Assembly (NCBI GenBank): GCA_017938145.1
Contig: JAGBCB010000003.1
Coordinates: 1 to 47,589 of the forward strand
Origin: Lachnospiraceae bacterium
GTDB lineage: Bacteria; Bacillota; Clostridia; Lachnospirales; Lachnospiraceae
Direction: 5' to 3'
Length of the DNA: 47,589 nt
Position numbers and translations under genes: made by a program. The stretch's first letter is position 1; every line of letters begins with the position of its first letter. Shown here piece by piece: positions 1 to 47,589 of this stretch. The notes beneath the pieces were generated by a model. It was given only the letters and a program-made list of their open reading frames with translations, searched no databases and was not told the origin of the DNA.

Positions 1-89
1 ATTACTAAAATAAGAACGATTTCAATCACCCCGACACCTCGGTTGTCCTCCCGGAAATTTGGTCTTTTATATGTTTTTCTCTTTCTCAT
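1..89 (-). CDS. Flp1-like type IVb pilin, N-terminal part (cut by window edge)
   Basis: Reading the minus strand from the ATG at 89 gives a short basic leader (MRKRKTYKRP) and then the start of a hydrophobic helix (RGVGVIEIVLILV). A Gly/Glu boundary followed by a hydrophobic run is the class III prepilin layout, and the sequence matches what I know of the Flp1-like pilins in clostridial Tad loci. The ribosome site AGGAGG lies 5 nt upstream and overlaps the end of tadC, so it is the next gene of the same operon. It would be the pilus subunit, cleaved by a prepilin peptidase and assembled by TadA/B/C. Only about 29 codons are in the window, so length and C-terminus are unknown. Confidence 0.7.
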   Translation of the reverse strand, partial: MRKRKTYKRPNFREDNRGVGVIEIVLILV

Positions 90-98
90 AGATTCCTC

Positions 99-1397
99 CT
101 AAAACGACTGAAATGCAGGTACAAGCAGGATGGCAAACACCAGAAATAACATGCCCATCATCGGAAGCAGCAGTTTGGTTCCCGCCTGCTCTCCTTTTTG
201 TCTGATATGTGCCTTTTCCTGTGCCATCACTTCCTTGGCCTCCTGTAATAATAAGTTCCGCATGCCCTGTACCCCTCTGGAAACACTCTGGGTAAGCAGT
301 GATGCCATGCGCCGGTATGCCAACACACCGATGCGCCGCCCGAAATCCTCATAGACTATGGTTTCGGAACGGCCGTTGTCCAGTTCCTGTTTTGTTACCT
401 TTAATTCCGAAGCCAATACATGCTTCGGTCCGTGATTTTTTTCATATTCCGCCGCCAGACGCACAAAGGCCTGACGCACGGAATTTCCGGCAGCAAGCAG
501 CAGGGAAAGCTTCGTTACAAATTCCGAATAACAACCCTCCGCCTGCTCCTTTCTTTCCTTGCGTTTGGTATCCAGACTTCCGAAATAACCGGAATACAAA
601 AGAAGCGGAACCGCTACAGCCAGCAGCACCAGAAATGCCGCCGCGCTAAAGCCGGCGGCTTCCTTCTGCCATACCGGATGTCCAAGCACCTGCTCCGGCA
701 GAAAAAACCGCTCCTGGGTCCGGCTGTCTTCCTCCAATGTAACCAGTTCTTTCTGCACCTGCTGCAAAAGAAGTTCCTCCTCGGTAAAAACCGCCGGATA
801 AACCGTGATTATCCGGGAAAACACCCGTTGCTCCGACCCATAAGAAATCTTTGCGGTAATTTCCACCTGTTCCGGTGTTTCCAAAGTACGGTTTAACACC
901 TCCCCTTCCGCTGTTACCAGCCAGGGGGCATCGGTGCTCCAGGATATTTCACCGCCGGTCCCGGGCAGTGCCGTCGGAAAAACCAAGTCCTCCGTGACCT
1001 TCTCAAGGCTTTCGTTTTCCCCCGGCACCACCTCGCAAAGATACTGCTCTGCTTCCCGGTGAAGCTCTTCTATCCGGTCCTCTTCATATTCCAGCGCACC
1101 CACACTGATGGGCAGCGATGTAACATCATCTTCCATAGACACCTGTACCTGAATCGATAGCGGTTCTTTTCCCGGAGCAGGCCGCAAAATTCCTTCTTCT
1201 GCCGGAGTCCGCCCGATAACCATCGCCGTTGCCAGGAAAAACACAGCTGCCGCAAGGCCCGGAAGAAGTTTTTTCTTCACCTCTGTATAAAGCAGTTCCC
1301 TGACTTCTTCCCTTGTTTTTCCCGGATACAGCTCCATAGCATCCCGAAGCTTTCCTTCCGGTACCAAAAGCCGGCTCATCCGGATTTTACTCTTCAT
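99..1397 (-). CDS. tadC: TadC-like inner-membrane platform protein with inserted Ig-like ectodomain
   Basis: A 432-residue membrane protein directly after tadB in the Tad operon. The C-terminal half (about 270-432) has the GspF/TadC character: a cytoplasmic helical block with an LLAAGNSVRQAF-type segment and a last membrane helix near 408-430. The N-terminal half is unusual for TadC: a membrane helix near 44-62, an extracytoplasmic stretch of about 180 residues, then a second helix near 247-268. Within that stretch, about 128-200 (PTALPGTGGEISWSTDAPWL, later ISYGSEQRVFSRIITV) resembles the atrophied bacterial Ig domains of surface proteins. It begins 3 nt after the tadB stop with GGAGGG upstream. 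The TadC role rests on position and the C-terminal half; the Ig-like call is my pattern reading. Confidence 0.72.
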   Translation of the reverse strand: MKSKIRMSRLLVPEGKLRDAMELYPGKTREEVRELLYTEVKKKLLPGLAAAVFFLATAMVIGRTPAEEGILRPAPGKEPLSIQVQVSMEDDVTSLPISVGALEYEEDRIEELHREAEQYLCEVVPGENESLEKVTEDLVFPTALPGTGGEISWSTDAPWLVTAEGEVLNRTLETPEQVEITAKISYGSEQRVFSRIITVYPAVFTEEELLLQQVQKELVTLEEDSRTQERFFLPEQVLGHPVWQKEAAGFSAAAFLVLLAVAVPLLLYSGYFGSLDTKRKERKEQAEGCYSEFVTKLSLLLAAGNSVRQAFVRLAAEYEKNHGPKHVLASELKVTKQELDNGRSETIVYEDFGRRIGVLAYRRMASLLTQSVSRGVQGMRNLLLQEAKEVMAQEKAHIRQKGEQAGTKLLLPMMGMLFLVFAILLVPAFQSF

Positions 1398-1400
1398 ACA

Positions 1401-2138
1401 TTATCCCTCCAGCTTTCCCACCTCGCCCCGGATCATCTTCTCTCCCAAAAGTTTTAGTCCAAAATGCGCCCCGAGCACACCCCACATAAACAAAATACCA
1501 AAGAAGTTGTGATACAGGGCATTACTCATGGTCGGAGCACAAAGCTTTAAATAAAGCAAAATCCCGTAGGGCACGGCACACATAATCTGAAATTCCATCT
1601 GCTTGGCCGCAATGGTGGTACGCAGCTCCCTCTTCAGCTCAATTTTGTCCTGCAGAACGCTTCCGGTCTGCCGGAGCACCTGAGACAAATTTCCTCCGGT
1701 GCGCTTTACCACCGCAAAAATGTCGGCCAGCTGTTTAATATCCTCCACGTCGGTGCGTTTTCCGAACTCCAGAAACACCTCTTCCATTCCGGTACCAAGG
1801 TCCATTTGCTTTGCCATAACCCGGAATTCCCGACAGATATCATGGTCTCTGCCGTGCAGCTGCTCCAGATTTTTTATGGACTCCCGTACACTGCTTTCCG
1901 GCGAATAACCTACGGCAAGACTGTTTTCCAGACAAACCAGAGCATCCTTAAATGCAAGATTCAGTTCCCACTTTTTCTTCCGGATAAGCTCCTTTTTCCG
2001 TAGAATGAGCGCCACCGGCACATACAGCAACAGAAGCAATGAAACCCATGCAAAATCAAAAAACAGCCACGCCGTCAACAGGACCTTGCAAAACACCGTC
2101 CCCAGGGGCAGCAGCTTTTGTTTCATCCAATTCTTCAT
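1401..2138 (-). CDS. tadB: TadB-like type II secretion F-domain membrane protein
   Basis: A 245-residue protein with a paired N-terminal membrane segment (about 10-45), a cytoplasmic helical F domain (about 55-175) and two C-terminal helices (about 180-235). The segment ALVCLENSLAVGYSPESSVR and a following GGNLSQVLRQTG are typical of the T2SSF/TadB fold. TadB and TadC form the platform that transmits TadA ATPase motion to pilin assembly. The start at 2138 has an AAGGAG and a GGAAGG just upstream. The first 27 codons overlap the end of tadA by 83 nt, a large overlap for an operon. It is followed by tadC after only 3 nt. Confidence 0.82.
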   Translation of the reverse strand: MKNWMKQKLLPLGTVFCKVLLTAWLFFDFAWVSLLLLLYVPVALILRKKELIRKKKWELNLAFKDALVCLENSLAVGYSPESSVRESIKNLEQLHGRDHDICREFRVMAKQMDLGTGMEEVFLEFGKRTDVEDIKQLADIFAVVKRTGGNLSQVLRQTGSVLQDKIELKRELRTTIAAKQMEFQIMCAVPYGILLYLKLCAPTMSNALYHNFFGILFMWGVLGAHFGLKLLGEKMIRGEVGKLEG

Positions 2139-3351
2139 CTGCCTTCCACTCCTTTATACCTGCCCGTTTCAGCTTCATCTGCTGGACAAACACGGCGTCA
2201 GTCCGCTTTAACGCTCCGGCAGAATCCTCCTCCCCTTCCTGAAAAACAAACAGGGGATTTTTTTCGATTTCACCGTCACGGCAGCCCAAAATTTCCGAGA
2301 TTTCCAACACACAGCGGCTTCCGTCCCGGAGTCTTCCCAGCTGCACCATTACATCAATGGCAGAGGCAATCTGCCGCCTTGCTGCCATCAGTGGAATGTC
2401 CGAGCCAAGCAGAACCATGGTTTCCAGGCGGTCCAGCATATCCGACGTGGAATTGCCGTGGCCGGTGGAAAGGGAGCCGTCATGGCCGGTATTCATAGCC
2501 TGCAACATGTCAATGGTTTCCGCACCGCGGACCTCACCGACGATAATCCGGTCGGGGCGCATACGAAGTGAGGAACGTATCAGCTCCCGAATACTGATTT
2601 CGCCGGCGCCCTCGGTGTTTTTGTTCCGTACTTCCAGGCGCACCAGATTTTCGATGCCGTTTACCTTAAGCTCTGCAGCATCTTCGATGGTAATAATTCG
2701 TTCTCCTTTGGGGATAAAAGCGGTAAGTGCATTTAAGAATGTGGTTTTTCCGGAACCGGTACCGCCGCAGATGAAAATATTATACTTTGCCTCTACCAAA
2801 AGCCTCAGAAACTCCGCCGCCTCCTTTGTGATGGCGCCAAGCTCAATCAGTTTATCCATGGTAAAGGGCTCTTTGGAAAATTTACGGATGGTGACAATGG
2901 GCCCGTTCAGCGCCACCGGAGGAAGTATCACATTGACACGGGACCCGTCCGAAAGCCTGGCATCCACAATAGGATTTGCCTCATTGACAATACGGTTAGC
3001 CTTTGCCACAATGAGCTGGACAATATCCTCCAGCTTCTGCCGGGATTCAAATTTCCTCTCCCAGCGGTGAATCTTACCACGCTCCTCCAGAAAAATATCT
3101 TCGAATCCGTTAATCATAATCTCCGTGATACTGTCCTGTTCCAAAATTTCTTCCAGAATATCCAACCCCCGGATGGAGGCATACAACTCCCGGCGTAGCT
3201 TTTCCTTCCCCTCCAGGGTCAGAAAGCTTTCCTTTGCCGCCTGCATAATCACCTGGTCGATTCTGCGGAACAAATCCTCCTCGGTAATCTCCTCCGAATA
3301 ATCGAAGGATGTTACCACGGCCTCACGGAGCCGCCTTTTTATTTCATCCAT
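2056..3351 (-). CDS. tadA: TadA/CpaF secretion ATPase
   Basis: A 431-residue hexameric ATPase of the CpaF/TadA family that powers Flp pilus assembly on the cytoplasmic face. An N-terminal helical domain covers about 1-120, followed by the RecA-like core. Walker A is GGTGSGKT at about 196-203, an Asp box-like GERIITIEDAAEL follows, Walker B is RIIVGEVRG at about 268-276, and a His box region GHDGSLSTGH follows. Length is normal for the family except for a tail of about 25 residues (ELDETKAAAPGD...) encoded inside the start of tadB. The gene begins 3 nt after the stop of the TadZ-like gene, so translation of the operon is probably coupled. Confidence 0.93.
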   Translation of the reverse strand: MDEIKRRLREAVVTSFDYSEEITEEDLFRRIDQVIMQAAKESFLTLEGKEKLRRELYASIRGLDILEEILEQDSITEIMINGFEDIFLEERGKIHRWERKFESRQKLEDIVQLIVAKANRIVNEANPIVDARLSDGSRVNVILPPVALNGPIVTIRKFSKEPFTMDKLIELGAITKEAAEFLRLLVEAKYNIFICGGTGSGKTTFLNALTAFIPKGERIITIEDAAELKVNGIENLVRLEVRNKNTEGAGEISIRELIRSSLRMRPDRIIVGEVRGAETIDMLQAMNTGHDGSLSTGHGNSTSDMLDRLETMVLLGSDIPLMAARRQIASAIDVMVQLGRLRDGSRCVLEISEILGCRDGEIEKNPLFVFQEGEEDSAGALKRTDAVFVQQMKLKRAGIKEWKADEELDETKAAAPGDGVLQGPVDGVAVF

Positions 3352-3354
3352 AGC

Positions 3355-4260
3355 CTACAGTGCCACCTCCCCATCCGGTGACACTTCTGTCAGCCGGGAT
3401 AAAATTCCCTGCTGTCCGGCGTATTTCATCTGCCGGTAAAATTCCTGTTTCCGCCGCTCGCCATCCTCTGTGCCTGAACAAACCAGATAAATCATCCCAC
3501 TCTGGTCCATGACGGAAACTACTCCTTCGTGAAACGCTCCTGCATGAAATACTACCTGCCGGTAGCCGCCGTATTCCCGGCAGCAAGCCACCAGCCGGCA
3601 CATTTCTTCCTCGGAATACTGCCATAAATCCGTGCAGTAATCCGGACCCAAAAAGCAGTCCGCCCCATTCCTCTTTGAAAGATTTTCAAACAGCTGTTTT
3701 GCCTGCACCCGGTCCTTTCGCATCAGATAAAGCAGCTCACTGACAGAAGCACCTGTGCCGTTCCCATCCGGTTCCCTGCCGCATCCGCCAAAGGGGTCCC
3801 AGGATAAAAACAACGTCTTCCCCTGTTTGGAAATCCCGGTTAAAAGCTTGTCCGCATAAGCTGCCGAAAGCACTGCGCTTTCCGGTGAAAACACGGTAAT
3901 CAGTTCGCTTTGAAGCTCTCTTCGTGCCATGTCCGAAAGCAGCATCCGCCGAAGCAATTCTCCTGCCTGCTGATACCGGAATAATACACTGTACCCGTCC
4001 GCTTCTTCCGCTTCCGGTTCTTCCTCCGAAAGTACCCACAAGCGTACGCCGTAGGGAATGGAAAGTGCCTCCGGCCGGGCAGCCTTATTTCCGCCAAGCA
4101 CAAGACAGGTTAACTGTTTCTGCCTGCAAAAATCCAAAAGTTCCTGCTCCTCCCGGAAAGAAACGGCAAAACACCCAATGTCTTTGCGCTCGTTGATATA
4201 CCGTTTAAAACGTTCTGCAAATGCGGTCTGCTCATCGAAAATTCCGATGATTTTCTCCAA
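3355..4260 (-). CDS. TadZ/CpaE-like localisation protein (divergent)
   Basis: About 301 residues from the start I prefer, the TTG at 4260, which has AAGGTG 5 nt upstream and gives LEKIIGIFDEQ. An upstream in-frame ATG at 4320 has no ribosome site. The first 110 residues look like a degenerate receiver domain. The rest (ITVFSPESAVLSAAYADKLL..., KTLFLSWDPFGGCG, later GADCFLGPDYCTDLW) resembles the ParA/MinD-like ATPase half of CpaE/TadZ proteins, but a canonical deviant Walker A is not evident. As first gene of the Tad operon just before tadA it is in the usual TadZ position. The family assignment is therefore partly from context. Confidence 0.68.
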   Translation of the reverse strand: MEKIIGIFDEQTAFAERFKRYINERKDIGCFAVSFREEQELLDFCRQKQLTCLVLGGNKAARPEALSIPYGVRLWVLSEEEPEAEEADGYSVLFRYQQAGELLRRMLLSDMARRELQSELITVFSPESAVLSAAYADKLLTGISKQGKTLFLSWDPFGGCGREPDGNGTGASVSELLYLMRKDRVQAKQLFENLSKRNGADCFLGPDYCTDLWQYSEEEMCRLVACCREYGGYRQVVFHAGAFHEGVVSVMDQSGMIYLVCSGTEDGERRKQEFYRQMKYAGQQGILSRLTEVSPDGEVAL

Positions 4261-4348
4261 TACAACACCTTGCCTTTCTCTTTTGATTTCCTTGTTGGGA
4301 ATCATGCGAATACATCGCAAGAAAATAAATTTGAATGTAGAAAATTTC

Positions 4349-4367
4349 TTTCCGGCGCTACCGGAAA
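4349..4367. repeat. Inverted repeat in the Tad operon leader
   Basis: TTTCCGG-CGCTA-CCGGAAA is a perfect 7-nt inverted repeat downstream of the Tad promoter and before the TTG start. It could be an RNA hairpin or a regulator site in the 5' leader. Confidence 0.4.
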
Positions 4368-4388
4368 CGTACTAGAAATTCTGGCTTC

Positions 4389-4417
4389 ATGATACGCCCT
4401 GTTTTTTTTCTTGTCAA
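4389..4417 (-). promoter_or_regulatory. Promoter of the Tad operon
   Basis: On the minus strand TTGACA (4417-4412), a 17-nt spacer and TATCAT (4394-4389) form a near-consensus housekeeping promoter, about 130 nt before the TadZ-like start. Confidence 0.75.
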
Positions 4418-4495
4418 TAAATTCGTGCAAATCTGCCAAGAAATTCGGAAGATTTAACGAAATTTGACCCTTTTTATTGGTAGGTTTTCACAAAC

Positions 4496-4524
4496 TTTTA
4501 TTTAAGGTCCGCAGTAGAAGACCT
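4496..4524 (-). terminator. Weak terminator after bofA
   Basis: On the minus strand AGGTC, a 10-nt loop and GACCT form a 5-bp stem followed by TTAAATAAAAG. It is placed between the bofA stop and the Tad promoter but is weak as an intrinsic terminator. Confidence 0.35.
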
Positions 4525-4532
4525 GCATGCAT

Positions 4533-4739
4533 CTAATAAAAATAGATTAGTGAAATCACAAAAACCGCAAGAAAGCCCGGCATCCCCAGAAGTGCCGTCA
4601 GCAAAAACGTGCCCGCATTTACTCCCGCAAGCACAGGAAAATCGTTGTGCAGACAAAGCTGCTCCAAAATATAAATCACCACAAGGCCCACCACGCCCCG
4701 AAACACCATATCCACCAACCGGTCTGTCCATGTTTTCAT
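4533..4739 (-). CDS. bofA: BofA-family pro-sigma-K processing inhibitor-like protein
   Basis: A small two-helix membrane protein. The core (VFRGVVGLVVIYILEQL..., VLAGVNAGTFLLTALLGMPG) carries the BofA signature of a first helix, a conserved Asn in GVNAGT, and LLGxPG at the start of the second helix. In Bacillus, BofA sits in the forespore membrane and restrains the SpoIVFB protease. I chose the ATG at 4739 (about 68 residues) because GGCAGG lies 8 nt upstream; a TTG at 4847 would add 36 unconserved residues and has no ribosome site. yaaL, its Bacillus neighbour, lies next to it here but divergently oriented. A BofA gene does not prove the host sporulates. Confidence 0.8.
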   Translation of the reverse strand: MKTWTDRLVDMVFRGVVGLVVIYILEQLCLHNDFPVLAGVNAGTFLLTALLGMPGFLAVFVISLIYFY

Positions 4740-4960
4740 ACCAAATGCCTGCCTTTCCGTCTGCGGCAACTTCTGCCGCCACACCTCATTTGTTCCAATG
4801 TATGCCTGTCCGTTTCCTGTTATGACTTTTTTAAAAAGAATGTACAAACTTTATGTATAAATGGATTTTTCAGGGACTATACTTAGAAAAAGGAGGCGTT
4901 GCTTTTTTCAGCACCGCCCCGCAGACAACCTGAATCAAAAAAGAAATCGAGGAATATTTT

Positions 4961-5206
4961 ATGAGCATATTTAAATCTTTCAAAAAGAAACGGCCAACCG
5001 CCACCGACATCCTAAAGGCAGAGCTTGACATGACCAAAGCCGAACTGGAAACCGCCTACTCCCATTTTGAAAACGTGGTGGACCCGGACCTGATTAGCAG
5101 CAGCATTTATCATATCAACTCCATCCAGGAGCGGTACAAGTACTTAATGAAACTGATTAAAGCGGTGGAGGCAGAGAACAAGGCAAAACAGAATGCCGCG
5201 CCGTGA
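4961..5206 (+). CDS. yaaL: YaaL/DUF2508 family protein
   Basis: An 81-residue soluble, mostly helical protein with a basic N-terminus (SFKKKRPTATD). The stretch AYSHFENVVDPDLISSSIYHINSIQERYKYLMK fits the DUF2508 pattern (A..hFe.v.dpdli...I....ai..rY.yLlk). Function is not established. In Bacillus it lies between recR and bofA, and its closeness to bofA here supports the call. The start has GAGG 8 nt upstream. The 121 nt between 4740 and 4960 hold both divergent starts; no convincing promoter was found there. Confidence 0.8.
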   Translation: MSIFKSFKKKRPTATDILKAELDMTKAELETAYSHFENVVDPDLISSSIYHINSIQERYKYLMKLIKAVEAENKAKQNAAP

Positions 5207-5279
5207 GCTCCCCCGATAACTCATAGCATTTCCTCAAAAAAGTCAAGAAATTCTTTCCTTTTGATGTATAATGTAGTTA

Positions 5280-5289
5280 CATCGCGATG
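5280..5289. promoter_or_regulatory. Palindrome before the AraC-type gene
   Basis: CATCGCGATG is a perfect 10-nt palindrome 8 nt after a TATAAT (5267-5272) and 18 nt before the start codon. It may be a regulator site; the -35 region is poor. Confidence 0.35.
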
Positions 5290-5306
5290 AAAGAAAGGAA
5301 CTGGCT

Positions 5307-6794
5307 ATGAGTTATCCGTTACATACATACGCCATCATTGGTTATATCGAATCCCACCTTGGCGAAGGAAAACTGGACTATGCCCGGCTGGAGCGGCAAA
5401 TTGGTTTTTCTTATGCCCATATCCGGGATTTTTTTAAAAAGCACACCGGCATTTCCCTGGGGCAGTACATTAGACAACGCCAATTATTTGCCTCTGCTTT
5501 TGAGCTTCTGCACACAGATAAGTCCATTATGGAACTGGCACTTACCTATGGTTTTTCCAATCACGAAAGCTACACCCGGGCCTTCACAAAGCACATGGGC
5601 AAATCCCCCAGTGCCTTTCGTGCGGAACGTCCGTTAATGGGAAAATCAGAACTGGCTGATGGTATTTACGGCATCGGATTACTCGGTCATAAAGAGCGAA
5701 GGAGCGATGTTATGATGAAAGAAAAATATCAGAATAGCGAAAGCACCATTTTATATGGTGTACCAAAAGTAGAATGGGGAACCTATGGCGGTTCCACACC
5801 GTATCCAATCTGCCTAAAAGCCTGTACCGACTATCTCGGAGAGGATTTAGATTACGCAACACTGCTGGTATCCTGCGGCGGAGCCTTCCGTTTCACCTGG
5901 AATTCCGAAGAATGGGACTTAAGTAACGTAGACATTTACCATACTTTTACCGAAGGCACCGAGGAAACCATATACTCTTATGCCGCAAAAGCACTGGGCA
6001 GGGAATTTTCCATGCTGGACAGAACCGAATCCACTACCAAAGAAGACTTTATCAACTTCATAAAGCAGCACATTGACGAAGGTTATCCTTGCATTGCCCA
6101 GGGTATCATCGGACCTCCGGAAGCCTGTATCATTACCGGCTACCGCAACAACGGGAACACCCTGCTTGGCTGGAACTTCTTCCAAAATGACCCTGCCTTT
6201 GGCGGGGAAGTGCAGTTTGATGACTGCGGCTATTTTATCTGTGATAACTGGTGGGAAAATACCGATACTCAGTCTGTCATGTGTCTCGGCCCGGTGATTG
6301 GAGCCGCCCACTCCACCAAAGAAGTTCTCCAAACTGCAGTTACTGTTATGACACCACGGGAAGACGGGGGCTATCGCAAAGGCACGGCCGGATTTTCTGC
6401 CTGGGCCAAAATGCTTTGCGATGACACCGCATTTCCTACCACAAACGACGCTATCCTGTTTGAACGCATGCTCTGCCAGGACGATGCCACTACCTGCCTC
6501 ATTGACGGACGGGGCTGCGCCGCAGAGTACTTTAAGAGGCTTTCGGAAGCCCCTGCCAAAGGCACCTCTGTTGAAACTTTAGCGAAATATAAATCTTTAT
6601 CCGAACTTTTCTCCAAGACAAAAGCATTGGCAGAACAAACCTGGTCCCTGCTTGGTGGCTGGGATAACATGGAACAGCGCCCGACAAAGCTGGCAGAACG
6701 GGCAACGAGAGAAAAAGCCTGTGAGTATATTAAGCAGATAGAGGCGCTGGAGAAGCAGAGCTTTAATATCTTACAGGAAGTTGTTACAAACTAA
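5307..6794 (+). CDS. AraC-family regulator fused to a BtrH-like domain
   Basis: A 495-residue two-part protein. Residues 1-108 are an AraC DNA-binding domain with both helix-turn-helix motifs; the second reads SIMELALTYGFSNHESYTRAFTKHMGKSPSAFR. From about residue 135 the protein resembles the butirosin biosynthesis protein H N-terminal family (GGSTPYPICLKACTDYLG, LLVSCGGAFRFTWN), a papain-like fold with a Cys near the start and an aromatic GW(N)F strand later. Such fusions probably sense or process a small molecule, but neither ligand nor chemistry is known. AAGGA lies 7 nt before the ATG. It stands alone and ends at a strong bidirectional terminator. Confidence 0.75.
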   Translation: MSYPLHTYAIIGYIESHLGEGKLDYARLERQIGFSYAHIRDFFKKHTGISLGQYIRQRQLFASAFELLHTDKSIMELALTYGFSNHESYTRAFTKHMGKSPSAFRAERPLMGKSELADGIYGIGLLGHKERRSDVMMKEKYQNSESTILYGVPKVEWGTYGGSTPYPICLKACTDYLGEDLDYATLLVSCGGAFRFTWNSEEWDLSNVDIYHTFTEGTEETIYSYAAKALGREFSMLDRTESTTKEDFINFIKQHIDEGYPCIAQGIIGPPEACIITGYRNNGNTLLGWNFFQNDPAFGGEVQFDDCGYFICDNWWENTDTQSVMCLGPVIGAAHSTKEVLQTAVTVMTPREDGGYRKGTAGFSAWAKMLCDDTAFPTTNDAILFERMLCQDDATTCLIDGRGCAAEYFKRLSEAPAKGTSVETLAKYKSLSELFSKTKALAEQTWSLLGGWDNMEQRPTKLAERATREKACEYIKQIEALEKQSFNILQEVVTN

Positions 6795-6818
6795 CACATT
6801 ACTCATCACAACCTACGC

Positions 6819-6867
6819 AAAAGAGGCTGTTGCAAAAGCCAAAAATATCCTTGCAACAGCCTCTTTT
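6819..6867. terminator. Bidirectional terminator between AraC-type gene and glgP
   Basis: AAAAGAGGCTGTTGCAA and TTGCAACAGCCTCTTTT form a perfect 17-bp stem with a 15-nt loop. A and T runs on both sides let it work for the two convergent genes. Confidence 0.93.
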
Positions 6868-6892
6868 ATTGTATTGTTATAGACTCTCTTAA

Positions 6893-9235
6893 TTATAACT
6901 TCCAAACATCTTCCACATAATCGCGAATGGTTCTGTCACTGGAGAACTTTCCTGCGTTTGCGGTATTTAAGAAACACTTCTTGCGGAATGCAAGTGTATC
7001 CTGATAATCTCTGTTCACGCGAAGCTTCGCATCGCAATAAGAAATGAAGTCCGCGAACAGGAAGTAGTGGTCCGGCTGATGCCAGTGTGCACCATCCAGC
7101 AGCGCATGGTACAGTTCTGCAAACATTCCGGTTCCGTCGTCGGATAAGGTTCCGTCAACCAGAGTGTCCACTACTCTCTTGATCCGTGGTTCGGACTCAT
7201 ACAGTGCTCGCGCATTGTAATTATCTTTAAGCGCTTCGATTTCTTCGACACGCTTACCGAAGATGTAGTTGTTTTCCTCGCCGGCTTCTGCCACAATTTC
7301 CACGTTGGCACCGTCGTAAGTACCGAGGGTAACTGCGCCGTTTAACATAAGCTTCATGTTGCCGGTACCGGAAGCTTCTGTTCCGGCAGTGGAAATCTGC
7401 TCGGATACATCTGCGGCGGTTACCAGCTTTTCCGCGTAGGAAACATTATAGTTCTGCACAAAAACAACCTGGAGCTTATCGTTTACCTCAGGGTCATTTG
7501 CCACAAGCTTCGCAATTTCGTTGATAAACTTGATGATGCCCTTGGCACGGTAATAACCCGGCGCCGCCTTTGCACCAAAAATAAAGGTAGTCGGATAGAA
7601 ATCCTTGATTCTGCCATCCTTTAATCCATAGTAAATATCAAGAATGGAAAGAGCATTTAACAGCTGTCTCTTGTACTCATGGAGACGCTTAATCTGAATG
7701 TCAAAGATTGCGTTGGTATTAAGCACTACGCCTTCCTTTGCCAGTACAAATTCTGCTAACTGCTGCTTCTTTAACTTCTTGATTTCGTCGAACTTCTGCA
7801 GGGTTTCTTTGTCCTCTGCAAAAGCTTCCAACTTCTTTAACTTAGAAAGATCGGTTACCCATCCGCTGCCGATTTTGTCGGTGATAAAGCCGGACAACTC
7901 CTGATTGCAGAGCGCCAGCCAGCGTCTCTGGGTAATGCCGTTGGTCTTGTTGTTGAAACGTTCCGGATATACCGCATACCATTCCTTTAACGCATCGTTT
8001 TTCAGGATTTCGGTATGAATCTGCGCCACACCGTTGGTGGAATGGCTGGCAAAAATGGCCATTCTTGCCATGTGAATCAGATTTCCGGAAATAATATCAT
8101 ACTGCCATAAGTCGTGTTCTGCCACGCCCTTTGCAGTTAACTCCTTGCGGAGTGCTTTCTGAAGCATCACCACGTACTTATATACGTGAGGAATTACAGA
8201 TTTGAACAGGTTAATATCCCACTTTTCCAGAGCTTCCGCCATGATAGTGTGATTGGTGTAAGCAAAGGTTTCCTTGGCAATCTTCAGTGCCTTTGCGAAG
8301 GTTAAGCCTTCCTCGGACATTAAAATACGGAGTAATTCCGGAATTGCCACGGTTGGGTGGGTGTCATTTAACTGAATCGCATATTCTGCGGAGAACTTGC
8401 TGAAATCACTGCCGTGCTTTTTCTTGTAGGTACGGACCATATCCTGCAGGGATGCGCTGGAGAAAAAGTACTGCTGCTTCAATCTTAACTGCTTGCCCGC
8501 CTTGGTGGAATCGTTCGGATAAAGCACTGCGGAAATTGCTGCGGCGGCGTTTCTTTCCTTTGCTTCTTTATCGTAATTCTGCTCATTGAACAAATCAAAA
8601 TGGAATTCCGTAACAGCTTCTGCCTGCCACAGACGAAGAAGATTTACCTTCTTTGCACCGTAACCGATAACAGGCATATCATAAGGAACCGCATAAACAT
8701 CCTGGCCCTTGAAATGTACCAGAACCTTGTCTTCCTCGGTGCGGACAGACCATGGGTCTCCTGCCTTGGTCCAGTCATCCGGATATTCCTTCTGGAAACC
8801 GTTTTCGATAGTCTGCTTGAAGAGCCCGTACTTATAACGGATACCGTAGCCGTTTAAGTTGGCGCCAATGGTGGCACCGGAATCCAGGAAGCACGCCGCC
8901 AGACGGCCAAGACCGCCATTACCCAGGGCCGCATCCTCAATCTCTTCAAATTCTCTCATGTCCCTGCCGTTTTCACTCATCAGTTCCCCGAACTGATGCA
9001 GTAACCCTAAATTCAGCAGGTTATTGTAGACCAGACGGCCTACCAGAAACTCCGCAGAAAGATAGCAGGCCTTCTTGCCCTCTGCTTCCTTTGCATTAGT
9101 TACAAAATCCAAGCCGGTTTCCTTCATTGCAGCCTTGGAAACCGCATGATAAAGCTCGATAGTACTTGCTTCTTTTAAATCCTTACCGTAATCAAGGGCA
9201 AGGATATCCTTTACATTCTTCTGAAAATTACTCAT
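6893..9235 (-). CDS. glgP: Glycogen/starch/alpha-glucan phosphorylase
   Basis: A 780-residue GT35 phosphorylase that releases glucose 1-phosphate from alpha-1,4-glucans using pyridoxal phosphate. The PLP lysine lies in EASGTGNMKLMLNGA, near residue 630. Other landmarks are GNGGLGRLAACFLDS, QLNDTHPTVAIPELLRIL and KRLHEYKRQLLN. The N-terminus lacks the long regulatory arm of animal enzymes, as usual in bacteria. AGGAGG lies 10 nt before the ATG. It follows malQ by 40 nt in the same direction, so both probably share the malQ promoter. Together they degrade maltodextrin or glycogen: MalQ rearranges short chains and GlgP phosphorolyses them. Confidence 0.97.
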   Translation of the reverse strand: MSNFQKNVKDILALDYGKDLKEASTIELYHAVSKAAMKETGLDFVTNAKEAEGKKACYLSAEFLVGRLVYNNLLNLGLLHQFGELMSENGRDMREFEEIEDAALGNGGLGRLAACFLDSGATIGANLNGYGIRYKYGLFKQTIENGFQKEYPDDWTKAGDPWSVRTEEDKVLVHFKGQDVYAVPYDMPVIGYGAKKVNLLRLWQAEAVTEFHFDLFNEQNYDKEAKERNAAAAISAVLYPNDSTKAGKQLRLKQQYFFSSASLQDMVRTYKKKHGSDFSKFSAEYAIQLNDTHPTVAIPELLRILMSEEGLTFAKALKIAKETFAYTNHTIMAEALEKWDINLFKSVIPHVYKYVVMLQKALRKELTAKGVAEHDLWQYDIISGNLIHMARMAIFASHSTNGVAQIHTEILKNDALKEWYAVYPERFNNKTNGITQRRWLALCNQELSGFITDKIGSGWVTDLSKLKKLEAFAEDKETLQKFDEIKKLKKQQLAEFVLAKEGVVLNTNAIFDIQIKRLHEYKRQLLNALSILDIYYGLKDGRIKDFYPTTFIFGAKAAPGYYRAKGIIKFINEIAKLVANDPEVNDKLQVVFVQNYNVSYAEKLVTAADVSEQISTAGTEASGTGNMKLMLNGAVTLGTYDGANVEIVAEAGEENNYIFGKRVEEIEALKDNYNARALYESEPRIKRVVDTLVDGTLSDDGTGMFAELYHALLDGAHWHQPDHYFLFADFISYCDAKLRVNRDYQDTLAFRKKCFLNTANAGKFSSDRTIRDYVEDVWKL

Positions 9236-9275
9236 GTGTTATAAGCCTCCTAAAACTTCCTCGTAGTTGTTCTTC

Positions 9276-10778
9276 TTATCTCCAGTACAGTTCCGCTAAA
9301 TGTTTATAGTAGGCAGTATCGATTTTCTCGTACTGATCCTCTGTCATTCTCCATCTCCAATTCTCCCCAATTGTGGATGGGAAATTCATTCTTGCCTTAT
9401 TATCCAGGTACAGTAAATCCTGTGTCTGGAAAATTGCCACACGGCAGTTTAAAGAGTAGGCGCGCTTAATCATTGCTCTTGCGATATCGAAAGGATTTCT
9501 CGCATCATAATAATCCGCCAGTCTCTCCTGCTGTTCCTCGTTTAACTGCATGAGAGCACCTACTAATGTTTCGTTGTCGTGGGTTCCGATGTAAACAATG
9601 GTATTGTCCGTTGTGTAATTATGCGGCAGATACTCATTGTCCGGTGTGATATCCAGACCGAAGCCTAAAATCTTCATACCCGGATACTTGTTGGATGCAA
9701 TCAGGTCCATAACCGGCTTTGTCAACACGCCGAGATCCTCCGCAATAATCTTTGCGTCCCCGATGGTCTCGTTAATCATGTCGGTAAGCTTCTTTGCGGG
9801 ACCCTTCTTCCAGCAGCCTTCCATTGCTGTCGGGCAGGTAGCCGGAATGGAATAGTAATTTACAATACCGATGAAATGGTCGATACGGATAACATCATAA
9901 TGGTATGCGCAGGACTTCATACGTTCCTTCCACCAGGCAAAGCCATCCTGTTCCATCACATCCCAGCGGTATAACGGGTTACCCCAGCGCTGGCCGGTTT
10001 CGGAAAATAAATCAGGCGGTACTCCTGCGATGTTGATTTCTCTTAAATCCTCATCCAGTTCGAACAGGTCGCTATGTACCCAAACATCGGAGCTGTCCAT
10101 GGCAACGTAGAGCGGAATGTCCCCGATAATTTCAATTTCCAGCTCATTTACGTATGCTTTTAATTTTTTCCACTGTTCATCAAATTTATACTGACAGAAC
10201 TTCCAGAAGCCGATTTCTTTCTTTAACTTCTTTTCATAACGGCTCACTGCTTCCGGCTTGCGCAGGCGGATGTCGTCATCCCATTCTGTCCAGGACTTGC
10301 TGTCGAAGCTGTTCTTTATCGCCATGTACATGCTGTAATCGTTCAGCCAGTAAGCGTTGTCTTCCTCGAACTTTTTGAAATCCTTGGTTCTTGCGTGATT
10401 ACTTCTTTCGTAAGCAAGCTTCAGGACATCAAAGCGGTTTTCATAAATCAACGCGTAATCTACATCGGTTGGGTCCTCACCCCATTCCTTCTCGTCGATT
10501 TCTTCCTGTGTTAATAATTCCTCTTCCACCAGAACATCCAAATCGATAAAATAAGGATTTCCTGCGAATGCGGAGAAGGACTGATACGGGCTGTCTCCGT
10601 AGCTGGTTGGACCGATTGGAAGCACCTGCCAATACTTACTGCCGGTTGCTTTTACGAAATCAGCGAACTCGTAAGCTGCCTTGCCCAATGTGCCGATACC
10701 GTACGGACTTGGAAGGCTGCTGATTGGCATTAAGATTCCGGCGCCGCGCTTCAATGGATTTGCACCCTTTTTCCCCAT
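9276..10778 (-). CDS. malQ: 4-alpha-glucanotransferase (amylomaltase)
   Basis: A GH77 enzyme of 500 residues that transfers alpha-1,4-glucan segments between maltodextrins. It shows GAGILMPISSLPSPYGIGTLG at the N-terminus, WQVLPIGPTSYGDSPYQSFSAFAGNPY, the nucleophile region VIRIDHFIG, the acid/base region IIAEDLG and YIGTHDNET. I place the start at the ATG at 10778 (MGKKG), which gives the family's usual length; an ATG at 10790 is possible but has its ribosome site too close. The longer in-frame extension runs through the promoter and is not coding. It is divergent from a LacI-family gene and probably controlled by it. Confidence 0.95.
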   Translation of the reverse strand: MGKKGANPLKRGAGILMPISSLPSPYGIGTLGKAAYEFADFVKATGSKYWQVLPIGPTSYGDSPYQSFSAFAGNPYFIDLDVLVEEELLTQEEIDEKEWGEDPTDVDYALIYENRFDVLKLAYERSNHARTKDFKKFEEDNAYWLNDYSMYMAIKNSFDSKSWTEWDDDIRLRKPEAVSRYEKKLKKEIGFWKFCQYKFDEQWKKLKAYVNELEIEIIGDIPLYVAMDSSDVWVHSDLFELDEDLREINIAGVPPDLFSETGQRWGNPLYRWDVMEQDGFAWWKERMKSCAYHYDVIRIDHFIGIVNYYSIPATCPTAMEGCWKKGPAKKLTDMINETIGDAKIIAEDLGVLTKPVMDLIASNKYPGMKILGFGLDITPDNEYLPHNYTTDNTIVYIGTHDNETLVGALMQLNEEQQERLADYYDARNPFDIARAMIKRAYSLNCRVAIFQTQDLLYLDNKARMNFPSTIGENWRWRMTEDQYEKIDTAYYKHLAELYWR

Positions 10779-10810
10779 AGTATTTACCATACCTTTCTCT
10801 ATATTTTCCG

Positions 10811-10822
10811 CGAAAATTTTCG
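10811..10822. promoter_or_regulatory. Candidate LacI-type operator at the malQ transcription start
   Basis: CGAAAATTTTCG is a perfect 12-nt palindrome about 23 nt after the malQ -10 box, followed by a half-like repeat (CGTAAATTTTCG). A repressor bound here would block elongation from the malQ promoter. Confidence 0.5.
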
Positions 10823-10844
10823 TAAATTTTCGTTCTATGAGTCC

Positions 10845-10873
10845 ATAATACCCCTTTTTTCCCGAGATGTCAA
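10845..10873 (-). promoter_or_regulatory. Promoter of malQ-glgP
   Basis: On the minus strand TTGACA (10873-10868), a 17-nt spacer and TATTAT (10850-10845). Confidence 0.82.
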
Positions 10874-10896
10874 CCTTAAATTTGATTTTCAGAAAC

Positions 10897-10906
10897 TTTT
10901 CGAAAA
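10897..10906. promoter_or_regulatory. Second candidate operator between the divergent promoters
   Basis: TTTTCGAAAA is a perfect palindrome with a central CG, the arrangement favoured by LacI-family proteins. It lies just before the -35 box of the regulator gene and upstream of the malQ -35. Confidence 0.45.
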
Positions 10907-10911
10907 TTTCG

Positions 10912-10940
10912 TTGAAAACCCGAAAGATTTGTGCTATGAT
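10912..10940 (+). promoter_or_regulatory. Promoter of the LacI-family gene
   Basis: TTGAAA (10912-10917), 17-nt spacer, TATGAT (10935-10940); about 85 nt before the start codon. Confidence 0.7.
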
Positions 10941-11025
10941 ATTTTGTTGTAATAAGAAAGTACCATATAGAAGATAGAAGAATAAATGGCTTCTATATCT
11001 GAAAAAGAAAGAGAGAATAAAAGTT

Positions 11026-12030
11026 ATGCCAACTATCAAAGACATTGCGGAGCGCCTCGGTATTGCCGTCAGCACCGTATCCAAGGGATTAAACGGAGCC
11101 TCCGATATCAGTGAGGAGACCCGCCAGCTGGTTTTAGACACTGCTGTGGAAATGGGCTATGCTTCCAAAAAAATCCGTTCCCGTACCACCACTAAGGTCT
11201 GCGTTTTTATCGAGGACCGCAACATGGATTACGAAACCATCGACCAGTTCGGTTACGAAATTGTCATGGGCTTCAAGCTGGGAGCTGCCAGCCGCAACTG
11301 GGAGGTTACGGTTATCCCTTCCAATTTAACCATGCAGACTACCGAAAAATACGATAGCTACATGCTGCGCCACGGTTTTTCCGGTGCTTTTTTACTGGGC
11401 TTTACCCTGCACGACGACTGGATTAAGCAGTTGTCCAAAACCACCGTACCTACCGTTTTGTTAGATAACTACATACCTAACAACAGCCATGTGGGCTACG
11501 TTGGTACCGACAGTAACGAAGGTATCGGTCATGCAGTTGACCATCTGGTTGCCATGGGTCATAAGCGCATCGCGTTCTTAAACGGTTCCAAAAACTCCAT
11601 GGTTTCCGAAGAGCGTAACCAGGCCTTCTACCAGCACATGAGAGAAAACGGCATCGAGCCGGACGAAAACTTAGTTGCTTACGGTTACTACGTTCCGGAC
11701 TGCGCAAAGAATCACGTACCAACCTTCGTGGAACACGGCGCAACCGCCATTGTCTGCGCTTCCGATATGATTGCCAGCGGTGTAATTACTGAATTAAACC
11801 GCTTAAACCTTAAGGTGCCGGACGATATCAGCGTTATCGGTTACGACGACCTGCCGGTAGCAAGCCAGCTCACACCAAAGCTCACCACCATCCGCCAGGA
11901 CAGATACGACCTGGGCAAGAGCGCAGTGCTGATGTTAGATGGTCTGATTCGTGGCGTAGGACTTTCTAAGATGCTGCTTAGAGCAAAGTTTATTCCGAGA
12001 GAAAGTACCAAACGTTTAGACGAAAAATAG
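11026..12030 (+). CDS. LacI-family transcriptional regulator of maltodextrin/glycogen genes
   Basis: A 334-residue LacI/GalR protein. The N-terminal helix-turn-helix (TIKDIAERLGIAVSTVSKGLNG, about 3-24) and hinge helix region are followed by a periplasmic-binding-like effector domain with HLVAMGHKRIAFLNG, AIVCASDMIASGVITELNR and ISVIGYDDLPVASQLTPKLTTIRQD. The usual A-L-N of the recognition helix end is present as GLNG. The divergent position beside malQ-glgP and the palindromes at both promoters suggest it represses these genes and its own until a maltodextrin or sugar phosphate binds. The ligand is not known. Confidence 0.93.
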   Translation: MPTIKDIAERLGIAVSTVSKGLNGASDISEETRQLVLDTAVEMGYASKKIRSRTTTKVCVFIEDRNMDYETIDQFGYEIVMGFKLGAASRNWEVTVIPSNLTMQTTEKYDSYMLRHGFSGAFLLGFTLHDDWIKQLSKTTVPTVLLDNYIPNNSHVGYVGTDSNEGIGHAVDHLVAMGHKRIAFLNGSKNSMVSEERNQAFYQHMRENGIEPDENLVAYGYYVPDCAKNHVPTFVEHGATAIVCASDMIASGVITELNRLNLKVPDDISVIGYDDLPVASQLTPKLTTIRQDRYDLGKSAVLMLDGLIRGVGLSKMLLRAKFIPRESTKRLDEK

Positions 12031-12036
12031 AAATTC

Positions 12037-12092
12037 AACCACCGGTTAATAATTCCCGTGAAAAACAGGAATGTTAGTTGGTGGTTTTTTTC
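12037..12092 (+). terminator. Terminator of the LacI-family gene
   Basis: AACCACC (12037-12043) pairs with GGTGGTT (12080-12086), with an inner ATTCC/GGAAT pairing, and is followed by TTTTTT. Confidence 0.8.
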
Positions 12093-12100
12093 TTATACCG

Positions 12101-12109
12101 TGTTATACT
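12101..12109 (+). promoter_or_regulatory. Extended -10 promoter of the XRE-TPR gene
   Basis: TGTTATACT matches the extended -10 form TGnTATAAT at five of six hexamer positions. No good -35 is seen because the preceding terminator occupies that region. Confidence 0.55.
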
Positions 12110-12158
12110 AGACTTACAAAGCAGCTTTGAAGAAACTCTTCGAAAGGAAATAAATACA

Positions 12159-13190
12159 ATGTTAGATGAAAACATCCGCGTTATGCGTAGGGAAAAAGGA
12201 TTAACACAGGAGCAGCTGGCCGAGGTTATGGGTGTGTCCACCGCCTCCGTGTCCAAATGGGAAACCGGCGTTGCCGTACCGGAACTTGGCATGCTTGCCG
12301 CCCTGGCAGATTTTTTTGAGGTGTCCATTGATGCCCTGATTGGCCACACCGTAGGCAAGGTACAGTTAAAGGAAAAAACTGCTGCCATTAAAGAATTATC
12401 CCTGGCCGGTGAAGATGAAAAGGCAATCGAGCAGGCGGAAGAATTACTCCGCAGATATCCAAACGAGTACGATGTGGCATCCTGTGCCTCCGACGCATAT
12501 TATACTGCATATATCCACAACCGTAACAAGGAATACATCCATCGCTGCATGGAATTAATCCACAGAAAATATGCCCTTTCCAAGGACAACTCCGGCAAGA
12601 AATGGTTTGAAATGCAGCGGGAGCTTGCTAACTGTCAGGAGCTTCTCGGGGAATGGAAATCCGCCAAGGATTATTACGAGGAAAGCAACGTGGCCGGCTT
12701 AAACGATGCCAACATCGCCCGTTGTCTGGCAAGAATGGAAGAAAACGATGCAGCCGTAGACCAATTCTCCTCTGCCATTGAAAACAAGGTATTTACCCTG
12801 GTTTCCGATCTGATGCAGCTTTCCAATCTCTGGGTAGACACGGAGGATAATGCAAAAGCAATCGCCACCTATCAGGCAGCCCTTGCTGTTCTGGAAAGCT
12901 TTAATTCCCAAATGGATTTAAAGGTAATGAAGCTTTCCTGCCACTTCGCCCTTGCATGCTTGGAAAACGAAGAAGAAAATCCGGAAGCCGCCAAGGAGCA
13001 AATCCGTCTGGCAGTGCACACAGAGATGGGTAAGGATGTTGCAGAAAATAACAACGTAACATTCTTACAGGCAGAAAAACCTCATCAGCTCATCCACACT
13101 GCATTTGAAGGCAGCCAGGTGGTACAGATGCTTACTGCCATGGGAGAAGAAGAGTTGTTGGCAGTGGCACAAGAGGAACTCGGCAAATAG
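12159..13190 (+). CDS. XRE-family regulator with TPR-like C-terminal domain
   Basis: A 343-residue protein. Residues 1-65 are a Cro/C1-type helix-turn-helix (IRVMRREKGLTQEQLAEVMG, VSTASVSKWETGVAVPELGM). From about residue 75 the sequence is helical with repeated spacing typical of TPR arrays (ALSLAGEDEKAIEQAEELL, then repeats with A...Y..A), a fold that commonly binds peptides or partner proteins. The start is the ATG at 12159 with AAAGGA 10 nt upstream; an in-frame extension to 12078 runs through the preceding terminator and is not likely translated. It is a single-gene unit. Target genes cannot be read from the sequence. Confidence 0.88.
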   Translation: MLDENIRVMRREKGLTQEQLAEVMGVSTASVSKWETGVAVPELGMLAALADFFEVSIDALIGHTVGKVQLKEKTAAIKELSLAGEDEKAIEQAEELLRRYPNEYDVASCASDAYYTAYIHNRNKEYIHRCMELIHRKYALSKDNSGKKWFEMQRELANCQELLGEWKSAKDYYEESNVAGLNDANIARCLARMEENDAAVDQFSSAIENKVFTLVSDLMQLSNLWVDTEDNAKAIATYQAALAVLESFNSQMDLKVMKLSCHFALACLENEEENPEAAKEQIRLAVHTEMGKDVAENNNVTFLQAEKPHQLIHTAFEGSQVVQMLTAMGEEELLAVAQEELGK

Positions 13191-13235
13191 CAATAAATGC
13201 TCAATAAAACAAATTGAAAATATATTGTCCCCAAC

Positions 13236-13277
13236 AAAAAAGGAACCATCTTCGCACACTCCCGAACATAGTTCCTT
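13236..13277 (-). terminator. Terminator after the histidine kinase gene
   Basis: On the minus strand AAGGAAC...GTTCCTT with an inner TTCG/CGAA pairing, followed by TTTTTTG. A T-rich side in the other direction could also serve the plus-strand gene. Confidence 0.7.
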
Positions 13278-13285
13278 CACTATTT

Positions 13286-15820
13286 TTATACGCCCTGTAA
13301 AAAGTCCACATCAAATTCTACAATTGCCTTGTGAACCTTCTCCATCAATTCCTGCTGTTCGTCTTCGTATTGATACTGCGAAAGTTGTTTCCAAAGCTCA
13401 TCTAACGCATCAATATCCATATCCTCTGCTGCCGTACGGACCTGTGCCAGTAACGCATCAATTTCTGCTGCATACTCTGTAGCCTGCTTCTTACCGATTT
13501 CTGCACCGCCTCCCGGCAAATCGCCCTCGCCGGAAGCCCCACCGGTCACTACCGCCAGCTTTTCCTTATAAGAACGCCAGCTTGTAAGGAACACCGGTGT
13601 CACTCTCTCCAACGCATCTGTATCCCCGTTTCTGGCTGCATCCTCCAATACCTTTGCCATACCTGCAAGGGGAATAATGCCGATAGTTGCCGCAGAGTTT
13701 TTCATGCTATGCACCTTAGTGCAATACGCTTTCTGACCGGCTTCTGTAGCAATGCCCGCATACAGTTCAGAAAGCCCTGCCGCCTCCATCTCCAGAGAAT
13801 CCGCAAAGAAGTGCACGGTATCAAGCAATGCCGCTGTATCATTAAAATGCTGGCTGGCAAACTTCCAATCTAAGCCTTCCACCATCGGAAGCTCTGCCGG
13901 TTCATTAACGGCCCTGCCGCAAGCCGCTCCATCAGCAGCTTCTGCCTCTGTATCCTCTGCTACAGAAACTACCTGAATCAACGATTCGTCCAAAAGTTCT
14001 GTAATCAATGCCTCCAGCTTTTTATAATCAATCGGCTTTGCAAGGAATGCATCAAAGCCTTCACTTAAATACTTTTCTTTCGCGCCCACAATAGCATTGG
14101 CGGTCAGAATTACCACAGGGGCATCCTTAGATGGGTAATCCTCCATCTCCTTCATGGCATGGAGCGTTTCGATGCCGTCCATTTCCGGCATCATGTGGTC
14201 GAGGAAAATAATATCATATTTTTCCTTTTGAATCTTCTCCAGACATTCTTTTCCGCCGGATGCTTCGTCAATCTGCATCCGGGTTTCCTTTAAAAGACCC
14301 ACAAATACACGGCGGTTAAGGTCGTTATCATCTACCATAAGAATCCTGGCCTTTGGAGCCACAAAGCTCCTGCGGTAACCGGACTCCGTTTCCTCGGACA
14401 CCTTATCCATCGGTCCAATCGGGGCACTGTCCGAAATTTCCTGACATAATTCAAACGCAAACTCCGAACCCTCACCATAAACACTATGCACCTCCAGCTG
14501 ACTGTGCAACAGTCCCAAAAGCTGTTTGGTAATACTCATACCAAGACCGGTACCCTCAATGTTACGATTCCGCTTCTCTTCAATTCGTTCAAACGGTGTA
14601 CAGAGCTTCTGCAAATCCTCTTCTTTAATACCGATGCCGGTATCCTTTACACTAAACCGGATTTTGGCTTCCTTTTCATCTGCAGAATCCAGCCTGGTTA
14701 CCTTAAGTGTCACACTACCTTTGTGGGTGTATTTCACCGCATTATTCAACAGGTTTACCAGAATCTGGCGCAACCGGATATCATCCCCCATAAGGCCGGA
14801 CGGAAGGGACTCATCCACCTGCACGATAAACGCAAGCTCCTTTACATTCGCTTTAAAGGTTATCATATTAACGACATCCTTAAGTACGGATGCCACATTG
14901 TATTCTGCGGTAATCACCTTTAGTTTGCCTGCTTCAATTTTAGAAATATCCAAAATATCATTGATGATACTAAGCAAGGATTTTGCTGCCCCGTCCACAT
15001 TTCTTGCATACTGCTTAATTTCTTTTTCCTTGCTTTCCCGCAAAATCAGCTCATTCATGCCAAGTACTGCTGTGATTGGTGTTCTGATTTCATGGGACAT
15101 ATTGGCCAGGAATGTGCTTTTTGCCGCATTGGCACTGTCTGCACGGCGTTTTTCCTTAGCCAGCTGCTCTACCAAAAGGGCATCCGGATTTTCCGTGGTC
15201 ATGTAAATACCCAGAATTAATAGCACCATTCCAAGACAGGTAATTAAAATGTCCGGTACGATAATCTGGCAAATGCCTACCGGAATTTCACTGAGCAGTG
15301 CATAACGGATGGTCCTTCTCTTTTTTTCCGGAATCAATTTTCCGCACTTCATAATCAGACGGACAATAAAGAATACATACACCGCTACACCTACATAGGT
15401 CATATAAGCTGCCGGGCCGTAAGAATAGTTACTTCGTTCACCCTCCAAATAATCCAGTGGCAGAAAAACCACCCCCAGAATAGTAACAATCAACGGAATC
15501 GTTGTGGCATATTTATAACGCATAATCCGCCGTCCCAACTCTTCTTCTATCATGGTTTCGATATACTTATACACCAGGTAGAAAATAGACAGCATAAAAC
15601 CCATATAAAAATCATGAACAATTCTGTTTATCACCGGTGATACTGTCTCCAGATGATTTACCGTATACACGGAAAGCATATCAAAAACCAACTGAAGCGA
15701 AGTGCACACCAAAAGCGCAGAAAACCAGCCCGAAGATCTGGTTTTCTTATTGTGGGCACTAAAATTCATAACACCGATAAACAATATAACAATCAAACAT
15801 GCCGCCTGTGTTTTATACAT
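13286..15820 (-). CDS. Hybrid histidine kinase with receiver and HPt domains
   Basis: An 844-residue membrane phosphorelay protein. About six or seven membrane helices fill residues 1-210. The dimerisation domain has the phospho-His at 243 (ANMSHEIRTPITAVLG). The ATPase domain shows ILVNLLNNAVKYTHKG (N box), VKDTGIGI and EGTGLGMSI. A receiver domain (about 490-605) has the phospho-Asp at 541 in FLDHMMPEMDG, and an HPt-like domain has His704 in KVHSMKNSAATIG. It begins 8 nt after the response regulator stop, at the end of the flagellar operon, so the pair may tune motility or chemosensory behaviour. No signal is evident; the N-terminal helices are the only input region. Confidence 0.95.
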   Translation of the reverse strand: MYKTQAACLIVILFIGVMNFSAHNKKTRSSGWFSALLVCTSLQLVFDMLSVYTVNHLETVSPVINRIVHDFYMGFMLSIFYLVYKYIETMIEEELGRRIMRYKYATTIPLIVTILGVVFLPLDYLEGERSNYSYGPAAYMTYVGVAVYVFFIVRLIMKCGKLIPEKKRRTIRYALLSEIPVGICQIIVPDILITCLGMVLLILGIYMTTENPDALLVEQLAKEKRRADSANAAKSTFLANMSHEIRTPITAVLGMNELILRESKEKEIKQYARNVDGAAKSLLSIINDILDISKIEAGKLKVITAEYNVASVLKDVVNMITFKANVKELAFIVQVDESLPSGLMGDDIRLRQILVNLLNNAVKYTHKGSVTLKVTRLDSADEKEAKIRFSVKDTGIGIKEEDLQKLCTPFERIEEKRNRNIEGTGLGMSITKQLLGLLHSQLEVHSVYGEGSEFAFELCQEISDSAPIGPMDKVSEETESGYRRSFVAPKARILMVDDNDLNRRVFVGLLKETRMQIDEASGGKECLEKIQKEKYDIIFLDHMMPEMDGIETLHAMKEMEDYPSKDAPVVILTANAIVGAKEKYLSEGFDAFLAKPIDYKKLEALITELLDESLIQVVSVAEDTEAEAADGAACGRAVNEPAELPMVEGLDWKFASQHFNDTAALLDTVHFFADSLEMEAAGLSELYAGIATEAGQKAYCTKVHSMKNSAATIGIIPLAGMAKVLEDAARNGDTDALERVTPVFLTSWRSYKEKLAVVTGGASGEGDLPGGGAEIGKKQATEYAAEIDALLAQVRTAAEDMDIDALDELWKQLSQYQYEDEQQELMEKVHKAIVEFDVDFLQGV

Positions 15821-15828
15821 AGCAACCC

Positions 15829-16470
15829 CTACTTTCCGATGATTTCGTAAATTTTATCCTTCAGCATCTGGGAATCCACCGGTTTTAATAAATATCCTGC
15901 CGGCTTTAAGACAAGTAAGCTCATGACGATTTCTTTGGAATCCATGCTTGTCAAAAACACTACCGGGATATCCTTTAATTCCTCATCTGCCTGTAGCTGC
16001 TCCAAAACCTGCTTTCCGTTCATTTCCGGCATTTCGTAGTCTAACAAAATAAGGTCCGGCATCTTTTTGCCGATGGATACAAAGGCATGCATTCCCGACG
16101 GAGCCACTGCCACGCTATAGACTTCATCCAAAACACCCTTAATATTTCTGAGTACCATGGCATTATCGTCCACCACAAGAATATGACCCTTTTCGCCGGA
16201 TTTTTCAGCTTCCTCATCATCCCGGTAATTGCTGCCTACAATGACGCTGCGGCAGATTTCCAGCACACGCTTACCCAAAATCGGTCTAAGAATCTGATGA
16301 AACTGTCTGCTTTCATAATAAACCGTGTAGGCTTCGCTTTCTGCCCGGGTGCTGATGGTAATTACCGGCACCTCCGGACATTCACGCACCATATAATCAA
16401 ACAAATCATGATAATCCAGCCGGTTCCCCACCATGCTGGCAATCAGCACCGCAGGCTCCGCCGCTTTCAT
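15829..16470 (-). CDS. Response regulator, 3' part of a gene broken by an in-frame stop
   Basis: The open part encodes 213 residues. About 1-85 resemble a degenerate receiver domain (VLIASMVGNRLDYHDLFDYM, CPEVPVITISTRAES) and about 95-213 a complete CheY-like receiver (HILVVDDNAMVLRNIKG, phospho-Asp in LILLDYEMPEMNG, FLTS, LKPVDS). There is no DNA-binding output domain. The ATG at 16470 has no clear ribosome site. The same frame continues upstream through a TAA at 16501-16503 to an ATG at 16593 with AGGGGG 6 nt before it, so the intact gene was probably 15829-16593. Whether the 213-residue part is made by internal initiation is unknown. Confidence 0.8.
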   Translation of the reverse strand: MKAAEPAVLIASMVGNRLDYHDLFDYMVRECPEVPVITISTRAESEAYTVYYESRQFHQILRPILGKRVLEICRSVIVGSNYRDDEEAEKSGEKGHILVVDDNAMVLRNIKGVLDEVYSVAVAPSGMHAFVSIGKKMPDLILLDYEMPEMNGKQVLEQLQADEELKDIPVVFLTSMDSKEIVMSLLVLKPAGYLLKPVDSQMLKDKIYEIIGK

Positions 16471-16500
16471 ATCATCAAAAGAAATACTCTCTACATCATT

Positions 16501-16593
16501 TTATTCCGTCACTTTAAATCTCCAGTTTAACAGCTGGAACAACTCATTATTTGTCTTGTTTTCTTCCCCGATAAATACGACTGCATTTTTCAT
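16501..16593 (-). pseudogene. Detached 5' end of the response regulator gene
   Basis: From the ATG at 16593 (AGGGGG 6 nt upstream, 18 nt after the AEC gene) the frame reads MKNAVVFIGEENKTNNELFQ and nine more residues, then TAA at 16501-16503, then continues NDVESISFDD into the downstream frame without any shift. The phase, the operon spacing and the good ribosome site indicate one gene interrupted by a single nonsense codon or a base-call error. TAA cannot be read as selenocysteine. Confidence 0.8.
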
Positions 16594-16611
16594 AACAATC
16601 CCCCTAACGTA

Positions 16612-17550
16612 TTAAATCATTCCAATCTGCTTCAGCACGAAAATCCACAGGAACATGGACAAAATTGCCAGGGCGGAGGTAAATACCACCAGACCTGCTG
16701 CCAGCTCTCCGTCGCCGTCCATCTGCTGTGCCATCGGGAAGGAGGACACTGCCGTCGGCGCTCCGGACATAATAAGAAGCGGAATCAGCAGCTCATTGCG
16801 GAAGCCCAGTAAAATACCGGCAGACACCATAATGAGCGGACTGAACACCAGTCGTCCCAGCACACCGATGGTAAGCTGCTTTTTATACTCTTTTACCTTG
16901 GATACGGTGAAGGAACCGCCCAGCGCCACTAAGGATAACGGTGTTGCCACGCCGCCAAGGTCATTCACGGACTTTTGCACTGCACTTGGCAGGGTAAAAT
17001 CAAGTAAATTAAATGCAATACCAAGCAAAGATGCGATAATGAGAGGATTGGTAGCGATGCCCTTTGCCATCTTTTTGATGCTCGGCTTACCTCCCCGGAA
17101 GCTCTCTAAGCTTACCACCGCAAGAATATTAAATAAAGGCACAGTAAAACCAACTAAAATGGAGGTTGGACCCACCTTTTCCGTACCGCACAAAGAAAGT
17201 GCCAGCGGAAGTCCGAACAGGGCAAAATTACTGCGGAACATTGCCTGAATGAGAACTCCCCGGCGGGGATTTTCTTTTTCCAACCGCGGTATCAGAATCA
17301 TCAGCAAAATAAACTGTGCCGTAACGCCCAGATAAGCAGTTGCCAGAAGCTTTCCGTTAAAGGCCGCTGCCAGATTGGTGGTTGCAATGTTGTTAAACAA
17401 ATAAATCGGCAGGAACACTTTAAAGCAGAGCTTGTTCATGACGTTAAGGGACGGTGTATCCACCATATGAATGCGCCGCAAAAAGTAACCCAGTAAAATA
17501 CATAAAAAAATCGGTAAAACTACGTTAAAAGAAAGAATCAAATTGTCCAT
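16612..17550 (-). CDS. AEC-family (auxin efflux carrier-like) transporter
   Basis: A 312-residue integral membrane protein with about ten helices. The N-terminus (VVLPIFLCILLGYFLRR) and the repeat in the second half (LGRLVFSPLIMVSAGILLGF, SGAPTAVSSFPMAQQMDGD) match the AEC family, secondary carriers of small organic anions or amino acids. The substrate cannot be predicted. The ATG overlaps the fliS stop as TAATG, so the two are translationally coupled, an unusual place for a metabolite transporter. The response regulator follows 18 nt later. Confidence 0.88.
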   Translation of the reverse strand: MDNLILSFNVVLPIFLCILLGYFLRRIHMVDTPSLNVMNKLCFKVFLPIYLFNNIATTNLAAAFNGKLLATAYLGVTAQFILLMILIPRLEKENPRRGVLIQAMFRSNFALFGLPLALSLCGTEKVGPTSILVGFTVPLFNILAVVSLESFRGGKPSIKKMAKGIATNPLIIASLLGIAFNLLDFTLPSAVQKSVNDLGGVATPLSLVALGGSFTVSKVKEYKKQLTIGVLGRLVFSPLIMVSAGILLGFRNELLIPLLIMSGAPTAVSSFPMAQQMDGDGELAAGLVVFTSALAILSMFLWIFVLKQIGMI

Positions 17551-18029
17551 TATGCGTTAAATCCTCTGTTGTAATCCTGTGCGTTTAAATAAGTTTCGTT
17601 CAAGGTTCCCTTTCCATAGGTAAGGCCGGCATACACCTGCTGTACGTTCTGCATCACCGGGCCGGAAGTATCCTGGTCTTTGATGCCGTCAAAACCTGCA
17701 CGGAGCTTTTCAATTACCAGTTCCACATCGTTTAAGCTGTCCCAACGGCCGCTAACTCTTGCCTTTACCAGCATTTTATTCACATAAATATACAGGCTCA
17801 TAAGACGGAAGGAAATGGTTTGAGAGAAATCCAGGGCACCCATCAGTTCGTTTACAAACTTCACCGCATGGGATAAGTCTTCCTGATACTGTTTTTCATT
17901 TCCAGAATTTTTTGCTGTTCTGGCATTTTTTACATCATCTAAAATAATATCATACATAATTACCACAAGCTCGCATGGGGATGCCTGGGAAACTCTAAGG
18001 GTATAGGTCTGAATCTGTTCCTGTGTCAT
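17550..18029 (-). CDS. fliS: Flagellar export chaperone FliS
   Basis: A 159-residue helical chaperone that binds the flagellin C-terminus in the cytoplasm and delivers it to the flagellar export gate. It shows the family pattern: YTLRVSQASPCELVVIMYDIILDDV at the N-terminus and MSLYIYVNKMLVKARV in the middle. It is somewhat longer than the usual 125-135 residues; the extra part is the C-terminal tail (about 130-159). It follows flagellin by 72 nt, a gap that holds a strong hairpin with an SD-like arm. The ribosome site is AAGGAGAAG. Downstream it is coupled to the AEC gene. Confidence 0.93.
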   Translation of the reverse strand: MTQEQIQTYTLRVSQASPCELVVIMYDIILDDVKNARTAKNSGNEKQYQEDLSHAVKFVNELMGALDFSQTISFRLMSLYIYVNKMLVKARVSGRWDSLNDVELVIEKLRAGFDGIKDQDTSGPVMQNVQQVYAGLTYGKGTLNETYLNAQDYNRGFNA

Positions 18030-18051
18030 ACGCTTCTCCTTTTTTGCACAA

Positions 18052-18085
18052 CAAGGAGAACTGCGTCTTTCTACAATTCTCCTTG
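18052..18085 (-). promoter_or_regulatory. Intercistronic hairpin between flagellin and fliS
   Basis: The mRNA has CAAGGAGAAUUG, a 10-nt loop and CAGUUCUCCUUG, a 12-bp stem with one wobble. No U run follows, so it is not a simple terminator. The right arm (UUCUCCUU) can instead pair with AAGGAGAA of the fliS ribosome site 11 nt downstream. Confidence 0.65.
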
Positions 18086-18101
18086 GTCAAACACTATGTT
18101 A

Positions 18102-19571
18102 TTAGCCCTGTAATAAGTTCAGGATGTTTTGTGGTCTTTCGTTAGCCTGAGCCAGCATAGAAGTAGCTGCCTGGGTCAGTACCTGGTACTGTGTATAGGT
18201 AGCCATTTCACCTGCCATGTCGGTATCTTCAATACGGGACAGGGCTTCGGTTAAGTTCTCTGCAGAAACGTCCAAACTGTTGATGGCATGCTCTAAGCGG
18301 TTCTGGTACGCACCAAGCTTTGCACGGACGGAAGAAACCTCATTGATGGCATCATTAAACAGGGTAATTGCCTCCATGGCACCTTCCTGTGTTCCGATGT
18401 TGGCATCTTCAATATTTAAAGTGGTTACATCCACTCTCGGAATACGCACTTCCATGGTCTGGCCCTCGTTGGCACCAATCTGCAGGGTCATAGGGCCTGC
18501 ATCCAGTACGGTTACGGTTACGTCTTTATTTACGGCACCGCCTGCTACCTTAAATACCATTTCAAAGTCGTCACGGTCACGTACGGTTACGTAGTCGCCA
18601 TCGATGGTAATGGTAGAAGTGTTGGTGAAACCGCCTTCGTCGCTGCGGTCAAGTTCTACCGTACAGTCTGCACCCTGGGCATACTCGCCGGAGGCAGAAA
18701 TACCAAGCAGGTTAGCCAGCTCCTGGTCGGCATGAATGTCAATTTCTGCATCGGTACCGTAATCATCGGTTACAAACAATAAGGAATACTGGGTCGGATT
18801 TGCTGTAGCTGTGGCAGGGTCAATTACCGTATAGCCGCCAAGACCAGCATCGGTATCATCGGTAGTTCCGTCGGTGAACGCCACCTGGATTCCCATATTG
18901 CCGCATACTGCATTAAAATTGGTAAGCACGGTATTTAAATCCGCATCCTTCGGAAACTTCACATCCTGATTGTTAACGGTAAGCGTATATTCGTCCTTGG
19001 TGTCCGGTAATTGGTTTCCGGTCATCTTTCCACCAACCACAACGGCCTTCTTTGCCTCCGCACCCGGTGTAAACTTATACTCTCTAACGTTTACGGAATC
19101 GGACAGGGAAATTAACTCTACGCTTGGTTCACTGGAATAGGAACGGCGGTCTACGGTGCCGTCCAGTAACTTCTTAGTATTAAATTCGGTGGTTTCGGAA
19201 ATACGGTTGATTTCGTCCTTTAACTGGTCAACCTCTGCCTGTAGCTGTAAGCGGTCTTCGTCGGTGGAAGTACCATTGGATGCCTGCACGGAAAGCTCAC
19301 GCATTCTCTGCAGCATTTCTTCTACTTCAATTAAAGCACCCTCTGCGGTCTGGATAACGGAAATACCGTCGGAGGCATTTCTGGACGCCTGGTTTAAGCC
19401 CGCAATCTGGGTTTTCATCTTCTGGGAAATGGCAAGACCTGCCGCATCGTCCGCCGCACGGTTAATACGGTAGCCGGAGGAAAGACGCTCTAAGCTCTTT
19501 TCCAGTGCCTTATTATTCTTGCCTAAAATATTGTTGGTTTTTAACGCCGGGATGTTGTGATTAATTCTCAT
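18102..19571 (-). CDS. fliC: Flagellin
   Basis: A 489-residue flagellin, the subunit of the filament. The N-terminal D0/D1 region ([44 protein letters not shown]) and C-terminal D1/D0 region ([23 protein letters not shown], ending QNILNLLQG) are well conserved. Residues of about 145-390 form the variable surface domain, acidic and Thr-rich. It contains two cysteines ([16 protein letters not shown]), uncommon in exported flagellins. AGGAGG lies 4 nt before the ATG. Only 26 nt separate it from the DUF6240-like gene, so it is made from the sigma-D type promoter at 22679-22705; I saw no internal promoter. Confidence 0.97.
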
Positions 19572-19597
19572 GAATCCTCCTATTCTTGCCTTGCAGA

Positions 19598-22585
19598 CTA
19601 ATACATTGCTGCGTCCGCATCAGCATTCCGCACATGCACTACCAGGGATTTTGCAATCCGGTAAAGCCTGCTGTTGTCGCTCTCTTGTACTTCACTTCCC
19701 TGTGCGTCTTTGTAAATGCCCTCTGTCTGGTAAGAATAGGTGTCCGGTCTCACTTCTTCCGTGCCGTAATAGATGGAACCGATTTCGATGTGGTTCTGCG
19801 CCAGTGTGGCAAACAGATTCATCTGTCGGTCTTTCAACGCCTGTGTACCTTCCTTAGTATCACTGCTGATGAAACATTTTAACTTGTTATCCTGGATGGT
19901 TGCTTCGCAGGAAATTTTGCCAAGATTCAAGGTTGGAATCTCCGCCAGCACCTTTGCCTTTTCCTCGCCCTTTTCCAGAATAGTAACATTCATATTTAAA
20001 ATTTCTGTTCCCGTGTCTACCGGAATCTGGTAGTATTCTCGCTTACACAAACGATGCATGAAACGCACGCCCACGTGCATCTTCTTAATGGACTTGGTAT
20101 CCTGCTTTGTCATTACCGGGTCCTGCATCATCTTTGTTTTTAAGTCGCCCGCATCGTCCACAAACTTCTTGTAGGCGTCCTGCATGGTCTTTTTATCGTC
20201 CATGAATTCGGTAAAGTCCGGAAGCTCCGGTTCTTCGCCGGTCTGCATAAACTTAAAACGCTTCCATTCTTTAAAAATGGTCATGTCGTTTTCCAGCAGG
20301 TTCTTGGCCGCCTCTAAGTTCTCCACTGTGGAAAGAATGCTGTAATCTTCTAAGAAACGGGTGGCATTCTGGCCTTCCGTAGCCAGGGTACGTACCGTGG
20401 TTAATTCTTCCCTTGCGGATTCCGCTGTCGGCTGGGAACACTCACTGATAACTTTATCGGCTTTTTCTATGTTTTTATTAAGAGCATAATTGTTAACCAG
20501 ATGGTCCATTCCCTGAGCCTCACCGCTCTTTACTGCAGTAAGCAGATTTTGCAGGGTCAGTTCCCGGCCGCTCTTAAATACGCCGCCGATGGCCTGCTCT
20601 TCCGAACCGTCCAGCCGGTGCAGGGCACGGTATACACCGATGTAAGCCTGCCGCTCTTCCGGCGTGATTTCTTTTCTGTGCTCTAAGTTAATGAGGAAGA
20701 TGCTGTAATTGTCCTCGGTGGTAATGCCCTCTTCCTGCTTGATTTTTGCAATGTTTTCTGCCAGTGCATCCACGGACTGCTCTAACGGATTGATGCCGTC
20801 ACGAATCATACGCACGGTAACTGCCGGATGCAGTTCCTTTAATACTTCCTGCAGCTTGGCATCGTACTCGCTGACCTTCTGCACGTTTTCTGCAGTTACT
20901 TCTACGGAATTGTAGCCAAGCATCCGTACCGCGCGGCGGTTTTCGGCATTTGCTGCCATGCCGATGTTTTCCAGCAGGCTGTCCACGTTGCCAAAGGCCT
21001 TCTGGATGTTGTCACCAAACCGCTTGTCCGGCGAGGTCATAATAGACTCAAAGCTTTCTGCATAACGGCGCATGGCCAGATTGTTCATGCCGGTCTGATG
21101 CAGCTCGTTTAAGGTAATCTTGGATCCGGTATCCATGGTGTCCACAATGAGCGGCGCCGGCATATTTTTAATTTCTTCCAGCTTGCGGCTGGTATCACGG
21201 AGAAGTTCCAGTCCTTCCTTGCTCTGGGCCACGCCCGCCTGGGTAAAGAAGCTGGAGAAGAACCGGTTTTCCAATGTTTTTAAGTTGTCGATTAACTTGC
21301 TCATGCTGACGGTATCGATGCGGATACCTTCCTTTGCCAGACGGTAGCCTGCCTCGTAGGTCATCATGGCACGGATTTCTTCCAACTGACGTCTTGCACG
21401 GATGGATGCCGCCTGGGCCGCACCGTTTTCCGCAAAGTTCTGTAAATAACGCTGTGCCTCCGGATTGTTTTCATCCAATAAATCCTGGGCCTCGGTTAAA
21501 TCACCGAGGGTTAAATCCAGCTTATCGCCCTCAACGCCCGGCTGTTCGCTGCTTCTCTTTGCTGCAGCGAAATCCACCGCCTGGTTAGTTACCTGGCCGG
21601 TTTTTCTGATTAACTGACGGACTTCCTTTGCTGTGGAAGAAAGCAGGTTCGCGCTCTTTGGGTCCTGCCCTACGGAAAGGGCATCCACTGCCTTCGTGAG
21701 CACGTCTTCTTCCGACAACTTTATCCCCGCCAGAAGGCTGTAGGACTTTAGGTTATCCACAGTCAGCGGAATATCCTTCTTAATAAAGGTCTGGGCTGCG
21801 TTCATCATATCCTTGTTGGCACGAAGGCCCGCCTGGAATAACATATGGGTTACTTTCGGCTCCAACTGGGACCAGGCCTCCGGTGTCAGGGTATGCTCCT
21901 TCTTTGCATACGTCTGGGCCGCAGACCTTGCCATTGCCACATTTTCCAAAGTCGGAACCAGCTTGTTCCGTACCATATATTCACACTGCTCCGGAGATAA
22001 CTTCACTCCGCCGGCAGCCTTTTCCATTGCCACGGCAACCTTCTCTAAATTCGCCTGGGTTACCGGAATATTTGCCTTTAACAGCTTTTCTGCAATCATC
22101 TCTGCACGAGGGTTACCGGCAAGCATTTTTACCGCCTGTTGCAAAATCGCCGCGCGGTCATCCGCCAGCTCCTGCACCTGGTTTTCCATGGCCATCTGGG
22201 TCATTTCTTTCTGCATTTTGATGCGCTCCATGGCTGCTTCTAACTGTTCTACCGTCATTTCACCCACAGAGAAGCCTTCCTTCTGAAGCTCTGCCATGTC
22301 TTCCTCGGTCATGCGGCCGGACACGTTATCCAAACGTTCCTGATTCTGTTCCGCCTCGGTACCTTCTTCCTTAGCTACCTGGGCTTCCTGCTCATTGCCC
22401 ATGCCGTTTTTGGAATAAATATCCGAGGTCTGCTTCTGCTTTACCTCGGTTTCATCTGTATACTGAATAGCCTCTGCAAAGGAGGTTTTGGCAGACTTAG
22501 CAGCCGCATCCGGGTTGGAAAGCGGCTTTGCTGTAGATTCCTTCTGCTGTACTCCGTATGCATTCAGTGCATTTAACATATTCAT
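19598..22585 (-). CDS. Large flagellar-operon protein resembling DUF6240
   Basis: A 995-residue, highly charged, mostly helical protein without signal peptide or membrane helix. It carries degenerate repeats with a shared kernel: [34 protein letters not shown] and similar segments about every 75-100 residues, in the manner of Lachnospiraceae DUF6240 proteins. Residues of about 30-110 are low-complexity and Gln/Glu-rich. A C-terminal globular part (about 820-980) is beta-rich ([20 protein letters not shown]..., [10 protein letters not shown]) and could resemble a hook-length-control type C-domain, though I cannot prove that. The start is the ATG at 22585 with AAGGA 10 nt upstream. First gene after the sigma-D type promoter, immediately before flagellin. 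Confidence 0.75.
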
Positions 22586-22613
22586 ACTTCTATCTTCCTT
22601 ACATGCCTGCGGT

Positions 22614-22658
22614 TTGTGAGTCCCTTCACAACAGGCCGGGACGCTGTCCTTGTGTCCC
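22614..22658 (-). promoter_or_regulatory. Two leader hairpins with GGA loops (candidate CsrA sites)
   Basis: In the transcript the first hairpin is GGGAC-ACAAGGACAGC-GUCCC (22658-22638) and the second is UUGUGA-AGGGAC-UCACAA (22631-22614). Both expose GGA in the loop, and the first loop contains ACAAGGA, close to the CsrA preference ACARGGA. The ribosome site AAGGAAG of the first gene follows. Confidence 0.5.
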
Positions 22659-22678
22659 CTGTATTCCATCTGATATGT

Positions 22679-22705
22679 ATTTCGGCAGAAAAGGAGGAAT
22701 TCTTA
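22679..22705 (-). promoter_or_regulatory. Sigma-D/sigma-28 type flagellar promoter
   Basis: On the minus strand TAAG (22705-22702), exactly 15 nt, then GCCGAAAT (22686-22679), matching TAAA-N15-GCCGATAA. It precedes the DUF6240-like/flagellin operon by about 90 nt. Confidence 0.78.
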
Positions 22706-22802
22706 ACCTGTAGAAAACTTTGCAAATATTTCTTTCGCTCTCCGCATACACATAATACTATCGATAAAACCCGCTCTCCCGGACAAGAAAGGAATTTTGC
22801 CT

Positions 22803-24566
22803 ATGAAAAAGAAATCACTCCTGTATTTGTTGCTTTTGTGCATTTTGCTCCTTGTGTCAACTTTTATGGGCTGCTCTGCCAAAGGCCACCCCCTCACCTC
22901 TGACCATTCCGGTGTTGTTTCCGGCATTCCTTCCCCCACCCCAACCTTTGAGGAGTTTACCAATGCTCTTTTTGTGGAGGAAGTCACCTCTGATACCATT
23001 TCCCTAAAGTATCATTTATCCCGGCCGGAAAACTACGGCATTGCGGATTACCCAATTACCCTTGGTTCTGTAAAGGATGCGGTTTCTCCCGATGAAAACG
23101 CCGATGATTTGTATGAACAGTTGCTGACCTATGACCCGGCTGACTTTTACGAAGAAGAAAAACTCACTTATCTTTCTTTAAAACACCATCTGGAACTTAT
23201 GATGCAGGATGCGTTTTCCCCGTATCTTTCGGAGCTTCTTGGTCCTACCACCGGCTTCCAGGCCCAGCTTCCCATCGTGCTGGCGGAATACCGCTTTGAA
23301 ACCAAACAGGATGTGGAAAACTATCTGAATCTGCTGCCGTGTGTGTTGGAATATTTTACGGAAATCGCAGAATTTGAGAAACAAAAAAGTGCCGCCGGAT
23401 ACTTTATGGACGATAAAACCGCCAAGGAAATCATTGTCCAGTGCGAAGACTTTGTAACGGATCTGGATAACCATTTTCTTGCCACCACCTTTGAAGAACG
23501 CTTGGAAAACCTAGCCCTGTCCCTATCCGAAAAAACTGAATACATTTTGCAAAATCAGACTGCGCTCCACTCCTATGTGTTTCCTGCCTACGATTTGCTG
23601 GCAGAAACTTTGACTTCCCTTCTTGGTACCGGCAAAAACGAATACGGCCTCTGCCATTTGGAAAACGGCAAAGAATATTACAGTCTGCTTGCCAAAATTT
23701 CCACCGGCTCGGACAAATCCATGGAAGAACTAAAGCAACTGCTTTCTTCCGCCATCACCGAGGGCTGCAACGCCATGGCCGTGGCAATGACTGCCGAACC
23801 AGCCGTCTACGAAAATGCCCTGCGGCCGGACTTTCCGGAAACCAATCCGGCAAAGATTATCGAATTTATTGCCGACAAATCCGCAAAGGATTTTCCTGCG
23901 ATAAACTGCGGCGACTATAACCTCAAATACATACCGGCCTCCCTGGAGGAGCACGTAAGCCCTGCCATGTATCTGGTGCCACCCATCGATGATTACGAGG
24001 CAGGTGTCATCTACATTAACGGAAGTCCCCGCTATGATTTAGACGGTATTTTCCCAACCATTGCCCACGAGGGCTACCCGGGTCACCTGTACCAGACCGT
24101 GGCGGCTCTTTCCGGTGAAATAAATCCGCTCCGCTATCTGCTTTCCCCTACCGGCTACGAGGAGGGCTGGGCCTCCTATGTGGAAACCTACTGCTACAAA
24201 TATGCCGGCTTCTCGGAAAACCTGACTTCCTTTTTACAGGCAGACCAGATTGCCACCCTGTGCCTCTATGCCCTGTCGGATATTTATATTCACTATGACG
24301 GTTACACCCCCGAGGAGTTGTCCGCCTTCCTTGCCGGATACGGTTTTCCAAAAGAAACCACGGATATTATCTACCAGACCCTGGTGGCGGAACCGGGCGC
24401 TTATCTTCCTTACGCCGTGGGCTGCCTGGAATTTGTGGAGTTACAGGCGCTTGCCAAGGAGCTTTGGGAGGAAGAATATAGCGATTATGCGTTTCATGAG
24501 TACTTGCTGGAGATGGGTCCGATGCCCTTTGGAGTGTTGAAGGAGTTATTAAGAAATCCTCTGTAA
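22803..24566 (+). CDS. DUF885-family lipoprotein, putative metallopeptidase
   Basis: A 587-residue lipoprotein. The N-terminus has a basic start, a hydrophobic helix and the lipobox FMGC, so it should be anchored outside the membrane. The body is a DUF885 domain: HEGYPGHLYQT carries the HE..GH motif expected to bind zinc, and EEGWASYVETYCYK follows about 45 residues later, as in the M3/M32-like helical metallopeptidases. The substrate is unknown; an extracellular peptide is most likely. I use the ATG at 22803 with AAGGA 10 nt before it. It is divergent from the flagellar operon and ends at a shared terminator. Confidence 0.87.
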   Translation: MKKKSLLYLLLLCILLLVSTFMGCSAKGHPLTSDHSGVVSGIPSPTPTFEEFTNALFVEEVTSDTISLKYHLSRPENYGIADYPITLGSVKDAVSPDENADDLYEQLLTYDPADFYEEEKLTYLSLKHHLELMMQDAFSPYLSELLGPTTGFQAQLPIVLAEYRFETKQDVENYLNLLPCVLEYFTEIAEFEKQKSAAGYFMDDKTAKEIIVQCEDFVTDLDNHFLATTFEERLENLALSLSEKTEYILQNQTALHSYVFPAYDLLAETLTSLLGTGKNEYGLCHLENGKEYYSLLAKISTGSDKSMEELKQLLSSAITEGCNAMAVAMTAEPAVYENALRPDFPETNPAKIIEFIADKSAKDFPAINCGDYNLKYIPASLEEHVSPAMYLVPPIDDYEAGVIYINGSPRYDLDGIFPTIAHEGYPGHLYQTVAALSGEINPLRYLLSPTGYEEGWASYVETYCYKYAGFSENLTSFLQADQIATLCLYALSDIYIHYDGYTPEELSAFLAGYGFPKETTDIIYQTLVAEPGAYLPYAVGCLEFVELQALAKELWEEEYSDYAFHEYLLEMGPMPFGVLKELLRNPL

Positions 24567-24581
24567 CTTCCTCTTTGCAAC

Positions 24582-24623
24582 AAAAAAGCTGTAAGAGGCC
24601 TAACAAACCTCTTACAGCTTTAA
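24582..24623. terminator. Terminator between convergent genes
   Basis: AAGCTGTAAGAGG and CCTCTTACAGCTT form a perfect 13-bp stem with a 9-nt loop. The minus-strand side is followed by TTTTTTG, so it mainly stops the M56 gene. Confidence 0.9.
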
Positions 24624-24630
24624 AACCAAT

Positions 24631-27591
24631 TTACTCTACGACAAAACTAAAGAAATATTCCGGTTCATCACTAAAATGCAGCCAGCCGGAATAACCGCCT
24701 TCTGCCTCAATGTATACCCATTCCACGCAATCCGTCTTTTTAATTGTCACATTGGTTAATTCTTTTGCTTCCGTGTAATCACCGGACAAGTCACGGTTCT
24801 TATACAATTTATACGGTTTATCCTTGTTTGCCCCGTAATTGTACCAACTTACATGGTCCGCCTTTTCTTCTGCCACTAATTCGTACTCCTGTGGAATCAC
24901 CTGCAGATTATGCTTATCATCCAACGCATAATGCGCATCTACATAGAAGGAAGCTTCAAAAAAGAAATGGTCCGTAAAAGAAATGGTATGCTCGTCCACT
25001 CTTGTGAACTCATCTAAATTTCCGCAGAATCTGGTTAATGTCTTTGTAGTCCCCGTTTCACTCACCACGGTATAAACTTCTTGAATACCTTTCACTTCAC
25101 GAAGTTCTTCTCCATTGTAAATGAACATACTTCCGCCATCGTCCATCAGCTCGTATATGCCGTCGGTGCTATCAATATCCAACAGCCAAAAGGAATGCGA
25201 AGTCCTGGCAGGATAAGAAAGCTGTATCTTCTCATCAATAAAAACTGAAACTCCACTAATGTAAAGCCGTTCTTCTTTTCCATCGCCGTTTAAATCAATC
25301 AGCCAAGCTGTTAAATTACTGTTATCCAGCTTCACATGGTCTGTAAAAGTAAGAGGCCGATATGTTAAATTCTTATTAATTGTCTGTTCAATCTCCAGCT
25401 TTCTTTGAGCGCGGTTTTGGGCAAATTCTTCTTCGGTAGTTCTGCATAATTTCAGAATTTTGGAATCTACTCCTTCATTTTCTCCGTATAATACCCAACC
25501 GAATTCATCCTCTGCTGTTCCGACAAAAAACCATTTCTCATCGCCGGAATCTCTCATACTCCGGATATAATGCGGATAATAGAGATGCTCCGTATAAGCA
25601 CTTTCCGCATTTCTCTGCTCGTACAAACGGAAGGTTCCGTTCCAGGTAATGCAATCGCTTCCCACATAGCCAATTCCCTCTTTTCTGGTAGAACTGTTTT
25701 CCGTGTTATAAGCAACCTTAAACCAATATCTGTCCCAGTTATCTTTCTCTACGCCAAGAACGGTTATTTTCGTTCCTCTGAGTATTCTTCCTAAACTTCC
25801 ATTTTGAGGAAACAGGCTTGGCTCACTTCTTATCCAGTCACCATCAACAACATAGCCTTCCAAAGGAAAGCTGTTTTTCTCTAATACGTATTTCAGGAAC
25901 TCTGTTTTTATTGCAAAATCTTCACTCGGAACAATCCATGTCTGCATCGGTGTCGGTGTTGCCGCGGTTATCTGTTCAATTGTCGCCTTTACAGCTCCTG
26001 CTTCAGTCAAATATGCACTGTTCACATAACCGTTCTTTATTTCTTTACTGTCTTTCTCCGCGCCAATCCAATTACTGTCTTTCTCCTCATAAGAAATCGC
26101 ATACCAATACTTTCCTTCCGCATCCTGTTCCACTGCATTAATCATAACTGTTGTTCCCGCTAAGAGGATGTCAATACGGTCTGCATCATAGCCGGCTGCC
26201 TTTCTCACATTTAACTTGGTCGCTAAGACACTTCCTTCCACAGGAAATTTGTTTGTTTCCAATATGTAGGTAAGAAGCTCATTCCTGCTGTGTTTTTCTT
26301 TACTCTTCTTTATATATTCTTCTAACGCAGGATCCACGGTCGGCGCAGGGGTTGCAGTTATCTGAGCCACTGCTGTCGGTGCAGGAGTCACAGTTGCCTT
26401 AGCCTCCGCTGTCGGCATCGGTGTCTCTGTCGCCACCGGTGCATTCTTATTATTTTTATCCTGTTCTCCCTTAGCTTCTCCCGTAAATACGAAGAAGCCG
26501 ATTCCTACTACTAATGCTGCCACCAGTAAACCGGTAATCAGCTTTGTCTGTTTTTTTATTGCAATTGCCTTCACCCGTTCTACAACCTCCTTTTTATCGG
26601 AAGCCATGAGTGTTGCCATGCCAAACACCTGCACTGCCCTGGACTGCTTTGCTGCCAGCTCCACCAGCGTATGGCCATAGCTGTAGCGTTCTTCCTCGCC
26701 CAGGCGCTCGATGGTGCGCTCGTCACAGGCCAGCTCCGCATCCTTTTTGGACAGCATCACTGCCACCCACACCAGTGGATTATACCAATGCAAAACCAGA
26801 CATACGGTGCGGCACAAAGACCATACCATGTCGCCCTGCAGATAATGACTGTACTCATGCTCCACGCAATACGTTTTCTCCTGTTCGTTCATCCCCTGCT
26901 TATTTAAATAAATGGAAGGATGAACTACTCCGTACAGACAGGAGGACATAATGCCGTCTGCCAGATAAACCGACAGCGCTTTCTTTCCCCTGCCCTTTCT
27001 TGCTAATGACGGAAGCTCCTTGCGGAACATTCCCAGTGTTGTGCTAAAAGAAATATTAACCACAAAAATTACGACCGCTATGCACACCATACCGATTATC
27101 CAGGCATACGGAAGCACCTTCTGCCAGGAAATTTCCGGGAAAGAAAACCCGAATGGTTCTTCTGCCGGAGTTTCTACAATAAAGTCTGGATTGGCGGCTG
27201 CTTCTGTTTTGATTTCAGGTGCAACCACCGGCGCTTCTGCGTGCATTTGCTCCTGTTTTTCCACCACCGGCGAATAATAAACAATGGCGTTGTCCGGCAG
27301 AGTGAAAACACCTTCGGAAACCATGGTATCCTGTTGTGATTCCTGTTGTAATTCCTGTTGCTTTTCTGCCTGCTGCAGTTCCAGATGCTCCTGTACCTGT
27401 GCCTTTCCTTCTTCCGCCAAAGACAAAAGATTAAAGGACAGTTCACCGAAATTCACCGGGCAAAGAAGGCGCACCAAAACAATAAGCCAAAGGGCATACA
27501 CAGCCTTCGCCTTCATTTTGTTTTTAAACAGTCCACGGACTGCCAGTACCAGCAAAATAAGCACCGACGATGTTAAAATCCACTCCGTCAT
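24631..27591 (-). CDS. BlaR1-like M56 peptidase with SH3-type sensor domains
   Basis: A 986-residue membrane metallopeptidase. The N-terminal part has paired helices, a loop rich in Gln/Glu, and the zinc site HEYSH at about 245-249, followed by AELACDE. A last helix lies at about 352-370. Outside is a Pro/Thr/Ala linker, then two SH3b-like domains (about 455-530 with KLNVRKAAGYD, and about 575-645 with DWIRSEPS), a beta-rich middle region with WLIDLNGDGKEE, and a third SH3-like end. In BlaR1 the outer domain senses a cell-wall signal and the peptidase inactivates BlaI; here the outer part would read cell-wall or surface ligands. The start is 1 nt after the BlaI stop. Confidence 0.88.
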   Translation of the reverse strand: MTEWILTSSVLILLVLAVRGLFKNKMKAKAVYALWLIVLVRLLCPVNFGELSFNLLSLAEEGKAQVQEHLELQQAEKQQELQQESQQDTMVSEGVFTLPDNAIVYYSPVVEKQEQMHAEAPVVAPEIKTEAAANPDFIVETPAEEPFGFSFPEISWQKVLPYAWIIGMVCIAVVIFVVNISFSTTLGMFRKELPSLARKGRGKKALSVYLADGIMSSCLYGVVHPSIYLNKQGMNEQEKTYCVEHEYSHYLQGDMVWSLCRTVCLVLHWYNPLVWVAVMLSKKDAELACDERTIERLGEEERYSYGHTLVELAAKQSRAVQVFGMATLMASDKKEVVERVKAIAIKKQTKLITGLLVAALVVGIGFFVFTGEAKGEQDKNNKNAPVATETPMPTAEAKATVTPAPTAVAQITATPAPTVDPALEEYIKKSKEKHSRNELLTYILETNKFPVEGSVLATKLNVRKAAGYDADRIDILLAGTTVMINAVEQDAEGKYWYAISYEEKDSNWIGAEKDSKEIKNGYVNSAYLTEAGAVKATIEQITAATPTPMQTWIVPSEDFAIKTEFLKYVLEKNSFPLEGYVVDGDWIRSEPSLFPQNGSLGRILRGTKITVLGVEKDNWDRYWFKVAYNTENSSTRKEGIGYVGSDCITWNGTFRLYEQRNAESAYTEHLYYPHYIRSMRDSGDEKWFFVGTAEDEFGWVLYGENEGVDSKILKLCRTTEEEFAQNRAQRKLEIEQTINKNLTYRPLTFTDHVKLDNSNLTAWLIDLNGDGKEERLYISGVSVFIDEKIQLSYPARTSHSFWLLDIDSTDGIYELMDDGGSMFIYNGEELREVKGIQEVYTVVSETGTTKTLTRFCGNLDEFTRVDEHTISFTDHFFFEASFYVDAHYALDDKHNLQVIPQEYELVAEEKADHVSWYNYGANKDKPYKLYKNRDLSGDYTEAKELTNVTIKKTDCVEWVYIEAEGGYSGWLHFSDEPEYFFSFVVE

Positions 27592-27592
27592 G

Positions 27593-27982
27593 TTATTTTT
27601 CTCCCTTCTTCTCCGCTGCATCTAAAAGGGCATGAAGCTCAGCAATTTCTTCTGCCGTTAAATTGTTTCTTTTTACCATGGCACTCATCATGAGACCCAC
27701 ACTGCCCTGATATACACGGTCAAGGAAGGACTCGGTTTCCTGATGGGTTGCCTCTTCCTGGTCTACCAGCGGATAGTAAAGTCTTGCCTTTGCGCCCTCC
27801 TCACAGCGAAGCAGACCCTTTTCGGTCATTCGCTTTACCATGGTGGTGCTGGTGCTCTTTGCCCAGCCGGCACGCGTCTGCATATCTTTTACAATCTGCA
27901 TTACCGTCTTTGGGGATTCCTCCCACAGACATTCTAAAACTAACCATTCTGTTTTTGTGAGCTCAATGTTTTGATTTTCCAT
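27593..27982 (-). CDS. BlaI/MecI/CopY-family repressor
   Basis: A 129-residue repressor with an N-terminal winged helix (LTKTEWLVLECLWEESPKTVMQIVKDM, then STSTTMVKRMTEKGLL) and a C-terminal dimerisation region (SFLDRVYQGSVGLMMSAMV). Family members bind inverted repeats of TACA/TGTA type and are cleaved or released by the partner M56 protein. AGGAG lies 7 nt before the ATG. It is first in a two-gene operon with the M56 gene, and two TGTA-TACA sites lie in its promoter, so autoregulation is expected. Confidence 0.93.
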   Translation of the reverse strand: MENQNIELTKTEWLVLECLWEESPKTVMQIVKDMQTRAGWAKSTSTTMVKRMTEKGLLRCEEGAKARLYYPLVDQEEATHQETESFLDRVYQGSVGLMMSAMVKRNNLTAEEIAELHALLDAAEKKGEK

Positions 27983-28063
27983 GTTATTTCTCCTAATCGT
28001 TTCTTGATGTTCGAGGAATTCGCGAGGTTCCTCTCCTATATAGGTATTTCAAGACGTACTAAC

Positions 28064-28107
28064 TTGTAGTACAATTTTAATATAGCACAGGTGTACTACA
28101 TTGTCAA
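28064..28107 (-). promoter_or_regulatory. BlaI-M56 operon promoter with two operators
   Basis: On the minus strand TTGACA (28107-28102), 17 nt, TATATT (28084-28079). The spacer holds TGTAGTACA (28100-28092) and the region after the -10 holds TTGTACTACAA (28074-28064). Both are TGTA-N-TACA palindromes, 27 bp apart centre to centre. Confidence 0.8.
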
Positions 28108-28125
28108 CCAGTTTTTGTTCTCTAA

Positions 28126-28168
28126 ATAAAAAACTGCGAATCCCCCTAATTTTAGAGAGTTTCGCAGT
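28126..28168 (-). terminator. Terminator of hicAB
   Basis: On the minus strand ACTGCGAA, a 20-nt loop and TTCGCAGT, followed by TTTTTTATTT. Confidence 0.82.
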
Positions 28169-28174
28169 CTCTGT

Positions 28175-28519
28175 TTATCTTGCCAGTTTATAAAGTGCCA
28201 GCTGATTCAGGCTCACGCCCTCCTGCTCCGCTTCAATTGCCAACCGCTGATGCAACGATTTTGGTAAACGTACCACAAACTTTCCACTGTAATTACTCAC
28301 TGCTTCCGGTACGGGTATCGGTAAATTGTGTTCTAATTTTACTTCTAAATATCCTTCCATTGCTTCATTTAAGCTTGTATATAGTTCTTCCAAAGTATCT
28401 GCGGTGCTCTGGCAACCATCCAGTTCCAAAATACGACCATAAAAATAGTGACCGCTTTCATCATGCATTTCCTGAACCAGTCTTGTATAAGGCAATTTCA
28501 TATAATCCTGCAATTCCAT
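28175..28519 (-). CDS. hicB: HicB-family antitoxin
   Basis: A 114-residue antitoxin. The N-terminal partial RNase H-like fold has YFYGRILELDGCQSTADTLEEL, typical of HicB. The C-terminal part (GKFVVRLPKSLHQRLAIEAEQEGVSLNQLALYKLA) is a ribbon-helix-helix DNA-binding domain. It neutralises HicA by covering its active site and represses the operon. It follows hicA by 14 nt, the hicA-hicB order. A palindrome over the hicA promoter is a plausible operator. Confidence 0.92.
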   Translation of the reverse strand: MELQDYMKLPYTRLVQEMHDESGHYFYGRILELDGCQSTADTLEELYTSLNEAMEGYLEVKLEHNLPIPVPEAVSNYSGKFVVRLPKSLHQRLAIEAEQEGVSLNQLALYKLAR

Positions 28520-28533
28520 GTTCGCAGCCCTCC

Positions 28534-28767
28534 TTAAAATTTGTTGTCAATTCTGTATAAAATATCCATAACATATGCTTTTTTCAACGGACTTTCCTGC
28601 TTAATTGTAATAACATCTCCCGTTTGCAAATTTAAATACTGGCCATGACTTCCTTTTTGCCTTACGAGTTCATAGCCATGCGCCCTTAATACTTTTTCTG
28701 CCTCTTCCAGCCGGATTCCGGTAGGCTGACGACGCATTTTTTCAATAGTCTTTTCTGTTTTTGACAC
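28534..28767 (-). CDS. hicA: HicA-family mRNA interferase toxin
   Basis: A 77-residue toxin with the double-stranded-RNA-binding-like HicA fold. The catalytic histidine lies in RQKGSHGQYLNLQTG; the N-terminal helix (RLEEAEKVLRAHGYELV) matches the family. It cleaves mRNA in a ribosome-independent manner until bound by HicB. The start is GTG at 28767 with AAAGG 8 nt upstream. A slightly longer N-terminus than the shortest HicA proteins (about 60 residues) is visible (KTEKTIEKMRRQP). Confidence 0.92.
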   Translation of the reverse strand: MSKTEKTIEKMRRQPTGIRLEEAEKVLRAHGYELVRQKGSHGQYLNLQTGDVITIKQESPLKKAYVMDILYRIDNKF

Positions 28768-28788
28768 TACTTCTGCCTTTCTCTTATT

Positions 28789-28818
28789 ATGGTACTATAT
28801 TTAGTATCAATAAGTCAA
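28789..28818 (-). promoter_or_regulatory. hicAB promoter with palindromic operator
   Basis: On the minus strand TTGACT (28818-28813), 18 nt, TACCAT (28794-28789). TACTA-N4-TAGTA (28793-28806) overlaps the -10 and is a likely HicB site. Confidence 0.55.
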
Positions 28819-28829
28819 TATAAAAATAC

Positions 28830-29014
28830 CCTCTATGCTCCATATTCAGTTTTACATTGTTTTGGGATTTTACCTTGAAAATTTCCTTTTACAAAGAACT
28901 TTAAAGATGGTTCTATTATATCTCCACAATATATCCTTGTCTACATATATCCTGATTTTACAACATAAAACTTTTTCATCTTTTTTTGTTCATTTTTCAC
29001 AACACCAGCCGCAA
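28830..29014. other. AT-rich intergenic stretch with no gene
   Basis: Between the hicAB promoter and the BlaI-like operators. A short open frame here has no ribosome site, low-complexity hydrophobic composition and no recognisable family, so I do not call it. No hairpin or promoter is seen. Confidence 0.6.
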
Positions 29015-29084
29015 ACTACTCCAGTAGTGTTGACAAATTCACACTACTGTGGTAGTGTATGGGTAAACAAACTACCAGAGTAGT
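29015..29084 (+). promoter_or_regulatory. Promoter with three evenly spaced BlaI-like operators
   Basis: Three ACTAC-N4-GTAGT sites lie at 29015-29028, 29043-29056 and 29071-29084. Their centres are exactly 28 bp apart. The promoter is TTGACA (29030-29035), 17 nt, TAGTGT (29053-29058). Site 2 overlaps spacer and -10, site 3 lies at the start of the transcript and site 1 just before the -35. Confidence 0.8.
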
Positions 29085-29099
29085 GTGAAAGGAGATGTT

Positions 29100-30779
29100 A
29101 TGAAACTAACTAAAGAACTTAACACCACCGGCAAAAAAATACTTGTTCCCTACTTCCTTTTTCTTGCTGTTTTAGAACTCCTGGCCTACCTATCCGGCGG
29201 CATTTTCTCCGTGATTGCTGCCCGGATTTGGCTGGCAACCGCATTGTTTTGCCTCTTATTGTTTTTGATTACAGTACTGCAAACCGCATTTTCTGACCTG
29301 CGAAACCAACGATTCCTACTGTTTTTTGGTTACCTTCTTCTTTTACTGCCCTTTCTTTTTAGAATCGGTGACCTCGGCTACTCTGATGTCAGTTTCGAAT
29401 CCACACAGCAGCTGGCTGCCGGCCTGGATTCTTTTACCGCAAAGGATTTCAACTATACCGGCGTGGCATTTTTAGACTATGCCAACCGCCAATATGTGTT
29501 AAACGCCCTACCGGCCCTGCTTTTCGGACGCAGCATTTTTACCCTGCATCTGGGCTTTGCCCTGCCCTTCCTGATGGGCGTCACTCTGTGGTTTCTGGAG
29601 CTTCGGGCATGGTTACGGCACCTAAGCCTCCGGGAAGATTTTGCCCTGCTTCCGCTGTATGCCCTGCCGGTGTTTCCTTACATCACCGAGTATTTTATGA
29701 ATTTTGAACAGACCCTCAATCCGGTATCTTACACCCTGCTGGGACTGGCACTGCTTCTTCGTTTTTACAGAAAACAAGATGCCGCCGGACTCATCAGCCT
29801 TTCCTTTGTGGGCGGCATGTGCTGCAACTCCTACACCCCGGTGCTGGCCTTTTTCGGATTTTTGCTGGTATTTTTAGGGCTGTATGGCATTCGTACACCG
29901 CGGACACTTCGAAAAACCGGCTTGTGTTTTGCCCTGATTTTTCAGCTGTGTTGCTATTTTGCCGCCACCCTGGTCACCAGACAGAAGGACATGATTACCA
30001 CCGTCAACCCGGAGCCTTCCGTACTAAAAGCAATTCTCTCCTCCTGGTTTGACTTTTTTCTGGACCGGGAAGCCCTGTTCTGGGGTATCTGGCTGTTTGT
30101 GCTGCTTGCTTATCTGCTTTTTGCTCTTCTTGGCACGCTGGGCTTTTTCCATTTTCTTGTAGCCGGATGGATGCTGCTTACCGCCTTTTTTTCCAGCTAT
30201 CTGGCAGGCTACACCACCTATGACAAGGCCCACGAAATCCAGCGCAACATGCTGATTCTTCCTGTGTTTGTCACTGCCGTTTTCTTTGCCTCGGTCCGTT
30301 TTTTTAAAAAGCATCCGGTCCGTCCGCCAAAAATCTTGCTGCCTGCCTCACTGATTTTACTCCTTTTGCTGGGAGAATATAATTTTTGCCGGGAGCACCA
30401 CTCCTTTACCTACTACCGGCATGTGCAGCCTATGAAATATATGCTTGCTTACACTGAGGCGCTTCTGGAAAAACAGGGCATCCGGGACATAGAAGAATTC
30501 AACCTGATTTTGCTGACCGACAACCGCCTGCTCAGCAATTTGTCCGATTACACCGCCTTTTTTTATCCGGAGGCCCACCCCTATGTGTTTGCTGTTCATG
30601 AGTTTCCTGATACACTGCAAACAGACATCGATACCAGCCTGCCAACCTTTCTTTTGTGCGAAACAGAAGACTTTCCGAAAGCAATGACGGGTACCCTTTC
30701 CAACCAAAGCTTTGAAAACAAGCGCTATAACACTACCATCGCCTGGTACTGCTTTCAGCCAAACTTAACAACCCCATAA
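29100..30779 (+). CDS. Polytopic membrane protein, GT-C-like layout, unknown function
   Basis: A 559-residue protein with about eleven membrane helices and a C-terminal soluble domain of about 130 residues. After the third helix an outside loop contains RIGDLGYSDVSFESTQQ, an acidic loop in the place where GT-C glycosyltransferases carry their catalytic Asp; the many-helix layout and later extracytoplasmic domain also fit that class. I cannot name a family. The start is ATG 29100 with AGGAG close upstream; a GTG 15 nt earlier lies in the operator. It sits under three BlaI-like operators next to M56/BlaI genes, so it may be a cell-envelope gene controlled by that sensor pair. Confidence 0.75.
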   Translation: MKLTKELNTTGKKILVPYFLFLAVLELLAYLSGGIFSVIAARIWLATALFCLLLFLITVLQTAFSDLRNQRFLLFFGYLLLLLPFLFRIGDLGYSDVSFESTQQLAAGLDSFTAKDFNYTGVAFLDYANRQYVLNALPALLFGRSIFTLHLGFALPFLMGVTLWFLELRAWLRHLSLREDFALLPLYALPVFPYITEYFMNFEQTLNPVSYTLLGLALLLRFYRKQDAAGLISLSFVGGMCCNSYTPVLAFFGFLLVFLGLYGIRTPRTLRKTGLCFALIFQLCCYFAATLVTRQKDMITTVNPEPSVLKAILSSWFDFFLDREALFWGIWLFVLLAYLLFALLGTLGFFHFLVAGWMLLTAFFSSYLAGYTTYDKAHEIQRNMLILPVFVTAVFFASVRFFKKHPVRPPKILLPASLILLLLLGEYNFCREHHSFTYYRHVQPMKYMLAYTEALLEKQGIRDIEEFNLILLTDNRLLSNLSDYTAFFYPEAHPYVFAVHEFPDTLQTDIDTSLPTFLLCETEDFPKAMTGTLSNQSFENKRYNTTIAWYCFQPNLTTP

Positions 30780-30784
30780 TTTGA

Positions 30785-30841
30785 TTGACACATGCATAAG
30801 ACTGTGGTAGTATGAAGTCAGACAGAAACTACCGCAGTCGT
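30785..30841 (+). promoter_or_regulatory. Promoter with two degenerate BlaI-like operators
   Basis: TTGACA (30785-30790), 17 nt, TAGTAT (30808-30813). AAGAC-TGTG-GTAGT (30798-30811) overlaps the -10 and ACTAC-CGCA-GTCGT (30828-30841) lies at the transcript start. They are variants of the sites before the previous gene, and both leaders share GTGTGAAAGGAG. Confidence 0.65.
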
Positions 30842-30858
30842 GTGAAAGGAGCGTTACT

Positions 30859-32376
30859 ATGACACTACTAAAAATGAGTATTTACGGTGCGGTCATTATT
30901 TTGGCCATTGTCCTAATCCGTGCCTTAACCTTACATAAGCTTCCCAAAAAAATCTTTGTAATTTTGTGGAGCATTGCCTTGCTGCGTCTTTTGGTGCCCT
31001 TTGAAATTTCTTCATCCTACAGCATTTACTCACTGTTACCAAAACAGCAGACAAATACATATGAGTTGCAAGTCACGGAACCATCGGAGCATAACACCTA
31101 TTTTCCGGCGGAAGAATCTGAATTTGCCCTTCCACCGGTTTCCGATATGCCATCCATGGCAGGAACCGAATTACCGCCGGCACCAGCCAACACCGTTACC
31201 TCTGCAGGCAGCACCGCCCTCCGGCAGCTTCTCCCGGTTCTTTGGACCATCGGCACCGCACTTTGTGCCCTGTATTTTTGCGTGTCCTATTTGAAATGCT
31301 ACCGGGAATTCTCTACTTCCCTGCCGGTAAAAGAACCTTTTGCAGCGGAATGGCTGAACACCCATCCCTTGCGGCGCACCATTTCCATCCGCCAGTCGGA
31401 CCGGATTGAAACACCGTTAACCTACGGCATTTTCCGCCCGGTTATCCTGCTGCCAAAAACTATGGACTGGCAAAACCGCCAGCAAACCGACTATATTTTA
31501 TATCACGAATTTACCCATATCCGGCGCTTCGACCAGGCGACAAAGCTTCTCCTGATTGCCGCCCTGTGTCTTCACTGGTTTAACCCGTTTGTATGGGTGA
31601 TGTATTATTTCTTTAACCGGGACATCGAACTTTCCTGCGACGAATGTGTACTTAAGCACAACAAGGAAGCACGCTCCGCCTACGCCATGACCTTAATCCA
31701 CATGGAGGAAAACCGGACCCACATGGCGCCGCTGTTCAGTCACTTTGGTGAAAATGCCATTGAAGAACGAATTACCGCCATCATGAAAATGCAAAAAGTC
31801 ACCTTCGGCATCAGCCTGTTCAGCATTCTGTTAGTACTGGCCGTTATCGTAACCCTGACTACCACCGCAAAAGCCGCCGAGGATGACCCGGCAAATCATC
31901 CGTTTCCTTCGGTTACCACAACACCGACTCCGACGCCGGACCCGGGACCTACGGCAACACCGTCCCCTACACCTAACCCGACGCCTACCACAACCCCAAC
32001 ACCTACACCGAACCCGGCGCCTACCACAACCCCGCCGCCTTCCATTTATCCGATAAACGGCAGTTACGCCGCCATCGTAAAGGGTTGCATGGAAAATGTT
32101 CTGATGCTGGATTTTGTAGAGTATGACACTTCCACCGGCGAAGTAACAAATCCCACAAGCCCCCTTGTCCACTACCAGGTAGCAAAGGATGTGGAAATCC
32201 GGCTCATAAATTTTGACGCAAAAGAAAACAATCCAGAGGATGATTACATCGTCACCGATGACCTATCAAAATTTATCTCCTCGGTGTACACCGAATACGG
32301 CTGGTCGAAAATGCCGTACTTCTTTGAAATCAAAGACGGCTTTATTACCGGTATTGAAGAAAAAATGATTCCATAA
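30859..32376 (+). CDS. BlaR1-like M56 membrane peptidase with P/T-rich linker
   Basis: A 505-residue protein. Two N-terminal helices (about 6-24 and 32-50), a variable loop, a third helix (about 122-145), the zinc site HEFTH at 216-220, ELSCDE at about 258-263, and a last helix at about 317-335. Outside follows a Pro/Thr-rich linker (about 350-394) and a small 110-residue domain ending EIKDGFITGIEEKMIP. The first 340 residues are close to the M56 protein encoded at 32771, so the two arose by duplication around the blaI gene between them. Likely role: transmit an envelope signal to the BlaI repressor. AAAGGAG lies 7 nt before the ATG. Confidence 0.9.
   Translation: MTLLKMSIYGAVIILAIVLIRALTLHKLPKKIFVILWSIALLRLLVPFEISSSYSIYSLLPKQQTNTYELQVTEPSEHNTYFPAEESEFALPPVSDMPSMAGTELPPAPANTVTSAGSTALRQLLPVLWTIGTALCALYFCVSYLKCYREFSTSLPVKEPFAAEWLNTHPLRRTISIRQSDRIETPLTYGIFRPVILLPKTMDWQNRQQTDYILYHEFTHIRRFDQATKLLLIAALCLHWFNPFVWVMYYFFNRDIELSCDECVLKHNKEARSAYAMTLIHMEENRTHMAPLFSHFGENAIEERITAIMKMQKVTFGISLFSILLVLAVIVTLTTTAKAAEDDPANHPFPSVTTTPTPTPDPGPTATPSPTPNPTPTTTPTPTPNPAPTTTPPPSIYPINGSYAAIVKGCMENVLMLDFVEYDTSTGEVTNPTSPLVHYQVAKDVEIRLINFDAKENNPEDDYIVTDDLSKFISSVYTEYGWSKMPYFFEIKDGFITGIEEKMIP
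31916..32040 (+). repeat. Degenerate tandem repeat coding the Pro/Thr linker
   Basis: Repeating ACC/ACN-CCN codons (ACACCTACACCGAACCCGG and variants) encode the TPTPNP-type spacer between membrane and outer domain. Such tracts can change length by slippage. Confidence 0.6.
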
Positions 32377-32394
32377 AATAAAAGGAGAATTATC

Positions 32395-32754
32395 ATGTCT
32401 GTTAAATTATTTGATTCCGAATTAAAAATTATGAACGTGCTGTGGCAGGAGGGTGACTGTACCGCTAAGCACATTTCCGACGTATTAAAGGAGGAAACCG
32501 GCTGGAACATGAACACCACCTACACCCTCATTAAGCGCTGCATCAGCAAGGGTGCCATTGAACGTACCGAACCAAACTTTATGTGTCACGCCCTGATTCC
32601 GAAGCAAGAAGTACAGGAGGCAGAAACCAACGAACTCATTGACAAAATTTATGACGGTTCTGCCGACAAACTGTTCGCCGCCCTGCTTGGCCGCAAAAAA
32701 CTTTCCAAGGAGCAGATTCAGAAACTGAAGGACATCGTAGGAGAACTGGAATAG
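32395..32754 (+). CDS. BlaI/MecI-family repressor
   Basis: A 119-residue winged-helix repressor: FDSELKIMNVLWQEGDCTAKHISDVL, then NTTYTLIKRCISKGAIER, then a dimerisation region (LIDKIYDGSADKLFAALLGRKKL). It is divergent from the BlaI at 27593, so the two probably prefer different sites. The nearest palindromes of a distinct type are the ACTAC-N4-GTAGT sites before 29100 and 30859. It lies between two paralogous M56 genes, 18 nt after the first and 16 nt before the second, in one operon. AAAGGAG lies before the ATG. Confidence 0.93.
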   Translation: MSVKLFDSELKIMNVLWQEGDCTAKHISDVLKEETGWNMNTTYTLIKRCISKGAIERTEPNFMCHALIPKQEVQEAETNELIDKIYDGSADKLFAALLGRKKLSKEQIQKLKDIVGELE

Positions 32755-32770
32755 AAAAGGAGGAATCCTT

Positions 32771-34936
32771 ATGACCTTATTAAACATGAGTTTTTACGGC
32801 GCCGTGATTATCCTTGCCATACTTATCATCCGCGCCTTTGCCCTACATAAGCTGCCCAAGAAAACCTTCCTGATTTTGTGGGCAGTGGCCTTGGTGCGCC
32901 TTTTGGTGCCTTTTGAAATTGCCTCCGCGTTTAGCCTATATTCCCTGCTGCCGGAAGCTTTCATTATCGGGGAGCAAAATGACGTATACGCCCCAAATAA
33001 AGAAAATCCACAGAAGGATTTTGAAAATTACTATACTTCTCCCGAACACAAGCAGCAAGAAACCATCATTTCCGGCGAAGACGGCGGACCGGTTTACCTG
33101 CCAACCACTCCTTCAGACGGTGATATTGTGCCGCTTCCTGATGCAGACGAAGAGCGTTTTCCTGTCACCGGCAACACTGCCATAGAACCGGATCAATCGG
33201 ATTTTTTCATCTCACTGCAGAAGCTTTGGAACAATCTGCGCCCGCATCTTCCCCTTGTTTGGGGCATCGGTGCCTTGCTTTGCGCATGTTTCTTCCTGGT
33301 TTCCTACCTCCGGTGCCGTTTGGAGTTTTCCACCTCCCTGCCGGTTACCGAAGATTATTCCGCGAAATGGCTGGCGCAGCATCCGTTGAAACGTACTGTT
33401 TCCATCCGCCAGTCTGACAAAATTTCCGCACCGCTGACCTATGGGCTGTTCTGCCCGATCATCCTGATGCCAAAGAAAACGGACTGGAGTAACACTGAGC
33501 AATTAGACTATGTGCTGTATCACGAATTTACCCACATCCGCCGCTTTGACTTACTCGCCAAGCTGATAACCATTGCAGCGGTGTGTATCCACTGGTTCAA
33601 CCCGTTTGTGTGGCTTTTGTACTTTTTCTTCAACCGGGACCTGGAGCTTTCCTGTGACGACTGTGTGGTAAAACACTTTGGCGAGACAAAATCCGCTTAC
33701 GCCAATACTCTCATCGGCATGGAGGAAAAGAAAAATTTCTCCACCCCACTGTGCAACCACTTCAGCAAAAATGCCATTGAAGAGCGTATTACTGCCATTA
33801 TGAAGTCGAAAAAGACCACCATCGGTATGATGGTGGCGGCAGTTGTGATTGTAATTATTGTGGTGGTTACCCTGACTACCGGTAGAAAGGACGAGGAGGC
33901 AACTTCCAACCTTACGCCGACACCGTCGGAAAATTCCGATTCTTCTGTTATGACGGAATATAAAGAAGTTCTAACCCCGCGAATTCAGGAATATCTCTCT
34001 ATGATGAATTCCTGCTTTTTAAACACCCCGCCAATTGCCGGAGAAGCTACGCCGGAAAACTCTATTTCCATTGCAGGAAATACCGGCTTTTATCCGGTGG
34101 ACGAAGACGCATTTCCTTCCTATGAAGCCTTAATTGGTTATGTAAAAGACATCTGCACCGAAAAACATGCGGACGAATTGTGCCGACGTTACTGGCTCTT
34201 GGATTTAAACGTTCTTCCGAATATCGGTGTCTTAAGCGGAAAAGCATACACCAAACAGTTTCAAAGCACCCCGTATCCGGAACACTTTGAAGTAACCGAT
34301 ATCAAAGAAAACATCAAAAAGTATTACGATACCACCCTTTCTGCAACCATCCGCTTCACGGAAGGGACAAATCCGTACTATTGGGGCATTCTGACCTTTG
34401 CAAAGCAGGAAGACACCTGGTATGTAGCAGAAATAACGCTTCACCGGCACCCGATGGATGTTTCTCCGACACCAACCACCTCTCCGCTGGACCGCCATGA
34501 AGAACTGCCGCCTTGGAGTGATGAGGATTATAATTTTGCAAATGATTCGGATTCCGGATATGAAAATCTTGCTCCTGCCTTTCCTCAGCTGGAAGCAACG
34601 GACGTTACCGTCACGGGCAAAGACTGGTGCCTCACCTATATTGACGAGCTTACTCTGCCCCGCTATCAGGAGCTTACGAACGCCGGCGCCGTATCCGCTG
34701 TAGAGGAGTCTGACTATCTTAACGTAGGACACTGGTATACTCTTTCCTTGGATGGCATCTCCTATTTCTTTTATCAGGAGAATGCACCAACCAATAATGA
34801 CCGGGCCTTTGCTGTTGCCATTACATCCCCGTACTATCCGTTATCCGGGACTTCCGATTTGCATTGCTTTCTTAATAAGAGACGGAATGGTTTCTGCCAT
34901 CACAGAATATATGCCAACCGCAAATTAATAATTTAG
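32771..34936 (+). CDS. BlaR1-like M56 membrane peptidase, C-terminus apparently frameshifted
   Basis: A 721-residue paralogue of the 30859 product (nearly the same first 60 residues). HEFTH lies at 251-255; the downstream acidic motif reads ELSCDD rather than ELSCDE. The last helix is near 350-368. The outer part of about 350 residues holds two regions: one around PSYEALIGYVKDICTEKHADEL and one around DVTVTGKDWCLTYIDEL. The last 17 residues (LHCFLNKRRNGFCHHRI...) look unlike a protein end, whereas the +1 frame reads ICIAFLIRDGMVSAITEYMP up to a stop at 34926-34928, which aligns with the end of its paralogue. A frameshift near 34850-34866 is likely. AGGAGG precedes the ATG. Confidence 0.87.
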   Translation: MTLLNMSFYGAVIILAILIIRAFALHKLPKKTFLILWAVALVRLLVPFEIASAFSLYSLLPEAFIIGEQNDVYAPNKENPQKDFENYYTSPEHKQQETIISGEDGGPVYLPTTPSDGDIVPLPDADEERFPVTGNTAIEPDQSDFFISLQKLWNNLRPHLPLVWGIGALLCACFFLVSYLRCRLEFSTSLPVTEDYSAKWLAQHPLKRTVSIRQSDKISAPLTYGLFCPIILMPKKTDWSNTEQLDYVLYHEFTHIRRFDLLAKLITIAAVCIHWFNPFVWLLYFFFNRDLELSCDDCVVKHFGETKSAYANTLIGMEEKKNFSTPLCNHFSKNAIEERITAIMKSKKTTIGMMVAAVVIVIIVVVTLTTGRKDEEATSNLTPTPSENSDSSVMTEYKEVLTPRIQEYLSMMNSCFLNTPPIAGEATPENSISIAGNTGFYPVDEDAFPSYEALIGYVKDICTEKHADELCRRYWLLDLNVLPNIGVLSGKAYTKQFQSTPYPEHFEVTDIKENIKKYYDTTLSATIRFTEGTNPYYWGILTFAKQEDTWYVAEITLHRHPMDVSPTPTTSPLDRHEELPPWSDEDYNFANDSDSGYENLAPAFPQLEATDVTVTGKDWCLTYIDELTLPRYQELTNAGAVSAVEESDYLNVGHWYTLSLDGISYFFYQENAPTNNDRAFAVAITSPYYPLSGTSDLHCFLNKRRNGFCHHRIYANRKLII

Positions 34937-34959
34937 TGAAATTTTTATCAATTTCAATA

Positions 34960-34988
34960 TTGACGAAATGCAGACCTTCCTTTATAAT
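34960..34988 (+). promoter_or_regulatory. Promoter of pckA
   Basis: TTGACG (34960-34965), 17-nt spacer, TATAAT (34983-34988), with a leader of about 73 nt before the start codon. Confidence 0.85.
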
Positions 34989-35067
34989 ATGGGATAAATT
35001 AACATGGGTAACCTTGGACTTTCTTTGGAGCCCGGTTAAAATAATATGAAAAGAGGTAACAGACAAA

Positions 35068-36672
35068 ATGGCAAACATCGATTTAACAAAGTATGGCATC
35101 GTTGGTAGTACAGAAATCGTACACAACCCTTCCTTCGAAGTGTTATTTGAAGAAGAAACAAAGGCTGACTTAACAGGCTATGAGGTTGGTCAGGTAACTG
35201 AGCTTGGCGCAGTTAACGTTATGACCGGTATCTACACAGGTCGTTCCCCTAAGGATAAGTACATCGTTATGGATGAAAACTCCAAGGATACCGTTTGGTG
35301 GACAACAGACGAGTACAAGAACGACAACCACCCAATGAGCGAATCCACTTGGGCAGTTTGTAAGGACCTTGCTGTTAAGGAACTTTCCAACAAGAGATTA
35401 TTCGTAGTTGATGCTTTCTGTGGTGCAAACGCAGACACAAGACTTTCCGTTCGTTTCATCATGGAAGTAGCTTGGCAGGCACATTTCGTAAAGAACATGT
35501 TCATCCAGCCATCTGCTGAAGAACTTGCAAACTTCGAGCCTGACTTCATCGTATACAATGCATCCAAGGCTAAGGTTGAAAACTTCAAGGAATTAGGCCT
35601 CAACTCCGAAACCGTTGCTGCATTCAACATCACCAGCAAGGAACAGGTTATCTTAAATACATGGTACGGCGGCGAAATGAAGAAGGGTATCTTCTCCATG
35701 ATGAACTACTTCCTCCCATTAAAGGGTATCGCTTCCATGCACTGCTCCGCTAACACCGACATGAACGGCGAAAACACCGCTCTTTTCTTCGGTCTCTCCG
35801 GTACAGGTAAGACCACATTATCCACAGACCCTAAGCGTCTCCTCATCGGTGACGACGAGCACGGCTGGGATGACAACGGTGTATTCAACTTCGAAGGCGG
35901 CTGCTACGCAAAGGTTATCAACCTTGATCCTGAATCCGAACCGGACATCTACAAGGCAATCAAGAGAAATGCTCTTCTTGAGAACGTAACTGTAGATAAG
36001 AACGGCAAGATCGATTTCTCCGATGACAGCGTAACAGAAAACACACGTGTTTCCTACCCAATCACACATATCGACAACATTGTTAAGCCGGTTTCCGCAG
36101 CTCCTGCAGCTAAGGATGTTATCTTCCTTTCCGCAGACGCTTTCGGCGTACTTCCTCCTGTTTCTATTCTTACTCCGGAGCAGGCACAGTACTACTTCTT
36201 ATCCGGTTTCACCGCAAAGCTTGCAGGTACAGAGCGTGGTATCACTGAGCCAACTCCTACCTTCTCCGCTTGTTTCGGTCAGGCATTCTTAGAGTTACAC
36301 CCAACTAAGTATGCTGAAGAATTAGTTAAGAAGATGGAAGCTAACGGCGCTAAGGCTTACCTTGTAAACACAGGTTGGAACGGCACCGGCAAGCGTATCT
36401 CCATTAAGGATACCCGTGGTATCATCGACGCAATCCTTAACGGCGATATCAACAAGGCAAACACAAAGAGCATTCCTATGTTCAACCTTGAAGTTCCTAC
36501 AGAGCTTCCTGGCGTTGATACAAACATCCTTGACCCTCGTAACACCTATGCTAATGCTTCCGAATGGGAAGTTAAGGCTAAGGACTTAGCAGGAAGATTC
36601 ATTAAGAACTTCGCTAAGTACGAAGGCAACGACGCTGGTAAGGCACTTGTAAAAGCTGGCCCACAGCTGTAA
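35068..36672 (+). CDS. pckA: Phosphoenolpyruvate carboxykinase (ATP)
   Basis: A 534-residue ATP-type PEPCK (EC 4.1.1.49) that interconverts oxaloacetate + ATP and PEP + CO2 + ADP. Landmarks: [15 protein letters not shown] near the N-terminus, [29 protein letters not shown] with the P-loop near residue 250, [24 protein letters not shown], and the C-terminal [25 protein letters not shown]. Codon use is strongly biased (AAG, GAA, TCC), pointing to high expression. In gut anaerobes the enzyme often runs toward oxaloacetate for CO2 fixation. GAGGTAAC lies before the ATG. Confidence 0.98.
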
Positions 36673-36690
36673 TCCTTTCAGAACAATAAA

Positions 36691-36751
36691 GAGATAAAAT
36701 ATAGCCCGTATGTGGAACTTTTTGTTCCGGCATACGGGCTTGTTTTATCTC
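36691..36751. terminator. Terminator of pckA
   Basis: AGCCCGTATG...CATACGGGCT with inner GGAAC/GTTCC, extended by GAGATAAAA...TTTTATCTC. The T-rich side TTGTTTTA follows on the plus strand; the stem could also stop minus-strand transcripts. Confidence 0.88.
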
Positions 36752-36779
36752 TAATGGTATTCTTTTTGATACACTCTTC

Positions 36780-36857
36780 TTAAATAGTTTTTTCTGAAAT
36801 CACTTTCTTTTCCCCAAAATCACCACTTTCATCAACAAAAATACTTAATTCCGTCAT
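36780..36857 (-). pseudogene. Truncated DUF3800 gene (first 25 codons)
   Basis: Minus-strand ATG at 36857 with AAGGAG 7 nt upstream reads MTELSIFVDESGDFGEKK, then VISEKTI and TAA. IFVDESGDFG is the signature start of DUF3800 proteins, which normally run 200-400 residues with an RNase H-like fold. After the stop only the pckA terminator remains, so the rest of the gene is gone. A structured RNA lies directly upstream, an arrangement reported for DUF3800 genes. Expression of a 25-residue peptide is possible but no function is suggested. Confidence 0.72.
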
Positions 36858-36870
36858 ATGTAAACTCCTT

Positions 36871-36956
36871 AAAAAAAAATGGCAGGGAACTTCCCTGCCG
36901 TTAGATGGACCAGGGTCTTTCGACCAGCCCAAGTAGCAATGCTACTACCTTATTCT
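36871..36956 (-). ncRNA. Structured RNA upstream of DUF3800 remnant
   Basis: A transcript of about 86 nt from its own promoter. In RNA sense: AGUAGC-AUU-GCUACU hairpin, GGUC-GAAA-GACC hairpin with a GNRA tetraloop, then the terminator stem GGCAGGGAA/UUCCCUGCC followed by nine U. The ribosome site of the DUF3800 remnant starts right after the U run. Several RNA families named after DUF3800 are known to sit before such genes; I cannot say from memory which, if any, this matches. Confidence 0.68.
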
Positions 36957-36962
36957 ATGTTC

Positions 36963-36991
36963 ATTATAAAATAAATAATCATTTTCGTCAA
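36963..36991 (-). promoter_or_regulatory. Promoter of the DUF3800-linked RNA
   Basis: On the minus strand TTGACG (36991-36986), 17 nt, TATAAT (36968-36963). Confidence 0.82.
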
Positions 36992-37011
36992 TTAAATTTT
37001 TCTAAAACACT

Positions 37012-37506
37012 CTACTCCGGTAACTGCGCCTGATAGTACTCCCAGATATATTCTACTGCCTTTTCATGATATTCTGCCATCAGCGCCACCTGCTCTTTGG
37101 TAAGCAGCCCTTGTTCCCAGGCTTCTTCTATGGTGCAGAACTCTCCGTCATGGTAAATCCAAATAACAAAGGAGGAACTGTGGGTAAACTCGGAGTCTGC
37201 CACCTGTTTTGTTTCTACCCAGCACAACATCGTGGATTCAAAAACGGCAATACAGTCTCCGTAAATACCATAATATCTGGCTCCGCCGTCGTTTAAGCTT
37301 CCATCCTCATTCAGTTTGGTCCAATAAAATTCATGCCCCCAAGTATTTAAAGCAGCTTTTTGCAACTGTTTCTCTATCTTTTTTGACGGAGTTTCGGGAA
37401 AAGTGCGAGGCACTTTGTTTTCTCTTCCAAAAAACCACAAGGACAACCCACCCAAAATAAGTATGGTTGCAGCAAGAACAATGGTTATTATCTTTCGTTT
37501 TTTCAT
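37012..37506 (-). CDS. Membrane-anchored protein of unknown function
   Basis: A 164-residue protein with a basic N-terminus and one hydrophobic helix (about 6-26, IITIVLAATILILGGLSLWF). There is no lipobox Cys, so it is probably a signal anchor with the body outside. The outer part has mixed strand/helix character (GGARYYGIYGDCIAVFESTML, SSSFVIWIYHDGEFCTIEEAWEQGLLT) with three cysteines. The motif around YHDGEFCTIEEAWEQGLLTKEQV recurs in small clostridial membrane proteins but I know no function. AAAGGAG lies 8 nt before the ATG. It is the first gene after the tandem structured RNA and has no clear promoter of its own, so read-through from that RNA may control it. Confidence 0.78.
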   Translation of the reverse strand: MKKRKIITIVLAATILILGGLSLWFFGRENKVPRTFPETPSKKIEKQLQKAALNTWGHEFYWTKLNEDGSLNDGGARYYGIYGDCIAVFESTMLCWVETKQVADSEFTHSSSFVIWIYHDGEFCTIEEAWEQGLLTKEQVALMAEYHEKAVEYIWEYYQAQLPE

Positions 37507-37564
37507 AGGATTCTCCTTTCAGTCAAAACTGCTTTGTTAGTTTTACTTCCAGTTTACCATAGAA

Positions 37565-37593
37565 CAAAAAGGCCAGTTCTTTCGAACTGACTT
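37565..37593 (-). terminator. Terminator after the tandem structured RNA
   Basis: RNA GUCAGUUC-GAAA-GAACUGGC, an 8-bp stem with one G-U pair and a GNRA loop, followed by C and UUUUU. About 60 nt before the downstream gene. Confidence 0.8.
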
Positions 37594-37600
37594 TGTAAAC

Positions 37601-37810
37601 AACTCTTTGGCAGGCGTAGCACTCTCCTGCATCTCTCAGGTTTCCCTTATCAATACCAACGGCGTGTGGTCGCCACGAAATATACCACCTCAAAGAGTTC
37701 TAAGCAAAAGGTTATCCGGCAGGCGTCGCAGCTCCTGCATCTCTCGGGTTTCCCCTGTCATACCAGCGGCGTGTGGTCGCAACGAAATTTACCACCTCAG
37801 ATAACCTTTT
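37601..37810 (-). ncRNA. Tandem two-unit structured RNA, unidentified
   Basis: Unit A is 37810-37706 and unit B is 37699-37601 in transcription order, joined by 6 nt. Each has a closing stem (A: AAAAGGUUAUC/GAUAACCUUUU; B: AACUCUUUG/CAAAGAGUU), unrelated in sequence but both perfectly paired. The shared core has GAGGUGGUA, AUUUCGU-GCGACCACACGCCG, UGGUAU, a GNRA-capped stem (A: GGG-GAAA-CCC; B: AGG-GAAA-CCU, a compensated change), GAGAGAUGCAGGAG and ACGCCUGCC, the last closing a GCAGG/CCUGC stem. A consensus promoter lies just upstream and an intrinsic terminator just downstream. It could be a tandem riboswitch for the next gene or an independent small RNA. It did not match the riboswitch or type III antitoxin consensus sequences I know. 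Confidence 0.8.
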
Positions 37811-37825
37811 GTTTATTCTATACAC

Positions 37826-37854
37826 ATTATATCTGATTTATGTTTTTTTGTAAA
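37826..37854 (-). promoter_or_regulatory. Promoter of the tandem RNA
   Basis: On the minus strand TTTACA (37854-37849), 17 nt, TATAAT (37831-37826). It overlaps the last codons of the upstream PBECR-like gene. Confidence 0.82.
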
Positions 37855-38215
37855 GAATACTCTTATTTCTCAAATAGTTCCGTAATCTTCTTTCACTGAT
37901 TTCCCACAATGAAATTATGGAGTTTTTAAAATCTAGTTCGTCCTTTGACGTACAAACTCTTAAAACCAGCTCAATATATGTATCTTCCTTTTTAATTTTT
38001 TTAATTATCAACCCGGTATTGGGGTGCTTATCTGCAATAACATAATCCGGATTTTCAACTGTTTCTTTCAAATACTCTTTTATTTTTTCATGCTCTCCCG
38101 GATGGCTTTCTTTTACGTGATGTATTCTTTCTTCCGTAATAATCACCTCATCCGTACGAATATCTTCCGAGATACAGCGAAAAATCTCCCTGTTTAGTTT
38201 TCCTACAAAATACAA
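37838..38215 (-). CDS. PBECR-like nuclease-fold protein (tentative)
   Basis: A 125-residue soluble protein. EVIITEERIHHVKESHPGEHEKIKEYLKETVENPDYVIADKHPNTG, then an LVLRVCTSK strand and NSIISLWEISERRLRNYLRNKSILYKK, matches small Firmicute proteins of the phage Barnase-EndoU-ColicinE5/D-RelE-like (PBECR) group as I remember them. Conserved candidates for catalysis are the ER..H and H(P) residues near 30-39 and the Arg cluster near the C-terminus. Nuclease activity is inference. The start is TTG at 38215 with GAGGAG upstream. It has its own promoter and a leader of about 110 nt; its 3' end carries the promoter of the tandem RNA. Confidence 0.62.
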   Translation of the reverse strand: MYFVGKLNREIFRCISEDIRTDEVIITEERIHHVKESHPGEHEKIKEYLKETVENPDYVIADKHPNTGLIIKKIKKEDTYIELVLRVCTSKDELDFKNSIISLWEISERRLRNYLRNKSILYKKT

Positions 38216-38339
38216 GCCCTTCTCCTCTTCTGTACTATATTTTTGTTACGGGTAATTTTGAAGAAAACCATCGACCAAAGATTTAATAGCTCTACCTAGA
38301 ACAAATGAATTAACAACAATAATGACTTTCTCTAAACAT

Positions 38340-38368
38340 ATTATAGCACATCTCTTTTGGTTATGCAA
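38340..38368 (-). promoter_or_regulatory. Promoter of the PBECR-like gene
   Basis: On the minus strand TTGCAT (38368-38363), 17 nt, TATAAT (38345-38340); the leader to the TTG start is about 115 nt. Confidence 0.75.
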
Positions 38369-38458
38369 TGTGTATTTTTAAGTTTTTTCGCAAAAAAAGA
38401 GAATTAAATAAGAACATCCAGCAAACCCGCATAAACACCGGGCGCAACAAAACATTGC

Positions 38459-38487
38459 TTGCCAAATTATCCATGTTTTGCTATAGT
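38459..38487 (+). promoter_or_regulatory. Promoter of the small XRE gene
   Basis: TTGCCA (38459-38464), 17 nt, TATAGT (38482-38487), with a leader of about 125 nt before the gene. Confidence 0.68.
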
Positions 38488-38499
38488 GAAGCCAACAAA

Positions 38500-38593
38500 G
38501 ACAGCGAATGTTACCGCTGTCCGGAAAATAAAATATAGGGAGAAAATAAGGAGAATAAATCCTCTGCCCGCAATCAGCGGGCGGGCATTTTTA
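38500..38593 (+). promoter_or_regulatory. Leader with hairpin and terminator-like stem
   Basis: GACAGCG-N8-CGCTGTC (38500-38521) is a perfect 7-bp hairpin. Then TGCCCGC (38565-38571) pairs with GCGGGCA (38581-38587) and is followed by TTTTTA. The terminator stem lies between the promoter and the gene, so the leader may attenuate transcription. Confidence 0.6.
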
Positions 38594-38618
38594 CTCCGTA
38601 AAAACAAGGAGGATTAAT

Positions 38619-38999
38619 ATGAACATCGTAAGCAATTCCATTAAAAAACTTCGCGAAGAAAGAGGTATGACACAGGATGAACTCGCTGAAAAGTTAAATG
38701 TGACCCGCCAGGCAGTGTCCAACTGGGAAACAGGTAAAACCCAGCCGGATATTGAAACCTTAACCCGATTGGCAGAAATTTTTGATGTATCCGTGGAGCG
38801 CATCATTTACGGAAGCGAACGCAAGGAAAGAATTGTCCAGGTAAGCCGCAATGTCCAGATTGGCCCGAAGGAAGGCTTAAGTATGGGTGCCGCCCTTGCC
38901 ATGATAATTTCCTATGCCAAGTGGCAGTCCATCGGCTGGGCAATTCTGCACGGTTTCTTTAACTGGGCATATGTGATTTACTATATTATCAAGTACTAG
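38619..38999 (+). CDS. Small XRE regulator with C-terminal hydrophobic tail
   Basis: A 126-residue protein. Residues 1-66 are a Cro/C1 helix-turn-helix (IKKLREERGMTQDELAEKLN, VTRQAVSNWETGKTQPDIETL). Residues about 85-126 are hydrophobic (GAALAMIISYAKWQSIGWAILHGFFNWAYVIYYII), enough for one or two membrane helices, so it may be membrane-tethered. Such HTH proteins with short membrane tails occur in Clostridia, where the hydrophobic part may sense the membrane. AAGGAGG lies 6 nt before the ATG. Confidence 0.9.
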   Translation: MNIVSNSIKKLREERGMTQDELAEKLNVTRQAVSNWETGKTQPDIETLTRLAEIFDVSVERIIYGSERKERIVQVSRNVQIGPKEGLSMGAALAMIISYAKWQSIGWAILHGFFNWAYVIYYIIKY

Positions 39000-39023
39000 T
39001 TTTAGCTCTGCAAATTGTAAAAA

Positions 39024-39102
39024 AGACCTTATATTCCGCACTGCGACTTTCGGTGATGCAGCTTATCTGCATCAGCCGAGGAGCACAAGGAATATAAGGT
39101 CT
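39024..39102. terminator. Long hairpin between convergent genes
   Basis: AGACCTTATATTCC (39024-39037) and GGAATATAAGGTCT (39089-39102) pair perfectly; inside, TGATGCAG (39054-39061) pairs with CTGCATCA (39067-39074). It lies between convergent genes and probably terminates both, but its length and perfect ends are more than a terminator needs. Confidence 0.65.
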
Positions 39103-39108
39103 GCTTGT

Positions 39109-39969
39109 TTACTCTACATCCTCCACCTTGGCCTCCAACGGTTCCTCCAAAAGCTTCGGATTCTTCATAAATTTTCTTAACTGGCGCAGAGACAGGGCGA
39201 AGTACAAACCATCGCAGAAGCGCTCGTCGGTAACCAGACCCCAGCCCATTCTTTTTTCACTGATGATATTTCCCTCTTTGTCCAAATCCACGTGGTTCTG
39301 CTCCTTACCAATGGCAAAAAACAGGCCGGTGGTGCCAAATTCATAGGTATGATGGAAGATATAATTAATACCCAGGGACTTCAGATTTGTAATAAAAAAT
39401 GAGGTATGGAACGGACTTAAATCGATAATTGCCTTCGGAAGCAAGTTGTGGCGGTCCATCCACATGAGGGTATTTAAGGCAAAACGGATAATCGGCCCCG
39501 GAATGTTGGTTAAGACCTTGGCCAGCTTATCGGTTCCGTTTTCCCCCTGACGGTCGGTGGTTTCCTCTTTCACTCTGCGGTTGATGGTTTCGGCAATTTC
39601 CTGAATGGTTTCCGTACCCTCAAACTCCAGCTTAATGGTGGTTTCGGTATCTCCGTCACAGAGCTTCGGATGCACCACAAAGCTTACATTGATTTTGTGG
39701 CGGGTATACACGCGGCCGTTCATGATAAAGCGGTTCAACTGCGGACGCAGGGCAATCATGCGGACCACACCTGCGATAAAAATATGCATGTAGGACATTT
39801 TCAGTCCTTCTGCCTCTTTTTCTTTGATGTAAGAATCCCACTCTTCACAGTTAAACACATCATCGTACATGTTCATGGAGTCGGTGCGGGTTTTCATAAT
39901 GTACGGCATAATCTTTTGGATTGGCGGAATGGTTTTTACCACTCTTCCATCCGGTCTTTTCTTTAGCAT
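39109..39969 (-). CDS. Stand-alone 2-oxoacid dehydrogenase E2-like acyltransferase domain
   Basis: A 286-residue protein with the chloramphenicol-acetyltransferase-like fold of E2 catalytic domains (HKINVSFVVHPKLCDGD, PFHTSFFITNLKSLGINYIFHHTYEFGTTGLFFAIG). There is no lipoyl or subunit-binding domain, and no E1/E3 genes are nearby. The catalytic H-x-x-x-D-G box reads ERFCDG, with Glu in place of His, so classical transacylase chemistry is doubtful. Clostridia often carry such solo proteins of unknown role. GAGGAAG lies before the ATG. Confidence 0.82.
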   Translation of the reverse strand: MLKKRPDGRVVKTIPPIQKIMPYIMKTRTDSMNMYDDVFNCEEWDSYIKEKEAEGLKMSYMHIFIAGVVRMIALRPQLNRFIMNGRVYTRHKINVSFVVHPKLCDGDTETTIKLEFEGTETIQEIAETINRRVKEETTDRQGENGTDKLAKVLTNIPGPIIRFALNTLMWMDRHNLLPKAIIDLSPFHTSFFITNLKSLGINYIFHHTYEFGTTGLFFAIGKEQNHVDLDKEGNIISEKRMGWGLVTDERFCDGLYFALSLRQLRKFMKNPKLLEEPLEAKVEDVE

Positions 39970-40013
39970 ACTATCTTCCTCTTCTTTAAGAATTATTTAT
40001 ATTCTTTATAAAT

Positions 40014-40042
40014 AGTTTATACTTTCTCATAGGATTTTGCAA
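40014..40042 (-). promoter_or_regulatory. Promoter of the E2-like gene
   Basis: On the minus strand TTGCAA (40042-40037), 17 nt, TAAACT (40019-40014). Confidence 0.6.
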
Positions 40043-40155
40043 GAAAATAATCGATAAACAGCAGCCTAACTTCTTTTATTTGTCTAAATTTTCGTACATT
40101 TTGGATTGCATTTTCAGAAACTTTAAATATTTTTAAAATATTTTCCAAAAACCTA

Positions 40156-40184
40156 TTGACAAATATATTTTTATCAGATATAAT
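40156..40184 (+). promoter_or_regulatory. Full-consensus promoter of a candidate small RNA
   Basis: TTGACA (40156-40161), 17 nt, TATAAT (40179-40184). The preceding AT-rich tract (AAATATTTTTAAAATATTTT) resembles an UP element. This is the strongest promoter in the window. Confidence 0.9.
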
Positions 40185-40190
40185 GAAGCC

Positions 40191-40429
40191 AAGATAAAGA
40201 AAGAGAAAAAAGAAAGAAAAACAAGACTAAAGAACAGGAGGTACGGTCCAATGGGACGTTAACATAAAAGCCTTAAAAATTTTAAGAAAGGAAGGTACAG
40301 ACCACCAGAAACGTTAACTTAAGCAACACTTAATCAAAAACAAAGAAACAAGAGGTACAGTCCAATGGAAATTACAGAATCTAAGTAAAGGGAGCTATCT
40401 ACTCGTAACGATGGATAGCTCCTTTTTTT
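40191..40429 (+). ncRNA. Candidate small RNA or leader with three repeats and terminator
   Basis: About 240 nt from a consensus promoter to an intrinsic terminator, with no long reading frame. Three copies of GAGGTACRGTCCAATGG-like sequence lie at 40237, 40291 and 40351 (second copy diverged). Copies 1 and 3 look like a ribosome site plus start codon for tiny frames, MGR (40251-40262) and MEITESK (40365-40388). The RNA has several GGA motifs. It ends before a separate promoter for the sugar symporter, so an independent RNA is more likely than a leader. Confidence 0.62.
40391..40429 (+). terminator. Terminator of the candidate small RNA
   Basis: GGAGCTATC (40391-40399), 14-nt loop, GATAGCTCC (40414-40422), then seven T. 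Confidence 0.93.
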
Positions 40430-40474
40430 GTGTCTTTTCCGGAATAATCAGCTACTTCTTTATAAAAAATTTCG

Positions 40475-40503
40475 TTGTAATCCTCCCGTTTTTCCGCTAT
40501 ACT
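40475..40503 (+). promoter_or_regulatory. Promoter of the sugar symporter
   Basis: TTGTAA (40475-40480), 17 nt, TATACT (40498-40503). Confidence 0.72.
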
Positions 40504-40541
40504 AAAAGCAGTATTTTTACAATACTTATTGGGGGTTACAA

Positions 40542-41930
40542 ATGAACAAAGAGTCTGCAAATACGCTGAAGTCACAGCATCTTATCGGTTATGCCCTGGG
40601 TGACTTCGGTTGTTGTGTTACGTTTTTTACCATGACAAATTTTCTGACACGGTATTATATTACCGTGCCAATGATTGATACTGCCATTCTGGCGGTAATG
40701 ACCTTGCTTTGGAAAATCTGGGACGCTTTAAGCAGTCCTGTGTTTGGCATGTGGATGGACAAGCGTTTTGCAGCCCACAAAAATCCAAAGGGAAAATTCC
40801 GCCCATGGATGTTCCGTTCTGCCCCTCTGATGGCGGTCACCGCTATTCTTGTTTTTACCGCGCCGAATCATGTCACCGGCGCATCCCGACTAATCGTTAT
40901 TTTCACCACCTATTTGCTTTATCAGTTTGTCTATACTATGTATAACATACCGTATGGTTCCCTGCTTTCCGCCATGGCAAAAAACGACGAAGAACGGGCA
41001 AACCTTTCCTCCTTCCGGGGCATCGGCTCCATTTTGGGAAGCATTGTGCCTTTGGTAATTTTCCCGCTGATTCTCGCCGGTTTTGAGGATAAGCTATCCA
41101 CCGGATACACCATCAGTATCACGGTGTGCGCTGCTATCGGCTTTGTATCCTGTTTCCTCTGCTATGCCTTCACGGAGGAGCGCAATATGGGCAAGGGTTC
41201 CAACGCCAAGCCGGTGAAATTTGTGGATGCCTTCCACGTCATACAGAAAAACCGCGCCTTCCTTTGCATGTGCATTCACGGCCTGTGTCAGGGCGCAGCT
41301 ACTTCCATTACTTCCACCATGAGCTCCTACGTATACTCCGATGTATACCAAAACCTTAAGCTCATGAGTATGGGCAGCCTGATTTTAATGCCGTTCAGCC
41401 TGGTGTTTTTATTTGTCGCACCAAAATTTACAAAGAAAATGAGCTTAAACGGTTTCATCCGCTTCTCTCTGGTAGCAGGAATTGCCGCCTATGCCGGATT
41501 ATTTATCATGCATCTGCTGTTCCCTGTACCATTGTGGCTCCATGTGCTGCTCTACTCCCTGGCCTACGGTCTGTCCGGTGTATCCGGCATGATGCAGTGG
41601 GGCTTACTTGGCGAAACCATCGATTACAATGAGTACTTAACAGAAAAGCGTACCGAAGGCACGATTTACGGCACCTTCAATATGCTGCGCCGCATCGGCC
41701 AGGCCATCGGTACCTCTGCAGGTGTGGCACTGCTCGGCTGGTTTGGCTTTGACGCCGCAAAAGAAGCCCTCGGTCTGGTACAAAGCAATTTTACGATTTT
41801 CGGTATCAAAACTCTGTGCCTGTTGGCACCGGCCCTGTTTTCCTTGGGAAGCTATCTGGCGTTCCGCTTTATCTGGAACATTACACCCGAGTTAAAGGCC
41901 CGTATGGCCGAGCATTCCAAAAACGATTAA
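40542..41930 (+). CDS. GPH-family sugar:cation symporter (MFS)
   Basis: A 462-residue carrier with twelve predicted helices of the glycoside-pentoside-hexuronide family. Typical motifs: IGYALGDFGCCVTFF at the start, LWKIWDALSSPVFGMWMDKR, NIPYGSLLSAMAKNDEERANLSSFR and the second-half GETIDYNEYLTEKRTEGTIYG. It probably imports a beta-glucoside or disaccharide with H+ or Na+. Cellobiose phosphorylase follows after about 190 nt with its own promoter, so cellobiose is the likely substrate, though this is inference. GGGGG lies 6 nt before the ATG. Confidence 0.92.
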   Translation: MNKESANTLKSQHLIGYALGDFGCCVTFFTMTNFLTRYYITVPMIDTAILAVMTLLWKIWDALSSPVFGMWMDKRFAAHKNPKGKFRPWMFRSAPLMAVTAILVFTAPNHVTGASRLIVIFTTYLLYQFVYTMYNIPYGSLLSAMAKNDEERANLSSFRGIGSILGSIVPLVIFPLILAGFEDKLSTGYTISITVCAAIGFVSCFLCYAFTEERNMGKGSNAKPVKFVDAFHVIQKNRAFLCMCIHGLCQGAATSITSTMSSYVYSDVYQNLKLMSMGSLILMPFSLVFLFVAPKFTKKMSLNGFIRFSLVAGIAAYAGLFIMHLLFPVPLWLHVLLYSLAYGLSGVSGMMQWGLLGETIDYNEYLTEKRTEGTIYGTFNMLRRIGQAIGTSAGVALLGWFGFDAAKEALGLVQSNFTIFGIKTLCLLAPALFSLGSYLAFRFIWNITPELKARMAEHSKND

Positions 41931-42008
41931 GTACCCTGTTTTAAAGGCTTTCCGGCTCTTTTTCTTAAAAGCGCAAAAAAAAACGTATACAAAAACTAAA
42001 AATTTCTA

Positions 42009-42037
42009 TTGATTTATTTTACTTAATCGTTTAAACT
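42009..42037 (+). promoter_or_regulatory. Promoter of cellobiose phosphorylase with LacI-like site
   Basis: TTGATT (42009-42014), 17 nt, TAAACT (42032-42037). TTAATCGTTTAA (42023-42034), a near-palindrome around a central CG, overlaps the -10 and may bind a LacI-family repressor or CcpA. Confidence 0.6.
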
Positions 42038-42118
42038 GAGGATAAAGTGAGATAGTGCGCTGTGCATAGGCACCCTCACAGGATTTGCAAAATAAAGTAA
42101 TTGGGGAGGAAAAAACAC

Positions 42119-44557
42119 ATGAAATTCGGTTTTTTTGATGATGCCGCAAAAGAGTACGTGATTACCACGCCAAAGACTCCGCTTCCATGGATTAACTACC
42201 TTGGAACCAACGAGTTCTTCTCTTTAATTTCCAACACCTGCGGTGGTTACAGCTTCTATAAGGATGCAAAGCTCCTTCGCTTAACCCGCTATCGTTATAA
42301 CAACGTTCCTTACGACAACAACGGTAAATACTATTACATAAAGGATGGCGATTCCATCTGGAATCCGGGCTGGCAGCCAACCAAGACTGCTCTTGACTCC
42401 TACGAGTGCCGCCACGGTATTGGTTACAGCCGTTTCACTTCCACAAAGAACGGTCTTACCGCTTCCGTTTTAGCATTTGTTCCAACCAACGACAACTGCG
42501 AAATCAACCAGGTTACTTTAACCAACAATTCCGATGCAGCCAAGGAAGTATCCCTGTTCTCCTACGTAGAATGGTGCCTTTGGAATGCAGACGACGATAT
42601 GAAGAACTTCCAGCGTCTCCTCAGCTGTGGTGAAGTAGAAATCAAGGGTTCCACCATCTACCACAAGACCGAGTACCGTGAAAGAAGAAACCACTACGCA
42701 CTGTTCTCCGTAAATCATCCAATCGACGGTTTCGACACCATCCGTGATGATTTCCTCGGCATGTACAACGGTGTAGACCATCCGGAAGTTGTAGAGGCAG
42801 GCAAGGCAAAGAATACCGTTGCCAGCGGCTGGTCCCCAATCGCTTCCCACCAGATTAACGTGAGCATACAGCCTGGCGAAACAAAGACCTTTGTTTTCGT
42901 TCTCGCTTATATTGAAAACCCACAGGAAGAAAAGTGGGAGTCCCACAATGTCATCAACAAGAAGCCTGCAGAAGAATTACTTGCTAAGTACCAGACAGAT
43001 GCAGACGTTGAAAAGGCACTTGCTGAACTTAAGGCTTACTGGGAAGACCTTCTTTCCCGTTACACCGTTACTTCCGCAGATGACAAGGTTAACCGCATGG
43101 TTAATATCTGGAACCAGTATCAGTGTATGGTAACCTTCAACATGTCCCGTTCCGCTTCCTACTATGAGTCCGGTATCGGCCGTGGTATGGGCTTCCGTGA
43201 CTCCTGTCAGGACTTACTTGGTTTCGTTCACCTGATTCCGGACCGTGCAAGAGAGCGTATCATCGATATCGCTTCCACACAGTTTGAAGACGGCAGCGCT
43301 TACCATCAGTATCAGCCTCTTACCAAGAAGGGTAACGCAGACATCGGCGGCGGCTTCAACGATGACCCATTATGGCTCATTGCAGGTACCAGCGCCTATG
43401 TAAGAGAAACCGGCGACATCTCCATCTTAAAGGAGAATGTTCCTTACGATAACGACTGGCAGAAGGCAACTCCACTGCTTGGTCACTTAAAGAGATCCTT
43501 CGATTTCATCGTAAATCACAAAGGACCTCACAACCTGCCACTCATCGGTCGTGCCGACTGGAACGACTGCTTAAACTTAAACTGCTTCTCCGAGCATCCG
43601 GGTGAATCCTTCCAGACCTTTGGTCCAAGTGAAGGTCCGGTAGCAGAATCCGTATTCATCGCAGGTATGTTTGTTAAGTACGGTGAAGAATATGCACAGC
43701 TTTGCGAACTCATGGGCGACGAAAGAGAAGCTGCTTACGCAAGAGAAGAAGTGAAGAAGATGTACGACGCAATCCTGAAGGACGGCTGGGACGGCGAATG
43801 GTTCGTTCGTGCGTACGACGCTTACAGCCACAAGGTTGGTTCCAAGGAATGCGAAGAAGGCCAGATTTACATTGAGCCACAGGGCTTCTGTGTACTTGCC
43901 GGCGTTGGTGTTGAAGAAGGACACGCAAAGAAGGCCCTCGACTCCGTTAAGGAAAAGCTGGATACCAAGTACGGTATCATGATTTTACAGCCGGCTTACA
44001 CCAAGTACCACTTAGAGCTTGGTGAAGTTTCCTCCTACCCACCTGGATACAAGGAAAACGCAGGTATCTTCTGCCACAACAACCCTTGGGTTTCCATCGC
44101 AGAAACCGTTATCGGCCGCGGCGACAGAGCATTCGAAATTTATAAGAAGACCTGTCCGGCATACGTGGAAGAAATCAGCGAAATCCACCGCACCGAGCCT
44201 TACGTTTACTCCCAGATGATTGCGGGCGCAGACGCTAAGTTCCACGGCGAAGCAAAGAACAGCTGGTTAACAGGTACCGCAGCATGGACCTTCGTAAACA
44301 TCTCCCAGTACATCCTGGGTGTTTACCCAACCCACAACGGTCTTTCCGTTGACCCATGTATCCCTACCGGCTTTGGTGATTTCACACTCACCAGACGTTA
44401 CCGCAACGCTATGTACAACATCAAGGTAACAAACCCTAATAACGTAGAAAAGGGCGTTAAGAAGCTCATCGTAGACGGTGAGGAATTAACAGGAACCACC
44501 GTTATTCCTTACAAGAAGGGCAAGACAGAGTATAATGTAGAAGTAATTATGGGTTAA
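42119..44557 (+). CDS. Cellobiose phosphorylase (GH94)
   Basis: An 812-residue GH94 enzyme that phosphorolyses cellobiose to glucose 1-phosphate and glucose (EC 2.4.1.20). The N-terminal beta domain begins [15 protein letters not shown] and holds [20 protein letters not shown]; the (alpha/alpha)6 barrel has [20 protein letters not shown], the general-acid Asp in [30 protein letters not shown] and the phosphate-binding TGTAAW. Length fits cellobiose rather than cellodextrin or chitobiose enzymes, but specificity needs testing. Codon use is as biased as pckA. The start is ATG 42119 with GGAGG 9 nt before it. Confidence 0.95.
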
Positions 44558-44578
44558 GCAACTCCCTAAAATCTTTCA

Positions 44579-44616
44579 TAAGGGGCAGAACAATTTGTTT
44601 TGCCTCTTATTTTTTT
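44579..44616 (+). terminator. Terminator of cellobiose phosphorylase
   Basis: TAAGGGGCA (44579-44587) pairs with TGCCTCTTA (44601-44609), with inner AACA/TGTT, then seven T. Confidence 0.87.
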
Positions 44617-44692
44617 ACAACCAAGAGCAAAAAAACCGTACATATATAGTGAAAGCAGCTTTCGCATAACTATACAAGGGAGGAATATTCTT

Positions 44693-45250
44693 GTGGATGA
44701 TAGTCGAATTATAGAACTTTACTGGAAACGAGATGAAAATGCGATTAAGGAAACCTCAATAAAATATGGTGGTCTATGTGCCCATATTGCAAGGAACATC
44801 CTTTCGAGCTACGAGGATTGCGAGGAATGTGTAAATGACACCTATTTTACGTTATGGAACGTAATTCCGAATGAGCGTCCGAATAAATTCTCTGCTTTCC
44901 TAAGCCGGATTACAAGAAATCTGGCATTAAAAAAGTACGAATACCTTTCTGCAGCAAAAAGAAACCCTGGTGCCGTTACATCCTTGGAAGAATTAAGCGA
45001 CTGTGTATCAGGAACAGCCAGCGTAGAATCTGAAATGGAAAACAGATATATCGAAAGTGCCCTTAATAAGTTTCTTTGGCTGCAAGGAGAGGAAAAAAGA
45101 AACATTTTTATTCGAAGATATTGGTATTTTGACTCTATCGAAGCACTTTCTAAAAGTACAGGTTTTTCACAAAGCAAGGTGAAATCCATACTCTTTGAAA
45201 TGCGGCGGAAATTACGAAAACTTTTAGAGACGGAGGGAATCGAAGTATGA
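44693..45250 (+). CDS. Sigma-70 family (ECF-like) sigma factor
   Basis: A 185-residue sigma factor. Region 2 is ENAIKETSIKYGGLCAHIARNILSSYEDCEECVNDTYFTLW and region 4 is IFIRRYWYFDSIEALSKSTGFSQSKVKSILFEMRRKLRKLL; regions 1 and 3 are absent, the ECF layout. The start is GTG 44693 with GGAGG 9 nt upstream; the frame is open further upstream but has no ribosome site. It overlaps the next gene by 4 nt (ATGA), the common sigma/anti-sigma coupling. ACAAC-N15-CGTACA (44617-44642) upstream loosely resembles an ECF promoter, so autoregulation is possible. Confidence 0.92.
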   Translation: MDDSRIIELYWKRDENAIKETSIKYGGLCAHIARNILSSYEDCEECVNDTYFTLWNVIPNERPNKFSAFLSRITRNLALKKYEYLSAAKRNPGAVTSLEELSDCVSGTASVESEMENRYIESALNKFLWLQGEEKRNIFIRRYWYFDSIEALSKSTGFSQSKVKSILFEMRRKLRKLLETEGIEV

Positions 45251-46383
45251 ATAACAAACAACTTTCAGAACATATTGGAAATATTGATGACATACTTATT
45301 CAGCAGGCAGAGAAACTTCCTAATTATGCTGCCCAACACCGTCGAAAAAGACTAAAACAGCTTCTGGCCACAGCCGCAGTCCTTCTATTGATGGTCGGAA
45401 GCTTTAGTGTGGGCGCCTTTGCCTTTGCCAATGAAGTCATTGTAGAAGTTCCGGTAGCACAGGAACAAGTAACATTGGAAGAAATCGGAATTACTCTTAT
45501 TTTACCGAATAGCTGGAAGGGAAAATACGGAGTCGTTGAAGGCACTTTTGAACCAAACAATTCTCCTATGTGGGAATTTTATGTCAAATCCATTTATGAC
45601 TCCAAAACACCTACGAACCCTAACGGAGAATCCTTCTACCGGGGAACACTTTTTTATGTCTTTCAATACGCTGATTATTCGATATCAGCAAAAGAATTTG
45701 CATCTGATGTAGAAATTGCAGGCACTGCTCATTACCTTTTCTCTACGGAAAGCGCTACCTATGCTATTATGTATGCACCCGATATGCAGTTTGATCCGGA
45801 AAATTCTGCGCAAAGAGATGAATACCAGACAATGGAACAATCCATTCAGGAACTGCAATTTATTATGCCGGGAATATCAGAAATAGTTGCTGATCACAAG
45901 TCAGAGATTATACATGATATTTACACCATAATTAGCGAAGCCCAAAAACCACGCTACAAAATAACCAATTATGAATTACAAATCACCGGCATAGAAGAGA
46001 ACCGTGCAAACTACTGTTTTATCGCAGATTGGGAACCATGCCGGACAGTGGAGGAAGACCCGCTCATGCAGGGCTTACGCCAAGCTGCATCTCTGCTTAC
46101 CGACGAACAGGAAAAAGCTTATGCTGAAAAATATATCAATGGCTGGCTTTTAGAAATGCAGGGCTGGCAGGAAACAGAACGTTTGGAAACACCGATTGTC
46201 GCAATCATGGAAAGCGAGGATTCCTGGACACTCTATTATCCTTATGTAAAAAATGACGAAGAAACCTTGATTTTGCTAAGCGAATACATAAAGGAAAATT
46301 GGACAGAAGATTCCGAAGCCCGCCGACAGTCAGGCATAGATCTGCTGAATGAGGCCATAAAGAAATTTCGTAACAAAAAATAA
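45247..46383 (+). CDS. Putative anti-sigma factor, single-pass membrane protein
   Basis: A 378-residue protein. A cytoplasmic N-terminus of about 37 residues (SEHIGNIDDILIQQAEKLPN) is followed by one membrane helix (about 38-60, LLATAAVLLLMVGSFSVGAFAFA) and an outer region of about 315 residues with two domains: about 70-205 (LEEIGITLILPNSWKGKYGV, then MEQSIQELQFIMP) and about 215-378. No HCC zinc motif is present. Coupling to the sigma gene and the layout support an anti-sigma role, where outer-domain change would release the sigma factor. The family is not recognised. Confidence 0.7.
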   Translation: MNNKQLSEHIGNIDDILIQQAEKLPNYAAQHRRKRLKQLLATAAVLLLMVGSFSVGAFAFANEVIVEVPVAQEQVTLEEIGITLILPNSWKGKYGVVEGTFEPNNSPMWEFYVKSIYDSKTPTNPNGESFYRGTLFYVFQYADYSISAKEFASDVEIAGTAHYLFSTESATYAIMYAPDMQFDPENSAQRDEYQTMEQSIQELQFIMPGISEIVADHKSEIIHDIYTIISEAQKPRYKITNYELQITGIEENRANYCFIADWEPCRTVEEDPLMQGLRQAASLLTDEQEKAYAEKYINGWLLEMQGWQETERLETPIVAIMESEDSWTLYYPYVKNDEETLILLSEYIKENWTEDSEARRQSGIDLLNEAIKKFRNKK

Positions 46384-46425
46384 TTTTTTATCAATGCTCC
46401 AAGTTTCATATTTTCGTAAAATATG

Positions 46426-46454
46426 TGCAACCTTTTTGCCACGTCTGCCGTCTA
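46426..46454 (+). promoter_or_regulatory. ECF-type promoter before the lipoprotein gene
   Basis: TGCAAC (46426-46431), 17 nt, CGTCTA (46449-46454), the AAC...CGTC form of ECF promoters. It may be a target of the sigma factor encoded just upstream. Confidence 0.58.
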
Positions 46455-46502
46455 TATTAATGACAAGGGAAACAAATCAACTTTAAAAAGGAGGATTGCA
46501 CT

Positions 46503-47357
46503 ATGATGAAGAAAAAATTATTTGCACTTTTACTTACAGCAACTATGCTTTGTGGCCTGACAGCTTGCGGTGCCACTGACAACGTGAATGCAGGAGAAAA
46601 CTCCCCAACTCCGATGCAGGATACCGCTCCAACAGCGGAACCAACCACCGCGCCAACGAAAGCACCAACTAAAACTCCTATTACTGTAGAAACCGCCGCA
46701 CCTACTACAGAACCTACTACCGCTCCGACAGAAGCTCCAACAGGAACCGCCCAGCCTATAACAGAGCCCGTTTCCTCTCCTGACGAAGTTTCTGCGCCTG
46801 CTACTAAAACCATCGCCCCACTGCCAGTCACTATTGACATGAGCCATCTTGACAACTGTACTGTGGCAGTTTCCTTTAACAAAGGGGACGCTTATGTGGA
46901 TGACAATGGCATTATGCAGTTAAAGGTCAAGGTATACACCTACGATTTATACGACATGGTGGACATTGCACTGCTGAAAGAGGGCGATACTATCATTCTC
47001 CGAGGCGAAGAAGTTCTCGTAAATTCCCTGGTTCGCACCGAACACGGCTCCGTACAGATTAACGGCGGTCTGGATGTGGGCGGCTACGAGCTTATCACCA
47101 ATGAAAATACCGTCTACTTCGAAACCGGCTACAGCGACGTAAAGGCTTACTATGAACTAGGCGAAGCAACCCTTCCGGTTTCCGAAAGCTTTACCTTTAC
47201 CGACAAAATGGATTTAGATAAAGGCACTGTGACCTACTATCCGGGTGATTTCTTAGCAGACGAAGCCGGCATTTTCTACAGCTTTACCCCGGATAATACC
47301 TCCATTGTTATCCAGGATGGGCAGGTGATTTCCATGGAGAGAATTTATACGCCGTAA
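46503..47357 (+). CDS. Lipoprotein with P/T-rich spacer, unknown function
   Basis: A 284-residue lipoprotein: basic start, hydrophobic core and lipobox LTACG with the acylated Cys at about 20. Residues of about 30-105 are a Thr/Pro/Ala/Glu spacer, probably spanning the cell wall. The outer domain of about 175 residues is beta-rich (CTVAVSFNKGDAYVDDNGIMQLKVKVYTYDLYDMVDIALLKEGDTI, IILRGEEVLVNSLVR, SVQINGGLDVGGYELI). I cannot name a family. AAAGGAGG lies before the ATG. The ECF-type promoter suggests an envelope-stress or signal-response gene. Confidence 0.82.
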   Translation: MMKKKLFALLLTATMLCGLTACGATDNVNAGENSPTPMQDTAPTAEPTTAPTKAPTKTPITVETAAPTTEPTTAPTEAPTGTAQPITEPVSSPDEVSAPATKTIAPLPVTIDMSHLDNCTVAVSFNKGDAYVDDNGIMQLKVKVYTYDLYDMVDIALLKEGDTIILRGEEVLVNSLVRTEHGSVQINGGLDVGGYELITNENTVYFETGYSDVKAYYELGEATLPVSESFTFTDKMDLDKGTVTYYPGDFLADEAGIFYSFTPDNTSIVIQDGQVISMERIYTP

Positions 47358-47428
47358 ACAAAGTGTCTCCGTAACATTTCGCACAAACCAAAGGGTCTGT
47401 TATCAAGACCATCTGGCACGTAAAACAA

Positions 47429-47452
47429 GAGGCTATGCATTTGCATAGCCTC
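47429..47452 (-). terminator. Hairpin serving a minus-strand gene beyond the window
   Basis: GAGGCTATGCA and TGCATAGCCTC pair perfectly; on the minus strand TTGTTTTA follows, so it may terminate a gene entering from the right. Confidence 0.55.
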
Positions 47453-47467
47453 AGACTGTAGACAAAG

Positions 47468-47502
47468 TGGCATGTGGAATTACCTTCCACACGCCATTTT
47501 TC
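47468..47502 (+). terminator. Terminator of the lipoprotein gene
   Basis: TGGCATGTGGAA (47468-47479), loop TTACC, TTCCACACGCCA (47485-47496) with one A-C mismatch, then TTTTTCT. Confidence 0.82.
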
Positions 47503-47506
47503 TCTG

Positions 47507-47524
47507 TTCGTGGCTTGCCACGAA
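47507..47524. repeat. Short inverted repeat near the right edge
   Basis: TTCGTGGC-TT-GCCACGAA is a perfect 8-nt inverted repeat. The remaining 65 nt to the edge hold no gene I can support. Confidence 0.45.
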
Positions 47525-47589
47525 GATTATTTCATGATATGCTCATCATATCGCACTTGGCAGATACTTCTTTTCCTCTCTTCTTTGCA

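Follow-up and report, generated by a model that had tools for sequence, protein, structure and literature searches.

A skipping-rope RNA behind a PBECR nuclease gene as a candidate RNA antitoxin

Type III toxin-antitoxin systems (ToxIN, CptIN, TenpIN, AbiQ) join a ToxN-like toxin to a pseudoknotted RNA that is present as a repeat array on the 5' side of the toxin gene, with a terminator between the two. A further RNA-protein pair is AbiF/RCd22 of a Clostridioides difficile prophage, in which a conserved RNA motif that precedes the gene is reported to neutralise its neighbour, a protein of the Abi_2/AbiD/F family, directly (PMC12373285). The polymorphic MuF toxins of temperate phages carry a variable toxin domain at the C-terminus of MuF or Phage_min_cap2, with a protective element directly downstream; a small ORF that may serve as an immunity gene is reported behind 89.4% of 191 toxin genes, and delivery of these toxins with the phage DNA has been hypothesised (PMC5576092). 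PBECR RNases are described from polyvalent proteins, with mRNA or CRISPR RNA as the suggested targets, and no RNA partner is named in the parts of that account drawn on here (PMC5512222). The skipping-rope RNA is known as an Rfam family for which the Rfam 14 paper illustrates a pseudoknot, and a published survey counts it among the phage ncRNAs used in host prediction (PMC8501573).

The locus described here lies in a 47,589-nucleotide stretch of the genome of a Lachnospiraceae bacterium (assembly GCA_017938145.1, contig JAGBCB010000003.1), called the window below, and its parts are given in Table 1. It resembles the type III systems in that a predicted RNase stands beside a pseudoknotted RNA with a terminator-like site, but the proposed toxin is a PBECR rather than a ToxN-like protein, the RNA at PBECR loci is 3' of the gene and has its own promoter, and the skipping-rope RNA usually consists of one unit instead of a repeat array. 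AbiF/RCd22 is a close precedent, although its protein family is unrelated to PBECR and its RNA is placed on the other side of the gene. The arrangement of toxin domain and downstream protective element in MuF cassettes recurs in the phage relatives of the locus, where an RNA occupies the slot that in the described cassettes is held by a small protein ORF. The RNases of polyvalent proteins share their family with the window protein, and most of the large PBECR3 frames are without the RNA. The module proposed below would be type III-like in its action, and like a polymorphic-toxin cassette in its gene order.

Table 1. Parts of the locus in the window, listed in their order along the minus strand
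Feature	Position	Strand	Basis and remarks
Possible nuclease-gene promoter, TTGCAT-N17-TATAAT	38340..38368	-	read by eye; absent from the scan list
PBECR2/PBECR3 predicted endoribonuclease, proposed toxin	37838..38215	-	Pfam; 125 aa; TTG start
RNA promoter, TTTACA-N17-TATAAT	37826..37854	-	scan, 11 of 12 consensus positions; overlaps the nuclease gene at its 3' end
Skipping-rope RNA unit 1, cognate subtype	37711..37805	-	RF02924, 48.5 bits; pseudoknot CGUUGC/GCGACG; covariation
Skipping-rope RNA unit 2	37602..37698	-	RF02924, 49.3 bits; different pseudoknot, CGUGGC/GCUACG
Intrinsic terminator-like stem-loop with T-run, ends the RNA	37572..37591	-	scan

Both RNA units exceed the RF02924 gathering score of 36.7 bits in a covariance-model search with Rfam, and the window RNA is thus a member of the known skipping-rope family and not a new RNA. 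A preliminary description of this DNA had seen that the minus strand holds two structured units homologous to each other, as the Rfam matches and the covariation confirm; a claim that they match no known RNA falls with the Rfam scan. Besides the family match, that description overlooked that each unit contains a 6-bp pseudoknot and that a nuclease gene adjoins the RNA on its 5' side. The RNA stretch of the window folds better than all of 200 dinucleotide shuffles (z -3.74). The promoter and the terminator-like stem-loop that had been proposed for the RNA were both recovered by the scan; promoter-like sites are not enriched in this region (6 versus a shuffle mean of 5.0), whereas terminator-like sites are (6 versus 1.6). 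The TTG start of the nuclease ORF is preceded by GAGGAG.

A consensus structure drawn by the author from window unit 2 and 21 of the 34 clade-1 RNAs (22 related units in all), which biases toward high pairing since the same sequences were used for the count, is 99.0% paired with 13 of its 26 pairs changed on both sides, a result as high in none of 500 shuffles. Pairing drops to 30-47% when the partner strand is slid by one to three columns. The two-sided changes occur in the stem that closes the unit, in each of the two main hairpins and in the loop-loop pseudoknot, the last with 98.5% of its cells paired and three of its six pairs changed on both sides; the small 3-bp helix shows no two-sided changes among these units. 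The pseudoknots of the two window units differ from each other by matched changes. The exchange of GGG/CCC for AGG/CCU that was pointed out earlier in a GNRA-capped stem can be read in the sequence, and a shift in the alignment at this helix was the reason for leaving it out of the covariation count.

The protein encoded upstream of the RNA matches PBECR2 (PF18810) at 5.9e-11 and 43.1 bits and PBECR3 (PF18812) at 4.2e-07 and 30.3 bits, the Pfam gathering cut-offs being 27.1 and 30. In an alignment of 60 homologues from RNA loci, PBECR2 is matched by 59 and PBECR3 by 58 members, P56 is invariant, and H33, Y58 and K72 are at least 90% conserved. The AlphaFold model of the window nuclease is confident (pLDDT 93.7). 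A Foldseek search with this model does not confirm a BECR fold, giving no PDB match at E<=0.001, so that it is from Pfam and the conserved residues that the protein is called a nuclease; a contact-dependent inhibition chain appears weakly at rank 11 (E 0.4, TM 0.37). A sequence-profile search of the PDB returns nothing significant, and the window protein has no match of the ToxN, AbiQ, CptN or TenpN type in Pfam or NCBIfam. PADLOC gives a weak match for one of the 60 family members, and 40 of the 60 match phrog_29609 of PHROGs, which is unannotated in function.

Matches to RF02924 are present in 25 of 150 family, 51 of 391 class and 21 of 299 phylum genomes, which are overlapping draws, and amount to 125 distinct hits, some below the gathering score, at 121 loci in 90 genomes; three of these loci, the window included, hold tandem arrays. 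With an HMM that was grown from the window protein, 75 of the 121 loci are seen to carry a PBECR frame. In 73 of the 75 the frame is on the same strand at the 5' side of the RNA, with the matched domain ending 14-138 nt before the RNA in 71 of the 73; partial frames at loci L011 and L068 run 5 and 48 nt into it. The other two of the 75, both in genome G802, are on the opposite strand and 3' of the RNA. Among the 46 loci without a PBECR frame are three with less than 450 nt of upstream sequence, one remnant, and orphans, some of these loci adjoining other toxin-like genes or nothing recognisable. Two further samples, drawn by exact RNA patterns alone and not independent of the first sample, some contigs being apparently the same, yield at least 86 linked loci among the 118 listed from GTDB genomes (6 of the 32 misses have less than 480 nt upstream) and PBECR-linked RNA on 37 of 69 IMG/VR contigs. 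Among annotated phage records, the window protein finds one, and searches with three other homologues find six Streptococcus, one faecal and seven Helicobacter records. Five of these records were inspected. In phiJH1301-1 (70.3 bits), Javan580 (70.3 bits) and the faecal contig (60 bits) RF02924 follows the PBECR gene or match at a distance of 18-33 nt; the Javan254 record ends at the PBECR gene, and one of the seven Helicobacter records, a prophage that has a PBECR-like stretch, shows no RF02924 in 5.3 kb.

The association is also close when approached from the nuclease. In the 150 family genomes 19 of 20 PBECR2 hits are accompanied by a same-strand RNA 35-88 nt to their 3' side, and 16 of 18 PBECR3 hits by a same-strand RNA no more than 175 nt away; one exception in this set, in G135, is a 32-residue PBECR fragment. 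The related family PBECR4, which is present in more of these genomes, is RNA-linked in none of 38 cases, and the CptN control in one of 25. In the 391 class genomes 38 of 55 PBECR3 hits are RNA-linked, a count that includes G291, which a stricter genome filter misses (37 of 55 without it). The RNA accompanies 35 of the 38 PBECR3 open frames shorter than 200 aa and three of the 17 of 200 aa or more, and nine of the 14 unlinked long frames reach at least 350 aa. A nuclease of solo size is thus almost never without the RNA and the RNA is often without the nuclease, the pattern expected of a toxin and its antidote. Solo PBECR genes at L414 (G217), L415 (G397) and L097 (G084) lack a recognisable RNA and are natural test cases of whether the nuclease may persist on its own; at L415 an apparently decayed RNA copy can be read by eye. 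The PBECR without RNA in G399 is a partial domain hit (<200 aa).

The RNA also varies together with its nuclease. Distance matrices of the two correlate with a Mantel r of 0.79 over 64 non-redundant pairs (of 68), reached in none of 9999 permutations (largest permuted value 0.157), a correlation that could arise from linked inheritance alone. Within clade 1 the correlation is 0.65 (32 pairs, 0 of 9999 permutations); it is 0.26 when only the pseudoknot arm is compared (26 pairs, 3 of 9999). In four multi-copy genomes (G149, G036, G427 and G411) the RNA subtype tracks its own nuclease and not the genome. Each of the three tandem arrays mixes units of different sequence type. Unit 1 of the array in G013 is of the type found with the nearest relatives of its nuclease, and its second unit belongs to a different type. 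In the window, the pseudoknot arm of unit 1 is common to L010, L013, L102 and L112, and that of unit 2 is otherwise seen with other nucleases, at L065, L106, L107 and L111.

Promoter-like sites are a regular feature of these RNAs, and the position and quality of the RNA promoter are conserved over the linked loci. The best promoter just 5' of the RNA has on average 1.44 mismatches in 12 to TTGACA/TATAAT at 68 linked loci, compared to a mean of 3.70 in mononucleotide shuffles, and a terminator-like site is found within 120 nt 3' of the RNA at 45 of 67 linked loci, compared to 1% in shuffles. In clade 1 the -35 element overlaps conserved codons, and part of its conservation may therefore be coding; others among those inspected have TTGACA. 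At the 53 loci that are not in the paired set the promoters are weaker, with 2.75 mismatches versus 3.97 in shuffles, and 28 of 52 have a terminator-like site. One of the two models put forward in the preliminary description, a two-unit small RNA with its own promoter and terminator, is hence upheld by the covariation, the scan and the conserved sites.

It appears probable, judged from gene order and sequence comparison, that the skipping-rope RNA is an RNA antitoxin or immunity factor for PBECR nucleases, and that the two constitute a toxin-RNA conflict module of two parts. The PBECR nuclease would be the toxin, and the RNA, transcribed separately from the same strand, would neutralise it, most likely by direct binding; a strong promoter, within the toxin gene or directly after it, would keep the RNA in excess. 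Tight linkage and subtype matching would be equally expected if the RNA were instead a cofactor, guide or processed substrate, such that PBECR uses the pseudoknotted RNA for its activity or targeting, and a constant fold with subtype-specific loops would also suit such a use. However, the many RNA loci without a PBECR frame speak against this reading, as do the well preserved RNAs of the unpaired set (median 54.0 bits, n=53, seven with partial frames, versus 55.0 bits, n=68, for the paired set, both sets being thresholded). No unpaired variable segment resembling a guide is seen by eye, and the position behind MuF matches that of immunity elements; a cofactor role is accordingly considered unlikely.

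Still less likely is a trans-acting sRNA that pairs with the nuclease mRNA, in the manner of type I or type VIII systems, or with host mRNAs. The Rfam type label of RF02924 is sRNA, promoter- and terminator-like sites of its own are what such an RNA would have, and the founding paper of the family, that of Weinberg in 2017, reportedly proposes a trans-acting sRNA role. Against antisense pairing, predicted duplexes of the RNA with the start region of the cognate nuclease gene are no more stable than with non-cognate ones (-23.4 versus -23.6 kcal/mol, 67 pairs), and 6724 of 9999 permutations give values at least as low. Since antisense pairing thus finds no support and a cofactor fits poorly, direct neutralisation of the protein is favoured as the most likely mode by which an antidote RNA would act.

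The other model of the preliminary description, a two-aptamer riboswitch controlling the membrane protein downstream, is very improbable. A terminator-like site after two structured units would agree with it, but this site ends the RNA, tandem units are confined to three of the 121 loci, and the conserved partner lies upstream. The constant downstream gene that such control would lead one to look for does not appear: the first downstream ORFs at 67 linked loci, 65 in number, fall into 56 clusters with 26 on the opposite strand, and no homologue of the membrane protein encoded downstream in the window, at 37506-37012, is found among ORFs within ~1.5 kb of 29 other RNA loci (phmmer, E up to 1). 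Just as improbable is passive hitch-hiking, in which the RNA would be a phage or mobile-element part, e.g. for packaging or integration, merely beside PBECR, because although many loci are phage-borne and the pair stands just before the annotated att site of Streptococcus phage phiJH1301-1, the spacing is kept across capsid-module, att-proximal and varied chromosomal neighbours, and RNA subtype tracks the nuclease. In phiJH1301-1 (L403, 2405-2878) the nuclease, annotated as spbA protein, and the RNA are located between the lysin and the att site, an interval often used by lysogenic conversion genes.

The window PBECR stands alone, without a MuF fusion. In 13 of the 37 linked IMG/VR contigs the PBECR frame exceeds 300 aa, and all seven of these 13 fused proteins that were checked by Pfam are MuF or minor capsid protein 2 (min_cap2) proteins with a C-terminal PBECR2 and the RNA behind. 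With six more, taken from among the first 80 genome loci out of 118, the 13 form a set of 19 fused loci; five of these lack enough 3' sequence, and among the other 14, ten have no small RBS-bearing ORF between the RNA and the next ORF of at least 140 aa and four have one. A MuF-like protein is also found upstream of the RNA at ten of 78 unlinked loci (32 viral, 46 genomic). Three of four such proteins run on Pfam give MuF over the cut-off without PBECR, and the fourth, at L134, matches MuF below the threshold and has an end that is DUF4258-like. In several of these unlinked loci (e.g. L134, L265, L270, L271) a small ORF lies between the MuF-like protein and the RNA. It looks as if the toxin domain has been exchanged at the unlinked MuF loci and the RNA kept.

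It is plausible on balance that skipping-rope RNAs are immunity genes for MuF-PBECR proteins and their solo relatives, with subtypes accumulating in arrays and as orphans against non-cognate nucleases. In some phages the MuF or minor-capsid PBECR protein would be loaded in the head and delivered with the phage DNA, as others propose, and the RNA in the immunity-gene slot would protect the cell, whether producing phage or lysogenic. Units of other subtypes, extra or orphan, would then confer immunity to nucleases other than the cognate one.

Orphan RNAs and other neighbours provide several separate observations. CptN was considered as a second toxin partner and rejected, given how rarely the RNA is placed behind it. 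In the single case, in G131 (L005 1501-2090, G131:C13), RF02924 begins 18 nt after the stop codon of a CptN gene identified by NF047359 (1e-45) and PDB 4rmo (9.5e-21). This gene has a promoter-, RNA- and terminator-like leader of its own, read by eye, and in view of that leader and the CptN linkage count the G131 RNA is taken as an orphan with a toxin gene nearby. The remaining non-PBECR neighbours (ParE, PIN, BrnA, a weak HicA, a nucleotidyltransferase) were likewise set aside as single cases each. The genome of the window itself (G000) has three PBECR4 genes, on contigs C25, C39 and C72, none near a skipping-rope RNA, and an orphan skipping-rope RNA of high score (76.1 bits) on C15. At L115, L139 and L277 an orphan skipping-rope RNA comes directly after a shared protein of 91-111 aa that belongs to no family, and the larger proteins ahead of this small one also resemble each other; the small protein is possibly the immunity protein of another toxin.

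The RNA family and the protein family are each already known, and what is new is their pairing and the antidote reading, neither of which appeared in the literature searched, a search of titles and the starts of abstracts with most subscription papers and preprints outside it. If the reading is correct, the pairs would represent a toxin-antitoxin class in which the RNA stands behind the toxin under its own promoter, RNA antitoxins would extend to another toxin family, the skipping-rope family would gain a testable function and the PBECR nucleases a partner. Phage-delivered polymorphic toxins could then use RNA immunity, to our knowledge the first case of a polymorphic toxin system with an immunity factor made of RNA, and mixed RNA arrays could decide which phages a cell survives.

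A second structured RNA is found in the window a short way further along the minus strand. This is a DUF3800-XI RNA (36884-36931, minus strand; RF02975, 60.8 bits) with a promoter-like site at 36991-36963 and a terminator-like site. The ORF behind it, from ~36857 on the minus strand, stops after some 20 codons and has no Pfam match, and its start looks like that of a DUF3800 gene. The order of RNA, terminator and gene is the layout of a type III system and offers a lead for the DUF3800 RNAs.
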